Shown here: positions 1 through 64,000 of the stretch, piece by piece | How the letters are laid out: the number at the start of each line of letters is the position of its first letter | Numbering within the stretch: position 1 is the stretch's first letter | Assembly (NCBI GenBank): GCA_001724025.1 | Contig: MEDJ01000021.1 | Span: 62,001-126,000, forward strand | DNA: 64,000 nucleotides | Direction of reading: 5' to 3' | Source: Acidobacteria bacterium SCN 69-37 | Lineage (GTDB): Bacteria; Acidobacteriota; Vicinamibacteria; Vicinamibacterales; SCN-69-37 | Made by a program: the position numbers and the translations under genes | Notes under the pieces: model-generated | Databases searched by the model: none | What the model saw: the letters and a program-made list of their open reading frames with translations, nothing else | What the model was told of the DNA's origin: nothing

Positions 1-2
1 TG

Positions 3-110
3 GCTGCCGTACTCGACGCCTATACGCCACCAGCGGCAGGCCGCGGACGTGGCAACAACCCGTTCGGCGGCGCCCCACCGGTACCCGGTCGCGGGCAAGG
101 CGCGCCATGA
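3..110 (+). CDS. C-terminal tail of an upstream protein (partial)
   Basis: The window opens inside a reading frame that stops with TGA at 108-110. The 35 visible residues run [10 protein letters not shown], then a Gly/Arg/Pro tail ([23 protein letters not shown]). The same kind of GRG-rich low-complexity sequence occurs in loops and linkers of several exported enzymes further on in this window, so this is probably the end of a similar exported protein. The remainder lies outside the window and the family cannot be identified. The other two forward frames are also open here, so the call rests on composition alone. No clear gene is seen between 111 and 414. Confidence 0.4.
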
Positions 111-414
111 CGATTCCGTTCCGCGTGACGAAACACATGGACGCGTCGGCACCTGTCGGGCCGGAGGAGCCATTGCACCAGAAAAACCGCACCTGTCGTG
201 GCGATCGCGGACTTCGTCCTGCTGCCCGCATCCATGGATGTGTTCCGGTCAGCAGAACATTGGCCCGTCTTCCCGAGAGGGCTTGCGTCGTCATCCCGAC
301 CTGTCGCACGCTGGCGTCCTCACAACGGGTTTCAGACAGGCCGGCGGGCGAGGGGCTCGCGTGGTCTGGCCGCACTCTGGCGCCAGGCGCCCGGGGCGAC
401 AGGAGAACGAGAGC

Positions 415-1350
415 ATGAGGCACGCGCGGGGTTCAGGGATGAGAGCGACGTCGATGTGGATGCCGGTGATCGCCCTGGCCGTGGCCACGGCCGGCACGAT
501 GGCCGTCACGACGAGCGTGCAGGCGGACGAGCAGGCGGCGTCGGCGCCGGGCGGTCGTCAGGCCGGGCCCGGACGTGCCGGCGGGCAGGGAGGCCGCGGC
601 GGCGGAACACCGCAGGGCGGGGCGCCCATCGCATGGGAGGACACGACAGGCTTTCGATCGATGTTCGACGGCCGGAGTCTCGATGGCTGGGACGGCGATC
701 CGGCCTTCTGGCGTGTCGAGGGCGGAGCGATTGTCGGCGAGAGCACGGCGGAGACGCCGGTCACCGAGAACAACTTCCTCATCTGGCGCGGCGGCCGCAC
801 GGCGGACTTCGATCTGAAGCTCGAGTTCCGGCTCAATGCCGGCAACAGCGGCGTGCAGTATCGCAGTCGTCAGCTCGTGCCTGGCGGGCCCGAGGGCGTG
901 AAGGGGCAGTGGGTGCTCGCCGGGTACCAGGCGGACATCGACTTCAACAACCAGTACACCGGCATGCTCTACGAGGAGCGCGGGCGCGGCTTCCTCGCGC
1001 CGCGCGGCCAGTTCAACTACATCGGCGCGAACCAGGCCCCGGCTGTCGGTCGCGGCCAGCCGCCGCCGCAGCCGCGGCCTGGCGATCCGCCGTTCGGCGT
1101 GCGCGGGCAGCTCGGCGCGCTCAACGCGAACGATGCATTGCGCGCGCTGATCAAGCAGAATGACTGGAATCAGTTCCAGGTGGTCGCGCGGGGCAACGTG
1201 CTCATCCACATGCTCAACGGCCAGGTCACGGCGGTGCTCGTCGACGATGACGTGACGGGCCGTGCACTCGATGGATTGCTGGGGCTGCAGATTCACGTGG
1301 GGCCGCCCATGAAGGTCGAGTTCCGGAACATTTACATCCGGCAGCACTGA
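415..1350 (+). CDS. exported DUF1080 (3-keto-disaccharide hydrolase-type) protein
   Basis: About 311 residues. The chosen ATG has AGGAGA eight bases upstream; the frame is open for 120 codons further 5' but without a sensible start or composition. A hydrophobic export signal lies at about residues 13-40, followed by a Gly/Arg-rich linker ([10 protein letters not shown], residues ~55-70). The DUF1080 / PF06439 jelly-roll domain follows, with its usual landmarks: [71 protein letters not shown] and a C-terminal [20 protein letters not shown]. Family members are glucanase-like lectin folds; some cleave 3-keto-glycosides. A second Pro/Gly-rich insert ([15 protein letters not shown]) interrupts the domain. 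It is first gene of a rightward cluster with an epimerase-like protein and an FAD oxidase. Family assignment is firm; substrate unknown. Confidence 0.9.
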
Positions 1351-1517
1351 ACGGCGGTCCGGCAGCGCTGGAACCAGGAGGCCCCGGGGACGAGCGCGTA
1401 GCGTAGCCTGCCGCGCCGTAGCCTTGGCGAAGGCGGGAGCGTCGAGGGGGCAGGCGAGAGTGCGGCCAGGCGTGGGGGTGGGGCCCCGCGCCATTGAGAA
1501 GAAGAGGGGACGAGTCG

Positions 1518-2402
1518 ATGCAGGTAGCGATGCACAACTGGATGCGGGCCGAGCCGATCGAGGTGACGATTGCCCGTCTGGCGAAGTGTGGATACGACGC
1601 GATCGAAATCAGCGGCGAACCCGAGAAGTACGATACGAAGCACATCGGCAAGCTGCTGAAGGATCACGGGCTCGTCTGCTGGGGCAGCGTCACCCTGATG
1701 ATGGGCGATCGCAACCTGCTCGCGAAGAGCGAGAAGAACCGCGCGATGTCCGTGAAGTACGTCAAGGACACGATCACGATGGTGAAGGAGCTGGGCGGCC
1801 AGGAGATCACCATCGTCCCGTGCACCGTCGGCAAGCTCGTGGCCGAGGCGGGAGCCGAGGAGGAGTGGAACTGGGCGGTCGAGAGCCTGAAGCAGTGCTA
1901 CGAGCATGGGATGAAGGAAGGCGTGCGCCTGGCGATCGAGCCGCTCAACAGGTTCGAGACCTACTTCATCAGCCGTCACGATCAGGCCCTGGCCCTGGCC
2001 GAGGCGGTGGGGCCGACGTGCGGGATCTGTCTCGATGCGTTCCACATGAACATCGAAGAGAAGGACATGTTCCAGGCGATTCGCGATTCCGCGCATCGGC
2101 TGAACGACTTCCACGTGGCCGACAACAACCGCATGGCGTGCGGCATGGGCGCGCTCGACTGGGCGAAGATCATCGGCACGCTGAAAGAGGTGGGGTACGA
2201 CGGCGCCCTGACCGTCGAGTTCGTGGCCCCGCTCGATCGCACACCGGCCAATCCGTATCCCAACATGCTCGAGACCGGCGACGTGGAACTGACGCCGGAC
2301 GAGCGCAAGTTCATGATCGACCACGGCACGGGCGATCTCTCAAACGAGTTCTATACCTGGCTCGTCGACGAGACGGTCAAAACGCTGCGGAAGCATATGT
2401 AG
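1518..2402 (+). CDS. sugar phosphate isomerase/epimerase family TIM barrel (ketose 3-epimerase-like)
   Basis: 294 residues, start ATG with AGAGGGGA about nine bases upstream (an upstream in-frame ATG at 1494 lacks this). The protein belongs to the xylose-isomerase-like TIM barrel superfamily (AP_endonuc_2). Four putative metal ligands are visible: Glu141 (LAIEPLNRFE), Asp173 (CLDAFHMN), His199 (FHVADN) and Glu234 (TVEFVAP). Their spacing (32, 26, 35) is nearly that of D-tagatose/D-psicose 3-epimerases, so a metal-dependent C3 epimerase on a keto-sugar is a reasonable inference, though the substrate cannot be read from sequence. It lacks a signal peptide and is cytoplasmic. It sits between the exported DUF1080 protein and the Tm-1-like gene on the same strand. 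The 167-bp gap before it holds only GC-rich sequence with a short imperfect palindrome (GCCTTGGCGAAGGC). Confidence 0.88.
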   Translation: MQVAMHNWMRAEPIEVTIARLAKCGYDAIEISGEPEKYDTKHIGKLLKDHGLVCWGSVTLMMGDRNLLAKSEKNRAMSVKYVKDTITMVKELGGQEITIVPCTVGKLVAEAGAEEEWNWAVESLKQCYEHGMKEGVRLAIEPLNRFETYFISRHDQALALAEAVGPTCGICLDAFHMNIEEKDMFQAIRDSAHRLNDFHVADNNRMACGMGALDWAKIIGTLKEVGYDGALTVEFVAPLDRTPANPYPNMLETGDVELTPDERKFMIDHGTGDLSNEFYTWLVDETVKTLRKHM

Positions 2403-2411
2403 ACGATGATC

Positions 2412-2439
2412 GCGGGGGCGACGCGTGCGTCGCCCCTGC
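2412..2439. repeat. 13-bp-stem palindrome (GGGGCGACGC / GCGTCGCCCC)
   Basis: Left arm 2412-2424 and right arm 2427-2439 pair with one mismatch around a two-base centre, just after the epimerase stop. It could end transcription or be one copy of a dispersed palindrome; no U-tract follows. From 2440 to 2522 the sequence is a run of short direct repeats of CCTGTCG and GTCGTACC, very like the arms of the cassette at 48281-48576. Confidence 0.55.
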
Positions 2440-2526
2440 AACGCCTGTCGCCTGTCGCACCGTCGTCGGTCGCACCTGTCGCCTGTCGTCACCTATCGCC
2501 TGTCGTACCCGTCGTACCTGAGATCC

Positions 2527-3828
2527 ATGTCTGTTCTCGTCATCGGTACTCTCGACACCAAGGGCCCGGAGATCGCGTATCTCCGCGATCGCATCAGGTC
2601 GCACGGCGTCGACGTCGTGGTTGCGGATTCCGGCATCCTGGGCGGGCCGCTCGATATCGTGCCGGACGTGACGCGCGAGGACGTCGCGGTCATGGCCGGC
2701 ACGACGATCGAGGTCCTGCGCAACGCCGGCAGCCGCGGCAAGGCCGTGCACGGCATGCTGGCCGGATTGCGCGTGCTCGCACAGCGGCTCTACAGCGACG
2801 GACGCCTGCAGGGCGTCGTGACCATGGGCGGCGCCGAGGGCGCGGTGCTCGGCGCCAGCGCCATGATGGGACTGCCCATCGGCATCCCCAAGCTCATCGT
2901 CACGCCCATTGCGTCGGGTCACCGGAAGTTCGGCCCGCTCGTCGGGACCAAAGACGTGATGATCGTCCACTCGGTGATCGACATCCTGGGGCTGAACCCG
3001 ATCAGTTGTGCCGTGTTCGACAACATTGCCGCGGCCATGGCCGGCATGGCGACCGGCGGATACGCGGCCGCACACACGCCGGGGACCCCGCTCGCGCGCG
3101 ATGGCGTGCGGCGCGTGGCCATCACCATGCTCGGTCAGACGACGAAGGGGGTGATGGCCGTGCGTGATGCACTGCTCGCGCACGGCATCGAGTCGGTCAT
3201 CTTCCACGCCAACGGCGTCGGGGGACCGGCGATGGAAGAACTGGCTGCCGAGGGCATGTTCGAGGGCGTCGTCGATTACACGACCAACGAACTGTCGGGC
3301 GAGATCCAGCACGGATTCCACGACGCGGGACCGGAGCGGCTGCGTCGCATCGGACGTCTCGGCCTGCCACAGGTGGTCGTGCCCGGCGGTCTCGACTTTG
3401 CCACGCACGGCAGGCCCGAGGCCATCCCGCCGGCGGTGCAGGGCCGGGCGGAGTACTTCCACAATCCCGAGTTCACGCTCGTGCGGTCGTCGGCCGACGA
3501 GATGGCGGAACTCGGGCGGCGATTCAGCGATCGCCTCAACGAGGCGAAGGGGCCGGTGGCCGTCATGGTGCCCACAGAAGGGCTGTCGATCCCGGCCGTC
3601 CCCGGCGGCCTGTTCTGGGACCCGGAGGCCGATGCCGGCTTCCTGCGCGAACTGCGTGCGGGCCTGCGGCCGGACATCCCGGTGACGACGCACGCGTGGC
3701 ACATCAATGCGCCGGAGTTCGCCACGATCGTGGCGGAGCGGATGGTGGCGCTGCTCGAACGCGGGGCTTCAGCCCCTGGCGTGCCTGCGGGGACTGATAG
3801 CCGGCGCTCCGACAGCAACAGTCAATGA
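2527..3828 (+). CDS. Tm-1-like / UPF0261 family ATP-binding protein
   Basis: 433 residues. The N-terminus MSVLVIGTLDTKGPEIAYLR and the glycine-rich GGAEGAVLGASAMMGLPIG with GIPKLIVTP are hallmarks of the UPF0261/Tm-1 family (PF06792), as are the later HANGVGGPAMEELA and VVPGGLDF segments. The N-terminal half is the Tm-1 Rossmann-like nucleotide-binding domain; the C-terminal half is TIM-barrel-like. Plant Tm-1 blocks tobamovirus replication, but the bacterial role is unknown; bacterial members tend to sit beside sugar or C1 catabolic genes, as here. The last ~20 residues (GASAPGVPAG...) come from a dispersed palindrome at 3763-3776, so the native C-terminus was probably different. The stop overlaps nothing; the next gene begins 17 bp later. 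Confidence 0.88.
   Translation: MSVLVIGTLDTKGPEIAYLRDRIRSHGVDVVVADSGILGGPLDIVPDVTREDVAVMAGTTIEVLRNAGSRGKAVHGMLAGLRVLAQRLYSDGRLQGVVTMGGAEGAVLGASAMMGLPIGIPKLIVTPIASGHRKFGPLVGTKDVMIVHSVIDILGLNPISCAVFDNIAAAMAGMATGGYAAAHTPGTPLARDGVRRVAITMLGQTTKGVMAVRDALLAHGIESVIFHANGVGGPAMEELAAEGMFEGVVDYTTNELSGEIQHGFHDAGPERLRRIGRLGLPQVVVPGGLDFATHGRPEAIPPAVQGRAEYFHNPEFTLVRSSADEMAELGRRFSDRLNEAKGPVAVMVPTEGLSIPAVPGGLFWDPEADAGFLRELRAGLRPDIPVTTHAWHINAPEFATIVAERMVALLERGASAPGVPAGTDSRRSDSNSQ
3763..3776. repeat. GGGGCT-TC-AGCCCC palindrome inside the Tm-1-like gene
   Basis: Six-base perfect arms around TC; one of about ten copies of this palindrome family in the window. It is read as ...RGASAPGVPAG... at the C-terminus of the Tm-1-like protein, the same SAPG/APG signature that other translated copies give. 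Confidence 0.6.
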
Positions 3829-3844
3829 AGAGGAGAACCCAGTC

Positions 3845-5332
3845 GTGAAGCCGTCCCTGCCTGTCGACCGCGTCAGCGGCGCGTCATATCTCCGCGGGCA
3901 CATCTACCGCGAACTTGCCGCCGTGGTCGGCGCCGAGCACATTACCGCCGACCCGGCCGAACTCCAGGCCCAGGCCCACGACTGGTCGTGGATGTCGCGG
4001 TACCTCATCTACAAGCAGCTCGACGTGCCGGCCGCCGATATGGCCGTGCGCCCGGGCTCGACGGACGAGGTGAAGGAGATCGTGCGCATCGCCTCCACGT
4101 GGAAGGTGCCGCTCGTGCCGCGCGGCGGCGGCACGGGCACACAGGGCGGCACGCTGGCGCTCTATGGCGGCATCTCGGTCGATCTCGGCCGCATGGCGAA
4201 GATTCTCGACATCGACGAGACGTCGCTGGTCGTCACGACCGAAGCCGGCATTGCCGGACCGGTACTCGAGGAGGAATTGAACAGGCGGAACCTGACGCAG
4301 GCCCACTACCCGGGGTCGTACACGATGGGCGCCACGGTCGGCGGGTTCATCGCCGCGCGCGGGTCCGGCGTGGTCAGCACGAAATACGGAAAGGCCGAGA
4401 ACCAGGTGCTGCAGATCGAGGCGGTGGTGCCGCCCGGGCGCGTCGTGAAGACCCTGCCCGTGCCGAGCCACGCGACGGGCAGCGATCTGCTCCAGACGTT
4501 CGTCGGATCCGAGGGCACGCTCGGCATCATCACGCAGGCCGCGATGCGGCTCGATCCGCTGCCGGAGACGCGGCAGTTCCTCTCGTTCAGCTTCGCCGAC
4601 ATCTTCGCGGGCATCGAGGCCGGGCGGCAGATCATGATCAACCGCCTCCGGCCGGCCGTCATCCGTCTCTACGACGAGGGCGATTCGAAGAAGCTGGCCG
4701 AGTGGGTCGGCACGCCGTTCATCGGCACGCTGATGATCGTGATGGTCGATGGCACGCAGGAACTGACCGACTACGAAGCCCGCGCCATCACCACGCTCTG
4801 CGAGAAGGCGGGCGGCACGTCGCTCGGTCCGTCGGCCGGGCAGATCTGGTGGGAGGGCAAGTACGAGCCGTACAAGAAGGGCAAGCTGCCGCAGCCGCCG
4901 CTCGTCTACGGCACCACGGACACCGTGGCGCGCTTCCGCGACATTCCGGCCATCTATCGCGCGCGCAAGCAGGCGGTCGAGGAGACGTTCAAGGCGTACG
5001 GTGCGCGCTACACGTGTCACCTGTCGCACTTCTACGACTGGGGCACGATGTTGTACGACCGCTTCTACATCGAGCAGGCGCCCGACGATCCGGCCGAGGC
5101 GCTCGAACTGCACGATCGGATCTGGGATGTCTGCACGCGGGTCGGTCTGGCCAACGGCGGCGTCGTCAACGAGCACCACGGCGTGGGCCTGAAGCTCGGA
5201 CGGTTCGTGCACGAGCAGTACGGACCCGACGGCTGGGCGCTCGTGCAGGCGCTCAAGGACGCGTGGGATCCGGACGGCATCATGAATCCCGGCAAGCTCG
5301 GCTACGGCCCGCCGAAGAATTCGCGCTGGTAG
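3845..5332 (+). CDS. FAD-binding oxidoreductase (FAD_binding_4 / AGPS-GlcD family)
   Basis: 495 residues from a GTG that has GAAGAGGAG eight bases upstream; an in-frame extension 5' overlaps the previous gene and is less likely. The N-terminal PP-loop of the vanillyl-alcohol-oxidase FAD fold is PRGGGTGTQGG (residues ~95-105), followed by GSYTMGATVGGFIAARGSG and GSEGTLGIITQA. The C-terminal cap holds CHLSHFYDWGTMLY, NEHHGVGLKLG and DPDGIMNPGKLG, typical of FAD-oxidase_C. The SHFYDWG segment resembles alkyldihydroxyacetonephosphate synthase more than lactate dehydrogenase, but these families intergrade. It probably oxidises a hydroxy-acid or sugar in the cytoplasm; the partner electron acceptor is not encoded nearby. 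It ends the rightward cluster: the TAG lies inside a 16-bp hairpin stem. Confidence 0.88.
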   Translation: MKPSLPVDRVSGASYLRGHIYRELAAVVGAEHITADPAELQAQAHDWSWMSRYLIYKQLDVPAADMAVRPGSTDEVKEIVRIASTWKVPLVPRGGGTGTQGGTLALYGGISVDLGRMAKILDIDETSLVVTTEAGIAGPVLEEELNRRNLTQAHYPGSYTMGATVGGFIAARGSGVVSTKYGKAENQVLQIEAVVPPGRVVKTLPVPSHATGSDLLQTFVGSEGTLGIITQAAMRLDPLPETRQFLSFSFADIFAGIEAGRQIMINRLRPAVIRLYDEGDSKKLAEWVGTPFIGTLMIVMVDGTQELTDYEARAITTLCEKAGGTSLGPSAGQIWWEGKYEPYKKGKLPQPPLVYGTTDTVARFRDIPAIYRARKQAVEETFKAYGARYTCHLSHFYDWGTMLYDRFYIEQAPDDPAEALELHDRIWDVCTRVGLANGGVVNEHHGVGLKLGRFVHEQYGPDGWALVQALKDAWDPDGIMNPGKLGYGPPKNSRW

Positions 5333-5360
5333 ACAGGCTCACGGCCTGTCTACCAGCGCG
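5322..5360. terminator. hairpin overlapping the FAD-oxidase stop codon
   Basis: A perfect 16-bp stem (arms 5322-5337 and 5345-5360, CGCGCTGGTAGACAGG and its complement) with a 7-base loop. The TAG stop at 5330-5332 is inside the left arm. No U-run follows, so this may act as an mRNA 3'-end stabiliser or work together with the next hairpin. Confidence 0.75.
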
Positions 5361-5366
5361 ACACGC

Positions 5367-5411
5367 ACAAGGGGGAAGTCGTGCCGCGAGGCGGCACCAC
5401 TTCCCCCTTGT
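5367..5411. terminator. bidirectional terminator between convergent genes
   Basis: A 21-bp stem with one mismatch (arms 5367-5387 and 5391-5411; outer part ACAAGGGGGAAGT) and a three-base loop. The A-rich 5' side and T-rich 3' side make it suitable for both strands. It sits between the rightward FAD oxidase and the leftward cytochrome dehydrogenase, followed by a pyrimidine-rich CCAGCCTCCTCCC tract (5413-5466). Confidence 0.8.
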
Positions 5412-5469
5412 CCCGTGCGTCGAGCCTTCCAGCCTCCTCCCAGCCTGCCGCCTCCCCGCCTTCTCTACC

Positions 5470-8400
5470 TCACCGCGGTCCATCCATGATGAACGCGACC
5501 ACGTTGGCGATGTTCTGGTCGCCGATGCGGTCGGGCAGATCCTGCGGCATGATCGATTCGCGCACCGTGGTGCGCGAATCGATGTTCGTCTTCTGAATCG
5601 TCGACGGCGTCGCCGGGCGTGCGGACGTGGCCACGGCCAGCGTGGCGGGCGTCTCGGCCGTCACCAGGCCGCGCACCTCGCTGCCGTCCTTCAGCCGCAG
5701 CACGGTCGTCTGGTACTGATCGGCCACCTGCTCGTCCGGGAAGAAGATGTGCCGCAGGATGTCGCGGCGCAGCATCGTCTTGCCAACCGCACTCAGGTCG
5801 GGGCCGACGGCGTTGCCCGTCGTGCCGAAGCGGTGGCACTGCGCGCACGTCTGCTGGAACGTCTGCGCACCGGCCGTGGCGTTGGGGGCACCGCCGCGCC
5901 CGGCCAGGGAACCGGGACCGCTGCCGCGCGGGAACACGAGGTTGTCGTAGCGCTCCTGCGAGTCGAGTGGCACCGGGCGCGCGTTGGCGGCCGGCGCGCC
6001 GGGCTGGACGCCCCGGCCACCGCCACGGCCAGTGACTGCTGCCGTGGTTTCCTCGATCGTCAGCGGTGCGAACAGCGGCGCCGCCGCGTACGCCCGCTGC
6101 TGCTCGGGCTCGGTCAGCGCGTCGATGGTCGCGTCGAAGATGTTGTTCAGATGACCGGCAAACGTCGAGCCGCCGCGCCACTTCGACGCTCGCGCGAACC
6201 AGTCGATCATCTGCGTCTTCTGTGCGTCGCTCCAGCCGCTGTCGATCGCCCGCAGCGCGTACATGTACCCGATCTGGCCGGGCTGGTCGTCATCGCCCTG
6301 CGGCATGATGGCGAGGATCGGCGCGATGGCGCCAGGCTGTCCCGTGTAGGCGAGCACGCGCGCCATGTGGTGCGACAGGATCAGCACCTCGCACGTCGCG
6401 GGATTCGTGTCCGGGTGATGGCTGTTGCACCCGAGCAGCGTCTCGCCGCTGACGGCCGCACGCGTCGGGAATTGACCGATGAGCGCGTCGTACACCTGCT
6501 TCCGGGTTTCAGCGTCCACGCCGGCGGACGTTTCCGTTGCCGCCACCTCGAAGGCGCGCAGCACGCGAATCTTCTCCGTCGGGCTCAGCGTCGTCCGTCG
6601 CATCAGGGCCACGAGGCGATCGAACACGGGCGCGAGGTCCGCGTCAGAGGTACGCGTGTTGGCCAGGGCGACGAAGCCTTCGGTCTGCGCGATGACGTTC
6701 GTCTCGGCAAGCACGCGCGGCGCCCACTCGCTGCGCGGCGTGTGCTCCAGCGCGAGACGGCCGGCGTAGCGGACGAAGCGATCGGTGTTGCCCAGCAGCG
6801 CGTAGAGATCCGCCACGGGCGCGAAGCTCGGCTGTGACGGCGTCAGTCCCTGGCGCACGAGGCTTTCGGCCGCGCGCCGCTGGACCAGGGGCGAACTGTC
6901 GCGGAGCGCCGCGGCCGCAATCGCCCGGACCTCCGGCGACGTCTGCACGCCGGCGACATAGACGACGGCGGCCCGCACCTCGGCGCGGCTGTCCGCCGCC
7001 AGCGCACGGAGCAGGGCGGTTGACGGCGCGGGCCCGTGACGCTGCAGTTCGAGGATGGCGCGCATGCGATCGGCGGGCGCTGCTGACGTGTCGCGCGCGA
7101 GCGCGTCGAGTGCCGATCCGAACGCCGCGGCGCCCATGCGCGTCTTCACGGCCTCGATGGCCGCCCAGCTCCAGCTCGCGAGCGGCTGCGGCTGACGGAC
7201 GACGGCGAGGATGCCGGTCATGTCTGGCTGGGCCGGCCGATCGCCGTTCCAGACGATCTTGAAGAGGCCGCCCGTCCCGTTCGTGCCGCCCGTCGTGAAG
7301 TAGATGTTGCCGTCGGGGCCCACTTCCAGGTCCGTGATCGGCATCGGCTCGCCGTGCACGAACTCCGCGAGGTCGTCGCGCCCCGTGTACGTGCTGCCAT
7401 CCGGCGTGAGCGCCGTATAGAGCAGGCGGCCGCGCGACCAGTCGGCCTCGAAGAGCGCATCGAAATAGCGCGCCGGGTACGCGTACGCCTGGTAGGTCTC
7501 GACCCCCACGGGCGATCCGCGGCGCAGATAGCGCAGTGCCGACAGGACGTCGAAATCGCTGTCCTGGAACTTGCCCGTGCCGTTGCGATACCCGCCGTCG
7601 CCGCCGGGAATCATGTGGACCGTCTTGACCTCGCGATACCACGGCGAGTTGACGTCCCACTCCATGTCGCTGTCGAAGGTGAACGCCTCGCCGGCCGTAT
7701 TGAAGGCGAAGTCGTAGGCGTTGCGCAGGCCCGTGTACTGCAGCGATACCCGGCCGTTGTCGGGCTGATAGCGGAAGAACGGTCCGTGGATGCCTTCCCT
7801 GGTGCTGTTGCCGAACCGCGGATCGCGCCACGCCGGCAGGAACTGGCGCTCCTTCAGGTTCCGGACGTTCGGGGTGGTCGCCTCGTCGATCCGATCGTCG
7901 GGGACGAACGTGTTGTTGCCGATCATCAACGTGAGCGATCCGTCAGGCGCGCGACGGATGGCGTGCGGTCCGTGGTCGCCCATGCCGTTGGCCACGTAGC
8001 GGTTCAGCCGCTCGATCCGCTCGTACACGTCGTCGCCGTCCGCGTCGGTCAGCTTGTAGAAGCCGGGAATGCCGGTTTGCGCGGCGGCCCCGCCACCTCG
8101 TCCGCCGGGCGGCGGGGCAGGAACGGGGCCGTCGACGGCCGGATCGCGCGGGCCGAAGCAGTTCGCATACAGCGTCCGGCCATCGAAGAAGAGACCGTGA
8201 CAGGTGTTGATCTGATCGGAAATGACCTTCTCGGATTCGAAGATGCCGTCGCCGTCCGCGTCGATGAGTGTCCGCGGATGGCTGCCGCTGCCCGACACGC
8301 TCTGGCTGACGACCGGCCGGCCCTGGCTGTCGAACGTGATGACGATGTAGGACTCGGTCTTGTCGGCGGGGGTGACGCGCACGACGCTGAAGCCGGGCAG

Positions 8401-8553
8401 GGTGCTGAACGGCGACCCCTCGGGCGCGCGCTGATCCTGCGCGCGTTCGGGCGAGGGGGCCGGTGTCTGCTGGCGCGCCTGGGGCCAGACCGTCAGACAG
8501 GCCACGGCTGACGCGGTCAGCACCGCGGCCAGTACGAGGGAACGTCGTCGCAT
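5470..8553 (-). CDS. exported PVC-type membrane-bound dehydrogenase with C-terminal CxxCH haem domain
   Basis: 1,027 residues; ATG preceded by GGAGG at good spacing. A signal peptide (MRRRSLVLAAVLTASAVA) and a Gln/Pro-rich spacer precede a beta-propeller of the TIGR02604 type (LPGFSVVRVTPADKT, DADGDGIFESEKV, NTCHGLFFDGRTLYANC, PHAIRRAPDGSL, GEPMPITDLEVGPDGNIYF). A HEAT-like helical middle (about residues 480-720) follows, then a c-type haem-binding TIGR02603 domain with Cys903-Ala-Gln-Cys-His907 and the usual RRDILRHIFFPDEQV and IMPQDLPDRIGDQNIANVV. Such proteins are periplasmic oxidoreductases, proposed to oxidise sugars and pass electrons to the haem. Three GRG-rich inserts interrupt the chain (around 8085-8125, 5990-6040 and 5880-5935). 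It lies 284 bp downstream of a DUF1080 gene on the same strand. Confidence 0.9.
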   Translation of the reverse strand: MRRRSLVLAAVLTASAVACLTVWPQARQQTPAPSPERAQDQRAPEGSPFSTLPGFSVVRVTPADKTESYIVITFDSQGRPVVSQSVSGSGSHPRTLIDADGDGIFESEKVISDQINTCHGLFFDGRTLYANCFGPRDPAVDGPVPAPPPGGRGGGAAAQTGIPGFYKLTDADGDDVYERIERLNRYVANGMGDHGPHAIRRAPDGSLTLMIGNNTFVPDDRIDEATTPNVRNLKERQFLPAWRDPRFGNSTREGIHGPFFRYQPDNGRVSLQYTGLRNAYDFAFNTAGEAFTFDSDMEWDVNSPWYREVKTVHMIPGGDGGYRNGTGKFQDSDFDVLSALRYLRRGSPVGVETYQAYAYPARYFDALFEADWSRGRLLYTALTPDGSTYTGRDDLAEFVHGEPMPITDLEVGPDGNIYFTTGGTNGTGGLFKIVWNGDRPAQPDMTGILAVVRQPQPLASWSWAAIEAVKTRMGAAAFGSALDALARDTSAAPADRMRAILELQRHGPAPSTALLRALAADSRAEVRAAVVYVAGVQTSPEVRAIAAAALRDSSPLVQRRAAESLVRQGLTPSQPSFAPVADLYALLGNTDRFVRYAGRLALEHTPRSEWAPRVLAETNVIAQTEGFVALANTRTSDADLAPVFDRLVALMRRTTLSPTEKIRVLRAFEVAATETSAGVDAETRKQVYDALIGQFPTRAAVSGETLLGCNSHHPDTNPATCEVLILSHHMARVLAYTGQPGAIAPILAIMPQGDDDQPGQIGYMYALRAIDSGWSDAQKTQMIDWFARASKWRGGSTFAGHLNNIFDATIDALTEPEQQRAYAAAPLFAPLTIEETTAAVTGRGGGRGVQPGAPAANARPVPLDSQERYDNLVFPRGSGPGSLAGRGGAPNATAGAQTFQQTCAQCHRFGTTGNAVGPDLSAVGKTMLRRDILRHIFFPDEQVADQYQTTVLRLKDGSEVRGLVTAETPATLAVATSARPATPSTIQKTNIDSRTTVRESIMPQDLPDRIGDQNIANVVAFIMDGPR

Positions 8554-8762
8554 CGAGACCTCCGGGTTGGACTGTTCGGGAGTCCGAGTATGGGAGGAGG
8601 CGCCGCGGCACTGCAAGCACGGGGTGACTGTGGCCCGCGTTTCGATCGAATCGTACGAAAACCGGCCTAAATCGACCGTCGGGTGTGCTGGCCGCGCACT
8701 CGACGGTTCACTGTGCGTGACGTCGTACGTGCGGGATCAGGGGCGTCGAGGGTGTGCAGGGC

Positions 8763-8792
8763 GGTCCGGCCGTCGATGAGAACGGCCGGACC
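8763..8792. terminator. hairpin downstream of the second DUF1080 gene
   Basis: A perfect 11-bp stem GGTCCGGCCGT (8763-8773) paired with 8782-8792, loop of eight bases. It lies 46 bp past the stop of the leftward gene ending at 8838, so it is best read as its terminator. The remaining 8554-8762 spacer upstream of the cytochrome gene is relatively AT-rich around 8640-8680 and presumably carries that gene's promoter, though no consensus boxes can be named. Confidence 0.6.
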
Positions 8793-8837
8793 TCGTATCA
8801 GGAAGGAGACGTTGACAGGCGGGATGACGTGCGTGGA

Positions 8838-9989
8838 CTACCGTGGGAATTCGAGCGGATGATCCTGCACTCTGAGAAAGACGTTGCGGTACCAGATTTG
8901 GCCGCTGCCCTCGAGCTGGAGGGACAGGATGCCCTGCGGCGCCCGCGCGGCCGGGTCGTCGTCGATCGTGACGGACATGACCTCGCCGTTGAGCACGTGC
9001 ACCATCATGTTGCCCCGCACGACGATTTCGAGCTGCTGCCAGTCGCCGTCGAGGCCGCGGTGCGGCTTGATCGCGGTCTTCGCATCGCCCGGCAGCCGGC
9101 CGAGCAGGATCTTGCAGCCACCGGGCAGCAGCATGCCGATGGTGCCAGGAGCCGTGATGATGTTCCGGCCCTGCCCCTCGTAGAGCTGCCCGGTGTACTG
9201 GTTGTTGGAATCGAGATCGAACTGGTACCCGCTCACCTGCCACGGGTTGCCGGTGGCCGCTGCTGCCGTACCGGTCCCGCCCCTGCCCGCGGGAGCGGGC
9301 GGGGCGCCGACCTGTCCCACGCAGGGATTGGCCGCAGGGGCCGCGGGAGCCGCAGACGCGCCGCCGCCGCGTGCGGCCATCGCGCCGCGGGCGCCAGGCG
9401 CCGCCGCCCCACCCGGACGGCCGGCGCCGCCCGCCCGATTCCCCGGCGCGGCCGTGAGGCCCGCCGCCACGGCTTCGTCCATTGTCGTTACCGTTGGCGG
9501 CAGCGGTGTGCCAAGCGGATCGGCCATCGAGCCGCCGTGGGCCGGGTGCAGCAGGCGGCTGCGGTACTGCACGCCGCCGTTGGCGCCGGTCTCCGACAGT
9601 TTGACCTCCACCTTCAACGTGAAGTCGCGCATCACGGCGCCGGGACCGCGGTAATGGATGTGGTGCTGTCCCGGGGTCTTCGTCGTGTCGGCGTGCAGCA
9701 TGCCGTCGACGATCGACCACACGTCGCGCTCGCCATCCCAGTTGGTGAACGTCTGGCCGTCGAAGATCCGCGTGAAGCCCGTGTAGTCATCGTACGGTGT
9801 CAGCGTCGTCGGTGCGGCAAAGCCGCCGGGCCCGCCGCCGCGCGCCGCCGGCGCCTGGCCCCGGCTGCCACCCGCCGGCGCCTGCGCCTCGACCGGCGCG
9901 ACGGCCAGCGATCCGATCCATGACGATGCGGCGAGGGCGAGTGCCGCGGTGATGGCGAGAACGTGCACACGAGCAGGAGCCTTCGTCAC
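8838..9989 (-). CDS. exported DUF1080 protein with large GRG-rich insert
   Basis: 383 residues from a GTG preceded by GGAGGA six bases upstream; the frame is open further 5' but that part is low-quality Arg-rich sequence. A signal peptide (VHVLAITAALALAASSWIG) leads into a short GGSRGQAPAARGGGPGG linker and then the DUF1080 domain: YTGFTRIFDGQTFTNWDGE, VWSIVDGMLHAD, DFTLKVEVKLSE, NGGVQYRSRLL, GYQFDLDSNNQYTGQLYEG, and C-terminal GILSLQLEGSGQIWYRN. Between the GGVQYRS strand and the GYQFD strand about 100 residues of Ala/Gly/Pro/Arg-rich sequence are inserted, with one isolated Cys (ANPCVGQVG). Likely acts in the periplasm on a keto-glycoside together with the adjacent cytochrome dehydrogenase; that partnership is inferred from position. 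Confidence 0.88.
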   Translation of the reverse strand: MTKAPARVHVLAITAALALAASSWIGSLAVAPVEAQAPAGGSRGQAPAARGGGPGGFAAPTTLTPYDDYTGFTRIFDGQTFTNWDGERDVWSIVDGMLHADTTKTPGQHHIHYRGPGAVMRDFTLKVEVKLSETGANGGVQYRSRLLHPAHGGSMADPLGTPLPPTVTTMDEAVAAGLTAAPGNRAGGAGRPGGAAAPGARGAMAARGGGASAAPAAPAANPCVGQVGAPPAPAGRGGTGTAAAATGNPWQVSGYQFDLDSNNQYTGQLYEGQGRNIITAPGTIGMLLPGGCKILLGRLPGDAKTAIKPHRGLDGDWQQLEIVVRGNMMVHVLNGEVMSVTIDDDPAARAPQGILSLQLEGSGQIWYRNVFLRVQDHPLEFPR

Positions 9990-10299
9990 AGTCGGTCCTC
10001 CGATGATGCGACACGCCTCACGCGAGAGAACCCGCGCGGCAGCGTGAGCGGGCGGTCGTTCGATGCTGGCGACAATAGGGGCGTGCCGGGTCCGGCTGCA
10101 AGGCCATCCGGCCGCGTCGCTCGCGTTTCGACAGACGAGACAGCCGGAAATCCGCGCGGTGAAACCCGCCGGCCAATATCGCACGCGGGCGCCCCGTGCG
10201 CGGCGATGGAGCCGGTGATGCGTATCGACCCGCGAAACGGCCGCGCACGACGCTTCCCGTCTTCGACGATATCGGGAAGTGCGCCGGGAGCGTGCGGCA
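9990..10299. other. no recognisable gene
   Basis: 310 bp between the DUF1080 start and the sigma-factor remnant. Frames on both strands stay open for long stretches, but none carries a start with a ribosome-binding site or a recognisable domain. The minus frame continues from the sigma remnant as Arg/Ser-rich sequence without resemblance to anything known to me. The 100 bp next to 9989 must hold the DUF1080 promoter. Confidence 0.5.
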
Positions 10300-10640
10300 G
10301 AACGTCGCAAGTAATCGCCGGGCGAAGTCGACATCCGACGCCTTCGGCTGACTTGTGCGACACCGCTCGTGCGCCCGGCGCGCTTCATCGACCTGGCGGA
10401 TCATGGCCCGGCTCTCTCGGAAGCATGCCGCCGAACCTGCGAAAGCGAGCTGGTACGTGTCGACACGGCCGGTGCGGACGCCGTTGGCCACCTGCCGATT
10501 GCACGAGCACGGCGCGGTTGCGGACACGAGGCCGCAGTGTGCCTTCGTGAACGACAGGACCGCGGCGCGCGCGTGCTGCAGGCGCTTGCGGAACAGATCG
10601 GGTGAGATCTCGAGCGCCTCGGACGCTTTCTCAGGGCTCC
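10300..10640 (-). pseudogene. remnant of an ECF sigma factor (C-terminal part only)
   Basis: Read leftwards from 10640 the frame gives SPEKASEALEISPDLFRKRL, then QHARAAVLSFTKAHCGLVSA, then TAPCSCNRQVANGVRTGRVD. This is the sigma-4 helix-turn-helix plus the Cys-rich CGLV...PCxCxRx segment seen in one ECF sigma-factor subfamily. The frame ends in a plausible tail (SDVDFARRLLATF). The sigma-2 domain and the first part of sigma-4 are missing: immediately 5' the frame runs into the end of an unrelated small gene, with no start codon. It is therefore a truncated, presumably dead gene. The call rests on motif memory; a profile search of this frame would settle it. Confidence 0.6.
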
Positions 10641-10819
10641 ACGTTCCACGCCACCATGGGTCTGGTGGGCCGTCCGGCAGCTGCCCTCGCGCGATTGATC
10701 TCGATCTCCTGACGTTGCAGCCTGAGGACGATGGCGACTTTCTCTTTGGGAGACAGACGCCGCTGCTGCTCGTGCCACGCGGCTTTCTCGTGAAAGAGAT
10801 GACGTGCGTTGGATCTCAT
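10631..10819 (-). CDS. small helical protein, unknown function
   Basis: 62 residues: charged and helical (HLFHEKAAWHEQQ, LSPKEKVAIVLRLQRQEIEI) and ending in MVAWNVEP. The pattern 'HE-x-W-x(5)-P-x-EKV-x-I-LRLQ' followed by a Pro/Trp-rich end is one I associate with short conserved hypothetical proteins that accompany nucleotidyltransferase or other toxin-antitoxin-like genes, but I cannot name the family with confidence. Its ATG overlaps the TGA of the 31-residue gene upstream (ATGA), indicating translational coupling. Its 3' end abuts the truncated sigma factor, so it may be part of a small inserted cassette. Confidence 0.55.
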   Translation of the reverse strand: MRSNARHLFHEKAAWHEQQRRLSPKEKVAIVLRLQRQEIEINRARAAAGRPTRPMVAWNVEP

Positions 10820-10911
10820 GGCTCTTCAGAGAGTAGCCGTCCCAGTTCCTCGTCGTCCAGCAGACCTGCTTCACGGAACCTGGCGATTCTTTCCCGGCGT
10901 CGCGGGGTCAT
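10816..10911 (-). CDS. 31-residue gene coupled to the next small gene
   Basis: Encodes MTPRRRERIARFREAGLLDD and a short acidic tail (LGRLLSEEP). It ends in an ATGA overlap with the 62-residue gene. Its start lies inside the tail of the broken exported-protein frame at 10871-11152, exactly where that frame loses recognisable sequence. A very short amphipathic helix protein; could be an antitoxin-like partner or the surviving end of a longer gene. No recognisable ribosome-binding site. Confidence 0.35.
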   Translation of the reverse strand: MTPRRRERIARFREAGLLDDEELGRLLSEEP

Positions 10912-11152
10912 GGAAGCCTTCGGGGGCGGCGGGGTACTTGTCGAGGTTCTCCGTTTCCGCGATCGGCGTGTCCGATGACAACGCCATGCCTCCGCGTCCA
11001 CCTCGTCCGCCACCTGGCGTGCCCTGGTCGCCTCGATCGCCCTGGCCCACGGCAGGCGCAGCGGGTGGTGCGGTCGTCTGGGCGCGGAGAGGAATCGTCG
11101 GCGTCAGGAGGCAGGCCAACAGGAGAAGAGATCGCGATGCGGGGACACCCAC
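10871..11152 (-). pseudogene. truncated exported enzyme (signal peptide and linker only)
   Basis: A GTG-start frame gives a clear signal peptide (SRSLLLLACLLTPTIPLRAQ), a GRG-rich linker (GGGRGGRGGM) and the beginning of a mature domain (NLDKYPAAPEGF), then ends after about 93 codons. Such signal-linker-domain architecture is common for exported esterases and hydrolases in this window, and PAAPEGF resembles the start of some esterase domains. The rest of the enzyme is absent: beyond about 10911 the DNA encodes the small coupled genes instead. Most simply a deletion or insertion junction at ~10911. Confidence 0.5.
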
Positions 11153-11289
11153 GAGAGTTTCAGCGTCGGCGGACCGAAGCCTCGTCTGTGGCACCTGCGC
11201 TCCACGGCCGGTCGATCTTGCCACGATGAGGCAAGAATCTCCGACGAACGGGTCAGTCCCGTCGTGGCGGCGACCCTATACTCGGAAAT

Positions 11290-12441
11290 ATGTCGGTTCG
11301 TCCTGTTCACGTCGTCCTGTTCTTGTGCGTTTTCGCTGGTGGCGTGGCGGCTTCCGGGCTGCAGGGGGCGTCTCCGATCGCGTCACTGACGCTGCCGCCC
11401 GGCTTCCAGGCGGCCGTCTACGCCGACAACGTCGAGAACGCCCGATCGATGGCGCGCGGCCCGCAGGGCACCGTGTTCGTGGGATCACGTACCGTCGGCA
11501 AGGTGCATGCGGTTGTCGACAGCAACGGTGATTCCCGCGCCGATCGGGTGGTGCTCATCGCGAGCGGACTCGATCAGCCCAACGGCATCGCGATGCGCAA
11601 CGGCGCGCTGTATGTCGCGACAGCGAGCCGGATCCTGCGGTACGACGACATCGAGCAGCACCTCGACGCGCCTCCTGCGCCCGTGGTCGTACGCGACGGC
11701 CTCCCCAATCCGGACCGGGGCCACTCGTGGAAGTACATCGCGTTCGGGCCGGACGACTTGCTCTACATGTCCGTGGGCGCGCCCTGCAACGTGTGCGAGT
11801 CACCGGCGATGGTCTCCGCGATCCTGCGCATGAAGCCCGACGGATCGGACCTCGAGGTGTTCGCCGAGGGCGTGCGCAACAGCATGGGGTTCGACTGGCA
11901 CCCAGTGAGCCATGACCTCTGGTTCACCGACAACGGCCGCGATCTGCTCGGCGACGACGTGCCGAACGACGAGCTGAACGTGGCCTTCCGTCCGGGGCAG
12001 CACTTCGGGTTCCCGTTCTGCCATCAGGGCGACGTGCCGGATCTGCAGTTCGGCAGCCAGCGCGCGTGCTCGACGACCGAGGCGCCGGTCCAGTTCATGG
12101 GGCCGCACGTCGCGGCGCTCGGCGTGATGTTCTACACGGGCGCCATGTTCCCGGCCAGCTATCGGAACGCCGCCATCATCGCGCAGCATGGCTCGTGGAA
12201 CCGGTCGACGCCAATCGGGTATCGCGTCATGGTGGCGCGCACGGATGGCCGCCGGGTTACCAGCTACGAACCGTTCGTCGATGGATTCCTTCCCGGCATC
12301 AGCGCGGGCGCGCCCGGGGGCCGTGGCGCCGGCGCCGCCGCCATCGGCCGGCCGGCCGACATGCTGCAGATGCCCGACGGCTCGGTGCTGATCAGTGACG
12401 ACACAGGCAATCGACTGATTCGCGTCAGCTACACCCGCTAG
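11290..12441 (+). CDS. exported PQQ-dependent sugar dehydrogenase-like (sorbosone dehydrogenase family) propeller
   Basis: 383 residues with a signal peptide (VVLFLCVFAGGVAASG). The six-bladed glucose/sorbosone-dehydrogenase fold is evident from LPPGFQAAVYADNVENARSM, PNPDRGHSWKYIAFGPDDLLY, GVRNSMGFDWHPVSHDLWF-TDNGRD, HFGFPFCHQGD and AIIAQHGSWNRSTPIGYRV. Members oxidise aldoses or similar substrates in the periplasm using PQQ, but no PQQ synthesis gene is in the window, and some family members are non-enzymatic. A GAPGGRGAGAAA insert sits near the C-terminus. The gene is divergent from the broken exported-enzyme gene; a copy of the ~110-bp inverted-repeat element follows its stop by 12 bp. Confidence 0.85.
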   Translation: MSVRPVHVVLFLCVFAGGVAASGLQGASPIASLTLPPGFQAAVYADNVENARSMARGPQGTVFVGSRTVGKVHAVVDSNGDSRADRVVLIASGLDQPNGIAMRNGALYVATASRILRYDDIEQHLDAPPAPVVVRDGLPNPDRGHSWKYIAFGPDDLLYMSVGAPCNVCESPAMVSAILRMKPDGSDLEVFAEGVRNSMGFDWHPVSHDLWFTDNGRDLLGDDVPNDELNVAFRPGQHFGFPFCHQGDVPDLQFGSQRACSTTEAPVQFMGPHVAALGVMFYTGAMFPASYRNAAIIAQHGSWNRSTPIGYRVMVARTDGRRVTSYEPFVDGFLPGISAGAPGGRGAGAAAIGRPADMLQMPDGSVLISDDTGNRLIRVSYTR

Positions 12442-12453
12442 CGCGTCTTCCCA

Positions 12454-12560
12454 TCGTGTGTCGTCCGGGCCGAGCCGACTTTGCCGCAGCGCGGCCGATG
12501 GTCCCGCAGGCGGAGGTCGCGCGAGCGTGCGGCTGGAGGCCGGCGCGGACGACACACGAC
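12454..12560. mobile_element. ~107-bp terminal-inverted-repeat element, copy A
   Basis: Ends read TCGTGTGTCGTCC and, inverted, GGACGACACACGA. The interior shares GCCGCAGCGCGG(C/T)CGATGGTCC and GCGGAGG(C/T)CGCGCGAGCG with copy B and, more loosely, copy C. Non-coding, too short for a transposase: MITE-like or a structured intergenic repeat. Located 12 bp after the sugar-dehydrogenase stop. Confidence 0.75.
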
Positions 12561-12599
12561 TGGGAGACGCGTCGGCCGACTTCAGACTGGAAGCTCACC

Positions 12600-13502
12600 A
12601 TGCCACAACATCATCGTCTCGCCATCGTCACGGCTCTCGCGTTCTCGTCGCTCTCGATCGTCGCCGGCGCGCAGGAGCGCACAGAGGTGACGATCAGTGA
12701 CAACGGCGTGCAGGCCGAGAATCTGACCTCGAGTCAGGACGGCAGCGTGTATTTCGGCAGCACGGCGAACGGCACGATCTACAAGGCCGCGCCCGGTGCG
12801 TCACGCGCCGAGCCGTGGATTCTCGCGTCGGCGACCGGTCTGATGAACACCTTTGGTCTGCTCGCCGACGATGCGACCAACACGTTGTGGGTGTGCCAGA
12901 ACTCGACGGGCGGTCGCGGCGGTGCTCCCGTTGCCGGGCAGACGGCGCTTCGCTCGTTCGACCTGCGGACCGGCGCTGCGAGGGGCACGTTTCCGTTTCC
13001 GACCAACGGCGGCGTGTGCAACGACATGGCCGTGGGCGCCGATGGCACGGTCTACGTCACCGAGTCGTTCGCCAACCGCATCCTGCGGCTCAGACCTGGC
13101 GCCAGCGCCGTGGACGTGTGGGTGCCGGCCGATGAGCAACTCGCCGGCGTCGATGGCATCGCCGTGCTCGCCGATGGCGCCGTGTACGTGAACACCTTCT
13201 TCGCGGGCCGGCTCTTCCGCATTCCCGTGAACGCCGATGGCAGCGCCGGCACGATGACGCCAATCGAAACGTCACTGCCGTTGACGCGGCCTGATGGCCT
13301 GCGCCGCGTGGGACCGCGGACGATGGTTCAGGCCGAAGGGCAGGGCCGGGTGACGGAACTGACGATCGATGGAAATCGCGCGGAGGTGCGCGTGCTTGGC
13401 GAAGGCCTGACGGGCGCGACCGGTGTGACGGTCGCCGGCAACACCGCGCTCGTGCTCGTCGAGCGCGCCAGGGCGGTGGTCGTGCCTTATCGCCAGCAGT
13501 AG
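12600..13502 (+). CDS. exported SMP-30/gluconolactonase-like beta-propeller protein
   Basis: 300 residues. ATG chosen because a signal peptide follows directly (LAIVTALAFSSLSIVAGAQ); upstream in-frame sequence belongs to repeat copy A. Propeller-blade repeats are visible: NLTSSQDGSVYFGSTANGTI, CNDMAVGADGTVYVTESFAN, GVDGIAVLADGAVYVNTFFA, RPDGLRRVGPRTMV. The arrangement suits the SMP-30/NHL six-blade family, which includes lactonases and strictosidine-synthase-like hydrolases; catalytic metal ligands cannot be assigned with confidence. A short STGGRGGAP loop insert is present. It lies between copies A and B of the repeat element, so its expression may be insulated from both neighbours. Confidence 0.75.
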   Translation: MPQHHRLAIVTALAFSSLSIVAGAQERTEVTISDNGVQAENLTSSQDGSVYFGSTANGTIYKAAPGASRAEPWILASATGLMNTFGLLADDATNTLWVCQNSTGGRGGAPVAGQTALRSFDLRTGAARGTFPFPTNGGVCNDMAVGADGTVYVTESFANRILRLRPGASAVDVWVPADEQLAGVDGIAVLADGAVYVNTFFAGRLFRIPVNADGSAGTMTPIETSLPLTRPDGLRRVGPRTMVQAEGQGRVTELTIDGNRAEVRVLGEGLTGATGVTVAGNTALVLVERARAVVVPYRQQ

Positions 13503-13510
13503 CGCCTCGT

Positions 13511-13623
13511 GCAGTCGTGTGTCGCCTGCGCCGGTCGGCTTTGCCGCAGCGCGGTCGATGGTCCAGCCAGCGGAGGCCGCGCGAGCGTTCGGCTGGAGAC
13601 CGGCGCGGGCGACATACGACTGC
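13511..13623. mobile_element. ~113-bp terminal-inverted-repeat element, copy B
   Basis: Best-preserved copy. The outer 26 bases (13511-13536, beginning GCAGTCGTGTGTCGCC) match the reverse complement of 13598-13623 at 24 of 26 positions. Placed between the stop of the propeller gene and the stop of the leftward aldo/keto reductase, i.e. between convergent genes, where it could also act as a bidirectional terminator. Confidence 0.8.
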
Positions 13624-13644
13624 ACAAGGCACAGGGGTCGGCAA

Positions 13645-15661
<2,017 letters not shown>

Positions 15662-15686
15662 CGTCGTTCCCTTCCTCGTCGTGCGA

Positions 15687-16793
15687 TCAGTTCCGCGCAG
15701 CGACGGGCTGCACCCGCTGATCGATCCATCGCAGGATCATGTCGGCCACCTGCAGGCTATTGCGATCCTGCATGATCATATGACTGTTGCCGCGAAGGGC
15801 CGCGTCCGGAGGCGCGAGCATCTCGGCCTGCCCGCCCGCTGCCGTGATCCGGCCGATCAACGCCTGACACGCCACGAAGCGATCCTGCCACGATGGCAGT
15901 GCCGAAATCCCGGTCGGCGTGTCGCGGTAGTCCCCGAACACGACCAGGAGCGGCACCTTCGCCAGCACCGCGATGTCGTCGGCCGTGTACGTCGCCGGAC
16001 AGGTGCCCGGCTCGAGGAGGACGAGGCCTTTTGTCACGGCGGGATTGAGCAGTGCCGCGGCCAGGGGAAACGATCCGGACTGCGAGTGTCCCATCAAAAC
16101 CGCGCCGTTCAGCTGGTCAGCCAGCTCCGACAGCGCCGCGATCGTGGGCGTGGGCGCCGGCAGGCCGCGGTTCACGTCGGGCACGGCTTGCTTCGACAAC
16201 TCGTCCACGGCCGAGACCGGGAACTGCGTGTCGGGATAGGGCGCGCCGGGTTTCAGTCCGAAGCGGAAGTTGGGCCACACGTTCTCGTCGCTGAAACGCA
16301 GCCACGGGGCCTGGCTGGAAGCCGGCGCGGTACCGGCGCGGACGTTGTTGAACACCGCCTGGTTGAATCCCGATCGTCCTCGTCCAATCTGGTCCGGCAC
16401 GTAGACGGGATGTCCGCGGCGGACGAAATACTCGTCCCAGCCCATGCGCCCGTCCGGCGTGGTCTCCCACGACTTGCCCGTGAGCGTGGCGCCGTGAACC
16501 ATCACGACCGGTACGTTGTTGCCATTCCCGGGCACCATGTAGCGCACGTACATCTGATTGATGGTGATATGCCCGCCTGGTGCGAGGTTGCCCAACTCGT
16601 TCTCGGTCTGTTCGACCTTCTCGCCGCCGATGAAGAAGCTGCCCTGGGCTTTCAACACGAGTGGCGCGTCAGCCGTCTGCAGATCCGTCAACGTCTGCGC
16701 GAGGGCCGGCGTGCGTGTCGCGAACAGGCACAAGAGCGGGACACCGAGCAGGCAAACTGCTCGGTGTGAGGTCGGGAACCATTGGGTTGTCAC
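15687..16793 (-). CDS. exported alpha/beta hydrolase
   Basis: 368 residues from a GTG preceded by GAGGAGA. Signal peptide around VCLLGVPLLCLFATRTPALA. The alpha/beta hydrolase core has the oxyanion segment VVMVHGATLTGKSWE, the nucleophile elbow GHSQSG with Ser237, and the late VVFGDYRD (acid) and GNSHMIMQDRNSLQVADMIL (His) segments. The layout resembles exported esterases acting on small esters; the substrate is unknown. First gene of a leftward hydrolase-AraC-reductase operon. Upstream (16794-16959) is an AT-richer spacer that must contain the promoter. Confidence 0.88.
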   Translation of the reverse strand: MTTQWFPTSHRAVCLLGVPLLCLFATRTPALAQTLTDLQTADAPLVLKAQGSFFIGGEKVEQTENELGNLAPGGHITINQMYVRYMVPGNGNNVPVVMVHGATLTGKSWETTPDGRMGWDEYFVRRGHPVYVPDQIGRGRSGFNQAVFNNVRAGTAPASSQAPWLRFSDENVWPNFRFGLKPGAPYPDTQFPVSAVDELSKQAVPDVNRGLPAPTPTIAALSELADQLNGAVLMGHSQSGSFPLAAALLNPAVTKGLVLLEPGTCPATYTADDIAVLAKVPLLVVFGDYRDTPTGISALPSWQDRFVACQALIGRITAAGGQAEMLAPPDAALRGNSHMIMQDRNSLQVADMILRWIDQRVQPVAARN

Positions 16794-16959
16794 GTCTGTC
16801 TCCTCGATCGTTCCTGCGGCACGGCGGCTCGACAGGCACGTGAATCGAGCGTACATCAGACACGGACGGTGTCGACACGCGAGCGCTAGCCCAAAACTCC
16901 GAAATTCTTGCGCGATTCGCAATGTCCGTATCCACGCGTTGCGGCGCGTGCACGGCATG

Positions 16960-17213
16960 CTCGGGGCCCAGCGGGTGCGTGTGCCACGCGGTGCGTGCGC
17001 CAGGCGCGGACGTCACCGAGGAGCCGGACACGCGCGACGGCCCGTCGGTTTCGAACAGCGTCTCGACGTGCGCCTCGCCGGAGAAGTTCTGCCCGGACGC
17101 TGGTGTCGACGGGCGCGAGCCACTTCTCGAGATCAGGAGGTCCTGCGCGGCGCCCTGCCGGAACGTGCCGTGGTCATCACGACGGCTGCGAGCGGTGGGG
17201 TGAGCTTCATCAT
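16960..17213 (-). pseudogene. truncated, frameshifted cupin-domain protein
   Basis: From the ATG at 17213 one frame reads MMKLTPPLAAVVMTTARSGR, like a short N-terminus, then stops. The neighbouring frame continues with DLLISRSGSRPS, NFSGEAHVETLFETDGPSRV and APGARTAWHTHPLG: the first half of a small cupin of the kind found with carboxymuconolactone-decarboxylase proteins, including the metal-binding HTH of cupin motif 1. The second cupin motif is missing; after PLGP the frame degenerates. So one frameshift and one 3' deletion. The intact gene adjacent at 17348 encodes exactly such a decarboxylase-family partner. Confidence 0.65.
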
Positions 17214-17347
17214 CGTGGCAGTGTAGGCCGCGTCCATTTCGCATGCCTTGCTCGATTCTCCGCGTCTGTTGTGTGATTCGCCACCTGGTGCGCCAGATGA
17301 TCGCGGCTTCATGCAGTCAGGCCGATGTCACCGCTATGCTGCCCCAC

Positions 17348-18118
17348 ATGAGATTCGTTGTTCCCGTCGTCGCTGCCCTCGTCGTCGCCGCCGGCGTCTC
17401 CCTGCACGCGCAGGCACAACAACCGGTCGTACCTGCTGGTAGCCAGCAGGATCGTCTCGTGCCTGGCATGGCGGTCTACACGAACGAGGTGCTCTTCGGC
17501 GACATCTGGGTACGACCCCAACTCTCGCCGCGCGATCGCAGTCTCGTGGTCATCTCCGTGTTGATCGCCACGAACAAGCCTGCGCAGCTTCAGGGACACC
17601 TCGGCCGTGCGCTCAACAACGGCGTGACACCCGTCGAAGCCTCGGGAGTGTTGACCCATCTGGCGCTCTACTGCGGATGGCCGACGGCGGTCTCGGCGCT
17701 CGATGTGTACGAACAGGTCTACACGTCACACAAGGTCGATCTCGTTTCGCTGCGCACGGCACTGACACCGCTGCCGGTGCCCAGCTGGGACGCGGCGCGC
17801 GTGCAAGCGACGAATGGCGAGTTTGGCGCCATCGCGCCGAAGTTCACGCAGCTCACCAACGACGTGGTCTTTGGCGACCTGTGGCGACGCGCCGATCTCA
17901 GTGTTCGCGATCGCAGCCTCGTCACGATTGCCGCGCTGGCCGGCATGGGCGACGACGATCAGCTCGACACCTATCTTCGCCGGGCGATCGAGAGCGGGCT
18001 CACGCGTGATCAGATCGCCGAGGCGTTCACGCACCTGGCGTTCTACGCCGGCTGGCCGAAGGCGACAAAAGCGCTGGCAGCCACCGCGCGCGTGCTGGGC
18101 ACGTCGTCGTCTCGATGA
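17348..18118 (+). CDS. exported protein with two carboxymuconolactone decarboxylase (CMD) domains
   Basis: 256 residues, signal peptide FVVPVVAALVVAAGVSLHA. Two CMD/AhpD-like repeats: residues ~45-120 (DIWVRPQLSPRDRSLVVISV, NNGVTPVEASGVLTHLALYC) and ~165-245 (DLWRRADLSVRDRSLVTIAA, ESGLTRDQIAEAFTHLAFYA). Neither repeat has the CxxC peroxidase motif of AhpD, so a decarboxylase or other non-redox role is more likely. Its usual genetic partner, a small cupin, is present next door only as a wreck. An upstream in-frame ATG at 17243 would remove the N-terminal position of the signal peptide, so 17348 is preferred. Confidence 0.85.
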   Translation: MRFVVPVVAALVVAAGVSLHAQAQQPVVPAGSQQDRLVPGMAVYTNEVLFGDIWVRPQLSPRDRSLVVISVLIATNKPAQLQGHLGRALNNGVTPVEASGVLTHLALYCGWPTAVSALDVYEQVYTSHKVDLVSLRTALTPLPVPSWDAARVQATNGEFGAIAPKFTQLTNDVVFGDLWRRADLSVRDRSLVTIAALAGMGDDDQLDTYLRRAIESGLTRDQIAEAFTHLAFYAGWPKATKALAATARVLGTSSSR

Positions 18119-18138
18119 CCACGGCACCGATTGCCGGC

Positions 18139-18243
18139 CGTGTGTCGTCGGCGGCCGGCCGACTTTGCCGTAGCGTGGGCGACGGTCTATCCGGCGGAGG
18201 CCGCGCGAGCATACGGCTGGAGGCCGGCGCGGACGAGACCGAG
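18139..18243. mobile_element. terminal-inverted-repeat element, copy C (diverged)
   Basis: Shares GGCCGACTTTGCCGTAGCG and GGCGGAGGCCGCGCGAGCAT with copies A and B, but its outer arms (CCGTGTGTCGTC... and ...GGACGAGACCGAG) pair poorly. Lies 20 bp after the CMD gene stop. The following stretch 18244-18509 holds no recognisable gene. Confidence 0.65.
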
Positions 18244-18509
18244 ACCAGACAGGCAGTCACTCGGTCGACCTCGTGCGCGATACGCCGCCTCGACGGCCGG
18301 CCGCGGTTCCGTCGTCACCTCGTGGATCGTGGCAAGCGTGTCCGCGCGACCGTCGTCGGCATTCCAGATGCGACCAACGGTAATGTCGCCGAAAATGAGC
18401 CACCGGCGATATCGTCGCCCTCGGTGGCGCGATCGTCCCGCGCGTGACGGTATCGGAGACCCGTACGGAGGCGACGAGGCCGATGTGAAAGGCCAGCAGT
18501 CGCGGATCT

Positions 18510-18633
18510 GATCGGAACGGCAGACACAGGCGGTGGTGACAGGCAGGATGACGTCGGTCGGTTCGAGAATGACGGGATCCGGAACGTCTTCGAATCGCAC
18601 GTTGCGAGGATCGTGCAGGACTGTGGCGCGTAT
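18510..18633 (-). pseudogene. N-terminal stub of a zinc-dependent alcohol dehydrogenase
   Basis: Read leftwards from 18633: RATVLHDPRNVRFEDVPDPV, ILEPTDVILPVTTACVCRSD. This is the start of the MDR/GroES-like zinc alcohol dehydrogenase family (intact members read ...VRxEDVPDPxIxEPTDxIVRV...CxCGSDL). The expected initiator codon is ATA at 18631-18633, the catalytic-site glycine of CGSD is Arg, and homology stops after about 40 residues. Everything downstream (NADP-binding domain) is gone. Clear decay. Confidence 0.7.
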
Positions 18634-18659
18634 GTGAAATCAGCCTCTGTCGTGTCTTT

Positions 18660-19916
18660 TCATCGGAACAGCTTCGGTGCGACTTCGTGCAGGTACAACC
18701 GCCAGTTGTCCCAAGTATGTCCGCCCGGCGTCTCGAGCGTCTGCTGGTTCTTCACGCCGAGTTCGCGGAACTTCTCGATCACCGACAGGCCATTGGCGCG
18801 CGCGATGTCGGTTTCGCCCCAGCCCCACCAGAAGAGCCGCAACTGCTGGTCGTAGGTCGGAATGCGCGCGGCTTCGCGCGCGTAGAACGCGTCGCGATCG
18901 GCCTCACTCGTCCAGCCGGAGCTCATCACGGCGAGATACCGGAATGTGCCGAGGTTGTGCAGGCCGATGTTGAGCGTCTGGATGCCGCCCATCGACAGCC
19001 CCGACAGCGCGCGCTGTGCCGGCGTGTTCAGCGTGCGGTAGTTCGCGTCGATGTAGGGGATGATGTCCTGCATCATCTCGTTGTTGAACGGATCGCGTGT
19101 CGCGTCAGACGTCATGACTTGGCCGCCCGACGGCGTCCAGCCCGACGGCATGACCACGATCATCGGCACGGCGCGTGTGCCGGCGATCAGGTTGTCCATG
19201 ATGTCGCCGGCGCGGCCGACCGTGGACCACGACACGGCCGTGTCGCCGCCCCCGTGGATGAGATAGAGCACGGGATAGCGGGCCGCACCCTTCTCGTAAC
19301 CTGGCGGCGTATAGACGAACATCTCGCGATGCGCGCCGCCGAGCGCCCTCGCGACGTAGCGTACCGACGCGACAGCGCCGTGCGGCACGTTGCGTGTTTC
19401 GGAAAAATCGCCTGGCACGAGGAGCAGGCTCTGCACCTGCGACGCGTTCGGCGACGTGCGCGTGTTTCGCGAATCGACCGTGACGACGCCGTCGACGGTG
19501 AAGGTGTAGCGCCAGGCGCCCGGACGCATCGCGCGGATGGTCGTGCCTTCCCAGACACCATTGGCGCCTTTCACCATCGTGACAACGGGCGGGGCGCCGC
19601 CGCGTCCACTTTGGGGTGCTGCAGCGGACGACTGCGCCGCGGGCGCGGGCACGAGTCCGCCGTTCACATCTCCCGTCAGTGTGACGGCGGTCGCTCGTGG
19701 CGCGAGGATGCGGAAGGTGACTCGGCCATCGGCCTGGATCTCCGGCGACACCACCGCGGGACTTCCACGACCCGGGCCGGCCTGTGGTCCAGCGCCAGCC
19801 GGGCCAGGCTGCGCCGACGTCTGTCCCGGCGGCACGGGAGCCTGCGCGCCGGCCAGCATTGTCGTGCCGAGCCACAGGCTCGCGCACGCTGCCATCAGGA
19901 TCTTGCCGAACCGCAT
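18660..19916 (-). CDS. exported esterase (E-set domain + feruloyl-esterase-like alpha/beta hydrolase)
   Basis: 418 residues; ATG with GGAGAAGGA just upstream (a GTG five codons earlier is possible). Signal peptide KILMAACASLWLGTTMLAGA, a Pro/Gly-rich linker with GPQAGPGRG, then an immunoglobulin-like early-set domain (VTFRILAPRATAVTLTGDVN ... GVWEGTTIRAMRPGAWRYTF) as in esterases related to glycogen-branching-enzyme N-domains. The catalytic domain has REMFVYTPPGYEKG, YLIHGGGD (oxyanion), GLSMGG with Ser308, and C-terminal ETPGGHTWDNWRLYL carrying the catalytic His. Typical of XynZ/Fae-type carbohydrate esterases (CE1-like). A QSGRGGAPP insert splits the E-set domain. Likely periplasmic deacylation of plant or polysaccharide esters. 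Confidence 0.92.
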   Translation of the reverse strand: MRFGKILMAACASLWLGTTMLAGAQAPVPPGQTSAQPGPAGAGPQAGPGRGSPAVVSPEIQADGRVTFRILAPRATAVTLTGDVNGGLVPAPAAQSSAAAPQSGRGGAPPVVTMVKGANGVWEGTTIRAMRPGAWRYTFTVDGVVTVDSRNTRTSPNASQVQSLLLVPGDFSETRNVPHGAVASVRYVARALGGAHREMFVYTPPGYEKGAARYPVLYLIHGGGDTAVSWSTVGRAGDIMDNLIAGTRAVPMIVVMPSGWTPSGGQVMTSDATRDPFNNEMMQDIIPYIDANYRTLNTPAQRALSGLSMGGIQTLNIGLHNLGTFRYLAVMSSGWTSEADRDAFYAREAARIPTYDQQLRLFWWGWGETDIARANGLSVIEKFRELGVKNQQTLETPGGHTWDNWRLYLHEVAPKLFR

Positions 19917-20026
19917 GGGATCCTTCTCCACGGCCGGAGCCGAACATTACTCACCGCGAAATCACTGCAGATGTGCGCCGGAGACATGTCGAGCACCTGC
20001 CCCCGGCGGCGCGTGAGACCGCGCGG

Positions 20027-21715
20027 CTACGACTGCGCCGGTGCGGTGATCAGCGAGACGAGCGTGTCGTCTCTGAGCGCGTATGAACGGCTCGTCGTGT
20101 CGAAGATCATCGCCTGAGGATCGACCGCCGTGTATGGCTTCCATTCCAGACCGCGCTGGCTGGGATTGCCGGTCTTCGCGAAATTCACCCAGGCCCCGGC
20201 CACGTGGTCCTGCAGTGCCATCGCCTCGGGGCCTCCGCCGGTGGCCAGCTGATTCTGCGGCACGCCGAGCGCGTGGAAACAGAACGCGAGCTCCGCGCAG
20301 TGGAACGCCGTGATGCCCCCGTTGATCGGGTATTCCCACGTGAACAGGTAGTTGTAGACCGGCGTGGTGCCGCGTTCGAGCTTGCGTCCGAGCAGGTTCT
20401 TGACACCCGGCCGCGACGTGGCCGAGAAGTACAGCGCGTCCTGCACCTTCATGTGCGGGAAGGCCTGCTTGAACTCGGCGACGATCTCGTCCTTGCGATT
20501 GCCGAACCTCGTGGCCAGGCGCGTGTCGACGTCTTGCGCCGACCAGCCGTTCTTCTGATCGCCCGTCGTGAGCGTGCCGCCGAACTCCGCGAACACCGCC
20601 CCGGCCATCAGTGGAACGCCGTGCGCGTAGTCGGTGAACTCGCGCATGATGTACTGGTCGTCGGCGATGACGCTCCAGCCAAGCCGCGGCACGCCGACTT
20701 CCTTGGCGGCCGACACCAGCGCCGCAGTGCCCTGCTCGATCAGTTCTGTGTACGGTATCTGCTTCAAGCGATCGATCTGACTGCCGGTGAGGTTGAGGTT
20801 CCGAAGCGTGTGCGCGGCAATGGCCTGCTGCTGGCGGATGCTCACCGCCGGGTCGCTCGTGCGGTACGCGTTGTTGCCGCCGCTCTGCGCGATCACGCGG
20901 TGATACAGGCCGCGCGCGGCCGGCGCGTGCATCATGCTGACGACCTTGCCGCCACCGCCCGACTGCCCGAAAATCGTCACGTTGTTCGGGTCGCCGCCGA
21001 AGGCCTCGATGTTGTCGCGCACCCACTCGAGCGCGGCCACCAGATCCTGCGTGCCGGTGTAGCGCGAGTTCGCATACTCCGCGCCGTAGGCCGACAGATC
21101 GAGCGTACCAAGGATGTTGAGTCGGTGGTTGAGGCTCACAACGACGACGTCGCCGAACTCGCTGAGGCTGCGGCCGTCGTAGGCGTACGATTCCATCGAC
21201 GCGCCGTTGGTGAAGCCGCCGCCGTGCATCCAGACCATGACGGGCTTGCGTGTGGCGGGCGCGAGGTCCTGCGTCCAGACGTTCAAGTACTGACAGTGTT
21301 CGTTCGGGATCCAGTAGCGGTGCGGGAAGACCAGTTCATCGCCGCTCACGCTCGTCTGCGCGGGCGCCGGACAGACCGGGCCCCACGCCTGGGCGCTGAC
21401 GACGCCCTCCCACGGCTTCACCGGTCGGGGCGCACCGAAACGCTCGGCTTCGGCGTAGCGGATGCCGAGAAACGAGGTCGTGCGGCCCTCGCGCAGCCCG
21501 CGCAGGCGGCCGCCGCGTACCTGGACGGTGGGCGGGGTGAGGTTGGCGTTGACCGCGGGCGCGGCCTGCGGCGCGCCCGCTGCAGCGTCGAGCTTGGTGC
21601 CGAGGGCGCCGGCCGAGGCGCTGGCGACAGCGCCCCCAACCAAGGTGCTGCTGGCGGCGAGCATCCGGCGGCGGTTCATGGTGCCGCTTGCTGGAGTCGA
21701 CGGTTCCTGGGCCAT
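20027..21715 (-). CDS. Tat-exported type B carboxylesterase
   Basis: 562 residues, ATG preceded by AGGAGACACC. A twin-arginine signal (NRRRMLAASSTLVGGAVASA) indicates export of a folded protein. Carboxylesterase type B (PF00135) landmarks: VRGGRLRGLREGRTTSFLGI-RYAEAERFG, EHCQYLNVWTQD, VMVWMHGGGFTNGA (oxyanion hole), VTIFGQSGGGG with nucleophile Ser252, and INGGITAFHCAELAF with the catalytic His. The family hydrolyses diverse esters. It is separated by 110 bp from the esterase downstream on the same strand, and is divergent from an acyl-CoA dehydrogenase; the 172-bp intergenic region between 21716 and 21887 holds both promoters. Confidence 0.93.
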   Translation of the reverse strand: MAQEPSTPASGTMNRRRMLAASSTLVGGAVASASAGALGTKLDAAAGAPQAAPAVNANLTPPTVQVRGGRLRGLREGRTTSFLGIRYAEAERFGAPRPVKPWEGVVSAQAWGPVCPAPAQTSVSGDELVFPHRYWIPNEHCQYLNVWTQDLAPATRKPVMVWMHGGGFTNGASMESYAYDGRSLSEFGDVVVVSLNHRLNILGTLDLSAYGAEYANSRYTGTQDLVAALEWVRDNIEAFGGDPNNVTIFGQSGGGGKVVSMMHAPAARGLYHRVIAQSGGNNAYRTSDPAVSIRQQQAIAAHTLRNLNLTGSQIDRLKQIPYTELIEQGTAALVSAAKEVGVPRLGWSVIADDQYIMREFTDYAHGVPLMAGAVFAEFGGTLTTGDQKNGWSAQDVDTRLATRFGNRKDEIVAEFKQAFPHMKVQDALYFSATSRPGVKNLLGRKLERGTTPVYNYLFTWEYPINGGITAFHCAELAFCFHALGVPQNQLATGGGPEAMALQDHVAGAWVNFAKTGNPSQRGLEWKPYTAVDPQAMIFDTTSRSYALRDDTLVSLITAPAQS

Positions 21716-21887
21716 GGTGTCTCCTGACTGTCGGTTGTTGTGCCTCATCGTGATTGTCCCTGTCGGTCGGAAGGTTGCCGCCTATCTTATCAGTCTTCTG
21801 GCCGCACGATGGTCGTGACGTATCGGCTTCGTCCGGACGCCGCACCGCACTGCAATGTGCGCGAGGACGCGCATAGAGTAAAGACGC

Positions 21888-23078
21888 ATGACACATGCAC
21901 TCGCCGCCAGCGCGATCGGCTTCGACCCGTACGACTTCGCTCGGACCCATTTGAGTGCTGCGGCGCTCGCGGTGCTGGACCGGCTTCGGGTGACGCTCGA
22001 ACGCGACGTTCAACCGCTCATGGCCGAGGCGTGGGAAACGGCGACGATGCCCGCGAACGTGCTCGAGATCCTCGTCGCGCTCGATCTCATGAGACCGGAC
22101 GGGCTATCGGTCGAGGAAGCCGACTCGAGCCTGTTCGCCGGCTTCCGCACCTACGTGCTCGCGCGCACCGACGTGTCGGTGGCCACGCTGTACAACGCGC
22201 AGGCCGGGCTGTTCCGCACGGCGGTTCGCCTGGGCGGAACACCACAGCAGGTCGCCGAACTGGACGCCCAGGTCCGATCGTTCGCGCTGCGCGGCACGTT
22301 CGCGCTCACCGAGCCCGGGCACGGCTCCGACATTGCCCGCGGACTCGCCACCACGGCGCGTCGTGACGGCGACACGTGGGTGATCGATGGCGCCAAGCGC
22401 TGGATTGGCGGCGCGGCCACCGCGCACGTGCTCGTCGTCTTCGCACGCGACGTCGCCGACGGTCAGGTGAAGGCGTTCCTGGTCCCGCGCGAGGCGCCGG
22501 GCGTGACCCTGCAGAACATCGACGGCAAGATCGCGCTGCGTCCTGTACCGAATGCGGTCATCCACCTGGCCGGCGTTCGAGTGGCGGAACAGGCGCGACT
22601 GCCGCGCGTCAACGGCTGGCGAGACGTCGCGAGCCTGCTGGGCGTCATGCGGTCGGACGTGGCCTGGATTGCGACAGGGTTGCAGGCCGGCGCGCTCGAG
22701 GCCGCGCGTCGCTACGTCGGCGATCGACACCAGTTCGGACGGCCGGTGGCTGGCTTTCAGCTCGTGCAGGAGCGGCTGGCGCGCATGCTCGGCAACCTCA
22801 CGGCGTCGCTCGGCCTCGTCGTGCAGTTGTCGGCGCAGCAGGACCGCGGCGAGTACGTCGACGCGCACTCGGCACTGGCCAAGATGCAGACGGCGCGCCT
22901 GGCCCGCGAAACCGTGGCGCTGGCGCGCGAGGTGGCCGGCGGTAACGGTCTCCTGCTGGAACACGACATCGCGCGCTTCTTCGCCGACGCCGAGGCGGTC
23001 TACTCCTACGAAGGCACGCACGACATCAACGCGCTGATCGTCGGCCGCGCCCTGACGGGGATCTCGGCGTTCGTCTGA
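21888..23078 (+). CDS. acyl-CoA dehydrogenase (glutaryl-CoA dehydrogenase-like)
   Basis: 396 residues. All three acyl-CoA dehydrogenase domains are present: helical N-terminus; FALTEPGHGSDIARGLATTA and WVIDGAKRWIGGAATAHVLV in the beta middle domain; and the C-terminal helical domain with ARRYVGDRHQFGRPVAGFQL and the catalytic-base motif YSYEGTHDINALIVGRALTG. The E in YEGT and the KRWIG loop are those of the glutaryl-CoA dehydrogenase branch. Oxidises an acyl-CoA with FAD, electrons going to ETF. No other fatty-acid or lysine-degradation genes are nearby, so the substrate is open. Confidence 0.93.
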   Translation: MTHALAASAIGFDPYDFARTHLSAAALAVLDRLRVTLERDVQPLMAEAWETATMPANVLEILVALDLMRPDGLSVEEADSSLFAGFRTYVLARTDVSVATLYNAQAGLFRTAVRLGGTPQQVAELDAQVRSFALRGTFALTEPGHGSDIARGLATTARRDGDTWVIDGAKRWIGGAATAHVLVVFARDVADGQVKAFLVPREAPGVTLQNIDGKIALRPVPNAVIHLAGVRVAEQARLPRVNGWRDVASLLGVMRSDVAWIATGLQAGALEAARRYVGDRHQFGRPVAGFQLVQERLARMLGNLTASLGLVVQLSAQQDRGEYVDAHSALAKMQTARLARETVALAREVAGGNGLLLEHDIARFFADAEAVYSYEGTHDINALIVGRALTGISAFV

Positions 23079-23104
23079 TCGCGGGCGCCCGCAGCGCGGA
23101 CCGC

Positions 23105-25615
23105 CTACTCCGCACGCAGCGCAGCCCACGGATCGATGCGGGTGGCGCGTCGCGCGGGCAGCCACGCGGCCATCAGCCCCACGATCAGCAGGAGCAGCGT
23201 GACGATCGCGAAGACGATCGGGTCGGTCGTCGTCACGCCGAACAGGAACGTCTGCAGGACGCGCGTCACGCCGGCGGCCCCGGCCACGCCAACGACCAGG
23301 CCGATGCTGACGATGCGGAGCGCGCGGGCGAGCACAAGACGGAGCACGTCGCTGCGCGTGGCGCCGAGCGCCATGCGCACGCCGATCTCGCGTCGCCGCT
23401 GCGTCACGGCGTAGGCCATCAGGCCGTAGAGTCCGCACGTGGCGATGAGCGTCGCGGCCGCGGCGAACAGGGCCAGCAGCACTGTCCGGAAGCGCGGCGC
23501 GGCGACTGACGCCGCAACGGCCTCGTCCATCGTCGCCATGCCGGCGATCGGCAGATCGGGCTCCAGGCGACGGATCTCCGCGCGGATGCCGTCGGCCACG
23601 CTGGCGGGCGTGCTCGTCCGTGCGACGAACGAGACGAACCGCAGCAGGAACGGCGTGGCACGTTCCTGCTGGAACGGCATGTAAATCATCGGCTTCACGT
23701 CCTGGTCGAGCCCGTGCTGCCGGATGTCGGCGACCACGCCCACGATCGTGTGCCACTCGCCGTCGGCCTGCATCAGCCCCGCGCGGACGCGGTGCCCGAT
23801 CGCGTCCAGCGGACCGCCGGGGAAGAACTCGCGAACGAGGCGTTCGCTGAGGATGGCAACGTTCGGCGCGTGTGCCACGTCGCGGTCGGTGAACTCGCGC
23901 CCGGCCAGCAGCGGAATGCCCATGGTCGCGAAGTACCCGGCTTCGATCTTCGGCGTGCCGGCTTCGAGCGTGGGCGTCGGCTGTCCCTCGATCTCGTACG
24001 CGCCCTGGATGAACATCATCCCGAACGGTGCGGAATTGATCACGCTGGCGGCCGTCACGCCCGGCAGGTAGCGAAGACGATCGAGCACGTCGCGCGCGAA
24101 CGCCTGCGCGCGCTCGGGTTCCTGCGCCATACGCTCGGGCAGCGTGACCCTGACCGTCTGAACGACACCGGCGTCGTCGTGCGCTTTGAAGCCGGGCGAG
24201 ACAGCCGTCAGGTGCACGAAGCTGCGAATCAGCAGCCCCGCACCGATCAGCAGGACCAGCGTCATCGCGATCTGTGCGGCCACCAGCAGCGTGCGCAATC
24301 GCTCGCCCTGCCGATCGCCTGTCGTGCGGACCTCGCCGGCGTGCAGGGCATGGCGTTCACCGAAGTCGATCCCGCCCACGCGCAGCACCGGCACGAGCCC
24401 GACGAGCAGCGTCGAGACGACGGACAGGCCGAGGCAGAAGGCCATCACGCGTGTGTCGATCGTGATGCCGTCCAGGCGCGGGAGCAGGGCCGCGGGCACG
24501 AGCGGCATGGTCAGCGTGAGCGCAATCTGCGCGAGCGCGATACCGATCAGCGCACCCGCGATCGACAGCACGGCGGCCTCCGTCAGCAGTTGGCGCACGA
24601 TCCGGCCGCGGCCTGCGCCGAGCGCCATGCGGACCGACAGTTCGCCGCGGCGGGCCGATAGACGTGCCATCTGCAGGTTGGCGACGTTGACGCAGGCGAT
24701 CAGCAGCACGAACGACACGGCCCCGAGGAGCACCAGCAGCAGCGCGCGCACCGACGTCGTGGCCGACGCCTGCAGCCCGGTCACGCGCGCGATCGTGCGC
24801 GTGTCGGCCGCGCGCGCGCCTTCCATCCCGACGGCGCCGGCCGGAGCGATCGCGGGATCGTTGACGAGTGCGGTCAGCTCCGCCTCCGCGCGCTCCCGCG
24901 TCGTGTCCGGCGCCAGGCGGCCGATCAGGAACAGGAACGCGCCCGTGCCCGCGTCGGTGGACCAGCGGTCGGGCAGGTAGACGTCGACGGCCGGCGAGGT
25001 GGCGGCGCGGATCACCGGCCTGAAGCCGACATCGGGCGGCAGCACGCCGACGATGGTGCGCGGCAGGCCGTCGATGGTGAGCGTCTGCCCGACGACGGTG
25101 GGGTTGGCGTCGAACGTCGTGCGCCACAACCTGTCGCTGACGATCACGCTGCGGTCGTCGTCGGCCGCATCGGCGCCGGTGAGGAACGTGCGGCCGCGCG
25201 CGGGTGTGACGCCGAGCGTGGCGAAGAAGCCCGGGCTCACCTGGAGCGCGGGAATCTGCCGCGGCTCGCCGCGGCCCGTCATTTCGGCGTCGATCGGCGC
25301 ATAGGCCGCGAGTGTCTCGATCGTCGTGACGTGCGCGCGCAGTCCTTCGTACGAGATCGGCGCCCAGGTGGCGAACGTCCGGAGCCCCGTGTCCGTCTGC
25401 TGCGCGGACGAGATCAGGACGAGCCTGTCGGCGTCCGGATACGGCAGCGGGCGCCAGAGCACGCCGTACGCCACGGAGACGATCGCCGTGTTGAGGCCGA
25501 TGCCGAGGGCGAGCGTGGCCAGCGCCGTGGCGGTGAACGCCGGATCGCGCCAGAGTCGCCGCAGCGCCTGCCGGACGTCCTGTATCGTGGATTCGAATCG
25601 GATCATCACACCCAT
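23105..25615 (-). CDS. ADOP-family ABC transporter permease (duplicated FtsX/MacB)
   Basis: About 837 residues (ATG at 25606 is an equally good start). N-terminal DVRQALRRLWRDPAFTATAL and LALGIGLNTAIVSVAYGVLW mark the 'acidobacterial duplicated orphan permease' architecture: MacB_PCD periplasmic domain, FtsX three-helix block (about residues 280-430), second MacB_PCD domain, second FtsX block ending GLMAAWLPARRATRIDPWAA. No ATP-binding subunit is encoded nearby, as is usual for this family. Role unknown; presumed mechanotransmission or lipoprotein/antibiotic export. Divergent from a two-component system 142 bp away that may regulate it. Confidence 0.92.
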   Translation of the reverse strand: MGVMIRFESTIQDVRQALRRLWRDPAFTATALATLALGIGLNTAIVSVAYGVLWRPLPYPDADRLVLISSAQQTDTGLRTFATWAPISYEGLRAHVTTIETLAAYAPIDAEMTGRGEPRQIPALQVSPGFFATLGVTPARGRTFLTGADAADDDRSVIVSDRLWRTTFDANPTVVGQTLTIDGLPRTIVGVLPPDVGFRPVIRAATSPAVDVYLPDRWSTDAGTGAFLFLIGRLAPDTTRERAEAELTALVNDPAIAPAGAVGMEGARAADTRTIARVTGLQASATTSVRALLLVLLGAVSFVLLIACVNVANLQMARLSARRGELSVRMALGAGRGRIVRQLLTEAAVLSIAGALIGIALAQIALTLTMPLVPAALLPRLDGITIDTRVMAFCLGLSVVSTLLVGLVPVLRVGGIDFGERHALHAGEVRTTGDRQGERLRTLLVAAQIAMTLVLLIGAGLLIRSFVHLTAVSPGFKAHDDAGVVQTVRVTLPERMAQEPERAQAFARDVLDRLRYLPGVTAASVINSAPFGMMFIQGAYEIEGQPTPTLEAGTPKIEAGYFATMGIPLLAGREFTDRDVAHAPNVAILSERLVREFFPGGPLDAIGHRVRAGLMQADGEWHTIVGVVADIRQHGLDQDVKPMIYMPFQQERATPFLLRFVSFVARTSTPASVADGIRAEIRRLEPDLPIAGMATMDEAVAASVAAPRFRTVLLALFAAAATLIATCGLYGLMAYAVTQRRREIGVRMALGATRSDVLRLVLARALRIVSIGLVVGVAGAAGVTRVLQTFLFGVTTTDPIVFAIVTLLLLIVGLMAAWLPARRATRIDPWAALRAE

Positions 25616-25757
25616 GGCCTGTTCCCGGATGCCGGCACGCACGGCAGATCGCACATGTCCGGCTTCCGGCTCCCAGTCTGGGCATCGTGACGTTGCCGGT
25701 GCGTATGCGATTTTCGATATGCGGACGATATGTCCCCGCCCGTAGTATCGAGGACGT

Positions 25758-26453
25758 ATGCGCGTGCTGATCGTCGAGGACGAGCCCTACCTGGCCGAGG
25801 CCATTCGCGACGGCCTGCGCCTGGAGGCCATTGCCGCCGATCTCGCGGGTGACGGGCACGCGGCGCTGGACCTGCTGCACCTCAACGCCTACGACGTCGT
25901 CGTGCTCGACCGCGATATTCCGGGGCCGTCCGGCGACGAGATTGCCGCGCGGATCGTGGCATCGGGATCGGGGCTGCCGATTCTCATGCTGACGGCTGCC
26001 GATCGGCTCGACGACAAGGCGTCGGGGTTCGGCCTCGGTGCCGACGACTATCTCACCAAGCCGTTCGATCTGCGGGAGCTCGTGCTCCGGCTGCGCGCGC
26101 TCAACCGCCGGCGCAGACCGCACGGGCCGCCGGTGCGCGAAATCGCCGGACTGCGGCTCGATCCCTTCCGCCGTGAGGTTTACCGCGACGGTCGTTACAT
26201 CGCGCTCACGCGGAAGCAGTTTGCCGTGCTCGAGGTGCTGGTTGCGGCCGACGGCGGTGTCGTGAGCGCCGAGGATCTGCTGGCCCGTGCGTGGGACGAG
26301 CAGGCGAATCCGTTCACCAACGCCGTGCGCATCACCGTGTCCGCGCTGCGCAAGCGGCTCGGGGAGCCTGGCCTCATCGCGACGGTGCCCGGCGTCGGGT
26401 ACCGCATCGACGTCACGCGTGATGACGGACGTGAAGGGCCGACGCGTGGATAG
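25758..26453 (+). CDS. OmpR-family response regulator
   Basis: 231 residues. Receiver domain with acidic pair VEDEP, phospho-acceptor Asp51 (VVLDRDIPG), Thr in MLTAADR and Lys in LTKPFD. C-terminal winged helix (Trans_reg_C) with ALTRKQFAVLEVLVAA, FTNAVRITVSALRKRL and VPGVGYRIDVTR. It overlaps the downstream histidine kinase gene, so the two form a pair. Divergent orientation to the ADOP permease suggests that gene as a target. A weak promoter-like TTGCCG followed after 17 bases by a GATATG-like box lies at about 25693-25721. Confidence 0.95.
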   Translation: MRVLIVEDEPYLAEAIRDGLRLEAIAADLAGDGHAALDLLHLNAYDVVVLDRDIPGPSGDEIAARIVASGSGLPILMLTAADRLDDKASGFGLGADDYLTKPFDLRELVLRLRALNRRRRPHGPPVREIAGLRLDPFRREVYRDGRYIALTRKQFAVLEVLVAADGGVVSAEDLLARAWDEQANPFTNAVRITVSALRKRLGEPGLIATVPGVGYRIDVTRDDGREGPTRG

Positions 26454-27609
26454 ACGTCCCGGACCGAGCGTGCGTCTCAAGCTCACGCTGAGCTACGCCG
26501 GATTCCTCATGCTGGCCGGTTCCCTGATGCTCGTGGCCGCGTGGATCGCGGGCCAGCCGGGATCGTCGGTCGACGCGCTGCTGCGCTACGTGCCCGATGA
26601 CGTGATTCGTCTGATCGGCGCGCTGATTCCCGGGAATCGGGCGTTCCTGCTGCGCGCCTTCGCGCCGTCGGCGGCCGTGGCGCTGGCGTGCCTGCTGGTG
26701 TTCGGACTCGTCGGCGGATGGATGCTCGCCGGTCGCATGCTGGCGCCGCTCGACCGCATCACGGATGCCACGCGCCTGGCCGCGCACGGGTCACTGTCAC
26801 ATCGCATCCGGCTGCCAGGCCGCCGGGACGAGTTCCGCGAACTGGCCGACGCGTTCGACACGATGCTCGAGCGGCTCGAGGCACACGTCGACGGGCAGCA
26901 GCGATTCGTCGCCAACGCTTCGCATGAATTGCGGACGCCGTTGGCCATCACGCAGACGCTGCTCGACGTGGCCCGGAGCGATCCGGAACGCGATGCGGGC
27001 GAACTCGTCGAGCGACTCCACGCGATCAACGCCCGGGCGATCGATCTCACCGAGGCGCTGCTCCTGCTCAGTCGCGCCGGCCAGCGATCGTTCGTCCCGG
27101 AGCCCGTCGATCTGTCACTTCTGGCGGAAGAGGCCGCGGAAACGCTGCTGCCGCTGGCCGAGCGGCGCGCCGTCGGGATCGAGGTCACCGGGGACGCGGC
27201 GTCGACAACGGGATCGCCGGCCCTCCTGCTGCCGATGGTCGTGAACCTCGTGCACAACGCCATCGTGCACAATCTGCCGGCCGGCGGATCGGTGTGGATC
27301 GCGACGAGCGCCCGGCCCGATGCCGCGGTGCTGACGGTCGAGAACACGGGCGACGTGATTGTGCCGGCACGCGTCTCGACGCTGATCGAACCGTTCCAGC
27401 GCGGCACCGAGCGGGTACGCACCGACCACGCGGGCGTCGGCCTCGGGCTGGCCATCGTCGACAGCATCGTCCGTGCACACGAGGGCACGCTGACGCTGAC
27501 CCCACGCGCCAACGGCGGCCTGCGTGTCACGGTGCAGATGCCGGCCGGGCGCCGGCTGAACAACGCAGGCTCCCAGGCCAGAAGCGCGAAGCCAGAAGCC
27601 GGAAGTTGA
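26446..27609 (+). CDS. sensor histidine kinase
   Basis: 387 residues from a GTG that has GAAGGG seven bases upstream and overlaps the regulator stop (GTGGATAG); an ATG at 26422 lacks a Shine-Dalgarno. Two membrane segments (YAGFLMLAGSLMLVAAWIAG and AVALACLLVFGLVGGWMLAG) bracket a short, ~60-residue periplasmic loop. A HAMP linker follows, then the dimerisation box FVANASHELRTPLA with His160, and an ATPase domain with NLVHNAIVHN (N box) and GVGLGLAIVDSI (G2). The tail (NNAGSQARSAKPEAGS) comes from a purine-rich short repeat, AGAAGCC/GAAGCC, that runs to the stop codon and may be later-acquired sequence. Confidence 0.94.
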   Translation: MDRRPGPSVRLKLTLSYAGFLMLAGSLMLVAAWIAGQPGSSVDALLRYVPDDVIRLIGALIPGNRAFLLRAFAPSAAVALACLLVFGLVGGWMLAGRMLAPLDRITDATRLAAHGSLSHRIRLPGRRDEFRELADAFDTMLERLEAHVDGQQRFVANASHELRTPLAITQTLLDVARSDPERDAGELVERLHAINARAIDLTEALLLLSRAGQRSFVPEPVDLSLLAEEAAETLLPLAERRAVGIEVTGDAASTTGSPALLLPMVVNLVHNAIVHNLPAGGSVWIATSARPDAAVLTVENTGDVIVPARVSTLIEPFQRGTERVRTDHAGVGLGLAIVDSIVRAHEGTLTLTPRANGGLRVTVQMPAGRRLNNAGSQARSAKPEAGS

Positions 27610-27611
27610 GG

Positions 27612-28718
27612 TTACTGGCCGTCAGGCATCGGCGTTGGGTGATCTGCTTCGGATCGATGGATCCACGGCGTGATGTCGTAGATCAACAGGTCTGCCTGGT
27701 TGTCGCGCTCCGTCATGAAGTACGCGCGCAGTGCGTGCGGGCCGGTTGGCTCGATCCAGAACGCGTTGTTCGTGATCGACAGGCCGGCATTCGGTCCGGT
27801 GTCGTCGATGACGAGCGTGACAGAGACCTGATGGGTGGGACGTGCGTCGCGGAGGTCCACGAGATCGAGGCCGCCGCCCCCGCCGCAGAGCATGTAGCCG
27901 ACGTCCTGGTAGTGGCAGTCCTGATATGCGACGTACGACTGGGCGTTCGGCACCCAGTCGGACGAGACGACGCGTGCCTGCTCGCCGGGGCCGGACAAGC
28001 GCCACGTGTAGAGGCGCCGCGAATCCCAGCTCACGCCGTGCAGTGTCCCCTCGCGGACGTCGTGCACGATGCCGCCGATGTGATCCGGTGCGGTGAACAC
28101 ACGCGTTGCCGTCAGCGTATCCGGGTCGACCCGGTAGACGTGGCTGCGGCTGTTGGGCCGGTACTCGGCGACCGGCACCCAGATCGACGTGCCGTCGTAG
28201 TCGATCCCGCCGGGGTGATATACCGCGCCATCGGTCAGTTCCACTCGTCCGACGAGTGTGCCGTCGGATGTGAACTTGAACAGCCAGCCTCGTCCCGCGC
28301 CTGTCGAGCGATCCAGCGATCTGTCGTACAGCGCGTCCGTCTCCACACCGTTGCGCACCGATCGCTCCAGCACGTCGACAGCGGAGACGTAGAACGTGTC
28401 ACCAATCCTGACGAGTCCCTGCGTGTGAAAGGTCTTCCAGGGCATCCGGATGCGGCCAACCGGCGTCCAGATGGCATTCCGATCGAGCAGGCGGAAGCGC
28501 CTGACGATCTCGCTGTCGCGCGGAGAACGACCGCGCTGCAGGTCAGCCGGATCCTGCGCGCCTTGCGCGGTCGCGATCGACAGCAGGCCTGTCGTGGCAA
28601 CCGCGAGAATCATCAGCGCCTGCGTCAGGGCAACGATGGAACGGCTTCGGCGACGGCCCACGACGGAGATGGTGTCACGGTCGACGGCACAATCGTGTGT
28701 TGTTGCGAGGAATCGCAT
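27612..28718 (-). CDS. secreted beta-propeller protein, DUF6454-like
   Basis: 368 residues; ATG with AGGAG ten bases upstream. An N-terminal basic stretch precedes a signal-type helix (ALMILAVATTGLLSIATAQ). The mature part is propeller-like: TFHTQGLVRIGDTFYVSAVD, GWLFKFTSDGTLVGRVEL, HPGGIDYDGTSIWVPVAEYR, SHVYRVDPDTLTATRVF, LHGVSWDSRRLYTWRLSG, ending in LLIYDITPWIH. This pattern matches what I know as DUF6454; the biochemical role is unknown. It converges with the histidine kinase, the stops being only 2 bp apart, so the two transcripts overlap at their ends. Confidence 0.75.
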   Translation of the reverse strand: MRFLATTHDCAVDRDTISVVGRRRSRSIVALTQALMILAVATTGLLSIATAQGAQDPADLQRGRSPRDSEIVRRFRLLDRNAIWTPVGRIRMPWKTFHTQGLVRIGDTFYVSAVDVLERSVRNGVETDALYDRSLDRSTGAGRGWLFKFTSDGTLVGRVELTDGAVYHPGGIDYDGTSIWVPVAEYRPNSRSHVYRVDPDTLTATRVFTAPDHIGGIVHDVREGTLHGVSWDSRRLYTWRLSGPGEQARVVSSDWVPNAQSYVAYQDCHYQDVGYMLCGGGGGLDLVDLRDARPTHQVSVTLVIDDTGPNAGLSITNNAFWIEPTGPHALRAYFMTERDNQADLLIYDITPWIHRSEADHPTPMPDGQ

Positions 28719-28862
28719 GCGTCACAGGGCTCCTGTCTTCCGCCGTTTATTGCTGCAGCAGGCCAGCCTTGCCGGTTCCGCACTCCCGGCGGCGACCGCC
28801 TTCGCGCTGTCTGACGTCGCAGCTGCGGCGCTATGCACCCGTCGCGGATCCGTCGTGCGGCC

Positions 28863-29141
28863 GGTGTCACGCCCTTGTCGAGGTGGTGACAGCGATCACT
28901 TTGCGCGGTGTCTCGGCCTGCCTGATCCGCGACCACGACCTTCTTCGAGTGGTGCCGGCACCTTTCTCGATGCCGGTCACGAGTCGTCCGGCGTGGTGCC
29001 AGCGGTGGTTGCCACCACGGCCACCAGGTCTTCGCACCACGGCCACGACCTCGTCGAGGTGGTGTCAGCACCTGTTCGACGTGGTGCCACCACCCTTTTG
29101 ATCCGGTGCCACGACCTCTTCGATCCGGTGCCGAAAACCGG
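28863..29141. repeat. 22-bp tandem repeat array 1 (about 12.5 units)
   Basis: From 28863 the sequence steps in exact 22-bp register for about twelve units and a partial thirteenth (starts at 28863, 28885, 28907 ... 29105, 29127). The best units are 29083 (GGTGCCACCACCCTTTTGAT + CC) and 29105 (GGTGCCACGACCTCTTCGAT + CC); central units are diverged but keep the phase. 22 is not a multiple of three, so it is not a protein repeat. No gene is credible on either strand here. Confidence 0.8.
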
Positions 29142-29179
29142 AACGCCGTATCGTGTTGAATTCGAGGCACTTACAGCCT

Positions 29180-29442
29180 AAAATTCCGGACCGAGAATCC
29201 CGGTCGCCGTGGATCGACAGACCGGTCGCTGTGGATCGACAAACCGGTAACACCCCGTCGCGATCCCGGTCGCTGTGGATCGCATTCCCGGTCGCCGTGG
29301 TTTGTCACCGACGTGGCGCGCCGCGAATTCCCGGTCGCTGCGGATCGAGAGACCGGTCGCCGTGGATCGCGATCCCGGTCGCACCGGTACCGCGCGGCGC
29401 TGACGCGGTTCGAAGAGGTGGTGGCAGTGGATCGAATGCTGG
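29180..29442. repeat. 22-bp tandem repeat array 2
   Basis: Units of 22 bp (one of 21) start at 29202, 29224, 29246, 29268, 29290, 29312, 29333, 29355 and 29377, consensus GGTCGC(C/T)GTGGATCG followed by seven variable bases ending CC. Weaker units precede 29202 and follow 29399. Units 29202, 29224, 29268 and 29355 are nearly identical over the first 15 bases. Same period as array 1, about 40 bp away, but a different consensus; its reverse complement shares a TCGATCC core with array 1. Confidence 0.8.
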
Positions 29443-29509
29443 CGTGCCGCTGGCACGACACGTTCCGACCTCCGTCAATGGTCCCGGGCCGGCTACTTGA
29501 GCGCGTAGC

Positions 29510-29672
29510 TAGTGTCCTGACTCAGAGATTCGCTGTCGAATTCCGGGCGGGGCATCCCGGCCGCCGGCGTTGCACCTCGCTCGCATACCGCCCGTATGCT
29601 CAACTCGGCGCGCCTGGGCGGCCGGGCGCCGCGCTCCGGAATTCATCGGCGAATCTCTGAGTCAGGACACTA
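29510..29672. mobile_element. 163-bp MITE flanked by TA, IS630/Tc1-like ends
   Basis: Perfect 24-bp terminal inverted repeats (TAGTGTCCTGACTCAGAGAT + TCGC at 29510; inverted at 29649-29672), which continue with three mismatches through CGAATTCCGG to about 37 bp. The element is bounded by TA on both sides, as expected for a TA target duplication of the IS630/Tc1-mariner type. No transposase is encoded. Its right end provides the TAG stop codon of the OPT transporter gene. Confidence 0.85.
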
Positions 29673-31565
29673 GCGTACGCGACGGGCCGCCCGCGCCAGG
29701 CCCCAGACGAGAGCCGCGAATACGGCGAGCGACAGCAGCGGGGAATCGACCAGGACGATGGGCAGCGGAACCTGCGCGGCGATGATCCCGGCGATGACGA
29801 TGCCCACCAGCGCTTCCCCGGCGATCAGGCCCGAGGCAAACAGAAGCCCGCGGTCACCGGTGCCCTCGTCTTCGCCCGTCGCCGGCCGGCCGCGCCGGGT
29901 CCAGGTGCTCACCAGGCCCCCGATGAGGATGGGGACGGCAAGCGAGAACGGCAGATACATGCCGACCGCGATCGGCATCACGTGCGCCCTGATGCGGCCG
30001 CCGGTCCGTGCCAGCCGCGCGTCGATGGCCAGCAGGACGAGGCCGATCGCCGCGCCGAGCGCCATCATGTGCCACGGCAGCCCCCCGCCACCGAAGATCC
30101 CCGTCGTCAGGCTGGCGAACAGCGCGGCCTGCGGGGCGCGCAGACTGCCGGGCTCGCCCGTCCCGATCCCGTAGGCATGGTGCAGCAGCGTGAGGATGGG
30201 TGCGAAGCAGAGTGCGGGGAGGATGGTCGCGACGATCGACGCCAGTTGCTGGCGTGCGGGCGTGGCGCCCACGAGCAGGCCGGTCTTGAGATCCTGCGCC
30301 ATGTCGCCCGACGCGCATGTCGCACAGCAGACCACGCCGGCAATGCCGAGCGTGGCCAGGATGGCCGAATCGCCCGACACGCCCAGGCCGAGCATCACGG
30401 CCGCCGCGAACAGCAGCGCGACAATCGTCATCCCCGAGACCGGCGAGTTGGACGACCCGACGAGGCCGGCAATGTAGGTGGCCACCGCCACGAGCAGGAA
30501 CGCGGCCACCACCATCAGCACGGTGGCCAGCGCGGCCACCCCGAACGTCCCGACGAGCACCTGATAGAACGCCATGGTCGCGGCGGTGGTGACGACGAAG
30601 ATCACGCCGAGCGTGACGAGACTGAGGTTCCGCTCCGTACGGGGGATGACCGACGTGGACGCGTCCCCCCCGATCCCGCGTCCCACCGCCCCCAGCGTCC
30701 GGATGCCGCTGACGATGCCTCGGCGCACGCTCCAGAACGACGCGAGCCCGCCCACCACCATCGCCCCGACGCCGATGTACCGGACGTCCGCACTCCAGAT
30801 CCGCCACGCCGCGTCGAGCGCCGGCTCCCCGGCCTGCGCCCCGCCGAGCCACGGCAGGGCCAGAATCCAGCCGATGGCGCCGCCGGCGAACACCAGCGCC
30901 GCAATCTCGAGCCGGACGATGTAGCCCACGGCCACGAGCGCGGCGCTCATGTCGGCCCCGCCGTACCAGACGGTGCGTCCGGCGCCCACCGCGCCCTCGA
31001 CGGTGGGCAGGACGACGCGCACGGCGTTGACCGCCACCTTGAAGAGGCCGCCGGCCAGGATGCCCGTGCCGATCAGCCGCGCACCGGTCCCGCCGGCCTC
31101 GCCGACTTTCAGCACCTCCGCGCAGGCCGTGCCCTCCGGAAAGCTCAGGTCCGTCCTGTCGACGACGAGCGCCTGGCGCATGGGCACCATGAACACGATG
31201 CCGAGCAGGCCACCGAGCGAGACGATGAGCGTGGTGGGCCAGAACTGGAAGTCCTGCCACGCGCCCACGAGCAGCAGCGCGGGCACCGTGAAGATCACCC
31301 CGGCCGCCAGCGCCTCGCCCGTCGACGCCATCGTCTGCACGATGTTGTTCTCGAGGATCGAGGAGCGCCCCAGCAGGCCGCGCAGGAGCGTCATGCTGAT
31401 CACCGAGGCCGGGATCGACGCGGCCACGGTCATGCCCGCGTACAGGCCCAGATACACGTTCGCCGCGCCCATCACGATGCTCAGCACGCTGCCGAGGGCG
31501 AGGGCCACGCCCGTGAGCTCCGGCGGCGACTGCTCGGGCGGAACGACAGGGGCGGGATGCGGCAT
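29670..31565 (-). CDS. OPT family oligopeptide transporter
   Basis: 631 residues, highly hydrophobic with about 14-16 membrane helices. Family landmarks: NVYLGLYAGMTVAASIPASV, SILENNIVQTMASTGEALAA, LIVSLGGLLGIVFMVPMRQA, DLSFPEGTACAEVLKVGE, GSSNSPVSGMTIVALLFAA and ASGDMAQDLKTGLLVGATPA. These are the conserved OPT (PF03169) segments of the prokaryotic branch that takes up peptides or metal-chelate conjugates by proton coupling. The last codon is followed by a TAG created by the TA-boundary of a MITE (29670-29672), so the ancestral C-terminus may have been longer. No peptidase gene adjoins it. Confidence 0.93.
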   Translation of the reverse strand: MPHPAPVVPPEQSPPELTGVALALGSVLSIVMGAANVYLGLYAGMTVAASIPASVISMTLLRGLLGRSSILENNIVQTMASTGEALAAGVIFTVPALLLVGAWQDFQFWPTTLIVSLGGLLGIVFMVPMRQALVVDRTDLSFPEGTACAEVLKVGEAGGTGARLIGTGILAGGLFKVAVNAVRVVLPTVEGAVGAGRTVWYGGADMSAALVAVGYIVRLEIAALVFAGGAIGWILALPWLGGAQAGEPALDAAWRIWSADVRYIGVGAMVVGGLASFWSVRRGIVSGIRTLGAVGRGIGGDASTSVIPRTERNLSLVTLGVIFVVTTAATMAFYQVLVGTFGVAALATVLMVVAAFLLVAVATYIAGLVGSSNSPVSGMTIVALLFAAAVMLGLGVSGDSAILATLGIAGVVCCATCASGDMAQDLKTGLLVGATPARQQLASIVATILPALCFAPILTLLHHAYGIGTGEPGSLRAPQAALFASLTTGIFGGGGLPWHMMALGAAIGLVLLAIDARLARTGGRIRAHVMPIAVGMYLPFSLAVPILIGGLVSTWTRRGRPATGEDEGTGDRGLLFASGLIAGEALVGIVIAGIIAAQVPLPIVLVDSPLLSLAVFAALVWGLARAARRVR

Positions 31566-31667
31566 GGCAGGGAAGGCTACAGGACTACGAGCTGCAAGGC
31601 TACGAGGGGGCGGCGCGATGGTCTTCCAGCCTTCCGGCCTCCTCCCCGCCCGCCGCCTCCCCGCCTC

Positions 31668-32480
31668 CTACGGCAATTCCCTGATCCCGAGATTCCGCCA
31701 GCGCCAGAATCCGCCGGGCTGCCAGCGGGCGGCGCCACCGTGCACCTGGAGGGCGATGGGACCCTCGACCATGCCGCCGACGGCGTGGTTGGTCGAGTCG
31801 ATGGCGTCGGTGATCAGCTGTCCGTTGATCCACACGGTGGCGCGCGGCACATCGCCGGTCACGCGCAGGCGAACGAGGTTCCAGTCCTCCCGCTTCCACG
31901 CCGCCATGCCGGGATCGGTCGTCGGTCCGCCAGCCGGTGGTGCCGGGGCCACGGCCGCGCCCGGAATGGTCGTCGCGCTCACCGTCCCCTGGATGCCGCC
32001 TTCGCCGATGAACCGGCCCATGCTGCCGCCGGGCAGGCAGTCGAGCGTGATCTGATACGCCACGCCCTCCGGCGTGGTGCGGAACAGGATGCCGCTGTCG
32101 TTCCCCCAGTCGGGCTTCACTTCCATCGTGAGCTCGAAGTTCCGGTACGACCGTTCCGTGAGGAGCAGGCCTCCGCCGCCGAGCGGACGCTGCGTGCCGA
32201 GGATCATGCCGTGCATGACGTGGAAGTCCGGCGTCACGCCGTGGCGCGCCGTCGAACTGATGCGCCACCCGGTCAGATCGCGACCGTTGAACAGCGACGT
32301 GAAGCCGTCCGGCAGTTCCGGCGCGGGCGGTTCGGCCACGAGTTTCCGGTAGTCGGGCACCGGGCGCAGGCCCGGTCCCAGCGTTACCTCGGGCACCGCG
32401 GGCGTCTGCGCCCACAGCCCGGCAGCCGCCGCAGCCACCACGATTACCCCCATCCCCGCCTGTCTCAGCCGTTGTCCCAT
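31668..32480 (-). CDS. exported DUF1080 protein (third copy)
   Basis: 270 residues; ATG with GGGGAGG eight bases upstream. Short signal peptide (GVIVVAAAAAGLWAQ). DUF1080 domain: GFTSLFNGRDLTGWRISS, FHVMHGMILG, NFELTMEVKPDWGNDSGILF, GVAYQITLDCLPGGSMGRFI, DWNLVRLRVTGDVPRATVWI and GPIALQVHGGAARWQPGGFW. It is closer to the canonical planctomycete-type DUF1080 proteins than the two copies at the left end, and carries a Pro/Ala-rich insert (APAPPAGGPTTDP) rather than GRG. Probably a periplasmic 3-keto-glycoside hydrolase-type enzyme. The 102-bp spacer to the OPT gene ends in a pyrimidine-rich CCTCC tract. Confidence 0.9.
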   Translation of the reverse strand: MGQRLRQAGMGVIVVAAAAAGLWAQTPAVPEVTLGPGLRPVPDYRKLVAEPPAPELPDGFTSLFNGRDLTGWRISSTARHGVTPDFHVMHGMILGTQRPLGGGGLLLTERSYRNFELTMEVKPDWGNDSGILFRTTPEGVAYQITLDCLPGGSMGRFIGEGGIQGTVSATTIPGAAVAPAPPAGGPTTDPGMAAWKREDWNLVRLRVTGDVPRATVWINGQLITDAIDSTNHAVGGMVEGPIALQVHGGAARWQPGGFWRWRNLGIRELP

Positions 32481-32514
32481 TGCATGCCTCCCCGAGTGGG
32501 CGATCTTAATCGAC

Positions 32515-32757
32515 CCCGGCCGTTGCATTCGGAGCCCCGAGGCTTCAGCCTCGGGGAGACGCCCCGCATCCCCTGGGGCTGAAGCCCCAGGGCTCCGACC
32601 TTGGAGGGACACCCCCGGGGCTCCGATCGCCCCTGGCCGTTGCAACCGGAGCCCCGAGACTTCAGCCTCGGGGAGACATGCCGCATCCCCCTGGGGCTGA
32701 AGCCCCAGGGCTCCGACCTGGGAGGGGACATCCCCAGGGCTCCGACCTTGGGTAGCC
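32515..32757. repeat. tandemly duplicated ~115-120-bp palindrome cassette
   Basis: Two direct copies (about 32515-32632 and 32633-32757), each holding GCCGTTGCA-, then a CCCCGAGGCT/AGCCTCGGGG-type hairpin (32535-32556; imperfect at 32652-32673), then a CCCTGGGGCT/AGCCCCAGGG hairpin (32571-32592; 32689-32710), then GGCTCCGACCT and a third partial half-palindrome. Lies between divergent genes (DUF1080 and TPR protein) and shares its hairpins with single copies elsewhere in the window. Confidence 0.8.
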
Positions 32758-32837
32758 GAGACGAACGCCGGCCCTCGTACCCGCCACGGCCGTGCCCTGT
32801 GCCAAGATAGGACAGGCTCCCTCCCCAGGAGGCTCAC

Positions 32838-33533
32838 ATGAAGACATTCTCTGCCGCCGCAGTGGCGATCGTGCTGGCCATGACTGTCGTCAGCGGCCAG
32901 GAACCGGCCCTGGAAGGGTTGCCGGTGTCGGAGGCCCAGCGCGCGCTCGAAAGCGGCAAGTACGACGACACGCTGGCGCGGATTGCCGAGGCCCGCGAAC
33001 GCGGCGAAGCCGGTCTGGTGGAGGCGTTCCTCGGCGGTCACGCGCAACTGCGCCGCTCGCAGAACGACGCCGCGAAGAACGACTTTCGCGCCCTCGCCGA
33101 CTCGGACGACGAGACGTGGCGGCGCGTGGGCGAATCGTCGATCGCGCAGATCGACGGCGACCTCGATCGCGCGCAGGCCGTCGCGACCGAGGCCACGGCG
33201 CAGATCGACGCCCGCAACGCCGAGGCCACGTCACGTGGCGAACAGCCGCCCTCCGACCCGCCGGCACGCTGGCGCGAGTTCGCGGCGTTCTACCAGCTCG
33301 GCCTGGTGAACATGCGCCGCGAGGACTGGGCCGGCGCCGCGGCCGCCTTCGATCGGGCCGTCGCCCTCAATCCGATGTTCGCCTATGCTCACTACTACGC
33401 GGGCCTGGCCGCGTCGCGGATGAAGCGGCCGGATCAGGTGGCGCGCCACTTCGAGGTCTTCCTGAAGCTCGCCCCCAGTGCCCCGGAACGCGGGGCCGTG
33501 ACCTCGATGATGCGCACGCTGCGCGGTGCGTGA
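32838..33533 (+). CDS. exported TPR-repeat protein
   Basis: 231 residues; ATG preceded by CAGGAGG. Signal peptide (FSAAAVAIVLAMTVVSG). A helical repeat protein: LEGLPVSEAQRALESGKYDD, FLGGHAQLRRSQNDAAKNDF, then a clear TPR pair AFYQLGLVNMRREDWAGAAA-AFDRAVALNPMF / AHYYAGLAASRMKRPDQVAR-HFEVFLKLAPSAPE. Acts as a periplasmic scaffold. It is 67 bp upstream of the giant TamB-Omp85 gene on the same strand, so it may be an accessory factor of that machine; this is inference from position. Confidence 0.88.
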   Translation: MKTFSAAAVAIVLAMTVVSGQEPALEGLPVSEAQRALESGKYDDTLARIAEARERGEAGLVEAFLGGHAQLRRSQNDAAKNDFRALADSDDETWRRVGESSIAQIDGDLDRAQAVATEATAQIDARNAEATSRGEQPPSDPPARWREFAAFYQLGLVNMRREDWAGAAAAFDRAVALNPMFAYAHYYAGLAASRMKRPDQVARHFEVFLKLAPSAPERGAVTSMMRTLRGA

Positions 33534-33600
33534 CACCGATGCCCTGACGTCCTCGCCCGGGTCCCCCCCAGCACCCGGCCGTCGTCGCGCTCCCTGATTC

Positions 33601-36600
33601 ATGAACGATACTGCGGAGCCCCTCGTCTCGCGCCCCCGATGGCGATGGCTGCGGCGCCTGGCCGTCGGGGGCTTCGTGTGCGTGATCGCACTCGTCGCGA
33701 TCGTGCACCTGCCCGTCGTGCGCGGCGCGATCCTCGCGCGTGTCATCACCTCGCTGCAGGCGCAGGGCATCCGGCTGCAGGCCGACAGACTCGCCTACAA
33801 CCTCGCCACGCTCGACGTGACGCTCGAGGGCGTCACCGTCGCGGCCGAGGGCATCGATCCGCCATTCCTGACGCTGGATGCCGTGCGCGTGAACCTGCCG
33901 TGGTCGATCGTGTCCGGCACCATCCACATCGAGTCGGCCGAGGTGACGCGGCCCCGCGTCACGATCGTGCGCGACGCCACCGGCGCGCTGAACCTGCCCG
34001 ATTTCGGCGGCGACGACGACAGCCGTCCGTTCGAGGGACCGGTGCTCATCGACCGTCTGCTGGTGAGCGACCTGGCCGTGCGCTACGAGGATGCGACGAA
34101 CGCCCAGCAGTTCGACCTGCGCGGCGCCACGCTCGACATGACGGCGGGCGCGACGACGCCGCTGGCCGGGACGCTGACCGTGCGCGAACCGGCCACGCTG
34201 CAGATCGGGGATCGCACCACGACCATCAGCCGGCTGGCGTCCAGCCTGACGTTCAACGGGGTCACCATCGGGCTCGATCCGCTCGAGGCCGAGGCCACCG
34301 AAGGACGCGTGCGCATCAGCGGCACCGTCGACGCGTTCGGGGCCGATCCGGATCTGCGGCTCGACTACACGGTCCGCGCCGACGCCACGGGCGCCGCGGC
34401 CTGGCTGCCCGTGACGCCGGCGCCAACAGGCACCGTCGTCGTGGACGGCACGATGTCGGGCGACCGCACGGCCCCGGACGTGGCGTTCGACATCACCACC
34501 GACGCGCTGGCGTGGTCGACGCTGGGCCCGATCGACGTGGGCGGGCGCGGCACGTTTGCCGGCACGGTCGTGGCGCTCGACACGCTCCGGGTCGACGTGG
34601 CGGGCGGCACGCTGACGGCCACCGGACGCGTCGACGTCGACGACGACGGATCGTCCGCGGTGGACGCGCGCTGGACCAACCTCGACCTGGCGCGCCTGCT
34701 GGCCGAGGTGCCCGCCGCCACGGTGCGGCCCGGGGCGATCTCGGACGGATCGCTGACCATGGACTGGACGGGCACGGACGTGCTCGGCGGCCGCATCACG
34801 GCGACGACCCGGCAGCGGGCGCTCGGCGCGCGCCAGAATCTCGTGCCGCTGGCCGGCCGGATCGATCTTGCCAGTCGCGCGCGGCAGTGGACGCTCACCG
34901 GAACGCCGCGCGTGGCCGATGCCATCGACGCGACGGTGCGGGCGACGGGACGGCTGGCCGACGATCTGGCGCAGGCGCCGCTCGCGGGCACCGTCGACAT
35001 CACGGTGGCGGACCTGGCCGCGGCCCTCACCCAGCTCGAGGCCACGGGTCTCGTGCCAGACCTCGGGGACGACACGTCGACGGGCGGTGCCGTCACTGTG
35101 GCGCTCACGCTTGGCGGCACGCTCGCGGTGCCGCGCGCCGCGGGGACGATCGACGGGCAGGCGCTTCGCGTCCAGGGCACGGGACCGGCCACGCTGGCCG
35201 CGCGCGTCGACGCGTCGACGCGCGTCGTGCAGATCGATGACCTGCGTCTCGAACTGGCGACCAATCAGGTGACCGGCCAGGCGACGATCGGGATCGAGGC
35301 CAACACGATCGCCGGCGTCCTCGAGGCGACCCTGCCCGACATCGCGGCGGCGGCCGCGGCCCTCCCCGAGGCCTGGCGGCCGGACGGGGCGGCCACGGTC
35401 TCGGCGACGATCGGCGGCGCGCTCGACAACCCGACCGCCGACCTGCGGATCGCCACGAGCCGGCCGCTCGAAGTGGCCGGCCAGACCATCGATGCGATCA
35501 CTTCCGACGTCCGCGTCGTCAATCGCGTGGCCATCATCGATGCGCTGACGCTCACGCAGCAGGAGGGACAGCTGACCGCGTCGGGTCAGTACGCGTTCGA
35601 CGGCGGCCGCTACACCTTCGACGCGAACGCCACAGGGCTCGTCGTCAATCCCATCATCACGGCTGATGCCGTGGCGTCCCCCGGGGCTGAAGCCCCGGGG
35701 CTCCGAACACCCGCCGCCGCGCAGCCCACCGCCGCGCCGCCTGCCACCATCCCCGTCCACACGCGGATCGACCTCGAGCTGACGGGCAGCGGCACTGTCG
35801 ATGCGCCGCAGGCCAGCGGACAGGTGCGGCTGGCCGACGTGGCCTGGGGCGCGTATCAGATCGGCGCGGCCACGGCCGACGTGGCGGTCGCCGACGGACA
35901 GGCCCACGTCACGGCCACGGTGCCATCCATCAGCGGCCTGGTCGACGCCACGGTCGCGCTCGACTCGCGCCGGCTCACGGCCACCGCCACCATCGACAAC
36001 GCCGAACTCGCCGCGCTCGCGCGCGTCACGGGTCCGGCAGGCCCCGTCACTGATCCTGATGACGCGGACGCGGAGCCCGCCACCGGCGACAGCGCGTCGC
36101 CGCGCACGATCCCGCTGACGGGCACCATCGGCCTCACGGCCGCGGTCGAGGGCGGTCTCGACGACCTCGCCAGCCTGGACGTCACGGCCGGGGTCACCCT
36201 GCGCGATGCCACCGTCAATGGCCTGCCCGTGCGCGCGACGCGGCCGGTGCGCGTGCGGCACACGGCCGGCACGGTCGAGGCCGAGGACGTCGAACTGTTC
36301 ATCGGCGATGCGCGCCTGACCGCACGCGGCCGGCTCGGCACCGACGCGCCCGCTGGCGACGGGCTGGCTGTGGAACTCGTGGGCACGCTGGCCGACTTCG
36401 CGCCGCTCGCACGCCTGGCCCCCGGGTTCGAGGACGCGACGATGGCCGGCAACCTCGAGCTGAACCTGCTCGCGTCGGGTCCCCTGGACGCGCCGGACGT
36501 GACGGCGTACCTCACCGTCACCGACGGCGAGGTGGGCATGGCCGACCTGCCGCCCGCCAGCAATGTCACGCTGGCCGCCACCTACACGGCCGGGATGGTG

Positions 36601-39600
36601 AACGTCAGCGCGATTGGCGCGCACTGGCAGGACGCGGATCTGCTCGCCCTCGGCTACCTGCCGCTGTCGCTGCTCGGCGACGCGATCCCGGCGGCCTACC
36701 GCGCGACGCTGCCGCCCGCGCTCGGCCCGGCGCGCTTCGACGTCCGGCTGTACGGCCTGAGTCCGGAGGCCCTTCGTCCGTTCCTCGATGCCGACTCGGT
36801 GGCGCAGATCACCGGCCAGGTCGATCTCACCGCCGATGTCGAGGCCACGGCCTTCGATCTCGACAGCGTGCGCGCCGAGGTGCGGCTCGATCGCGCCGAC
36901 GTGGAGCTGGCGCGCGTGCCGCTCGCGCAGACCCAGCCGACGCGCCTGCGCCTGGCCAACAGGCGGCTCGACGTGGTCGAGTGGCACTGGGCCGGCACCG
37001 GCAACGAGTTCTCCGTCCGCGGCCACGTGCAGCTCGACGACGCCGCGACCACGCTCGATCTCGGGGTCATGGGATCGCTCGACCTGCGCATGATCAGCGC
37101 GTTCGCGCCCGGCATGGCCACGCGCGGACGCGCGAACCTCGACGTCACCGCCACCGGCGACGCGACCGATCCGGAGCTGGCGGGCACCGTCTCGCTCGAG
37201 GAGACGGACATCATCGTGCGCGACCCGCGCGTGGCCATCACCGACATGACCGGCACCGCGCGCCTGTCGCACAACCGCGTGACGCTCGAGGGGCTGACGG
37301 CCAACGCCAACGGCGGCACGGTGTCGATCATCGGCGACCTGGACTACAGCGACTTCGCGCTCGAGCAGGGCGCTATCACGGTGACCGGGCGCGGCCTGGC
37401 GATCGAGGCGGTCGACGGGCTGCGCACGGAACTGAACGCGGACCTGACGGTGGCCATGGCCAAGGGCGAACCGACGATCGGCGGCCGCGTGACCGTGGTG
37501 CGCGGCGATTACCGCCAGCCGCTGCGCCTGACCGAGCAGCTCTTCTCGACGCTCGAGATGCAGACATCGGGCCCCGGCGCCACAGACGATGGGATGATGA
37601 GCCGGCTGCAGCTCGACCTCACCATCGTCTCGGCCGAGGACATCGTCGTCGACAACAACTACGGCCAGCTCGAGGTGGGGACCAACCTGCGCGTCACCGG
37701 CACGCCGGCGTCTCCGATCCTCGGCGGGCGGCTCGCCCTGCGCGAGGGCGGCGAAATCTTCCTGGGCGGACAGACCTACACGCTGCAGCGCGGGACCATC
37801 GACTTCACGAACGCGACGCGCATCGAGCCGAACTTCGACATCGCGCTCGAAACGCGCGTGCGCAACTACGACATCACGCTCGAACTCTCCGGCACGCCCG
37901 ACGCGCTCGAGGTGGGACTGCGGGGACCGAGCATCACGCAGCAGGACGCGATCTCGCTGCTGCTCACCGGCCAGCTGGCCGAGGACAGCACGACGGCCTA
38001 CTCCGAGGTGGCGCGGGGCCAGCTGCTCATGTTGCTCTCGGGCGAGCTGCTGAGCACGGCCGGACGCGCCGTGGGGCTCGACTCGGTGCAGGTCAGCCGC
38101 GGCCTGGGTGGGGCCGCGTCGACGTTCGACCTGCTGGCCACCGACTCGGATCCCGAGGCGCGACTGACGCTGGCCAAGAACCTCAGCCGCGAGCTCGAGC
38201 TGATCATGTCGCAGAGCCTGCGCAACACGGGCGACATCACGTGGATTGCCGTCTATCGGCCGGTGCGGCGCATCGAACTGCGCGCGGCCACCGACGACGC
38301 GAGCCGCGAGACGTACGAGTTCCGACACGAGATCCAGTTCGGGGGCGCGCCGGGCGCGGCGGCGAACGGACCGACGCGCCGGGTCGATCCGCGCATCTCG
38401 GGCATCTTCATCGAGGGCGCGCCGGGCATCCCCAACAGCGAGTTGATGAATCAGATGCGGCTCGGCGTCGGCGATCGCTTCGACTACTTCGACTGGCAGC
38501 GGGACCGCGATCGCCTGGCCGCGTTCTACCAGTCGCGCGGCTTCCTGGAAGCGCGCATCGCCCCGCGGCGCGAGCCGTCGGCCGATGGGCAGCAGATGGC
38601 GCTGACGTACAACATCCGCCAGGGCCCGCGCACGACGCTCCGCGTCGAGGGATTCACGCTGTCACGAGCCACGACGGCAGAGATCGAAGACGCCTGGTCG
38701 CAGTCGGTGTTCGACGGCTTCCTCGAAGACGACGCCGAGCGGATCGTGCAGCGCGCGCTGGTGCGGGCGCGCCATCTGCAGGGCACCGTCGACGCGTCGA
38801 TGTCGACCGACGCGGACGGCGCGAACAAGACGCTGACGATCGCGATCGCCCCCGGCCCGGAATCCACCACGCGCCGGATCGACTTCACGGGCAACAAGGC
38901 CCTGTCGACCAGCGAGCTGCGATCGGCTGTCGACGCGCAGAACGGCACCGTGGCCGTCTGGCTCGAACGGGACGCGATCGAGACGACGCTCGCGGCGCTC
39001 TATCGATCGCGCGGATATCTCAGCGCCGACGTGACGGTGAGCGCACCGCGCTTCGAGAACGGCACGGCCGTGCTGCCGGTCCGGATCGACGAAGGGCCGG
39101 CGTATCGCCTCGGCACGATCGGCGTCAGCGGCGCGGCATTCCGCACGGCCGATGCCGTGCGCCAGGTGACCGGCCTGCAGTCGGGCACCCCGTATCTGCC
39201 CGGCGAGGTCGAGCCCGCGCGCCGGCGCGTGGAGGTCGACTACCTCGGCGCCGGGTACAACACCGTCAGCGTGTCGACCATTGTCGGCATCGACGAGGAT
39301 CGCGCCGTGGCCGACGTCGTCTTTGCCGTGGCCGAGGGTCCGCAGCAGATACTGCAGGACGTGACGGTCAGCGGCACGCGCGTGACGTCCGACGGGACGA
39401 TCGACCGCGCGCTCCGGCTCGACATGGGCAAACCGCTCGACATGAGCGATGTCTATGCGGCGCAGAAGCGGCTTTACGACACGAGCGTGTTCCAGCGCGT
39501 GGACGTCGAGGTGGAGCCGATCGAAGGCGCCGAGGCGGCGCCGGGCACGCAGCCGGTGCGGGCAGTGGTCGGCCTCCAGGAGATGCCGCGCTTCCGGTTC

Positions 39601-40599
39601 CGCTACGGCTTCCGCATCAGCGACTCTCCGGGCCCGGCCGAGGAGAGCCATCAGATCCGTCCCGGACTGGTCTCCGATTTCCTGAACCGCAACCTGTTCG
39701 GCCGTGCGATTGCCGCGGGCGTGGCGGGCCAGCTCGAGTCCGACCGCTATCTCGCGCGCGGCATCCTGTCGCTGCCCACGCCCTTCCGCCTGCCGCTGAC
39801 GACGAACGTGTTCCTGACCTGGTCGCGTCAGACGATCGGGGAAGACGCGGACGACATCACGCCGTACGTCAAGCAGGCACGCGAGCTGACGTTCGAGCAG
39901 CGCATGCGACCGGCGCGGACCATGTCGGTGTCGTGGGGTTACACCTACGGCCGCACGCACGAATACCTGCTCACGCCCGATCCCTTCACCGACTTCGACG
40001 AGATTACCTACGTCGCGCGGCTGACGGGCACGTACGCGTGGGACACGCGCGACGACCCGTCGAACGCGACGCGCGGCTGGTTCCACTCGTCCGGTCTCGA
40101 GTACGCGCCGGGCCGGCTCGGATCGAACCTGAAGTTCGTGCGGTACCTTGCGCAGCAGTACTACTTCCACACGCTGGGGGAACACGTCACCCTGGCGTCT
40201 GCGCTGCGCGTCGGACTCGGACGCGGCTTCGGACAGGACCTCCCGTCGACCGAGCGGTTCTACACGGGCGGCGGCACGAGCGTGCGCGGGTTCGCCGAAG
40301 AGGCCATCGGCGGCCGCGATTTCTTCGGCTTCCTCATCGGCGGCGCCAGCCTGTTCCAGTTCAACCAGGAAGTGCGCTTCCCGATCTTCCGCTGGGTCCG
40401 CGGCGTGGGATTCTTCGACACCGGCAACATCTTCCCCACGATCCGCGATCTCTCGTTGACCACGCTCGAACGCGGCGCCGGCCTCGGCCTGCGCATCCAG
40501 TCGCCGTTCGCGATCATCCGCGTCGACTACGGCATCCCGCTCTCGAACCGCCAGAACGAACGCGCGCGGTGGTACTTCGGGATCGGGCAGACGTTCTAG
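33601..40599 (+). CDS. single-chain TAM: TamB (AsmA-like/DUF490) fused to POTRA and Omp85 beta-barrel
   Basis: 2,332 residues without a frame break. One N-terminal membrane anchor (residues ~20-42, LAVGGFVCVIALVAIVHLP). Residues ~45-1580 are the repetitive beta-helix of TamB, ending in the conserved TamB C-terminal domain (GRRV-TVVRGDYRQPLRLTE; GLRGPSITQQDAISLLLTGQ; WIAVYRPVRRIEL). Residues ~1595-1990 contain several POTRA-type repeats (e.g. RIDFTGNKALSTSELR; GTIGVSGAAFRTADAVRQ; TVSGTRVTSDGTIDRALRL). The rest is a 16-strand-type Omp85 barrel with the L6 motif GGGTSVRGFAEEAIGG (VRGF near residue 2228) and a terminal aromatic (GIGQTF). In Proteobacteria TamB (inner-membrane anchored) and TamA (outer membrane) are separate proteins; here one chain would span the envelope. 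A dispersed palindrome is inserted in frame at residues ~693-700. Confidence 0.93.
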   Translation: MNDTAEPLVSRPRWRWLRRLAVGGFVCVIALVAIVHLPVVRGAILARVITSLQAQGIRLQADRLAYNLATLDVTLEGVTVAAEGIDPPFLTLDAVRVNLPWSIVSGTIHIESAEVTRPRVTIVRDATGALNLPDFGGDDDSRPFEGPVLIDRLLVSDLAVRYEDATNAQQFDLRGATLDMTAGATTPLAGTLTVREPATLQIGDRTTTISRLASSLTFNGVTIGLDPLEAEATEGRVRISGTVDAFGADPDLRLDYTVRADATGAAAWLPVTPAPTGTVVVDGTMSGDRTAPDVAFDITTDALAWSTLGPIDVGGRGTFAGTVVALDTLRVDVAGGTLTATGRVDVDDDGSSAVDARWTNLDLARLLAEVPAATVRPGAISDGSLTMDWTGTDVLGGRITATTRQRALGARQNLVPLAGRIDLASRARQWTLTGTPRVADAIDATVRATGRLADDLAQAPLAGTVDITVADLAAALTQLEATGLVPDLGDDTSTGGAVTVALTLGGTLAVPRAAGTIDGQALRVQGTGPATLAARVDASTRVVQIDDLRLELATNQVTGQATIGIEANTIAGVLEATLPDIAAAAAALPEAWRPDGAATVSATIGGALDNPTADLRIATSRPLEVAGQTIDAITSDVRVVNRVAIIDALTLTQQEGQLTASGQYAFDGGRYTFDANATGLVVNPIITADAVASPGAEAPGLRTPAAAQPTAAPPATIPVHTRIDLELTGSGTVDAPQASGQVRLADVAWGAYQIGAATADVAVADGQAHVTATVPSISGLVDATVALDSRRLTATATIDNAELAALARVTGPAGPVTDPDDADAEPATGDSASPRTIPLTGTIGLTAAVEGGLDDLASLDVTAGVTLRDATVNGLPVRATRPVRVRHTAGTVEAEDVELFIGDARLTARGRLGTDAPAGDGLAVELVGTLADFAPLARLAPGFEDATMAGNLELNLLASGPLDAPDVTAYLTVTDGEVGMADLPPASNVTLAATYTAGMVNVSAIGAHWQDADLLALGYLPLSLLGDAIPAAYRATLPPALGPARFDVRLYGLSPEALRPFLDADSVAQITGQVDLTADVEATAFDLDSVRAEVRLDRADVELARVPLAQTQPTRLRLANRRLDVVEWHWAGTGNEFSVRGHVQLDDAATTLDLGVMGSLDLRMISAFAPGMATRGRANLDVTATGDATDPELAGTVSLEETDIIVRDPRVAITDMTGTARLSHNRVTLEGLTANANGGTVSIIGDLDYSDFALEQGAITVTGRGLAIEAVDGLRTELNADLTVAMAKGEPTIGGRVTVVRGDYRQPLRLTEQLFSTLEMQTSGPGATDDGMMSRLQLDLTIVSAEDIVVDNNYGQLEVGTNLRVTGTPASPILGGRLALREGGEIFLGGQTYTLQRGTIDFTNATRIEPNFDIALETRVRNYDITLELSGTPDALEVGLRGPSITQQDAISLLLTGQLAEDSTTAYSEVARGQLLMLLSGELLSTAGRAVGLDSVQVSRGLGGAASTFDLLATDSDPEARLTLAKNLSRELELIMSQSLRNTGDITWIAVYRPVRRIELRAATDDASRETYEFRHEIQFGGAPGAAANGPTRRVDPRISGIFIEGAPGIPNSELMNQMRLGVGDRFDYFDWQRDRDRLAAFYQSRGFLEARIAPRREPSADGQQMALTYNIRQGPRTTLRVEGFTLSRATTAEIEDAWSQSVFDGFLEDDAERIVQRALVRARHLQGTVDASMSTDADGANKTLTIAIAPGPESTTRRIDFTGNKALSTSELRSAVDAQNGTVAVWLERDAIETTLAALYRSRGYLSADVTVSAPRFENGTAVLPVRIDEGPAYRLGTIGVSGAAFRTADAVRQVTGLQSGTPYLPGEVEPARRRVEVDYLGAGYNTVSVSTIVGIDEDRAVADVVFAVAEGPQQILQDVTVSGTRVTSDGTIDRALRLDMGKPLDMSDVYAAQKRLYDTSVFQRVDVEVEPIEGAEAAPGTQPVRAVVGLQEMPRFRFRYGFRISDSPGPAEESHQIRPGLVSDFLNRNLFGRAIAAGVAGQLESDRYLARGILSLPTPFRLPLTTNVFLTWSRQTIGEDADDITPYVKQARELTFEQRMRPARTMSVSWGYTYGRTHEYLLTPDPFTDFDEITYVARLTGTYAWDTRDDPSNATRGWFHSSGLEYAPGRLGSNLKFVRYLAQQYYFHTLGEHVTLASALRVGLGRGFGQDLPSTERFYTGGGTSVRGFAEEAIGGRDFFGFLIGGASLFQFNQEVRFPIFRWVRGVGFFDTGNIFPTIRDLSLTTLERGAGLGLRIQSPFAIIRVDYGIPLSNRQNERARWYFGIGQTF
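35679..35700. repeat. in-frame palindrome CCCCGGGGCT-GA-AGCCCCGGGG
   Basis: Ten-base perfect arms inside the TamB part of the fusion gene, translated as ASPGAEAPGLR. Next to it the protein has a Pro/Ala-rich stretch (TPAAAQPTAAPPATIPVH) not seen elsewhere in the beta-helix, suggesting an insertion tolerated in a loop. Confidence 0.8.
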
Positions 40600-40672
40600 G
40601 GAGGCGGGGAGGCTGCAGGCGGGAAGGAGACTGGGAGGCGGGAAGGGCGGAAGGCGGGAAGGCTCTTCGGAG

Positions 40673-40694
40673 CCCTGGGGCTTCAGCCCCAGGG
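40673..40694. repeat. CCCTGGGGCT-TC-AGCCCCAGGG palindrome
   Basis: Ten-base perfect arms between the convergent fusion gene and the MscS gene, following a purine-rich stretch of GGGAGGC/GGGAAGGC stutters (40602-40670). It may serve as a two-way terminator; the same palindrome recurs at 32571, 32689 and 48436. Confidence 0.75.
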
Positions 40695-40705
40695 AAACTT
40701 CAGCA

Positions 40706-41815
40706 CTACCGCCGTCCGAGATTGATCGGCTGATGGGGTGACGGGATTTCGATGTCGGCGGCCTCGAACGCGGGCTTGATGCGGCGCAGCAGTTCGCGGC
40801 CCACGTCGGCCTGCTTCAGTGGCCGCGTCTTGATCCGCACGCGAATGGCGACCTGCGATTCGCGCAGCGCTTCCACGCCGAGAATCTCGAGCGGCGCGAG
40901 GATCAGCGGCTGCAGCTGCGCATCCGCGGCCAGCTCGTCACCCACCTGCCGCAGCGTGGCCATCACGCGATCGAGATCGTTGCGGTACGAGACGGCCACG
41001 TCCGTTGTGTAGTACGAGAAGTCCTTCGATCGATTGGCGAGCTGCGCGATCGCCCCGCTCGGGAACACGTGAATCGTGCCATCGCCGTCGCGCAGGACCA
41101 CGGTCCGCAGGTTGATCTGCTCGATCGTCCCGCCCGTGCCGTTGATGATGGCGACATCGCCCACGCGAATCTGGTTCTCGACGATCAGGAAGAAGCCCGA
41201 AATCAGGTCGCGGACGAACGTCTGGCCGCCGAACCCGACCGCCAGGCCGAGGATGCCCGCGCCGGTGAGGATGGGCGTGATGTCGACGTGCACCTCGCGC
41301 AGGCTCATCAGCGTGGCCAGCGAGACGACGAGCGACGTGGCCGCATTGCGCACCAGCCCGCCAAGCGTCCGCGCCCGTTTCGTGCGATCGGCGAGATCCG
41401 GCCCGACGGCCCGGGAGACGTGCGCCTCGAGCTGCCGCGACGCCTCGCCGACAATGCGGACGAGCACGTAGCTCGCCATGAGAATCACGACAATGCGGAG
41501 GCCCGATCCGAACAGCCAGCCGCTCACGGCCTCGGGCGACAGGCCCACGCGCAGATCGATGCCCGCGAGCCGGATCGCCGGCAGGCAGACCACGGGCAGC
41601 AGCACGACGAACGCCGTCCACCGGATGACACGCGTGGGGCGGCGGATGTCCGGGTCGTGCACCGACATCGCGCGCTCGCGCCGCCTCGCCAGGGCCAGCA
41701 GGGCGACGGCCACCAGTCGCGCCGTCAGCGTGGCCGCGACGTACGCCACGCCGACGCCGGCCACCGCCCAGAGGACGGCCCACCAGAAGCCGCCCGGCAT
41801 CTCCTGCGAAAACAT
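40706..41815 (-). CDS. MscS-family mechanosensitive ion channel
   Basis: 369 residues. Four predicted membrane helices; the pore-lining helix and start of the beta domain are recognisable in ILTGAGILGLAVGFGGQTFV-RDLISGFFLIVENQIRVGDV, followed by IEQINLRTVVLRDGDGTIHVFPSG (the MscS beta domain) and a C-terminal alpha/beta domain ending IEIPSPHQPINLGRR. The family opens under membrane tension and releases solutes on hypo-osmotic shock. It starts 7 bp after the stop of the YtxJ-like gene, so the two form a leftward operon; it converges with the TamB-Omp85 gene. Confidence 0.93.
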   Translation of the reverse strand: MFSQEMPGGFWWAVLWAVAGVGVAYVAATLTARLVAVALLALARRRERAMSVHDPDIRRPTRVIRWTAFVVLLPVVCLPAIRLAGIDLRVGLSPEAVSGWLFGSGLRIVVILMASYVLVRIVGEASRQLEAHVSRAVGPDLADRTKRARTLGGLVRNAATSLVVSLATLMSLREVHVDITPILTGAGILGLAVGFGGQTFVRDLISGFFLIVENQIRVGDVAIINGTGGTIEQINLRTVVLRDGDGTIHVFPSGAIAQLANRSKDFSYYTTDVAVSYRNDLDRVMATLRQVGDELAADAQLQPLILAPLEILGVEALRESQVAIRVRIKTRPLKQADVGRELLRRIKPAFEAADIEIPSPHQPINLGRR

Positions 41816-41822
41816 GGAGGGC

Positions 41823-42188
41823 TCAGTGCGCGGACGCCACCCCGAGCCGGCCGATCGCCTCGCGGATGGCGTCGGCCGTCACGCCGAAGTGCGACGCCTG
41901 CCACACGACGCGATCGCCCTGAATCAGCAGGACCTGCGGCGACTCGTGACGCACCCCGAACCGCTCGGCCACGGCGTTCGAGACCGGCCGCGCGGTCCGG
42001 ACCAGGATGAGGCCCACGCGCGCGTCGATCGGCGCGCCGGCCAGCAGGTCGCTGACCTCTTCGTGCGCCATGGCACTCGTGCCGCACGTCGGGCTGTGCT
42101 TGAACAGCAGCACCGGTCCCGATCCGTCCACGAGCAACCGGTCCAGATCTTCGAGGGTCCGCAGGTCGACGACAGGATTGGATGTCAC
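41823..42188 (-). CDS. ytxJ: YtxJ-like bacilliredoxin-type protein
   Basis: 121 residues, thioredoxin-fold, DUF2847/YtxJ family: LLFKHSPTCGTSAMAHEEVS holds a single Cys in the position of the monothiol active site; VRHESPQVLLIQGDRVVWQASH is the conserved cis-Pro/second half. Firmicute members reduce protein-bacillithiol mixed disulfides. Acidobacteriota and some other phyla also encode bacillithiol enzymes, so the presence of this gene suggests a bacillithiol-type thiol pool, but no bsh genes are in the window. Cytoplasmic. Upstream partner of the mechanosensitive channel in a two-gene operon; why the two are linked is unclear. Confidence 0.85.
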   Translation of the reverse strand: MTSNPVVDLRTLEDLDRLLVDGSGPVLLFKHSPTCGTSAMAHEEVSDLLAGAPIDARVGLILVRTARPVSNAVAERFGVRHESPQVLLIQGDRVVWQASHFGVTADAIREAIGRLGVASAH

Positions 42189-42331
42189 CCCATCAGCTTA
42201 CAGGCTGTGCGCCACGGACGACACCTCGGCCGCGGGACGCCGTCACGCTTTCGACCATCGCGACACCAGATGCCGGGGCCCGGCGCCCGGTCGGTATACT
42301 GCTGCCGCCAGTTGCGATAAGTGTCCATCCC

Positions 42332-45300
42332 ATGACGATTGTGCTCAGACTCGTGCTTCCTGTCCTGTTTCTGGGCCTCGGCTTCCCGACGGCGGCCATG
42401 GCTCAGGCAACGCGCCCCGTGTCGACCGAATCCGACCTGCGCGCCGCGCTCGCCGAAGGCCAGCCCGGCGACACGATCGTGCTCCAGTCGGACATCACGC
42501 TGACGTCCGATCTCCCCGAGATCAGGCGCACGCTGACGCTCGACGGTGGTGGCTTCACGCTGTCCGGGGCCGGCGAGTACCGCGGGCTCGTCACGCAGAC
42601 GCTCGACTATTTCGACACGGTGGCCGTCACGCTCCGGAACCTGACGATTGCCGACACGCTGGCGCGCGGCGGCACGAACGACTCCGGCTACGGCGAAGCG
42701 GGCCTGGGCGGCGCGCTCTACATCGGGAGCGACACCTTCGTCACGGTGGACAACGTGGCCATCCGCTCGAGCCACGCCATCGGCAGTTCGGGCACATTGC
42801 CGGGGGCCGGCGGCGGCGCGGGTCTCGGCGGCGGCGTGTTCATCGATGGCTCGGGCATGCTCCGCGTGGAGACCCGCTTCGATCTCGATGGCAACCGCGT
42901 CGAGGGCGGCGCGGGCAACGCCGGCGGCCCTGACGGCCAGGCGCTCGGCTCCGGGATCTTCCTCACCGGCTCCGGCCAGCTCGACATGACGATGGCGGAG
43001 GGCATCACCAGCACGATCGCGGACGACATCGTCGACATGACCGGCGCGGGCGTCCCGGACGGCGGGTCGTGGCGCCTGCAGAAGTGCGGCGGCGGCACGC
43101 TGATCCTGACGGGCGACAACCGCTACGCCGGCGGCACCACCGTCTGCGGCGGCACCCTCCAGGTGGCCAGCGAGCGCAGCCTCGGCTCCGGCGAGGTGGC
43201 GCTCGCGAACGGCACGCTGTCGATCACCGGGAACGCCAGCGTCGCCAACGACCTGATCGTCGGCACGAACAGCACGGTGCGCGTGGCCGCGGGCCGCACG
43301 GTCGCGTGGCACGGGACGATCGACGACTACGCCGAAGAGGGCGACTCGCTCATCGGCACGCTGCGCCTCGAGGGCGGCGGCGTGCTCGATCTCACCAACA
43401 CGGCCAACGACTACCAGGGCGGCACGGTCGTCGTCGGCGGCAGCACGGTGCGCGTGAGCCAGGACGGCGCACTCGGCCGCCAGATCGGTCAACTGACGCT
43501 CGGCGACGGCACGGGTACGGGCACGCTCGCGATCGCGGCCGGGAGCGGCTTCTCGTCCACCCGCACGATCGTGCTCGGTGCGGCCGGCGGCGCGTTCGAC
43601 ACGGAGACCGGCGCCACGGCGGTCTTGAACGGTGTGGTGATGGGCCCCGGCGGCCTGACGAAGCGCGGGGCCGGCACGCTCGTGCTCGCAAACGCCGCCA
43701 CGCGCTACGCCGGACCGACAGACGTCGCTCAGGGCACGCTGCGCACGGGTGCGGCCAACCTCTTCACGCCCACCGCCGCGCTGCGCGTCGGCGACGCGGG
43801 CATCGTCGATCTGGACGGCTTCTCGCAGGCGGTCGGCAGCCTGACGGGCAACGGCGCCATCACGCTCGGCACGGCCACGCTCACCATCGGATCCGGCGGC
43901 ACGACGAGCGCCTTCGGCGGCCGCATCAGCGGCAACGGCCAGGTCGTCAAGATTGGCGACGGCACGCTCACGTTGACGGGAACCAATACCTACACGGGCG
44001 GCACGCTCGTCGCCGGCGGCATCCTGCGGGGCACGACGTCCGGTCTCCAGGGTGCCATCGTCAACGACGCCACGGTGGTCTTCGATCAGGCGGCGAGCGG
44101 CACGTACGCCGGCGCGATGTCCGGCACGGGGACGCTCGTGAAGGAAGGGAACGGCCGGCTCACGCTCGCCGGCGCCAACAGCTACACGGGCGGCACGACG
44201 GTGACCGCCGGGGTTCTGGCCGGCACCACGGCCAGTCTTCAGGGCGCCATCACCAACAACGCGACCGTGGTGTTCGAACAGCACACCGATGGCACGTATG
44301 CGGGCACGATGAGCGGCACGGGCGCGCTCGTGAAGGAAGGCAATGGCCGGCTCACGCTGACCGGCGCCCATACCTACGCGGGCGGCACGACGGTGACGGG
44401 CGGCACGCTTGCCGGCACCACGGCCAGCCTCCAGGGCGCCATCGCCAATGACGCGCTGGTGGTCTTCGATCAGGCATTCGACGGCACGTTCGGCGGCACG
44501 ATGACCGGTTCCGGCGTCGTGCAGAAGACCGGCCTCGGCACGCTGAGCCTCGCGGGGGCCCTCGCGCACACGGGCGGCACCGTTGTCAGTGGCGGGCAGT
44601 TGGCGGGCACGGCCACCACGCTGCGCGGCACGATCGTCAACGACGCGACCGTCACGTTCGGCGGCAGCGCCAGCGGCACGTTCGAGGGGCAGCTGGCGGG
44701 CAGCGGGACGTTCAACAAGATCGGCGCCGGAACGCTGCGCCTCACGGGCACGCACGCCCACGACGGGCTGTTCAACGTGGGCGCCGGCGTGCTCGAACTC
44801 GACGGCCTGCTGGCGAGCCGGATCGCCGTGGCACCGGGCGCCACGCTGCGCGCCGTCGGCACGATTCTCGGCACGACGACCGTCGGCGGCGCGCTCGTCG
44901 TGCCCTCGCCCACGGCCGCAGCCACCGTCGCCCGCTCCATCGCGGCCGCCGGTGACGACGCGGGTCGGCTGCCGCTGCTGACGTTTGGCGGCGACCTGTT
45001 CCTGACGCCGGGCTCGCACCTGTCGCTGCCCGTTACCTTCGGCGACGTGCCGACCGTGTTCGTTGCGGGATCGGCGAACATCAGCGGCGCCATCGTCGAC
45101 GTCACCCCCGTCGCGCCCCTCACCGAACGGACGACCTCGTTCCTTGCGCTCAGCGCCGCCAATGGTCTCCAGATCACCGGCGCGACAGGGGCGTCGTCGA
45201 ACCCGCTGTACGTGCCCGTGCTCAACCCGGGGCGCAACGCGCTCGTCGTGACCATCCTGAACCTCGGGATTCCGCTCGGCGGAGACGTCACGAGTCCCAG

Positions 45301-46399
45301 CGCCAGGTCGGTCGGCGACGTGCTCGATCGCTTCAAGGACGATCCGACAGACGACCAGCAGACGGTGATCCGCGAGTTGACCGGGCTGTCCGACGGCGAT
45401 CTCGACCGCGCGCTGCGGCAGATCTCGGGCGAAGCGCACGCCTCGTTCGTGCAGATCGGCGTCCGCGATGCCGAGGCCAACAACGACCTGATCCGGCAGC
45501 ACATCTCGTCGCGACGACGGGATGTGCGCCCGGGTGCCGACCTGGGTGCGAGCTGGTGGGGCCAGATGGGCGGCGAGCACACGCGGCTCAAGAACGCAGC
45601 CGGCGATCAGGTCGGCGCCATCGATCTCGGATCGGGCACGGGCGGCATGGACTATCACCCGTCGGACCGGTGGACGTTCGGGCTTGGCGCCGGGCTCTCG
45701 GGCGGCGGCATCAACATCACCGACCTGATTTCGTCGGGCGACATCCTGTCACCGCGGGCCTTCGGCTATGCGGGCTGGCGGCCCGGGGACTTCGGTGGCT
45801 TCACGGGCGGGGCCACGTTCGCGCGACAGGACATGGACACGACGCGACGGATCGTCTTCCAGGGGCGGCTGCCCGACGAGCTCGGTGGCGACCCGATCGG
45901 CGAGGGCGTCGATCGCGAGGCCCAGGCCGAGGAGGTCACGCTGGTCAAGGATCAGTGGACCGACTGGGACGACGAGCACGAGTTCGGGACGTACTCGCTC
46001 TCGTACGTGCTCGGCTATCGCCGCGCGACGTTCACGCGGCGCGGCTTCATCGAGAGCGGGGCGGATTCGCTGTCGCTCGAGATGCCGGAGCAGACCCTGA
46101 AGCTGCGGCAGGCCAATGCCCTGGTGAACGTGTGGCGGCGCGAGGGCGACTTCCAGCCGTTCGGCGAGTTCCTCTATCGCCGCGAGTTCACCGACGGCCG
46201 AACGACCACGCAGCTCGAGTTCCCCGACGCAGGCGACAGCCGCTTCTCGGTGGAGGGTTTGCCCGCGCCGCAGAACGTCGTGCGGCTCCAGCTGGGCGCG
46301 ACCTGGTACACGAAGTCACGCATCTGGAAGTTCGAGTATCACTATCGCAACGCCACAGGTCAGACGACGCACGGCGGGTCGCTGCACGTGAGCTTCTAG
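42332..46399 (+). CDS. autotransporter (type V secretion) with autotransporter-associated beta-strand repeats
   Basis: 1,355 residues. Signal peptide (VLRLVLPVLFLGLGFPTAAM). The passenger is a right-handed beta-helix: LTLDGGGFTLSGAGEYRGLV in front, then many TIGR02601-type repeats (GGGTLILTGDNRYAGGTTV; DGTLTLTGTNTYTGGTLVAG). Four of them between 43937 and 44704 are 64-residue units almost identical at DNA level. The C-terminal ~290 residues form an autotransporter beta-barrel: WGQMGGEHTRLKN, WTFGLGAGLSGGGINI, FGYAGWRPGDFGGFTGGATF, VLGYRRATFTRRGF, ending GSLHVSF with terminal Phe. Between passenger and barrel lies an SGEAHASFVQIG linker typical for the family. Exported and displayed on the cell surface; function of the passenger (adhesion or other) is unknown. 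Divergent from ytxJ. Confidence 0.92.
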   Translation: MTIVLRLVLPVLFLGLGFPTAAMAQATRPVSTESDLRAALAEGQPGDTIVLQSDITLTSDLPEIRRTLTLDGGGFTLSGAGEYRGLVTQTLDYFDTVAVTLRNLTIADTLARGGTNDSGYGEAGLGGALYIGSDTFVTVDNVAIRSSHAIGSSGTLPGAGGGAGLGGGVFIDGSGMLRVETRFDLDGNRVEGGAGNAGGPDGQALGSGIFLTGSGQLDMTMAEGITSTIADDIVDMTGAGVPDGGSWRLQKCGGGTLILTGDNRYAGGTTVCGGTLQVASERSLGSGEVALANGTLSITGNASVANDLIVGTNSTVRVAAGRTVAWHGTIDDYAEEGDSLIGTLRLEGGGVLDLTNTANDYQGGTVVVGGSTVRVSQDGALGRQIGQLTLGDGTGTGTLAIAAGSGFSSTRTIVLGAAGGAFDTETGATAVLNGVVMGPGGLTKRGAGTLVLANAATRYAGPTDVAQGTLRTGAANLFTPTAALRVGDAGIVDLDGFSQAVGSLTGNGAITLGTATLTIGSGGTTSAFGGRISGNGQVVKIGDGTLTLTGTNTYTGGTLVAGGILRGTTSGLQGAIVNDATVVFDQAASGTYAGAMSGTGTLVKEGNGRLTLAGANSYTGGTTVTAGVLAGTTASLQGAITNNATVVFEQHTDGTYAGTMSGTGALVKEGNGRLTLTGAHTYAGGTTVTGGTLAGTTASLQGAIANDALVVFDQAFDGTFGGTMTGSGVVQKTGLGTLSLAGALAHTGGTVVSGGQLAGTATTLRGTIVNDATVTFGGSASGTFEGQLAGSGTFNKIGAGTLRLTGTHAHDGLFNVGAGVLELDGLLASRIAVAPGATLRAVGTILGTTTVGGALVVPSPTAAATVARSIAAAGDDAGRLPLLTFGGDLFLTPGSHLSLPVTFGDVPTVFVAGSANISGAIVDVTPVAPLTERTTSFLALSAANGLQITGATGASSNPLYVPVLNPGRNALVVTILNLGIPLGGDVTSPSARSVGDVLDRFKDDPTDDQQTVIRELTGLSDGDLDRALRQISGEAHASFVQIGVRDAEANNDLIRQHISSRRRDVRPGADLGASWWGQMGGEHTRLKNAAGDQVGAIDLGSGTGGMDYHPSDRWTFGLGAGLSGGGINITDLISSGDILSPRAFGYAGWRPGDFGGFTGGATFARQDMDTTRRIVFQGRLPDELGGDPIGEGVDREAQAEEVTLVKDQWTDWDDEHEFGTYSLSYVLGYRRATFTRRGFIESGADSLSLEMPEQTLKLRQANALVNVWRREGDFQPFGEFLYRREFTDGRTTTQLEFPDAGDSRFSVEGLPAPQNVVRLQLGATWYTKSRIWKFEYHYRNATGQTTHGGSLHVSF
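43937..44704 (+). repeat. four 192-bp direct repeats within the autotransporter gene
   Basis: Units at about 43937, 44129, 44321 and 44513, each encoding 64 residues. Units 2 and 3 share LVKEGNGRLTLxGAxxYxGG and TLAGTTASLQGAI-type segments with few changes. Such long near-identical repeats allow unit gain or loss by recombination. Confidence 0.75.
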
Positions 46400-46488
46400 G
46401 AAGGCGACGAGGCGACGGGGCCACGAGGCCACTCTGGGGGCGAGACGAGGCGACGACGGGGCTGCACGGTCTGAAGATCCGCGGCCGC

Positions 46489-46510
46489 GCCAGGGGCTGA
46501 AGCCCCTGGC
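46489..46510. repeat. GCCAGGGGCT-GA-AGCCCCTGGC palindrome
   Basis: Ten-base arms in the 319-bp gap between the autotransporter and metK. The rest of the gap (46400-46625) consists of stuttering GAAGGC/GAGGCCAC motifs (GGCCACGAGGCCAC occurs twice) and contains no gene. Confidence 0.7.
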
Positions 46511-46625
46511 CTCCATCTACGAAGAAACGAAGACCGCTCCAGGAAGGCCACGAGGCCACTACGGAGGAGAGCGGGTCTGAACATCCGCGGCTCCGTCGGG
46601 CGTCATCACGCGCCGGCCGGAATGC

Positions 46626-46662
46626 ACAAAGGGCGCGGGAGAAATTCTCCCGCGCCCTTTGT
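46626..46662. terminator. bidirectional terminator, autotransporter / metK
   Basis: Perfect 18-bp stem (ACAAAGGGCGCGGGAGAA at 46626-46643, complement at 46645-46662) centred on AAATT. A/T-rich outer ends on both sides suit termination of both convergent genes. The design parallels the hairpin at 5367-5411. Confidence 0.85.
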
Positions 46663-46718
46663 CGTCTTCCCGTCGCCTCGAAGCCCTGAAGCCTCGGTGG
46701 CCTTGTCGCCTCGAAGCC

Positions 46719-47894
46719 TTACTTGGTGGCCTGCTGCAGAGCCTTCACCTTGTCGGTCTTCTCCCAGGTGATGGCATTGAGATCATCGGTCTTGCCGAAG
46801 TGGCCGTAGTTCGTGGTGGCCGAGTAGATCGGCCGCAGCAGCTTCAGCGTCTCGATGATGCCGGCCGGCTTGAAGTTGAACGTCTTCGCGATGGCCCGCA
46901 GGATCTGCTCGTCCGACACCTTGCCGGTGCCGAAGGTATCGATGTGCACACTGACCGGATCCGGGTACCCGATGGCGTAGGCGAACTGCACCTCGCAGCG
47001 ATCGGCCAGCCCGGCGGCCACGACGTTTTTCGCGACGTACCGGCCCATGTACGCGGCCGAGCGATCGACCTTCGACGGATCCTTGCCCGAGAACGCGCCG
47101 CCGCCGTGCCGGCCCATGCCGCCGTACGTGTCGACGATGATCTTGCGGCCCGTCAGGCCCGAGTCGCCGTGGGGCCCACCCACCACGAAGCGTCCGGTCG
47201 GGTTGACGAGGAACTCGGTCTTCTTCGTCAGCATCTTCGCCGGCAGGACCTTCCGGATGACCTCGTCGATGCAGAACTGCTCGATGACGCGGTGCTTCAC
47301 GTCGGGCGTGTGCTGCGTGGAGATGACCACGTTGGTGATCTCGACAGGCTGACCGTCGCGGTACCGCACCGACACCTGGCTCTTGGCGTCGGGACGCAGC
47401 CATGCGGTCTTGCCCGTCTTGCGAATCTTCGAGAGCTTGCGACCCAGGCGGTGCGCGAACATAATCGGCGCCGGCATCAGCTCGGGCGTTTCGTTGCTCG
47501 CGTAGCCGAACATCAGGCCCTGGTCACCCGCGCCCTGTTCCGCCTTCTTCTTCCCCTCAGCCGCCACCGCGTCGACGCCCTGGCTGATATCCGGGCTCTG
47601 CGTCGTCAGCAGGTTGGTGATGAACACGTGATCGGCGTGGAAGACGTCGCTGTCGTGGACGTAGCCAATCCCGCGGATGGCCTTGCGGATGACCTCGTTG
47701 TAGTCGAACCGGGCCTTCGTCGTGATTTCGCCGGCCACCACCACCATGTTGCTCTTGACGAGGGTTTCGCAAGCCACGCGACTCCGCTTGTCCTGCGCCA
47801 GGCACGCGTCGAGGATGGCGTCGGAGATCGTGTCGGCAACTTTGTCGGGATGGCCTTCGCCGACCGACTCGGACGAGAAGATGTAGTCGCTCAT
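46719..47894 (-). CDS. metK: S-adenosylmethionine synthetase (methionine adenosyltransferase)
   Basis: 391 residues. Universally conserved MetK segments: [26 protein letters not shown] (ATP/methionine site), [41 protein letters not shown] and [27 protein letters not shown]. Makes S-adenosylmethionine from ATP and methionine in the cytoplasm. Start ATG is unambiguous. The 97-bp upstream region shared with a divergent small membrane gene shows no SAM-riboswitch fold that I can recognise. A housekeeping anchor amid envelope genes. Confidence 0.98.
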
Positions 47895-47991
47895 AACCGG
47901 CTCAGGTTACTACAGTCGCCTGTCGACCGGCTATGGAGAACTGGTACGCCCCGGTCCCCTGCTGCTATCCTCGCGGCGGGAGGCCTCACCC

Positions 47992-48279
47992 ATGGTCATC
48001 AAACGCATCGGGCCGATGTCGGCCGCAAAGATCGCCGGCGTGATTTATGCCGTGTTCGGACTGTTGTTCGGCGCACTCGTTTCGCTGTTCGCCGTCGGTG
48101 GCGCGATGTTCATGCCCGAAGCGCAACGGGGCCCGTTCGGCGTCCTGTTCGGAATCGCCGCCATCGTCCTGCTGCCCCTGTGCTACGGCGTGCTCGGCTT
48201 CGTCAGCGCGTTCGTCGCCACGCTGATCTTCAACGCGGCCGCCAACGCGGTCGGCGGCGTCGAACTCGAAGTGGAGTGA
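47992..48279 (+). CDS. small membrane protein
   Basis: 95 residues with GGGAGG upstream of the ATG. The N-terminus MVIKRIGPMSAAKIAGVIYA leads into one hydrophobic helix (VFGLLFGALVSLFAVGGAMF), followed by a second pair (GVLFGIAAIVLLPLCYGVLG and FVSAFVATLIFNAAANAVGG). It ends in a short acidic ELEVE. The GPxSAAKIxGxxYAxxGLxxG pattern is common among small conserved inner-membrane proteins of Acidobacteriota and Deltaproteobacteria, of unknown function. Divergent from metK; followed by a strong GC hairpin. Confidence 0.8.
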   Translation: MVIKRIGPMSAAKIAGVIYAVFGLLFGALVSLFAVGGAMFMPEAQRGPFGVLFGIAAIVLLPLCYGVLGFVSAFVATLIFNAAANAVGGVELEVE

Positions 48280-48280
48280 T

Positions 48281-48576
48281 CAGGTACGACAGGTACGACC
48301 GGTACGACAGGCGACAGGTGGGGCCCCCGCGCATTCCTCCCGGGGGCCCATCCAATCTCAGAGATCTCAGACGCGGGCGGGCAGCGAGCTGCGAAACGCC
48401 GTTGGGATTGACGGGATTGAATGGATCAGATGGAGCCCTGGGGCTTCAGCCCCAGGGGGTGATCCCCGAGGCTGAAGCCTCGGGGCTCCGGCGGCCCGCG
48501 CCGCCCGCCGCCCGTACCTGATTGAACCGGCCCCGAGAGGGGCCGCACCTGTCGCCCGTCGTACCCGTCGTACCTG
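48281..48576. repeat. compound repeat cassette with inverted arms and three hairpins
   Basis: Outer arms: CAGGTACGACAGGTACGACC... (48281-48320) is inverted at 48547-48576 (...CGTCGTACCCGTCGTACCTG). Inside lie a GGGCCCCCG/CGGGGGCCC hairpin (48321-48329 with 48341-48349), a CCCTGGGGCT/AGCCCCAGGG palindrome (48436-48457) and a CCCCGAGGCT/AGCCTCGGGG palindrome (48464-48485). Fills the 325-bp gap between the small membrane protein and the hybrid kinase; no gene. The first hairpin probably terminates the upstream gene. Confidence 0.7.
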
Positions 48577-48604
48577 AATCATCTTTCTTGGCGTACGACC
48601 TGCA

Positions 48605-50470
48605 ATGATCGTGTACGGCGCGGTCGAGTGGTCCTCCCGGGGCACACTCTCGGCACCACGTTACTCACGAAGACCGTTGGCGAACGCACTCACGCACGCA
48701 GCGCACGGGCCACGCGGCTGGCTCGACTCGACCAGGCCCTGGTTCGACCGTCTCCCGGTCCATCAGCGGTTCCTGGTGCTCACGACCGTGGCCGTCGCCC
48801 TGGCGGTGCTCGTCGCGACGACGAGTCTGCTCGGGGCCGATATCCTGGCATCCCGGCAGGCGGGGACGCGTGATACGGCCCTGATGGCGACCGTCCTCGC
48901 CGACGGCACGGCCGCGGCCGTGATGGCCGACGATGCCGACACCACCGCCACGCTGCTGGCCTCCATGGGCGAGAACGTCGATCTGGCGCGGGCCTGCCTG
49001 TATCTCCCCGATGGAGCCCTGTTCGCCGCCTACGCCCGGGACCCGGGCACGACCTGCCCCGCCAGCAGCGACCGGCTGCAGCCCATCACCGGCATGGCCG
49101 CCACCGCCGATGTCGTCTGGAGCGACGAGTCGATCGGTCGACTCCACCTCGAACGAGACGTCCCGTCGACCGGCAGGCAGGCCACGCGCGCGGCCGCCGC
49201 CGGCCTGGTCGTCATCGCGCTGGCCACGGGCGTCACGGCCGTCGTGGCGCGGCCCGCCACCCGCCGCCTCGCCCGCTCGCTCGTCGATACCGAGCGGGCC
49301 GCCCGCCGCGCCGGCCGACGCGAGGCCAGTGCACTCACCGACGAGTTCCTCGCCACGGTCTCGCACGAACTCCGCACGCCGCTCAACGCCATCGTCGGGT
49401 GGAGCCAGATCCTCCAGCACACGCCAGTCGACGATGACACGCGGGCGCGGGCGATCGCGACCATCGCCCGCAATGCGCAGGCGCAGACGCGCGTCATCGA
49501 GGACCTCGTCGACGTGTCGCGTCTCGTCACCGGCCGGCTGCGCCTGCGCGTCTCGTCCGTGGACCTGCACGAGGTCGTCGACGCCGCCATCGGCGTGGCG
49601 CGCCCGGCCGCGGCCGCGCGCGGCGTCATCCTGACCGTCGACACGCCGTCCACGCCCTGCGTCGTGCGCGGCGATCGCGAACGGCTCCAGCGCATCGTCG
49701 GCAACCTGCTGTCGAACGCCATCACGTCCAGCGATCCGCACGGCGTGGTCGACGTCCAGCTCGCGACCGGCGGCACGCAGCACACCATCGTCGTGCGTGA
49801 CCACGGCGTCGGCATCACCCCCGAACTGCTGCCCTTCGTGTTCGATCGCTACAAGCAGGTCGACCGATCGCCGACGCGCGCGCACGGCGGCCTGGGCCTC
49901 GGCCTGACGGTGGTCAAGCGCCTGACCGACCTGCACGGCGGGACGGTGACGGCCGCCAGCGACGGACCGGGTCGGGGCAGCACGTTCGAGGTCCGACTGC
50001 CGGCCGCCGGGACCCCGGCCGGTCCGCGGCTGCGGCACGACATGGGCGACAGCGCCATTCCCCCGCTGCTGACCGGCGTGAGCGTCCTCATCGTCGACGA
50101 CAACACGGACGCGCTCGACGTGCTGTCGGCCACGCTGACCACGGCCGGCGCCGACGTGCGGATGGCCTCGTCGGGCCGCGAGGCGCTCGCCAGGTGGAGG
50201 CAGGCCCCGGCGCAGGTGCTGCTCTGCGACATCGCGATGCCCGACATCGACGGGCACGAGGTGCTGCGGCGCATCCGCGAGAGCGACGCGCGTACCGGAC
50301 GCTTCACGTCGGCCGTGGCGCTGAGCGCGCACGCGGGTCGGGACCAGGTGGCGCACAGCGTCGACGCCGGGTTCGCCCGGCACGTCACCAAGCCGTACGT
50401 CGCCGCGGACCTCGTGCGCACGCTGCGCGAGGTGGCCGACCAGCCGCGCGCCCGGGGGACTGTGGCATGA
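48605..50470 (+). CDS. hybrid sensor histidine kinase / response regulator
   Basis: 621 residues. N-terminal membrane helix (FLVLTTVAVALAVLVATTSL), an extracytoplasmic ~110-residue CHASE8-like sensor (DTALMATVLADGTAAAVMAD, RACLYLPDGALFAAY) and a second helix (AAAGLVVIALATGVTAVVAR). Then HisKA with FLATVSHELRTPLNAIVGWS (His254), HATPase with NLLSNAITSSDPHG and GLGLGLTVVKRLTDLHGG, and a C-terminal receiver with phospho-acceptor Asp542 (LLCDIAMPDIDGHEVLRRI) and KPYVAADL. Without an output domain it presumably phosphorylates a partner elsewhere or acts as a phosphorelay. It is 95 bp upstream of the trehalose/GlgE operon on the same strand and may sense conditions that govern it. Confidence 0.92.
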   Translation: MIVYGAVEWSSRGTLSAPRYSRRPLANALTHAAHGPRGWLDSTRPWFDRLPVHQRFLVLTTVAVALAVLVATTSLLGADILASRQAGTRDTALMATVLADGTAAAVMADDADTTATLLASMGENVDLARACLYLPDGALFAAYARDPGTTCPASSDRLQPITGMAATADVVWSDESIGRLHLERDVPSTGRQATRAAAAGLVVIALATGVTAVVARPATRRLARSLVDTERAARRAGRREASALTDEFLATVSHELRTPLNAIVGWSQILQHTPVDDDTRARAIATIARNAQAQTRVIEDLVDVSRLVTGRLRLRVSSVDLHEVVDAAIGVARPAAAARGVILTVDTPSTPCVVRGDRERLQRIVGNLLSNAITSSDPHGVVDVQLATGGTQHTIVVRDHGVGITPELLPFVFDRYKQVDRSPTRAHGGLGLGLTVVKRLTDLHGGTVTAASDGPGRGSTFEVRLPAAGTPAGPRLRHDMGDSAIPPLLTGVSVLIVDDNTDALDVLSATLTTAGADVRMASSGREALARWRQAPAQVLLCDIAMPDIDGHEVLRRIRESDARTGRFTSAVALSAHAGRDQVAHSVDAGFARHVTKPYVAADLVRTLREVADQPRARGTVA

Positions 50471-50564
50471 TGCGCAGGAACCCGCGTGGTGTGCGTCCGG
50501 GTCCTTCGTCGCCGCCTGCGCGATCCCTCCCGCCACATCGCCGTCACCGACGAAAGGAACCTGC

Positions 50565-52562
50565 GTGGTCTCGAGTCCCGAAGCCGACGGACGTCAACGC
50601 GTCGCGATCGAAGGCGTCTCCCCCGAGGTCGATGCCGGCCGCTTCCCGATCAAGCGCACCTCCGGCGATCGCGTCGTCGTCGAGGCCGACGTGTTTGCCG
50701 ATGGCCACGATCAGCTGACCTGCCTGCTGCTCTACCGCCGCGAGGAAGATCCCACGTGGGAAGAGGCGCCGATGGCGGCGCTCGGCAACGACCGGTGGCG
50801 CGGCGCGTTCGACGTCACGGTCCCGGGACGCTATCGCTACACGCTCGAAGCCTTCGTCGACCCCTACCGCACGTGGCGCCACGACCTGCGCCGGCGCGTC
50901 GACGCCGGGCAGGACGTGACGGTGGATCTGCAGATCGGGGCAACGCTGATCGAGGCGGCCGCACGACGCGCCACGGGGACGGACGCGCGGCACCTGCAGG
51001 TGCTCGCGGCGATCGTCAGAAATGCGGCCGATCCGCACGGCGCGCTGGCCGCGGCCTTCGACGAGGCGCAGGCCGCGCTCGTGCTGCGCCACGCCGACAG
51101 GCGCTTCGCCACGCGCTACGCGCGCGACCTGCGCGTGACCGTCGATCGCGAGCGCGCCCGCTTCTCGTCGTGGTACGAGCTGTTTCCGCGATCGTGCAGC
51201 CCGGAGCCGGGCCGCCACGGCACGCTGCGCGACGTCCAGGCGCTGCTGCCCGAGATCGCCGGGATGGGCTTCGACGTGCTGTACCTGCCGCCGATCCACC
51301 CGATCGGCGACACCTTCCGCAAGGGACGCAACAACGCCGTGGCCGCCGAACCCGGCGACGTCGGCAGCCCGTGGGCCATCGGCGCCCGCGAGGGCGGACA
51401 CACGGCCGTCCACCCGGATCTCGGCACGCTCGGCGACGTCCGCGCACTGGTGCAGACCGCACGCGCGCACGGTCTCGACGTGGCGCTGGACATCGCGTTC
51501 CAGTGCTCGCCGGATCATCCCTACGTCACCGAGCACCCGGAGTGGTTCCGGAAGCGGCCCGACGGATCGATCCAGTACGCCGAGAACCCACCGAAGAAGT
51601 ACCAGGACATTTACCCGTTCGACTTCGAAACCGACGCGTGGGAGTCGCTCTGGCAGGAACTGCACCGCGTGATCCAGTTCTGGGTCGAGCAGGGCGTGCG
51701 CGTCTTCCGCGTCGACAACCCGCACACCAAGGCCCTGCCGTTCTGGGAGTGGGTCATCGATCAGATCACCGCACGACACCCCGACGTGATCTTCCTCGCC
51801 GAGGCGTTCACACGGCCGCGCGTGATGGAACGCCTGGCCAAGCTCGGGTTCACGCAGTCGTACACGTACTTCACGTGGCGCAACAGCGCCGCCGAGCTCC
51901 GCGAGTACTTCACCGAGCTCTCGGGGCCTCGCCTGCGCGAGTTCATGCGACCCAACGTGTGGCCCAACACCCCGGACATCCTGCACGAGTTCCTCCAGGC
52001 CGGCGGCCGGCCCGCGTTCGCCATCCGGGGCACACTGGCCGCGACGCTCGCCGCCAGCTACGGCGTCTACGGCCCGGCGTTCGAGTTGTGCGAGCACACC
52101 CCGCGCGAACCGGGGAGCGAGGAATACCTGGACTCGGAGAAGTACGAGATCCGCCAGTGGGATCGTCGCGCCCCGCACTCGCTCGCCGGGCTGCTGACGC
52201 GCCTGAACCGCATCCGTCGCGATCACCCGGCGCTGCAGCGCGACGACACGCTGCGGTTCCACGACACCGACAACCCGTCGCTGCTCTGCTACAGCAAGGT
52301 CACCGCCGATCGCCGCGACGCCATCCTCGTCATCGTCAACCTGAGTCCGGTGCACGGGCACAGCGGGTGGGTCACGCTCGATCCCGGCGTGTTCGGGCTC
52401 TCGGACGACGATGCGTTCGAGGTGCACGACCTGCTCGACGACCGCCGGTTCGTCTGGCACGGACCGCGCAACTACGTGGAGCTGTCGCCCCAGACGGCGG
52501 CGGCGCACGTGTTCGCGGTCCGGCACCTGCGCTCCGAACGCGACGTCGACGAATACCGATGA
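50565..52562 (+). CDS. glgE: alpha-1,4-glucan:maltose-1-phosphate maltosyltransferase GlgE
   Basis: 665 residues from a GTG preceded by AAAGGAA at six bases. Domain order matches GlgE: N-terminal carbohydrate-binding/dimerisation domain (RVAIEGVSPEVDAGRFPIKR; DVTVPGRYRYTLEAFVD), helical insert, GH13_3 barrel with WYELFPRSCSP, LYLPPIHPIGDTFRKGRNNA, nucleophile Asp384 in VFRVDNPHTKALPFW and acid/base Glu413 in FLAEAFTRP (spacing of 29 as in Streptomyces GlgE), AIRGTLAATLAASYGVYGPA, and a C-terminal beta domain. Transfers maltosyl units from maltose-1-phosphate to glycogen-like alpha-glucan. First gene of the operon; its TGA overlaps the treZ ATG (ATGA). Confidence 0.96.
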   Translation: MVSSPEADGRQRVAIEGVSPEVDAGRFPIKRTSGDRVVVEADVFADGHDQLTCLLLYRREEDPTWEEAPMAALGNDRWRGAFDVTVPGRYRYTLEAFVDPYRTWRHDLRRRVDAGQDVTVDLQIGATLIEAAARRATGTDARHLQVLAAIVRNAADPHGALAAAFDEAQAALVLRHADRRFATRYARDLRVTVDRERARFSSWYELFPRSCSPEPGRHGTLRDVQALLPEIAGMGFDVLYLPPIHPIGDTFRKGRNNAVAAEPGDVGSPWAIGAREGGHTAVHPDLGTLGDVRALVQTARAHGLDVALDIAFQCSPDHPYVTEHPEWFRKRPDGSIQYAENPPKKYQDIYPFDFETDAWESLWQELHRVIQFWVEQGVRVFRVDNPHTKALPFWEWVIDQITARHPDVIFLAEAFTRPRVMERLAKLGFTQSYTYFTWRNSAAELREYFTELSGPRLREFMRPNVWPNTPDILHEFLQAGGRPAFAIRGTLAATLAASYGVYGPAFELCEHTPREPGSEEYLDSEKYEIRQWDRRAPHSLAGLLTRLNRIRRDHPALQRDDTLRFHDTDNPSLLCYSKVTADRRDAILVIVNLSPVHGHSGWVTLDPGVFGLSDDDAFEVHDLLDDRRFVWHGPRNYVELSPQTAAAHVFAVRHLRSERDVDEYR

Positions 52563-54472
52563 ACGAGACGTTCCCGGTGCGACCGGCGCCGCTCGGCGCC
52601 ACGATTCATCCCGAAGGCACGATGTTCCGCGTGTGGGCGCCGCAGGTGAGCCGTGTCGAGGTCGAACTCTCCAGTCCGTCGGCCACGCACGACGGTCGGC
52701 CGGATCGGCCTGCGGATCTCGTCACGCACGCCCTCGCCCGCGATCACGACGGCTTCCACACGGCCGTCGTGGGCCACGCGTCGGCGGGCACGTCGTATCG
52801 CTATCGCCTCGACGGTCGCGGGCCCTTTCCCGATCCGGCCTCGCGCTGGCAGCCGTTCGGCGTCCACGGGCCGTCGGTCGTCGTCGATCCGACCACGTTC
52901 GCCTGGACCGATGCCGCGTGGACCGGCGTCCCGCTCGATCGCCTGGTGCTCTACGAACTGCACATCGGCACGTTCACCCCCGGCGGCACGTTTGCCGCGG
53001 CCGCCGAACGGCTGCCATGGCTGGCCGATCTCGGCATCACGGCCGTGCTCGTCATGCCTGTGGCCGACTTCCCCGGCGCGCGCAACTGGGGCTACGACGG
53101 CGTGGCGCCCTTCGCGCCGGCACGCGGCTACGGATCGCCGGACGCGTTCCGGCACTTCGTCGACACGGCGCACGCCGCCGGCATCGCCGTGCACCTCGAC
53201 GTGGTCTACAACCACCTCGGTCCCGACGGCGCCTATCAGTCGACGTTCAGTCCGCTGTTCTACTCGACGACGCACGCGACACCGTGGGGCGCAGCCCTCA
53301 ACGTCGACGGCCCCGGATCGGCAGCCGTCCGTGCGTACCTCATCGAGAACGCGCGACGCTGGGTGCGGGAATTCCACGTCGACGGCCTGCGGCTCGACGC
53401 CACGCACGCGATCGTCGATACGAGCCCGCGTCACGTGCTGGCCGATCTGGCGGACGCGGTGCGCGAGGAGGCGCGTCGTCTCGATCGATCCGCGCTCGTG
53501 ATTGCCGAGGACGCGCGCAATCTCGATACGGTGATCCGGCCGCAGGCGGCCGGTGGCCTGGGACTGGACGGCGTGTGGGCCGACGATTTCCACCATCACG
53601 TCCGGCGCGCGCTGGCCGGGGATCGCGACGGCTACTTCGCGGACTTCGACGGCACGACCGCATCCATCGCGGCCACGGCGCGGCAGGGCTGGTTCTTCAC
53701 CGGGCAGGCGCTCCCCTCCACGGGCCACGCGCGCGGCACCGATCCGTCGGGCCTGGCGCCCGCGCAGTTCATCTTCTGTCTCCAGAACCACGACCAGGTG
53801 GGTAACCGCGCGTTCGGCGAGCGCCTGCACCACCACGTCGACGCCGCAGCGTGGCGGGCCGCCTCCACGCTGCTGCTGGTGCTGCCCCAGACGCCGCTGC
53901 TCTTCATGGGACAGGAGTGGGCCGCCTCGACGCCCTTCCTCTACTTCACCGATCACGAGCCCACGCTGGGGGCGTGCGTCACCGAGGGTCGCCGGCACGA
54001 GTTCGCGAAGTTCGCGGCCTTTGCCGATCCGGCCACGCGGGCCCGCATTCCCGATCCGCAGGCGGTGTCGACGTTCACACGCAGTACGCTCGACTGGACC
54101 GAGCTGTCACGCGAACCGCACGCCTCGATGCTGCAGCTCTATCGCCGTCTGCTCGCGCTGCGCCGCCGGATTCGATCTGAGGCCTTCGACGTCACGGCTG
54201 CCGACGCCGACACGCTCGTCGTGCATCGTCGATCGACGACGGGCGACGATCTGCTGGCGATCGTGCGCCTGCGGGCATCGGGCCGGGTGACCGTGCCCCT
54301 TCCGGCCGTCGACGCCGACCATCAGCCGTGGCGCGTGGTCCTCACGACGGAAGACGACGACGTGGCCGTCGATCCGCAGGCGCTCACGTGGGACGACGGC
54401 CGGGGCGACGTCGTGTTCCGGCGGCCGGGCGCCCTCGTCTGGACGTCGGCCGCATCCGGGCGGAGCGTGTAA
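52559..54472 (+). CDS. treZ: malto-oligosyltrehalose trehalohydrolase
   Basis: 637 residues, ATG overlapping the glgE stop. N-terminal CBM48-like domain (TMFRVWAPQVSRVEVEL), then GH13 barrel with LYELHIGTFTPGGTF, ITAVLVMPVADFPGARNWGY, VHLDVVYNHLGPDG, nucleophile Asp280 in [12 protein letters not shown], acid/base Glu317 in VIAEDARNLD, and LQNHDQVGNRAFGERL (stabilising Asp), LLFMGQEWAASTPFLYFTDH. These are specific TreZ signatures. It releases trehalose from the maltooligosyl-trehalose ends made by TreY. The treY start follows 2 bp after the TAA. Confidence 0.96.
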   Translation: MNETFPVRPAPLGATIHPEGTMFRVWAPQVSRVEVELSSPSATHDGRPDRPADLVTHALARDHDGFHTAVVGHASAGTSYRYRLDGRGPFPDPASRWQPFGVHGPSVVVDPTTFAWTDAAWTGVPLDRLVLYELHIGTFTPGGTFAAAAERLPWLADLGITAVLVMPVADFPGARNWGYDGVAPFAPARGYGSPDAFRHFVDTAHAAGIAVHLDVVYNHLGPDGAYQSTFSPLFYSTTHATPWGAALNVDGPGSAAVRAYLIENARRWVREFHVDGLRLDATHAIVDTSPRHVLADLADAVREEARRLDRSALVIAEDARNLDTVIRPQAAGGLGLDGVWADDFHHHVRRALAGDRDGYFADFDGTTASIAATARQGWFFTGQALPSTGHARGTDPSGLAPAQFIFCLQNHDQVGNRAFGERLHHHVDAAAWRAASTLLLVLPQTPLLFMGQEWAASTPFLYFTDHEPTLGACVTEGRRHEFAKFAAFADPATRARIPDPQAVSTFTRSTLDWTELSREPHASMLQLYRRLLALRRRIRSEAFDVTAADADTLVVHRRSTTGDDLLAIVRLRASGRVTVPLPAVDADHQPWRVVLTTEDDDVAVDPQALTWDDGRGDVVFRRPGALVWTSAASGRSV

Positions 54473-54474
54473 CG

Positions 54475-57368
54475 ATGGCCGCCCCGCGATCGACACACGT
54501 GCCCGTCAGCACCTATCGCCTGCAGCTCGGCGAGGCGCTGCCGTTCGCCGCCGCGGCGCGGCTCGCTCCGTATCTCGAGCGGCTGGGCGTGACCACGTGC
54601 TACGCCTCGCCCGTGCTGGCGGCGCGCCCCGGCAGCACGCACGGCTACGACACGTGCGATCACGGACGCCTGAATCCCGAGCTCGGCGGCGACGAGGGCT
54701 TTGCCGCGCTGACGACGGCCCTCCAGGCGGCGGGGATCGGGCTCATCGTCGACTTCGTGCCCAACCACATGAGCATCGATCCGGTGGCGAACCGGTGGTG
54801 GCGCGACGTGCTGGAGAACGGACCGTCCTCGGAGTTCGCGCGCAACTTCGACATCGACTGGTCGCCGGTGAAGTCCGAGCTGCAGTCCAAGGTGCTGCTG
54901 CCGGTGCTCGGCGATCAGTACGGCGTCGTGCTCGACGAGGGACACCTGCAGATCGTGTGCGTCGACGGGCACTTCAGCCTGCGCTACTTCGCGCTCGATC
55001 TGCCGCTCAACCCGCGGCACCTGCGGCATCTGCTCGGTCACCGCCTCGACGTCCTGCAGGCTTCCCGGCCGGCGCTCGATGTGGGCCTGAACGAGCTGAT
55101 GAGCATCCTGTTCCACCTCGATCACATGCCGTCGTATACCGAATCCGATCCGGATCGGGTGGCGATGTTGAGCCGGGAAAAAGAGGTCGCACGTCAGCGC
55201 ATCGTGCGGCTCTGGACGGATCACCCCGAGATCCGCCAGCACCTGGAGGAGAACGTCCGGCTGTTCAACGGCACGCCCGGCGATCCGCGATCGTTCAACC
55301 TGCTCCACGACCTGCTCGAGGGCCAGGCCTACCGCCTGTCGTACTGGCGGACGGCCATGCACGAGATCAACTACCGCCGGTTCTTCGACATCAACGATCT
55401 CGCCGGCATCCGCGTCGAGGAACCGCGCGTGTTTGCCGACGCGCACGCGCGCATCGCGGCGCTCGTCACCGCGGGGCAGGTCGACGGGCTGCGGCTCGAT
55501 CACATCGACGGCCTCTTCGATCCGGCCGGCTACCTCGATCGGCTCGCGGCGCTGGTGGCGCCCGCGGCGCCGTACGTCGTGGTCGAGAAAATCCTGTCGC
55601 GCGACGAACCGCTGCCCGCGCGGTGGCACACCCACGGCACGACCGGCTACGACTTCATGAACGACGTGAACGGCCTGTTCGTCGACGCCGGGCACGCGCA
55701 CCTGCTGCGGACGATCCACAGACGCTTCACCGGCCGGACCGACGCGTTCGCCGAGATCGCGTACGAGAGCAAGAAGGTCGTGATCGCGTCGTCGATGTCG
55801 AGCGAGCTGAACGTGCTGGCGCACTGGCTCAATCGAATTTCGGAACAGAGCCGGCACACGCGCGACTTCACGCTCGACAGCCTGCAGGAAGCGCTGCGGG
55901 AGGTGGTCGCGTGCTTCCCCGTCTACCGGACGTACGTCGGCTATGCCGGCTCAGAATCGCGCGATGAACAGGCGATCGACACGGCCGTGGGCCGTGCGCT
56001 CGAACGCAACCCGGCGGCCGAACCGTCGATCTTCGAGTTCATCAGGCAGCGGCTCCGGCCGATCCGGCTGCCCGATCTCGCCGAAGACGAGTACGTGGCG
56101 CGTCGCCGGTTCGCGATGAAGTTCCAGCAGTACACGGGCCCCGTCGAAGCCAAGGGCGTGGAGGACACGGCGTTCTACCGGTACACGCCGCTCCTGTCGC
56201 TGAACGAAGTCGGCGGCGACCCGGACCGGATCGGGCGCACGGTCCAGCAGTTCCACGAGGCCAACCGCGACCGGCTGCAGCACTGGCCGCAGGCGATGAT
56301 CGCCACGGCCACCCACGACACCAAGCGTGGCGAGGACGCGCGCGCCCGGATCAACGTGTTGTCGGAGCTGCCGGCCGACTGGCGCACGCTCGTCTCGCGC
56401 ATCAGCCGCGCCACGGCGTCGGCCCGGACGATCGTCGGCGGCCACCCGGCGCCCGATCGCGGTGACGAGTACCTGTTCTACCAGGCGCTTGTCGGCGCCT
56501 GGCCCGCCGGCCTGGAGGGCCCGCCGGACGAGGCGTTCGTGGCGCGGATGCGCGCCTACATGCAGAAGGCGGTCAAGGAAGCCAAGCGGCACACGAGCTG
56601 GGTCCACCCGTCGGCCGACTACGATGCCGCCGTCGCGCGCTTCGTCGACGGCGCGCTGACCGGCCGCACCTCGCGTGCCTTCCTGCGGCTGTTCGAGCCC
56701 TTTGCCACGCGCGTCGCCCGACTCGGCGTCGTGAATGCCCTCGCGCAGCTCGTCCTCAAGATCGCCTCACCCGGCGTGCCCGACTTCTACCAGGGCACCG
56801 AGCTGTGGGATCTCTCGCTCGTCGATCCCGACAACCGTCGGCCCGTGAACTTCGCCCGCCGCGAGCGCTGGCTCGATGACGCGCTTGTCTGGATGGCCGA
56901 TCCGGATCCGACGAGGCGGATCGCGACGATTGGCGAACTGATCGACGCGTGGCCCGATGGCCGCCTCAAGCTGTTCCTCACGGCGGCCGGCCTGCGCCTG
57001 CGGCGCGCGCACCGCGATCTCTTCATCGACGGCGGCTATCTCCCGCTCGACGCGCACGGCGAGCGCGCGGCGCACGTCGTGGCCCTGGCGCGTCGTCACG
57101 GCGCGGCGGCCGCCGTGGCCGTGGTCCCGCGCCTGGTCCACACGGTGTTCGGCAGTCACGCGCCGGCGCCGCCGCCGGCCGAGGCCTGGGCCGACACGAC
57201 GATTGCCGTCCCGGCACCGCTGGCCGGGTCTACGTTCACGCACGTGTTCACCGGCGAGCGGATCGCCCCCGATCCGGCGGGGGCGGCGGCGCGGATGCGC
57301 GTGGCCGATCTCCTGCGGCACGCACCCGTGGCCCTGCTCATCGCCGACGCGCAGGAGGCGCCCTCGTC

Positions 57369-57372
<4 letters not shown>
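54475..57372 (+). CDS. treY: malto-oligosyltrehalose synthase
   Basis: 965 residues. TreY hallmarks: [51 protein letters not shown], nucleophile Asp342 in [79 protein letters not shown] and [27 protein letters not shown]. Isomerises the reducing-end glucose of maltodextrins to a trehalose linkage. Works with TreZ downstream of glycogen debranching. No treX is present in the window; the debranching enzyme must be elsewhere. Stop overlaps the treS start by ATGA. Confidence 0.97.
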
Positions 57373-60664
<3,292 letters not shown>

Positions 60665-60668
<4 letters not shown>

Positions 60669-61858
60669 CCGATCGGGCGGACGTCGTGGTGCAGTGGGCC
60701 GGGTCGCGCGCCACCGGAACCATCCGCGACGGCATCCAGCGGGTGGTCGCCGGCATCGGCCTGCTCGGCGACGATCTCACGGTGGTGATTGCGTGCGCGG
60801 GCGCCGGCGACGGCGAGGCGACGGAGTCGCCGGGCGGCCCGGCCACGATCGTGCCCATCGACACCGCGCCGCTCGATCGCATCCCGATGATCACGGCGCT
60901 GCCGCGCGATCCCTACCGCACGCTCTTCACACTTGGCCGGCGGCACGACGCACGCGCGCTGCTCATGCTCGGGACCGGCGACGACCAGCTCACGCCCGGC
61001 ATGGTGGCCTCGCTCGTGCGACCGCTCATCGCCGACGCCGTCGACGTGGTGACGCCGGGCTATCAGCGGCAGATCTTCGACGGGCTGCTGAATGCGGCCG
61101 TGGTCTCGCCGCTGACGCGCGCCCTGTACGGCCGGCGCGTGAACGGGCAGCTCGGCCTCGACTTCGGGTTTTCGGCACGCGTGGCACAGCGCTGGGGGAT
61201 CGGTGACGAAGAGGTGCCGGTGACACGGCCCGTCTGGCTGCTGCCGCAGGCTGTCGCCGACGACATGCACATCTGCGAGGTGCCGGTGCCAGTGCGGCTG
61301 CCGCCGACGCCCGAATCGATCGATCTCAGCGCGTTGCTCAGTCACGTCCTCGGCTCGCTGTTCACGGATCTCGAACCGCGCGCACCGTTCTGGCAGCGGG
61401 TCGTCCGTTCGCGGGCCGTGCCCGCGATCGGCCGCGTCGACGCCGACGCGCACGCGACCACTACCCCCGTCGACGTGCGCCCGATGATCGACTCGTTCGG
61501 CCTCGCGTATCGCAATCTCCAGAGCGTGTGGCCGCTGGTGCTGCCGCCGGCCACGCTCGTCGAGCTCAAGCGGCTGACGCTCGCCGATCCGGCCCGGTTC
61601 CGCCTCGACGACGGTCTCTGGGCGCGCATCGTGTACGACTTCGCCCTGGCGCACCGGTTGCGGACGATCAATCGCGAACACCTGCTGCGGGCGTTCGTGC
61701 CGCTCTACCTCGCCTGGGTGGCCTCGTACGCCACCGACGCGCAGCGTGGCACGCGCGCCATGGCCGACGCGCGGCTGGAACAGCTCTGCCAGGCGTTCGA
61801 GCACGAGAAGCCGTATCTCGTGCGGCGCTGGCGCTGGCCCGATCGGTTCAACCCGTAG
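60665..61858 (+). CDS. putative glycosyltransferase, glycosylglycerate-synthase-like
   Basis: 397 residues, translationally coupled to treS-pep2. The middle segment [44 protein letters not shown] strongly resembles the acceptor region of GT81/GT78-type glucosyl- or mannosyl-glycerate synthases, where a similar Y[37 protein letters not shown] block occurs. The C-terminal half ([53 protein letters not shown]) is the matching helical domain. However, the expected N-terminal DxD metal/sugar-nucleotide motif is not obvious; the position is occupied by [14 protein letters not shown]. Possible roles: compatible-solute synthesis or glucan priming. Family assignment by resemblance only. Confidence 0.6.
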
Positions 61859-61911
61859 TCGCCCCGCCGCAGCAGCCCCGGCGGCCGCGGCGCCCTTCGA
61901 GAGGAAGACAT

Positions 61912-62616
61912 ATGTGGATCGAAGTTCGACAGGCGCTCGATGAATCGACGACGCAGGTGATGACGGGACTGGCACGCCTGCTGCCAGGCGTCATCGCGCT
62001 CATCGTCGCGGTGGTGCTGTCGCTGCTGCTGGCCGGGCTGGCCAGCTCGCTCGTCCGCCGCGCGCTGCGCGGCATCGACTTCGACGCGCGGCTCGCGGGC
62101 TGGGGCTGGCTCGACCTGCCCGCCTGGTCGCCGTCGCGCAGCCCCACGCGACTGGCCGCCCGGCTCGTCGCCTGGACCATCCTCGTCGTCGGCATCCTGA
62201 TCGGCATCGCGGCGTTCGACACGACGCTGACCTCGAGCCTGGTCATGCACGTGTTCGGGTCGCTGCCGAACCTGCTGACGGCCCTCGGCCTGTTCGTGAT
62301 CGGCACCATGCTGGCGCGGTTCCTTTCGCGCGGGGTGCTGATTGGCGCCGTGAACATGAACCTGCCGTACGCGAGCCTGCTGGGCGTCGGCGTCCGCTGG
62401 CTCGTGCTCGTCCTGACGACGGCGATGGCGCTCGATCACGTGGGGATCGGCGGCAGTATCGTCAGCCTGGCATTCGGGATCCTGTTCGGCGGCATCGTGC
62501 TGGCGCTGGCGCTGGCCGTCGGGCTCGGATCGAAGGACATGGTCGCGCGATCGCTCGAGCGCGAAATCACGAAGCCCCCCGAGCCGCCCGCCGAGCAGCC
62601 GTTCCGGCACGTGTGA
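61912..62616 (+). CDS. conserved TM-helix (mechanosensitive-channel-like) membrane protein
   Basis: 234 residues with GAGAGGAAG upstream. Five or so hydrophobic segments: VIALIVAVVLSLLLAGLASS, VAWTILVVGILIGIAAFDTT, LLTALGLFVIGTMLARFLSR, VGVRWLVLVLTTAMALDHVG and LAFGILFGGIVLALALAVGL-GSKDMVARSLERE. The repeat of 'conserved TM helix' (PF05552) blocks and the AVGLGSKD turn are those of MscS-like proteins lacking the soluble beta domain. It is the last rightward gene of the trehalose/GlgE operon; a solute-release function next to compatible-solute synthesis would fit. Its 3' end overlaps the convergent gene by 50 bp. Confidence 0.8.
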   Translation: MWIEVRQALDESTTQVMTGLARLLPGVIALIVAVVLSLLLAGLASSLVRRALRGIDFDARLAGWGWLDLPAWSPSRSPTRLAARLVAWTILVVGILIGIAAFDTTLTSSLVMHVFGSLPNLLTALGLFVIGTMLARFLSRGVLIGAVNMNLPYASLLGVGVRWLVLVLTTAMALDHVGIGGSIVSLAFGILFGGIVLALALAVGLGSKDMVARSLEREITKPPEPPAEQPFRHV

Positions 62617-64000
62617 GGGCGATCACTCGCCGCACCAAGCCTCCCGCGGCCGCCGCGCCCAGTACGACGAGCATCGCCATGAAAGGCGCACAGTGCAGAA
62701 GCAGTCTAGGATCGATACCAGTCGGTATGATAAATGCCAGTAAATTCAGCGAGGCAAATGGTATCAACAACAGTTCCCGCGCGCGACTCGAGGCGGCCAC
62801 GCCTATGCCGAGAAGGTAGACGAGATACATGCCGACCGAGGCACTGCCCAATAAGAGCCCCAGTAACGGCCCGTACATCAGGAACGCCATGGCGTAGCCG
62901 CGCAGGATACGGACAACGACGTCCCGCTTCGTGTGCAGTCCAAAGAGGTAGTGCGCCATCGTGGTTGGATGACCGCTGTACGATGACTTCGCCATCTCGT
63001 CCGGACTTGGACAACCATCGCAGCCTGGACCGTTCCTGCGGGCGAATTCCATATTTCTATAGAACACTGGGACCAGCGTGCGCTGGAAATAGAAGGCCTC
63101 GCCGTAACGCTGATGCGTATAAATCCCCTGAGGCAGCGCACCGAGGACGATGACGCCCGCAGCGATCGCCACGGCGCCGTATCCTATTCGTCTCCGCATC
63201 ACCGCCCATACGGCGGCCGCGAACACGGGTAGCACACCTGCCATCTGAGTCAGTACCACAGCCGCCGAGGCGACACTCAGGAACACTCCCCTCCAAACAC
63301 GTCGCACAGGTTCGGCGAACGCACCGATTGCCGCGAGGATCAGGCAGATTCCGTACAGCTCGGTACGATGTGCCTGCGCGCTGGACACAACCAGAGCTGG
63401 ATGGCCGACGAGCAACGCCAACACCCCAGCCGACATCCACGGCCGTCGCCAGTACAGCCGGGCGAAGGCGAACGTCAGAGCCAGCCACACCAGAGACGTT
63501 ACGAAAGAGAAAAGCAGGCTCGCCGCGACACCATCTCGAGTCAGCCTCGTCAGGCCTCGAAGACTCCAGAGCCAAAGTGGCTCTCGCGTCTGGGCATCGA
63601 AAGGGTGTGCCATCCGCTCGGCAAAAATCAAGACGGTCTCGGCGTCCGGCGATAACGGATGTCCCAACGCGCCCTCAACGGCCAACCAACGAAGACCTAT
63701 GCCGACCAGAAACAGACAGGACACGAACGCCACCTCGCCTGTGTGATCGATACCTCTCCGGCCGATGGCGCGGACGCCAACGAGGAGAGCGACGCTTACC
63801 AACATCACCAGGAACGCCGCAGGGATCTGAACGGCCACCGTCGGTGCCTGGACGAGTGCCGAGGGCCAGACACGATACACCATCACAACGAGTGCGCTGA
63901 CAGTCGCCAGCATCACTGTCAGGACGGTCGTATTGGCGCGCACCGTCGCAGCAAACAACGCACCGAGGATCACGAATCCACACGCCACCGAGAGCGGAAT
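62567..64000 (-). CDS. polytopic membrane protein, GT-C glycosyltransferase-like (5' end beyond window)
   Basis: At least 477 residues; the frame continues past the window edge (IPLSVACGFVILGALFAA), so the start is missing. About 11-12 membrane helices. The loop SPDAETVLIFAERMAHPFDAQ after the early helix block, with an acidic residue pair, and the block REPLWLWSLRGLTRL resemble the first lumenal loop of PMT/ArnT-type GT-C enzymes; SGHPTTMAHYLFGLHTK follows later. The substrate is unknown. GC is lower and codon use less extreme than in the neighbouring operon, with AT-rich patches (TGATAAATGCCAGTAAATTC near 62730), suggesting different origin. C-terminal end overlaps the convergent gene by 50 bp. 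Confidence 0.75.
   Translation of the reverse strand: MPLSVACGFVILGALFAATVRANTTVLTVMLATVSALVVMVYRVWPSALVQAPTVAVQIPAAFLVMLVSVALLVGVRAIGRRGIDHTGEVAFVSCLFLVGIGLRWLAVEGALGHPLSPDAETVLIFAERMAHPFDAQTREPLWLWSLRGLTRLTRDGVAASLLFSFVTSLVWLALTFAFARLYWRRPWMSAGVLALLVGHPALVVSSAQAHRTELYGICLILAAIGAFAEPVRRVWRGVFLSVASAAVVLTQMAGVLPVFAAAVWAVMRRRIGYGAVAIAAGVIVLGALPQGIYTHQRYGEAFYFQRTLVPVFYRNMEFARRNGPGCDGCPSPDEMAKSSYSGHPTTMAHYLFGLHTKRDVVVRILRGYAMAFLMYGPLLGLLLGSASVGMYLVYLLGIGVAASSRARELLLIPFASLNLLAFIIPTGIDPRLLLHCAPFMAMLVVLGAAAAGGLVRRVIALTRAGTAARRAARGAS

Follow-up and report, generated by a model that had tools for sequence, protein, structure and literature searches.

Described TamB and Omp85 systems

In Proteobacteria, TamB and TamA are separate proteins that meet in the periplasm. 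In the sections of the 2026 structural study of E. coli TamAB drawn on here, the last TamB strand pairs with TamA β1, TamB touches the POTRAs and the groove stops ~23 Å short of the membrane (PMC12800296). Acidobacteria have been described as carrying TamB, a duplicated BamA whose second copy is close to TamA, and BamA–TamB gene pairs (Heinz et al. 2015, PMC4494059), and the words "fusion" and "fused" are absent from the main text of that study. In the Bacteroidota TamL–TamB system, as presented in the relevant sections of PMC12045153, TamL is a lipoprotein separate from TamB, and tamB2 and tamL2 overlap at their stop and start codons, an arrangement able to give rise to a fusion. The parts of the Omp85/TpsB survey used here (Heinz and Lithgow 2014, PMC4104836) distinguish ten subfamilies in which barrels carry alternative N-terminal domains; one is likened to a BamA–BamB fusion, and those parts of its main text mention no TamB/DUF490 fusion. 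A natural fusion is likewise unmentioned in the corresponding parts of the 2024 TAM review (PMC11014939), the 2025 TamL study (PMC12045153), the 2026 Borrelia study (PMC13382580) and the 2026 TamAB structure (PMC12800296). Phrase searches of the open-access literature, supplements aside, found no description of a TamB–Omp85 fusion, although it may have been mentioned in other sources or be present in databases simply as a domain architecture.

The DNA analysed here (the window) is a stretch of 64,000 nucleotides from an acidobacterial genome of 4.43 Mb in 25 contigs, in which no 16S gene was detected. It encodes TamB and an Omp85 barrel, kept separate in most bacteria, as a single chain. This chain resembles the TAM of Proteobacteria, in which TamB also contacts the POTRAs, in its TamB architecture (signal anchor, β-taco and C-terminal strands) and in its Omp85 barrel with VRGF. 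However, TAM consists of two proteins encoded as tamA then tamB, with three POTRAs in TamA, whereas the fusion is one chain with TamB first and five POTRAs. With the BamA–TamB pairs of Acidobacteria and Spirochaetes it shares the combination of TamB with a BamA-type Omp85, but those are described as separate proteins in the sections consulted (PMC4494059; Borrelia BAM–TAM, PMC13382580). The features of the locus are as follows.

32838..33533, + strand: gene for a periplasmic TPR protein of 231 aa that has a Sec-type signal peptide (Pfam TPR_2; linkage and co-occurrence)
33601..40599, + strand: fused tamB–omp85 gene, a single ORF of 2,332 aa (Pfam; orthologous single frames)
33640..33705, + strand: N-terminal signal-anchor helix, residues 14–35 (AF2 helix H14–35; maximum hydropathy 2.9)
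33769..37926, + strand: TamB/DUF748 β-taco, residues ~57–1442 (Pfam; AF2 strands; amphipathic alternation relative to shuffles)
38083..38340, + strand: TamB C-terminal six-strand domain, residues 1495–1580 (AF2 strands 315–400 of the C-part model)
38341..38388, + strand: linker, residues 1581–1596, with no signal-peptide-like segment (alignment, hydropathy)
38389..39585, + strand: five POTRA domains, residues ~1597–1995 (Pfam POTRA; AF2; VIA-align to BamA from model residue 417)
39592..40596, + strand: 16-strand Omp85 barrel, residues ~1998–2332, with VRGF in loop 6 (Pfam; AF2; invariant columns; TamA, BamA and Sam50 folds)
42332–46399, + strand: large autotransporter-like protein with PATR repeats, encoded 3' of the fused gene

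Reading frame and domain order

The frame starts with ATG, is bounded 5' by an in-frame TGA (33595–33597) and runs without an internal stop, and its anchor was recovered as an AF2 helix; the single uninterrupted frame with an N-terminal anchor proposed in the first-pass annotation was thus confirmed. Two other long ORFs, at 33367–38328 on the minus strand and at 36981–40733 in another frame, were taken as by-products of high GC content.

In Pfam searches, DUF748 matched residues 10–667 (2e-21; 76.3 bits against a cut-off of 50), TamB (PF04357) residues 1231–1566 (1.7e-27; 97.1 bits against 22.4), POTRA four stretches beginning at residue 1597 (2.7e-33) and Omp85 residues 2031–2332 (1.9e-44). 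The TamB, POTRA and Omp85 matches, suggested earlier as a check on the protein, each exceeded their cut-offs and lay in this order. The ~1,500-residue AsmA/DUF490 β-helix of the first-pass annotation was borne out by the TamB and DUF748 matches and a long run of strands, but its assignment to AsmA was not, as PF05170 scored below its own cut-off (21.2 against 29.8 bits). The fused protein also fell below the NCBI equivalogue cut-offs for ATportTamB (61.9 against 825 bits) and ATportTamA (102.9 against 625 bits), the five modelled POTRAs likewise placing it outside TamA, and below that of the BamA equivalogue TIGR03303 (238.7 against 297 bits). It belongs to the Omp85 superfamily by its POTRA repeats and its 16-strand barrel with the VRGF/Y loop-6 motif. 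The signal anchor, β-helical or taco body and OMP-like last strand of TamB are all present, with the last strand internal rather than at the C-terminus.

Distribution in Acidobacteriota

Full-length alignments of the window protein with 11 relatives showed 27%–37% identity, and invariant residues occurred both before and after the junction. A PF04357 search of 40 relatives revealed many families of the window's order with long single frames. Stop-to-stop frame lengths from a genome search can mislead on fusion, and a 2,411-aa frame proved to be an unfused pair; fusion was therefore scored only where both domains lay in one ORF. A domain scan of the fetched loci yielded 49 such ORFs, of which two lay at contig ends and had a short Omp85 part; the 47 fused loci that entered the trees represented some 27 family codes within the phylum. 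Excluding frames broken or cut by contig ends, the fused frames spanned 1,964–2,539 aa. The fused profile matched in 54 of the 129 genomes of the order (E < 1e-140), nearly always as a single frame of at least 2,000 aa, and a fused frame was counted among the matches listed in ~30 of 119 genomes sampled across the phylum. The named matches, several of them Vicinamibacterales, were all Acidobacteriota. The single-chain version is old and widespread in this phylum, across which the first-pass annotation had called for a survey.

These data also bear on an assembly chimera or a missed frameshift near residue 1580, which had been named as grounds for rejecting the fusion. The same architecture occurs as a single frame in dozens of independent genomes, one of them (G088) a single contig of 5.985 Mb, and such an artefact at the junction is therefore rejected. 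A contig scan with the single junction sequence as query returned no match. At one locus (L098, 1868–8664 of G175:C747) the fused gene is broken into two frames of 904 and 1,361 aa that overlap by four bases inside the TamB part, the cause being either an error in sequencing or a second split that arose naturally. In some genomes the fused gene is present as two paralogues (L026 and L027 in G037; L093 and L094 in G182).

Unfused pairs and a possible origin of the fusion

The window's genome also encodes, on contig C10, an unfused TamB (1,382 aa) directly followed by an Omp85 that carries a signal peptide of its own, and a separate 888-aa Omp85 on contig C8 that is likely BamA. Because this unfused pair is kept, the fused paralogue may be specialised here. 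Unfused tamB–omp85 pairs (type A) are common to many relatives, and the reverse order, omp85 then tamB (type C), occurs in some. The N-termini of type C Omp85 proteins are lipobox-like (LAACHEEG, LAGCHEEG, ATGCHDE; L036 5325–7454, L037 3783–6251, L039 13370–15247 and L128 614–2521), which points to TamL-like lipoproteins in Acidobacteriota. To our knowledge, TamL has been described as almost confined to Bacteroidetes/Chlorobi.

Trees of the Omp85 half, the TamB half and their concatenation agreed in outline. Fused sequences formed a 27-row clade including the window, a 15-row clade and two small groups (f25/f76 and f37) interspersed with unfused type-A pairs. Three changes of the fused label were needed on the concatenated tree, each imposed by branches whose support was 95 or higher. 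A single fused clade was rejected at a cost of 158 log-likelihood units (p-AU 4e-54) in a test that used a reduced set of 31 rows, a simpler model and a group named after the trees had been seen. The fusion apparently arose more than once. The change counts fit either repeated fusion or a single fusion followed by splits; the former seems likelier, since any split would also require a new signal peptide. As E. coli carries tamA followed by tamB, type A is the order that loss of a stop codon could fuse, and unfused type-A pairs would be the obvious source of the fusion by this route.

In all 15 genomes of the second fused clade, the fused gene was the only PF04357 match, and the fused chain must therefore do all TamB work in this clade. 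Further Omp85 genes were found in the 12 of these genomes that were checked, including a BamA-sized one in several.

Predicted structure and the junction

AF2 models were obtained for two parts of the chain separately rather than for the whole: residues 1–1195 (N-part; 24 sequences, pLDDT 83.4, pTM 0.52) and residues 1181–2332 (C-part; 47 sequences, pLDDT 82.8, pTM 0.71). The N-part comprised the anchor helix, a second helix (residues 38–53) and a long run of strands. The C-part comprised, in order, taco strands, low-confidence helices, the six-strand C-domain, five POTRAs and a 16-strand barrel. It matched BamA in Foldseek (1e-40) and TamA, BamA and Sam50 in VIA-align (Z 20–22). The POTRA repeats noted earlier from the sequence were therefore recovered, their modelled number being that of BamA (five) and not that of TamA (three), and the 16-strand-type barrel with VRGF was upheld by the modelled strands, the Pfam Omp85 match and the motif residues R2229 and G2230, which are invariant among relatives. 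Between residues 150 and 1500, one strand face was more hydrophobic in every 150-residue block (alternation 2.1–3.6, compared with 1.4–1.9 in shuffles). In Foldseek and VIA-align, all matches to the N-part were weak, and no solved TamB was among those listed, an absence that does not speak for a different fold. In the two-part models, the taco strands end near residue 1442, and helices, the C-domain, the linker and the five POTRAs lie between them and the barrel.

Unfused TamB proteins end at their last strand (e.g., LDFRIRYVF). In the fused chain, the equivalent beta-signal-like strand, ETYEFRHEIQF, closes the six-strand domain and is retained internally, ~16 residues separating YEFRHEIQF from POTRA1. 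Unfused Omp85 proteins have a hydrophobic signal segment ahead of the POTRAs, whereas mean hydropathy at the window junction peaks at just 0.5. Across the fused rows (n = 49) the median was 0.73, with some values up to 1.97, the higher ones mostly in small fused groups with longer or different linkers. Because the signal peptide of its unfused homologues is missing, the Omp85 half must be exported within the chain. An internal start giving a separately exported Omp85 was considered and is unlikely, the junction holding no signal-peptide-like segment. One frame with all domains supports the true covalent TamB–Omp85 chain of the first-pass annotation and, with it, a stoichiometry fixed at 1:1 as translated. 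The link would also allow the TamB and Omp85 parts to touch.

A linked TPR gene

A gene for a TPR protein lies directly upstream of the fused gene in the window, and its homologues adjoin the fused gene in most related loci. Among the 129 genomes of the order, 42 carried the TPR gene, 41 of them together with the fusion, while 13 had the fusion alone, one the TPR gene alone and 74 neither (Fisher p 5e-21, uncorrected for ancestry). Forty of the 43 TPR matches in the order lay 3–843 bp from the fused gene. The arrangement varied: 39 of the 43 were convergent and just 3' of the fused gene, whereas the window's copy is 5' and on the same strand. The latter placement also occurs in G175, from a more distant family, and a homologue is adjacent in G263 (L074) as well. 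In the sole TPR-positive genome of the order with no fused gene detected nearby, the TPR gene lies at 4184–4897 of L170 (G358:C10). Within the window's family, among the genomes searched, only the window's genome has either the fusion or the TPR gene, the two therefore having been gained or lost jointly.

Across this order, the fusion has the TPR gene as a conserved partner, an association that is new here. Its product is likely an accessory to the fusion, comparable in kind to BamD-type TPR subunits, with no claim of homology, and may bind the fused chain.

Proposed function and alternative explanations

The fused chain is probably a single-chain translocation and assembly module, a TAM-like machine. 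The N-terminal signal anchor would hold it in the inner membrane and direct the whole chain through Sec, and the ~1,400-residue β-taco would span the periplasm as a hydrophobic groove. The C-terminal strands of the taco would be tethered by the short linker straight to POTRA1, placing the five-POTRA arm and the laterally gated Omp85 barrel at the outer membrane. A covalent link would thereby take the place of the binding between TamB and its Omp85 partner, keeping bridge and barrel together at 1:1, and outer-membrane proteins, and probably phospholipids, would be passed from the bridge to the gate. By analogy with TamB homologues, the fused chain could serve both OMP assembly and the transport of lipids or other clients. 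The retained strand would sit at the far end of the five-POTRA arm, tied to POTRA1; it might remain docked there, or the arm might fold back and bring the strand to the gate of its own barrel or to that of a neighbour. A more far-reaching version can be offered only tentatively: a self-contained single-chain conduit that spans the envelope and has its own periplasmic TPR partner, whose groove feeds lipids or unfolded barrels into its own lateral gate as an intramolecular TamAB hybrid barrel, and which evolved repeatedly from adjacent tamB and omp85 genes and is able to replace the two-protein TAM.

The chain might instead be mainly a lipid bridge of the AsmA/VPS13 kind, in which the barrel serves merely as an outer-membrane anchor and takes no part in inserting proteins. 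The sections considered of PMC8912898 and PMC12800296 link the TamB family to phospholipid transport, and weak structural matches of the N-part include LPD-3 (Foldseek E 2.9e-5; Z 8.5), an N-terminal fragment of Vps13 (Z 7.4) and ApoB. However, unrelated beta proteins score like these lipid-groove matches, and a barrel with VRGF and the other conserved Omp85 features, preceded by five POTRAs, exceeds what an anchor would require; we regard this explanation as rather improbable. Cleavage in the linker would yield an ordinary two-protein complex of TamB and Omp85, the fusion then serving only co-export and equal amounts. Short and variable, with many Arg, Ala, Pro and Gly residues, the linker would suit cleavage by a periplasmic protease, whereas its alignment contains no conserved cleavage motif and its length remains short across the window's clade, neither point being decisive. 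Such processing is considered unlikely, and the chain presumably stays uncleaved. A dedicated assembly device for the neighbouring PATR-repeat protein, encoded 1.7 kb downstream, would accord with the assembly of autotransporters by TAM in Proteobacteria, as covered in the sections used of PMC11014939. However, no homologue of this protein occurs in the few-kb flanks of 43 related fused loci, leaving little probability for a dedicated role.

A TAM-like single-chain machine bears on two open questions that appear in the parts of PMC11014939 and PMC12800296 drawn on here: whether TamB and Omp85 form a permanent 1:1 unit, and how lipids would pass from the groove beyond the POTRAs to the outer membrane. 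As one polypeptide, the fusion is convenient for structure determination and reconstitution, and the linked TPR gene hints at an accessory factor. A natural fusion found in several groups, and as the sole TamB in one of them, provides independent evidence for the permanent unit.

Follow-up and report, generated by a model that had tools for sequence, protein, structure and literature searches.

Is the 22-bp palindrome inside a TamB-like gene of Acidobacteria bacterium SCN 69-37 an ancestral part of the protein, or did a dispersed element enter the gene in frame and become coding sequence? A preliminary description of this DNA had proposed the second. Here, the window denotes the whole 64 000-nt stretch that was analyzed. 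We consider it highly probable that the palindrome belongs to a RAYT-associated REP family and that this copy entered a loop of an AsmA/TamB–Omp85 protein without disturbing the frame.

The host gene and the REP unit

The features of the locus are collected in Table 1. The host, called TamB-like in the preliminary description, has a TamB domain, and the POTRA and Omp85 domains, which it had missed, are found in the same ORF. TamB and its Omp85 partner are thus fused in one frame of 2332 aa, and frames of 2200–2430 aa occur in many orthologues of the order. In the same genome, contig C10 carries a TamB-like frame of 1385 aa and, apart from it, an Omp85 frame of 1179 aa. A literature search for a TamB/Omp85 fusion gave no obvious report among the papers listed.

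The host ORF is unbroken and its Omp85 domain match reaches the last residue. The codon bias across the TamB-gene REP is coding-like in one frame on both sides (0.29 and 0.49), the highest of the tested copies, with the host gene excluded from training of the codon model. These properties, together with the 2200–2430-aa frames of the orthologues, argue against a decaying pseudogene or a misassembly in which the REP only seems to be coding. Such a reading would fit the extragenic position of nearly all other REP copies and the lack of the gene segment in 13 of 13 other genomes of the genus and family; we regard it as extremely improbable.

Read from position 35673, the codons GCG TCC CCC GGG GCT GAA GCC CCG GGG CTC CGA encode ASPGAEAPGLR in the frame of the host ORF, and a Pro/Ala-rich stretch follows; both the position and the peptide agree exactly with those first described. 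As RNA, the palindrome forms a 9-bp hairpin of about −21 kcal/mol on either strand, and folding of the 121 nt around it is somewhat more stable than that of shuffled sequences (z −1.84). On the plus strand CTCC directly follows the palindrome, so that the minus strand reads GGAG and then the hairpin. The conserved GGAG stands on one side only; therefore, the real element spans at least 35679–35704 on the minus strand. The palindrome taken as the unit in the preliminary description is exact, and what was overlooked is the one-sided GGAG that makes it part of a larger, asymmetric element. The extended REP is matched with 100% identity over 35 nt in one locus (L201) and 33 nt in another (L055). 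As to whether the Pro/Ala-rich segment belongs to the element, the flank beyond the REP can be aligned for a few bases at most; the one exception is L235, where a weak match of 36 nt continues into CCGCCGCC. Inspection of the 26-mer shows a stop codon in a single frame, CCC CGG GGC TGA; the other five of the six are open. The TamB-gene copy is single, with no head-to-head partner within 150 nt, i.e. no REPIN.

A small hairpin, CACGGC-TGAT-GCCGTG at 35659–35674, adjoins the REP and lies mostly within the inserted segment. It was considered as a decayed partner REP and rejected, as the GGAG head is missing and the search for a partner within 150 nt gave none; it is probably due to chance.

Table 1. 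Host gene, REP elements and inserted segment, in window coordinates.
Feature	Position	Strand	Remarks
Host gene, 2332-aa ORF	33601..40599	+	DUF748/AsmA-like, TamB, POTRA and Omp85 domains
22-bp palindrome	35679..35700	no strand	exact match CCCCGGGGCTGAAGCCCCGGGG; 10-bp arms, central GA
REP unit, GGAG + hairpin, GGAGCCCCGGGGCTTCAGCCCCGGGG	35679..35704	-	same 26-mer as 37 other genome copies
Extended REP: TTCG head, GAG, palindrome, GAC tail	35676..35707	-	fits commonest genome-wide flanks
Approximate in-frame insertion ADAVASPGAEAPGLRTPAAAQPTAAPPA, 28 aa	35662..35745	+	versus nearest orthologue L123; edges alignment-dependent
REP pair, intergenic, head-to-head, REPIN-like, 14-nt gap	32531..32596		same family as TamB-gene REP
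Second intergenic REP pair, 15-nt gap	32648..32714		same family as TamB-gene REP
Single REP, intergenic, downstream of host gene	40669..40694	+	
REP pair, intergenic, 6-nt gap	48432..48489		

The REP family and its RAYT gene

The window contains eight copies of the palindrome with up to three mismatches, compared with 0.01 expected in dinucleotide shuffles. The other seven score as non-coding. Genome-wide, 298 GGAG-headed copies exist (159 forward and 139 reverse, GGAG itself being part of the search pattern; the reversed control pattern gives 0). The commonest exact variants are the CCCTGGGG type (104 copies), the CCCCGAGG type (91) and the CCCCGGGG type of the TamB-gene copy itself (38). These counts bear on the possibility that the segment is an ancestral Pro/Ala linker that is palindromic by chance. 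One orthologue (L122) does carry its own shorter Pro/Ala linker (AAPGAASPAP) at the site, and high-GC codons for Pro, Ala and Gly yield CCC/GGG runs. However, the identity of the 26-mer to 37 other copies refutes this origin for the REP part, the Pro/Ala part aside; by chance a window should hold only about 0.01 matches of this kind, and the non-palindromic flank (TTCGGAG head and GAC tail) is also present. We therefore judge an ancestral linker very improbable.

Flanks were obtained for 278 of the 298 copies, and the other 20 were left out of the tests. GGAG is preceded by C in 265 of the 278 and does not recur on the other side of the hairpin. Counted back from the first G of GGAG and including it, the four-base head is TTCG in 75 copies, GTCG in 60, TCCG in 26 and CTCG in 24; hence 135 of 278 copies have a TTCG or GTCG head, and not GTAG. 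A head-to-head inverted partner lies within 150 nt of 113 of the 278. Among 161 genomes of the order, eight contain the GGAG REP in its CCCNGGGG form, with 147 copies in the genome of the window and at most six in any other, so the expansion of the REP is lineage-specific. The window also holds, at 29198–29382, a tandem array with a 22-nt unit, TCCCGGTCGCCGTGGATCGACA, and a conserved core, GTGGATCG.

The genome has one Y1_Tnp gene, which scores 106.7 bits with the NCBIfam model of the REP-associated tyrosine transposase (cut-off 80). Five GGAG REPs (C1:290033, 290104, 290748, 290820 and 290851) surround its conserved domain (C1:290286–290594), none more than about 300 nt away. Taken from the first ATG, the RAYT ORF (L049:4608–5540, minus strand) has 310 aa, of which about 150 at the N-terminus come from reading across REPs (e.g. 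GAPRLQPRGVSLGLKPQGSG); translation probably begins further downstream than this ATG. The closest named relatives of this RAYT are in Acidobacteria MAGs. GTAG-type heads mark the hairpins at several of the named MAG loci that encode related RAYTs, and one locus, L261 (isolate Ww335), has the same TTCGGAGCCCCGGG type as the window's genome. The RAYT of L261 is 50% identical and is flanked by TTCGGAGCCCCGGGTCTTCAGACCCGGGG; GGAGCCCCGGGTCTTCAGACCCGGGG also occurs as a minor variant in the genome of the window, and the dominant stem variant differs.

The family shows the features of RAYT–REP systems in the broad sense: a dispersed palindrome of 20–40 nt in high copy number, a one-sided head, inverted pairs (BIME/REPIN), a mainly extragenic location and a REP-flanked RAYT. 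Among the four heads counted above, only GTCG fits the GTAG superfamily pattern (GTAG; degenerate GYAG, GYRG, GTRG and GTMG), through GTMG; thus, we do not file the family in the GTAG superfamily of PMC3733652. It also differs from the CGTC superfamily and the Rickettsia RPEs (CGTC head, no linked tyrosine transposase), since the head is another and a RAYT is present. The family is a RAYT–REP with an altered head, TTCG/GTCG-GAG instead of the classical GTAG. A REP with a cognate RAYT gene fits the mobile or copied element first suspected. The single RAYT of the genome, or a recent ancestor of it, would be the likely mover, recognizing the hairpin and the head and copying or moving the REP unit, and the TamB-gene copy may have been mobilized in this way. 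Among the points against this main reading, the TamB-gene copy is a single REP, which may not be mobile, the head of the family is not GTAG, and the comparison below includes no close orthologue with an empty site.

Genic copies, orthologues and the predicted loop

To classify the copies we used a codon model trained on 16 ORFs of the window, in which a copy is intragenic if the frame is open and coding-like (score >0) on both sides. With 150-bp flanks, 5 of 278 copies are intragenic at >0 and three at >0.1, compared with 61 and 56%, respectively, of 2000 positions drawn at random from the 58 longer loci of the same set. With 90-bp flanks, nine of 278 pass 0 compared with 67% of random positions. 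The count of copies inside and between genes that had been suggested as a check thus agrees with a dispersed, mainly intergenic family. Purifying selection would remove most genic REP insertions.

Besides the host-gene copy, those that score as intragenic comprise a pair of REPs lying in frame in L186, which encodes a PMT-family glycosyltransferase, one in L196 (no Pfam family) and one in L181. The last scores >0 in a repeat-laden ORF with no Pfam match and was left out as a sure gene. This ORF (G000:C18:41713–43020) has at least 380 aa, mostly repeated REP-derived peptides (SLGLKPQGSDGREPLQGSDG...). In L098, another REP copy closes the reading frame of an IPP-transferase (MiaA-like) gene.

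An ABC ATPase (L086) is a second case of a REP wholly within the ORF of a recognizable protein and absent in relatives. Its insert of roughly 45–50 aa, SPGAEAPGLREEGDVSRQADLNGAPRLRQDGDKSPQADPDGAPGLRPRGD, includes SPGAEAPGLR, identical to the decapeptide of the TamB gene. It is absent in 23 of 23 aligned relatives, including the locus of the same-genus genome G001; the G001 protein has a short, different insertion at this site and its last residues align poorly. After the L086 insert, the protein returns in frame to its conserved C-terminal LEDVF..LT motif. The score of this copy is −0.11 when the flanks are 150 bp long and 0.05 when they are 210 bp long, because the insert itself fills the flank. 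It scored low despite being genic by homology, so the number of intragenic copies given above is a minimum.

The orthologues of the host protein were then compared. A 600-aa segment is matched in 72 of 162 genomes of the order, in some through shorter, separate TamB-like frames. We searched 47 loci and aligned 27 orthologues, which are 24–40% identical to the window over the segment; eight duplicate loci, matches with E >1e-17 and matches ending before query residue 330 were dropped beforehand. Among the last are L019 and L021, whose alignments lack about 100 residues at the site and next to it. The insertion is absent in 26 of the 27 orthologues and the flanking beta-strands align on both sides, as the preliminary description had predicted for close relatives. 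No match to the segment was found in the 13 same-genus and same-family genomes, and thus no close orthologue with an empty site, or in a scan of named genomes; the 13 do hold less similar TamB/Omp85 proteins. As there is no close orthologue, the gap is visible only against proteins of 24–40% identity.

The exception is L129 (G068:C104:13188–13210), which has an unrelated insert in the same linker, containing a palindrome with an 11-bp stem, GCTTCGGCGAG-G-CTCGCCGAAGC. Of the 161 genomes, 12 contain palindromes of this type, GCTTCGGCGAG-N-CTCGCCGAAGC, with at most eight copies each, and the genome of the window has none; in G068, the L129 insert holds the only exact copy. The orthologue in G034 (L021, G034:C156:4359–4381) has an L129-type palindrome in frame at another position in the protein. 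A clean insertion was considered for G034 and rejected, as the alignment with the same-genus G024 (49% identical) is messy; we claim only its in-frame location. From the RAYT–REP of the window, the G068 insert with GCTTCGGCGAGGCTCGCCGAAGC (a palindrome that is scattered through other genomes of the order) at the same linker and the same palindrome elsewhere in the G034 protein, one could propose that AsmA/TamB-type loops are recurrent capture sites, where unrelated palindrome families become coding independently across lineages. We regard this proposal as speculative and rather unlikely.

An AlphaFold2 model (28-row alignment) has a mean pLDDT of 86.1, with values below 50 at residues 1–11, 293–302 and 415–417. 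The REP-coded residues are 293–302, between the modelled strands 270–282 and 319–332. The insert is thus predicted to be a disordered loop in a long beta-sheet protein. The model contains a second low-confidence loop at about 36034–36105 (residues 412–435 of the modelled segment) in the PAGPVTDPDDADAEPATGD region; it has no REP and is absent from most orthologues in the alignment displayed.

The predicted loop also bears on whether the insertion was selected, either as an mRNA hairpin or protein-binding site tuning translation or decay of a very long message or as a peptide with a job. The copy is perfect, with no mutations, and the stable hairpin (about −21 kcal/mol) and the fold of the surrounding 121 nt (z −1.84) would suit such a role. 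However, a recent neutral insertion accounts for the perfection equally well, 26 of 27 orthologues manage without the insert and the loop is predicted to be unstructured; hence, we find a selected insertion improbable. In the preferred reading, an in-frame copy of the RAYT–REP family, the insertion would survive because the frame is kept (five of six frames are free of stops) and the site is a turn between beta-strands. The roughly 28 extra Pro/Ala/Gly-rich residues would form a disordered loop, for which we infer both neutrality and the age of the insertion. The REP-coded loop is probably harmless.

Relation to known elements and significance

According to PMC3733652, REPs are mostly intergenic, with a variable number wholly within ORFs of known proteins. 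More than half of these intragenic inserts are dimers or grouped repeats encoding 20–30 aa, and the RPEs of R. conorii are in frame; the paper suggests that flexible linkers or loops could take up such inserts neutrally. The present family resembles these intragenic REPs in being short, RAYT-linked palindromes that are mostly intergenic with some inside ORFs. It differs in the head (GTAG there, TTCG/GTCG-GAG here) and in the target: the proteins named there are DNA-repair, tRNA-related and others, with no TamB or Omp85 protein among those named in the sections covered. The Rickettsia palindromic elements, as described in the same paper, are likewise palindromic repeats in frame in likely functional proteins; unlike the present family, they have a CGTC head, and according to that paper no transposase is linked to repeats with this head, whereas here another head is accompanied by a RAYT. 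The REPs of Haemophilus influenzae and Thioalkalivibrio, in the part of PMC2817692 considered, share the TTCA centre and a one-sided head (GTAGGGTGGGCTTcAGCCCACC; GTAGGTCGGCCTTCAGGCCGAC), but have a GTAG head and other stem letters. Among the papers listed in a literature search, none was a closer report than PMC3733652.

Since intragenic REPs are already in print (PMC3733652), current ideas are unchanged. The TamB-gene REP is a clear new example of a phenomenon known in other bacteria, and the additions made here are the altered head, the recurrence of the peptide in another gene and, in one orthologue, a palindrome inserted independently at the linker in question. It provides a clean, checkable case in which a selfish DNA hairpin became coding sequence in a conserved protein of the outer-membrane-biogenesis type, and it shows where REP insertions are tolerated, in turns between beta-strands. 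If the capture-site proposal were true, palindrome families would be a steady supply of new disordered loops in envelope proteins.
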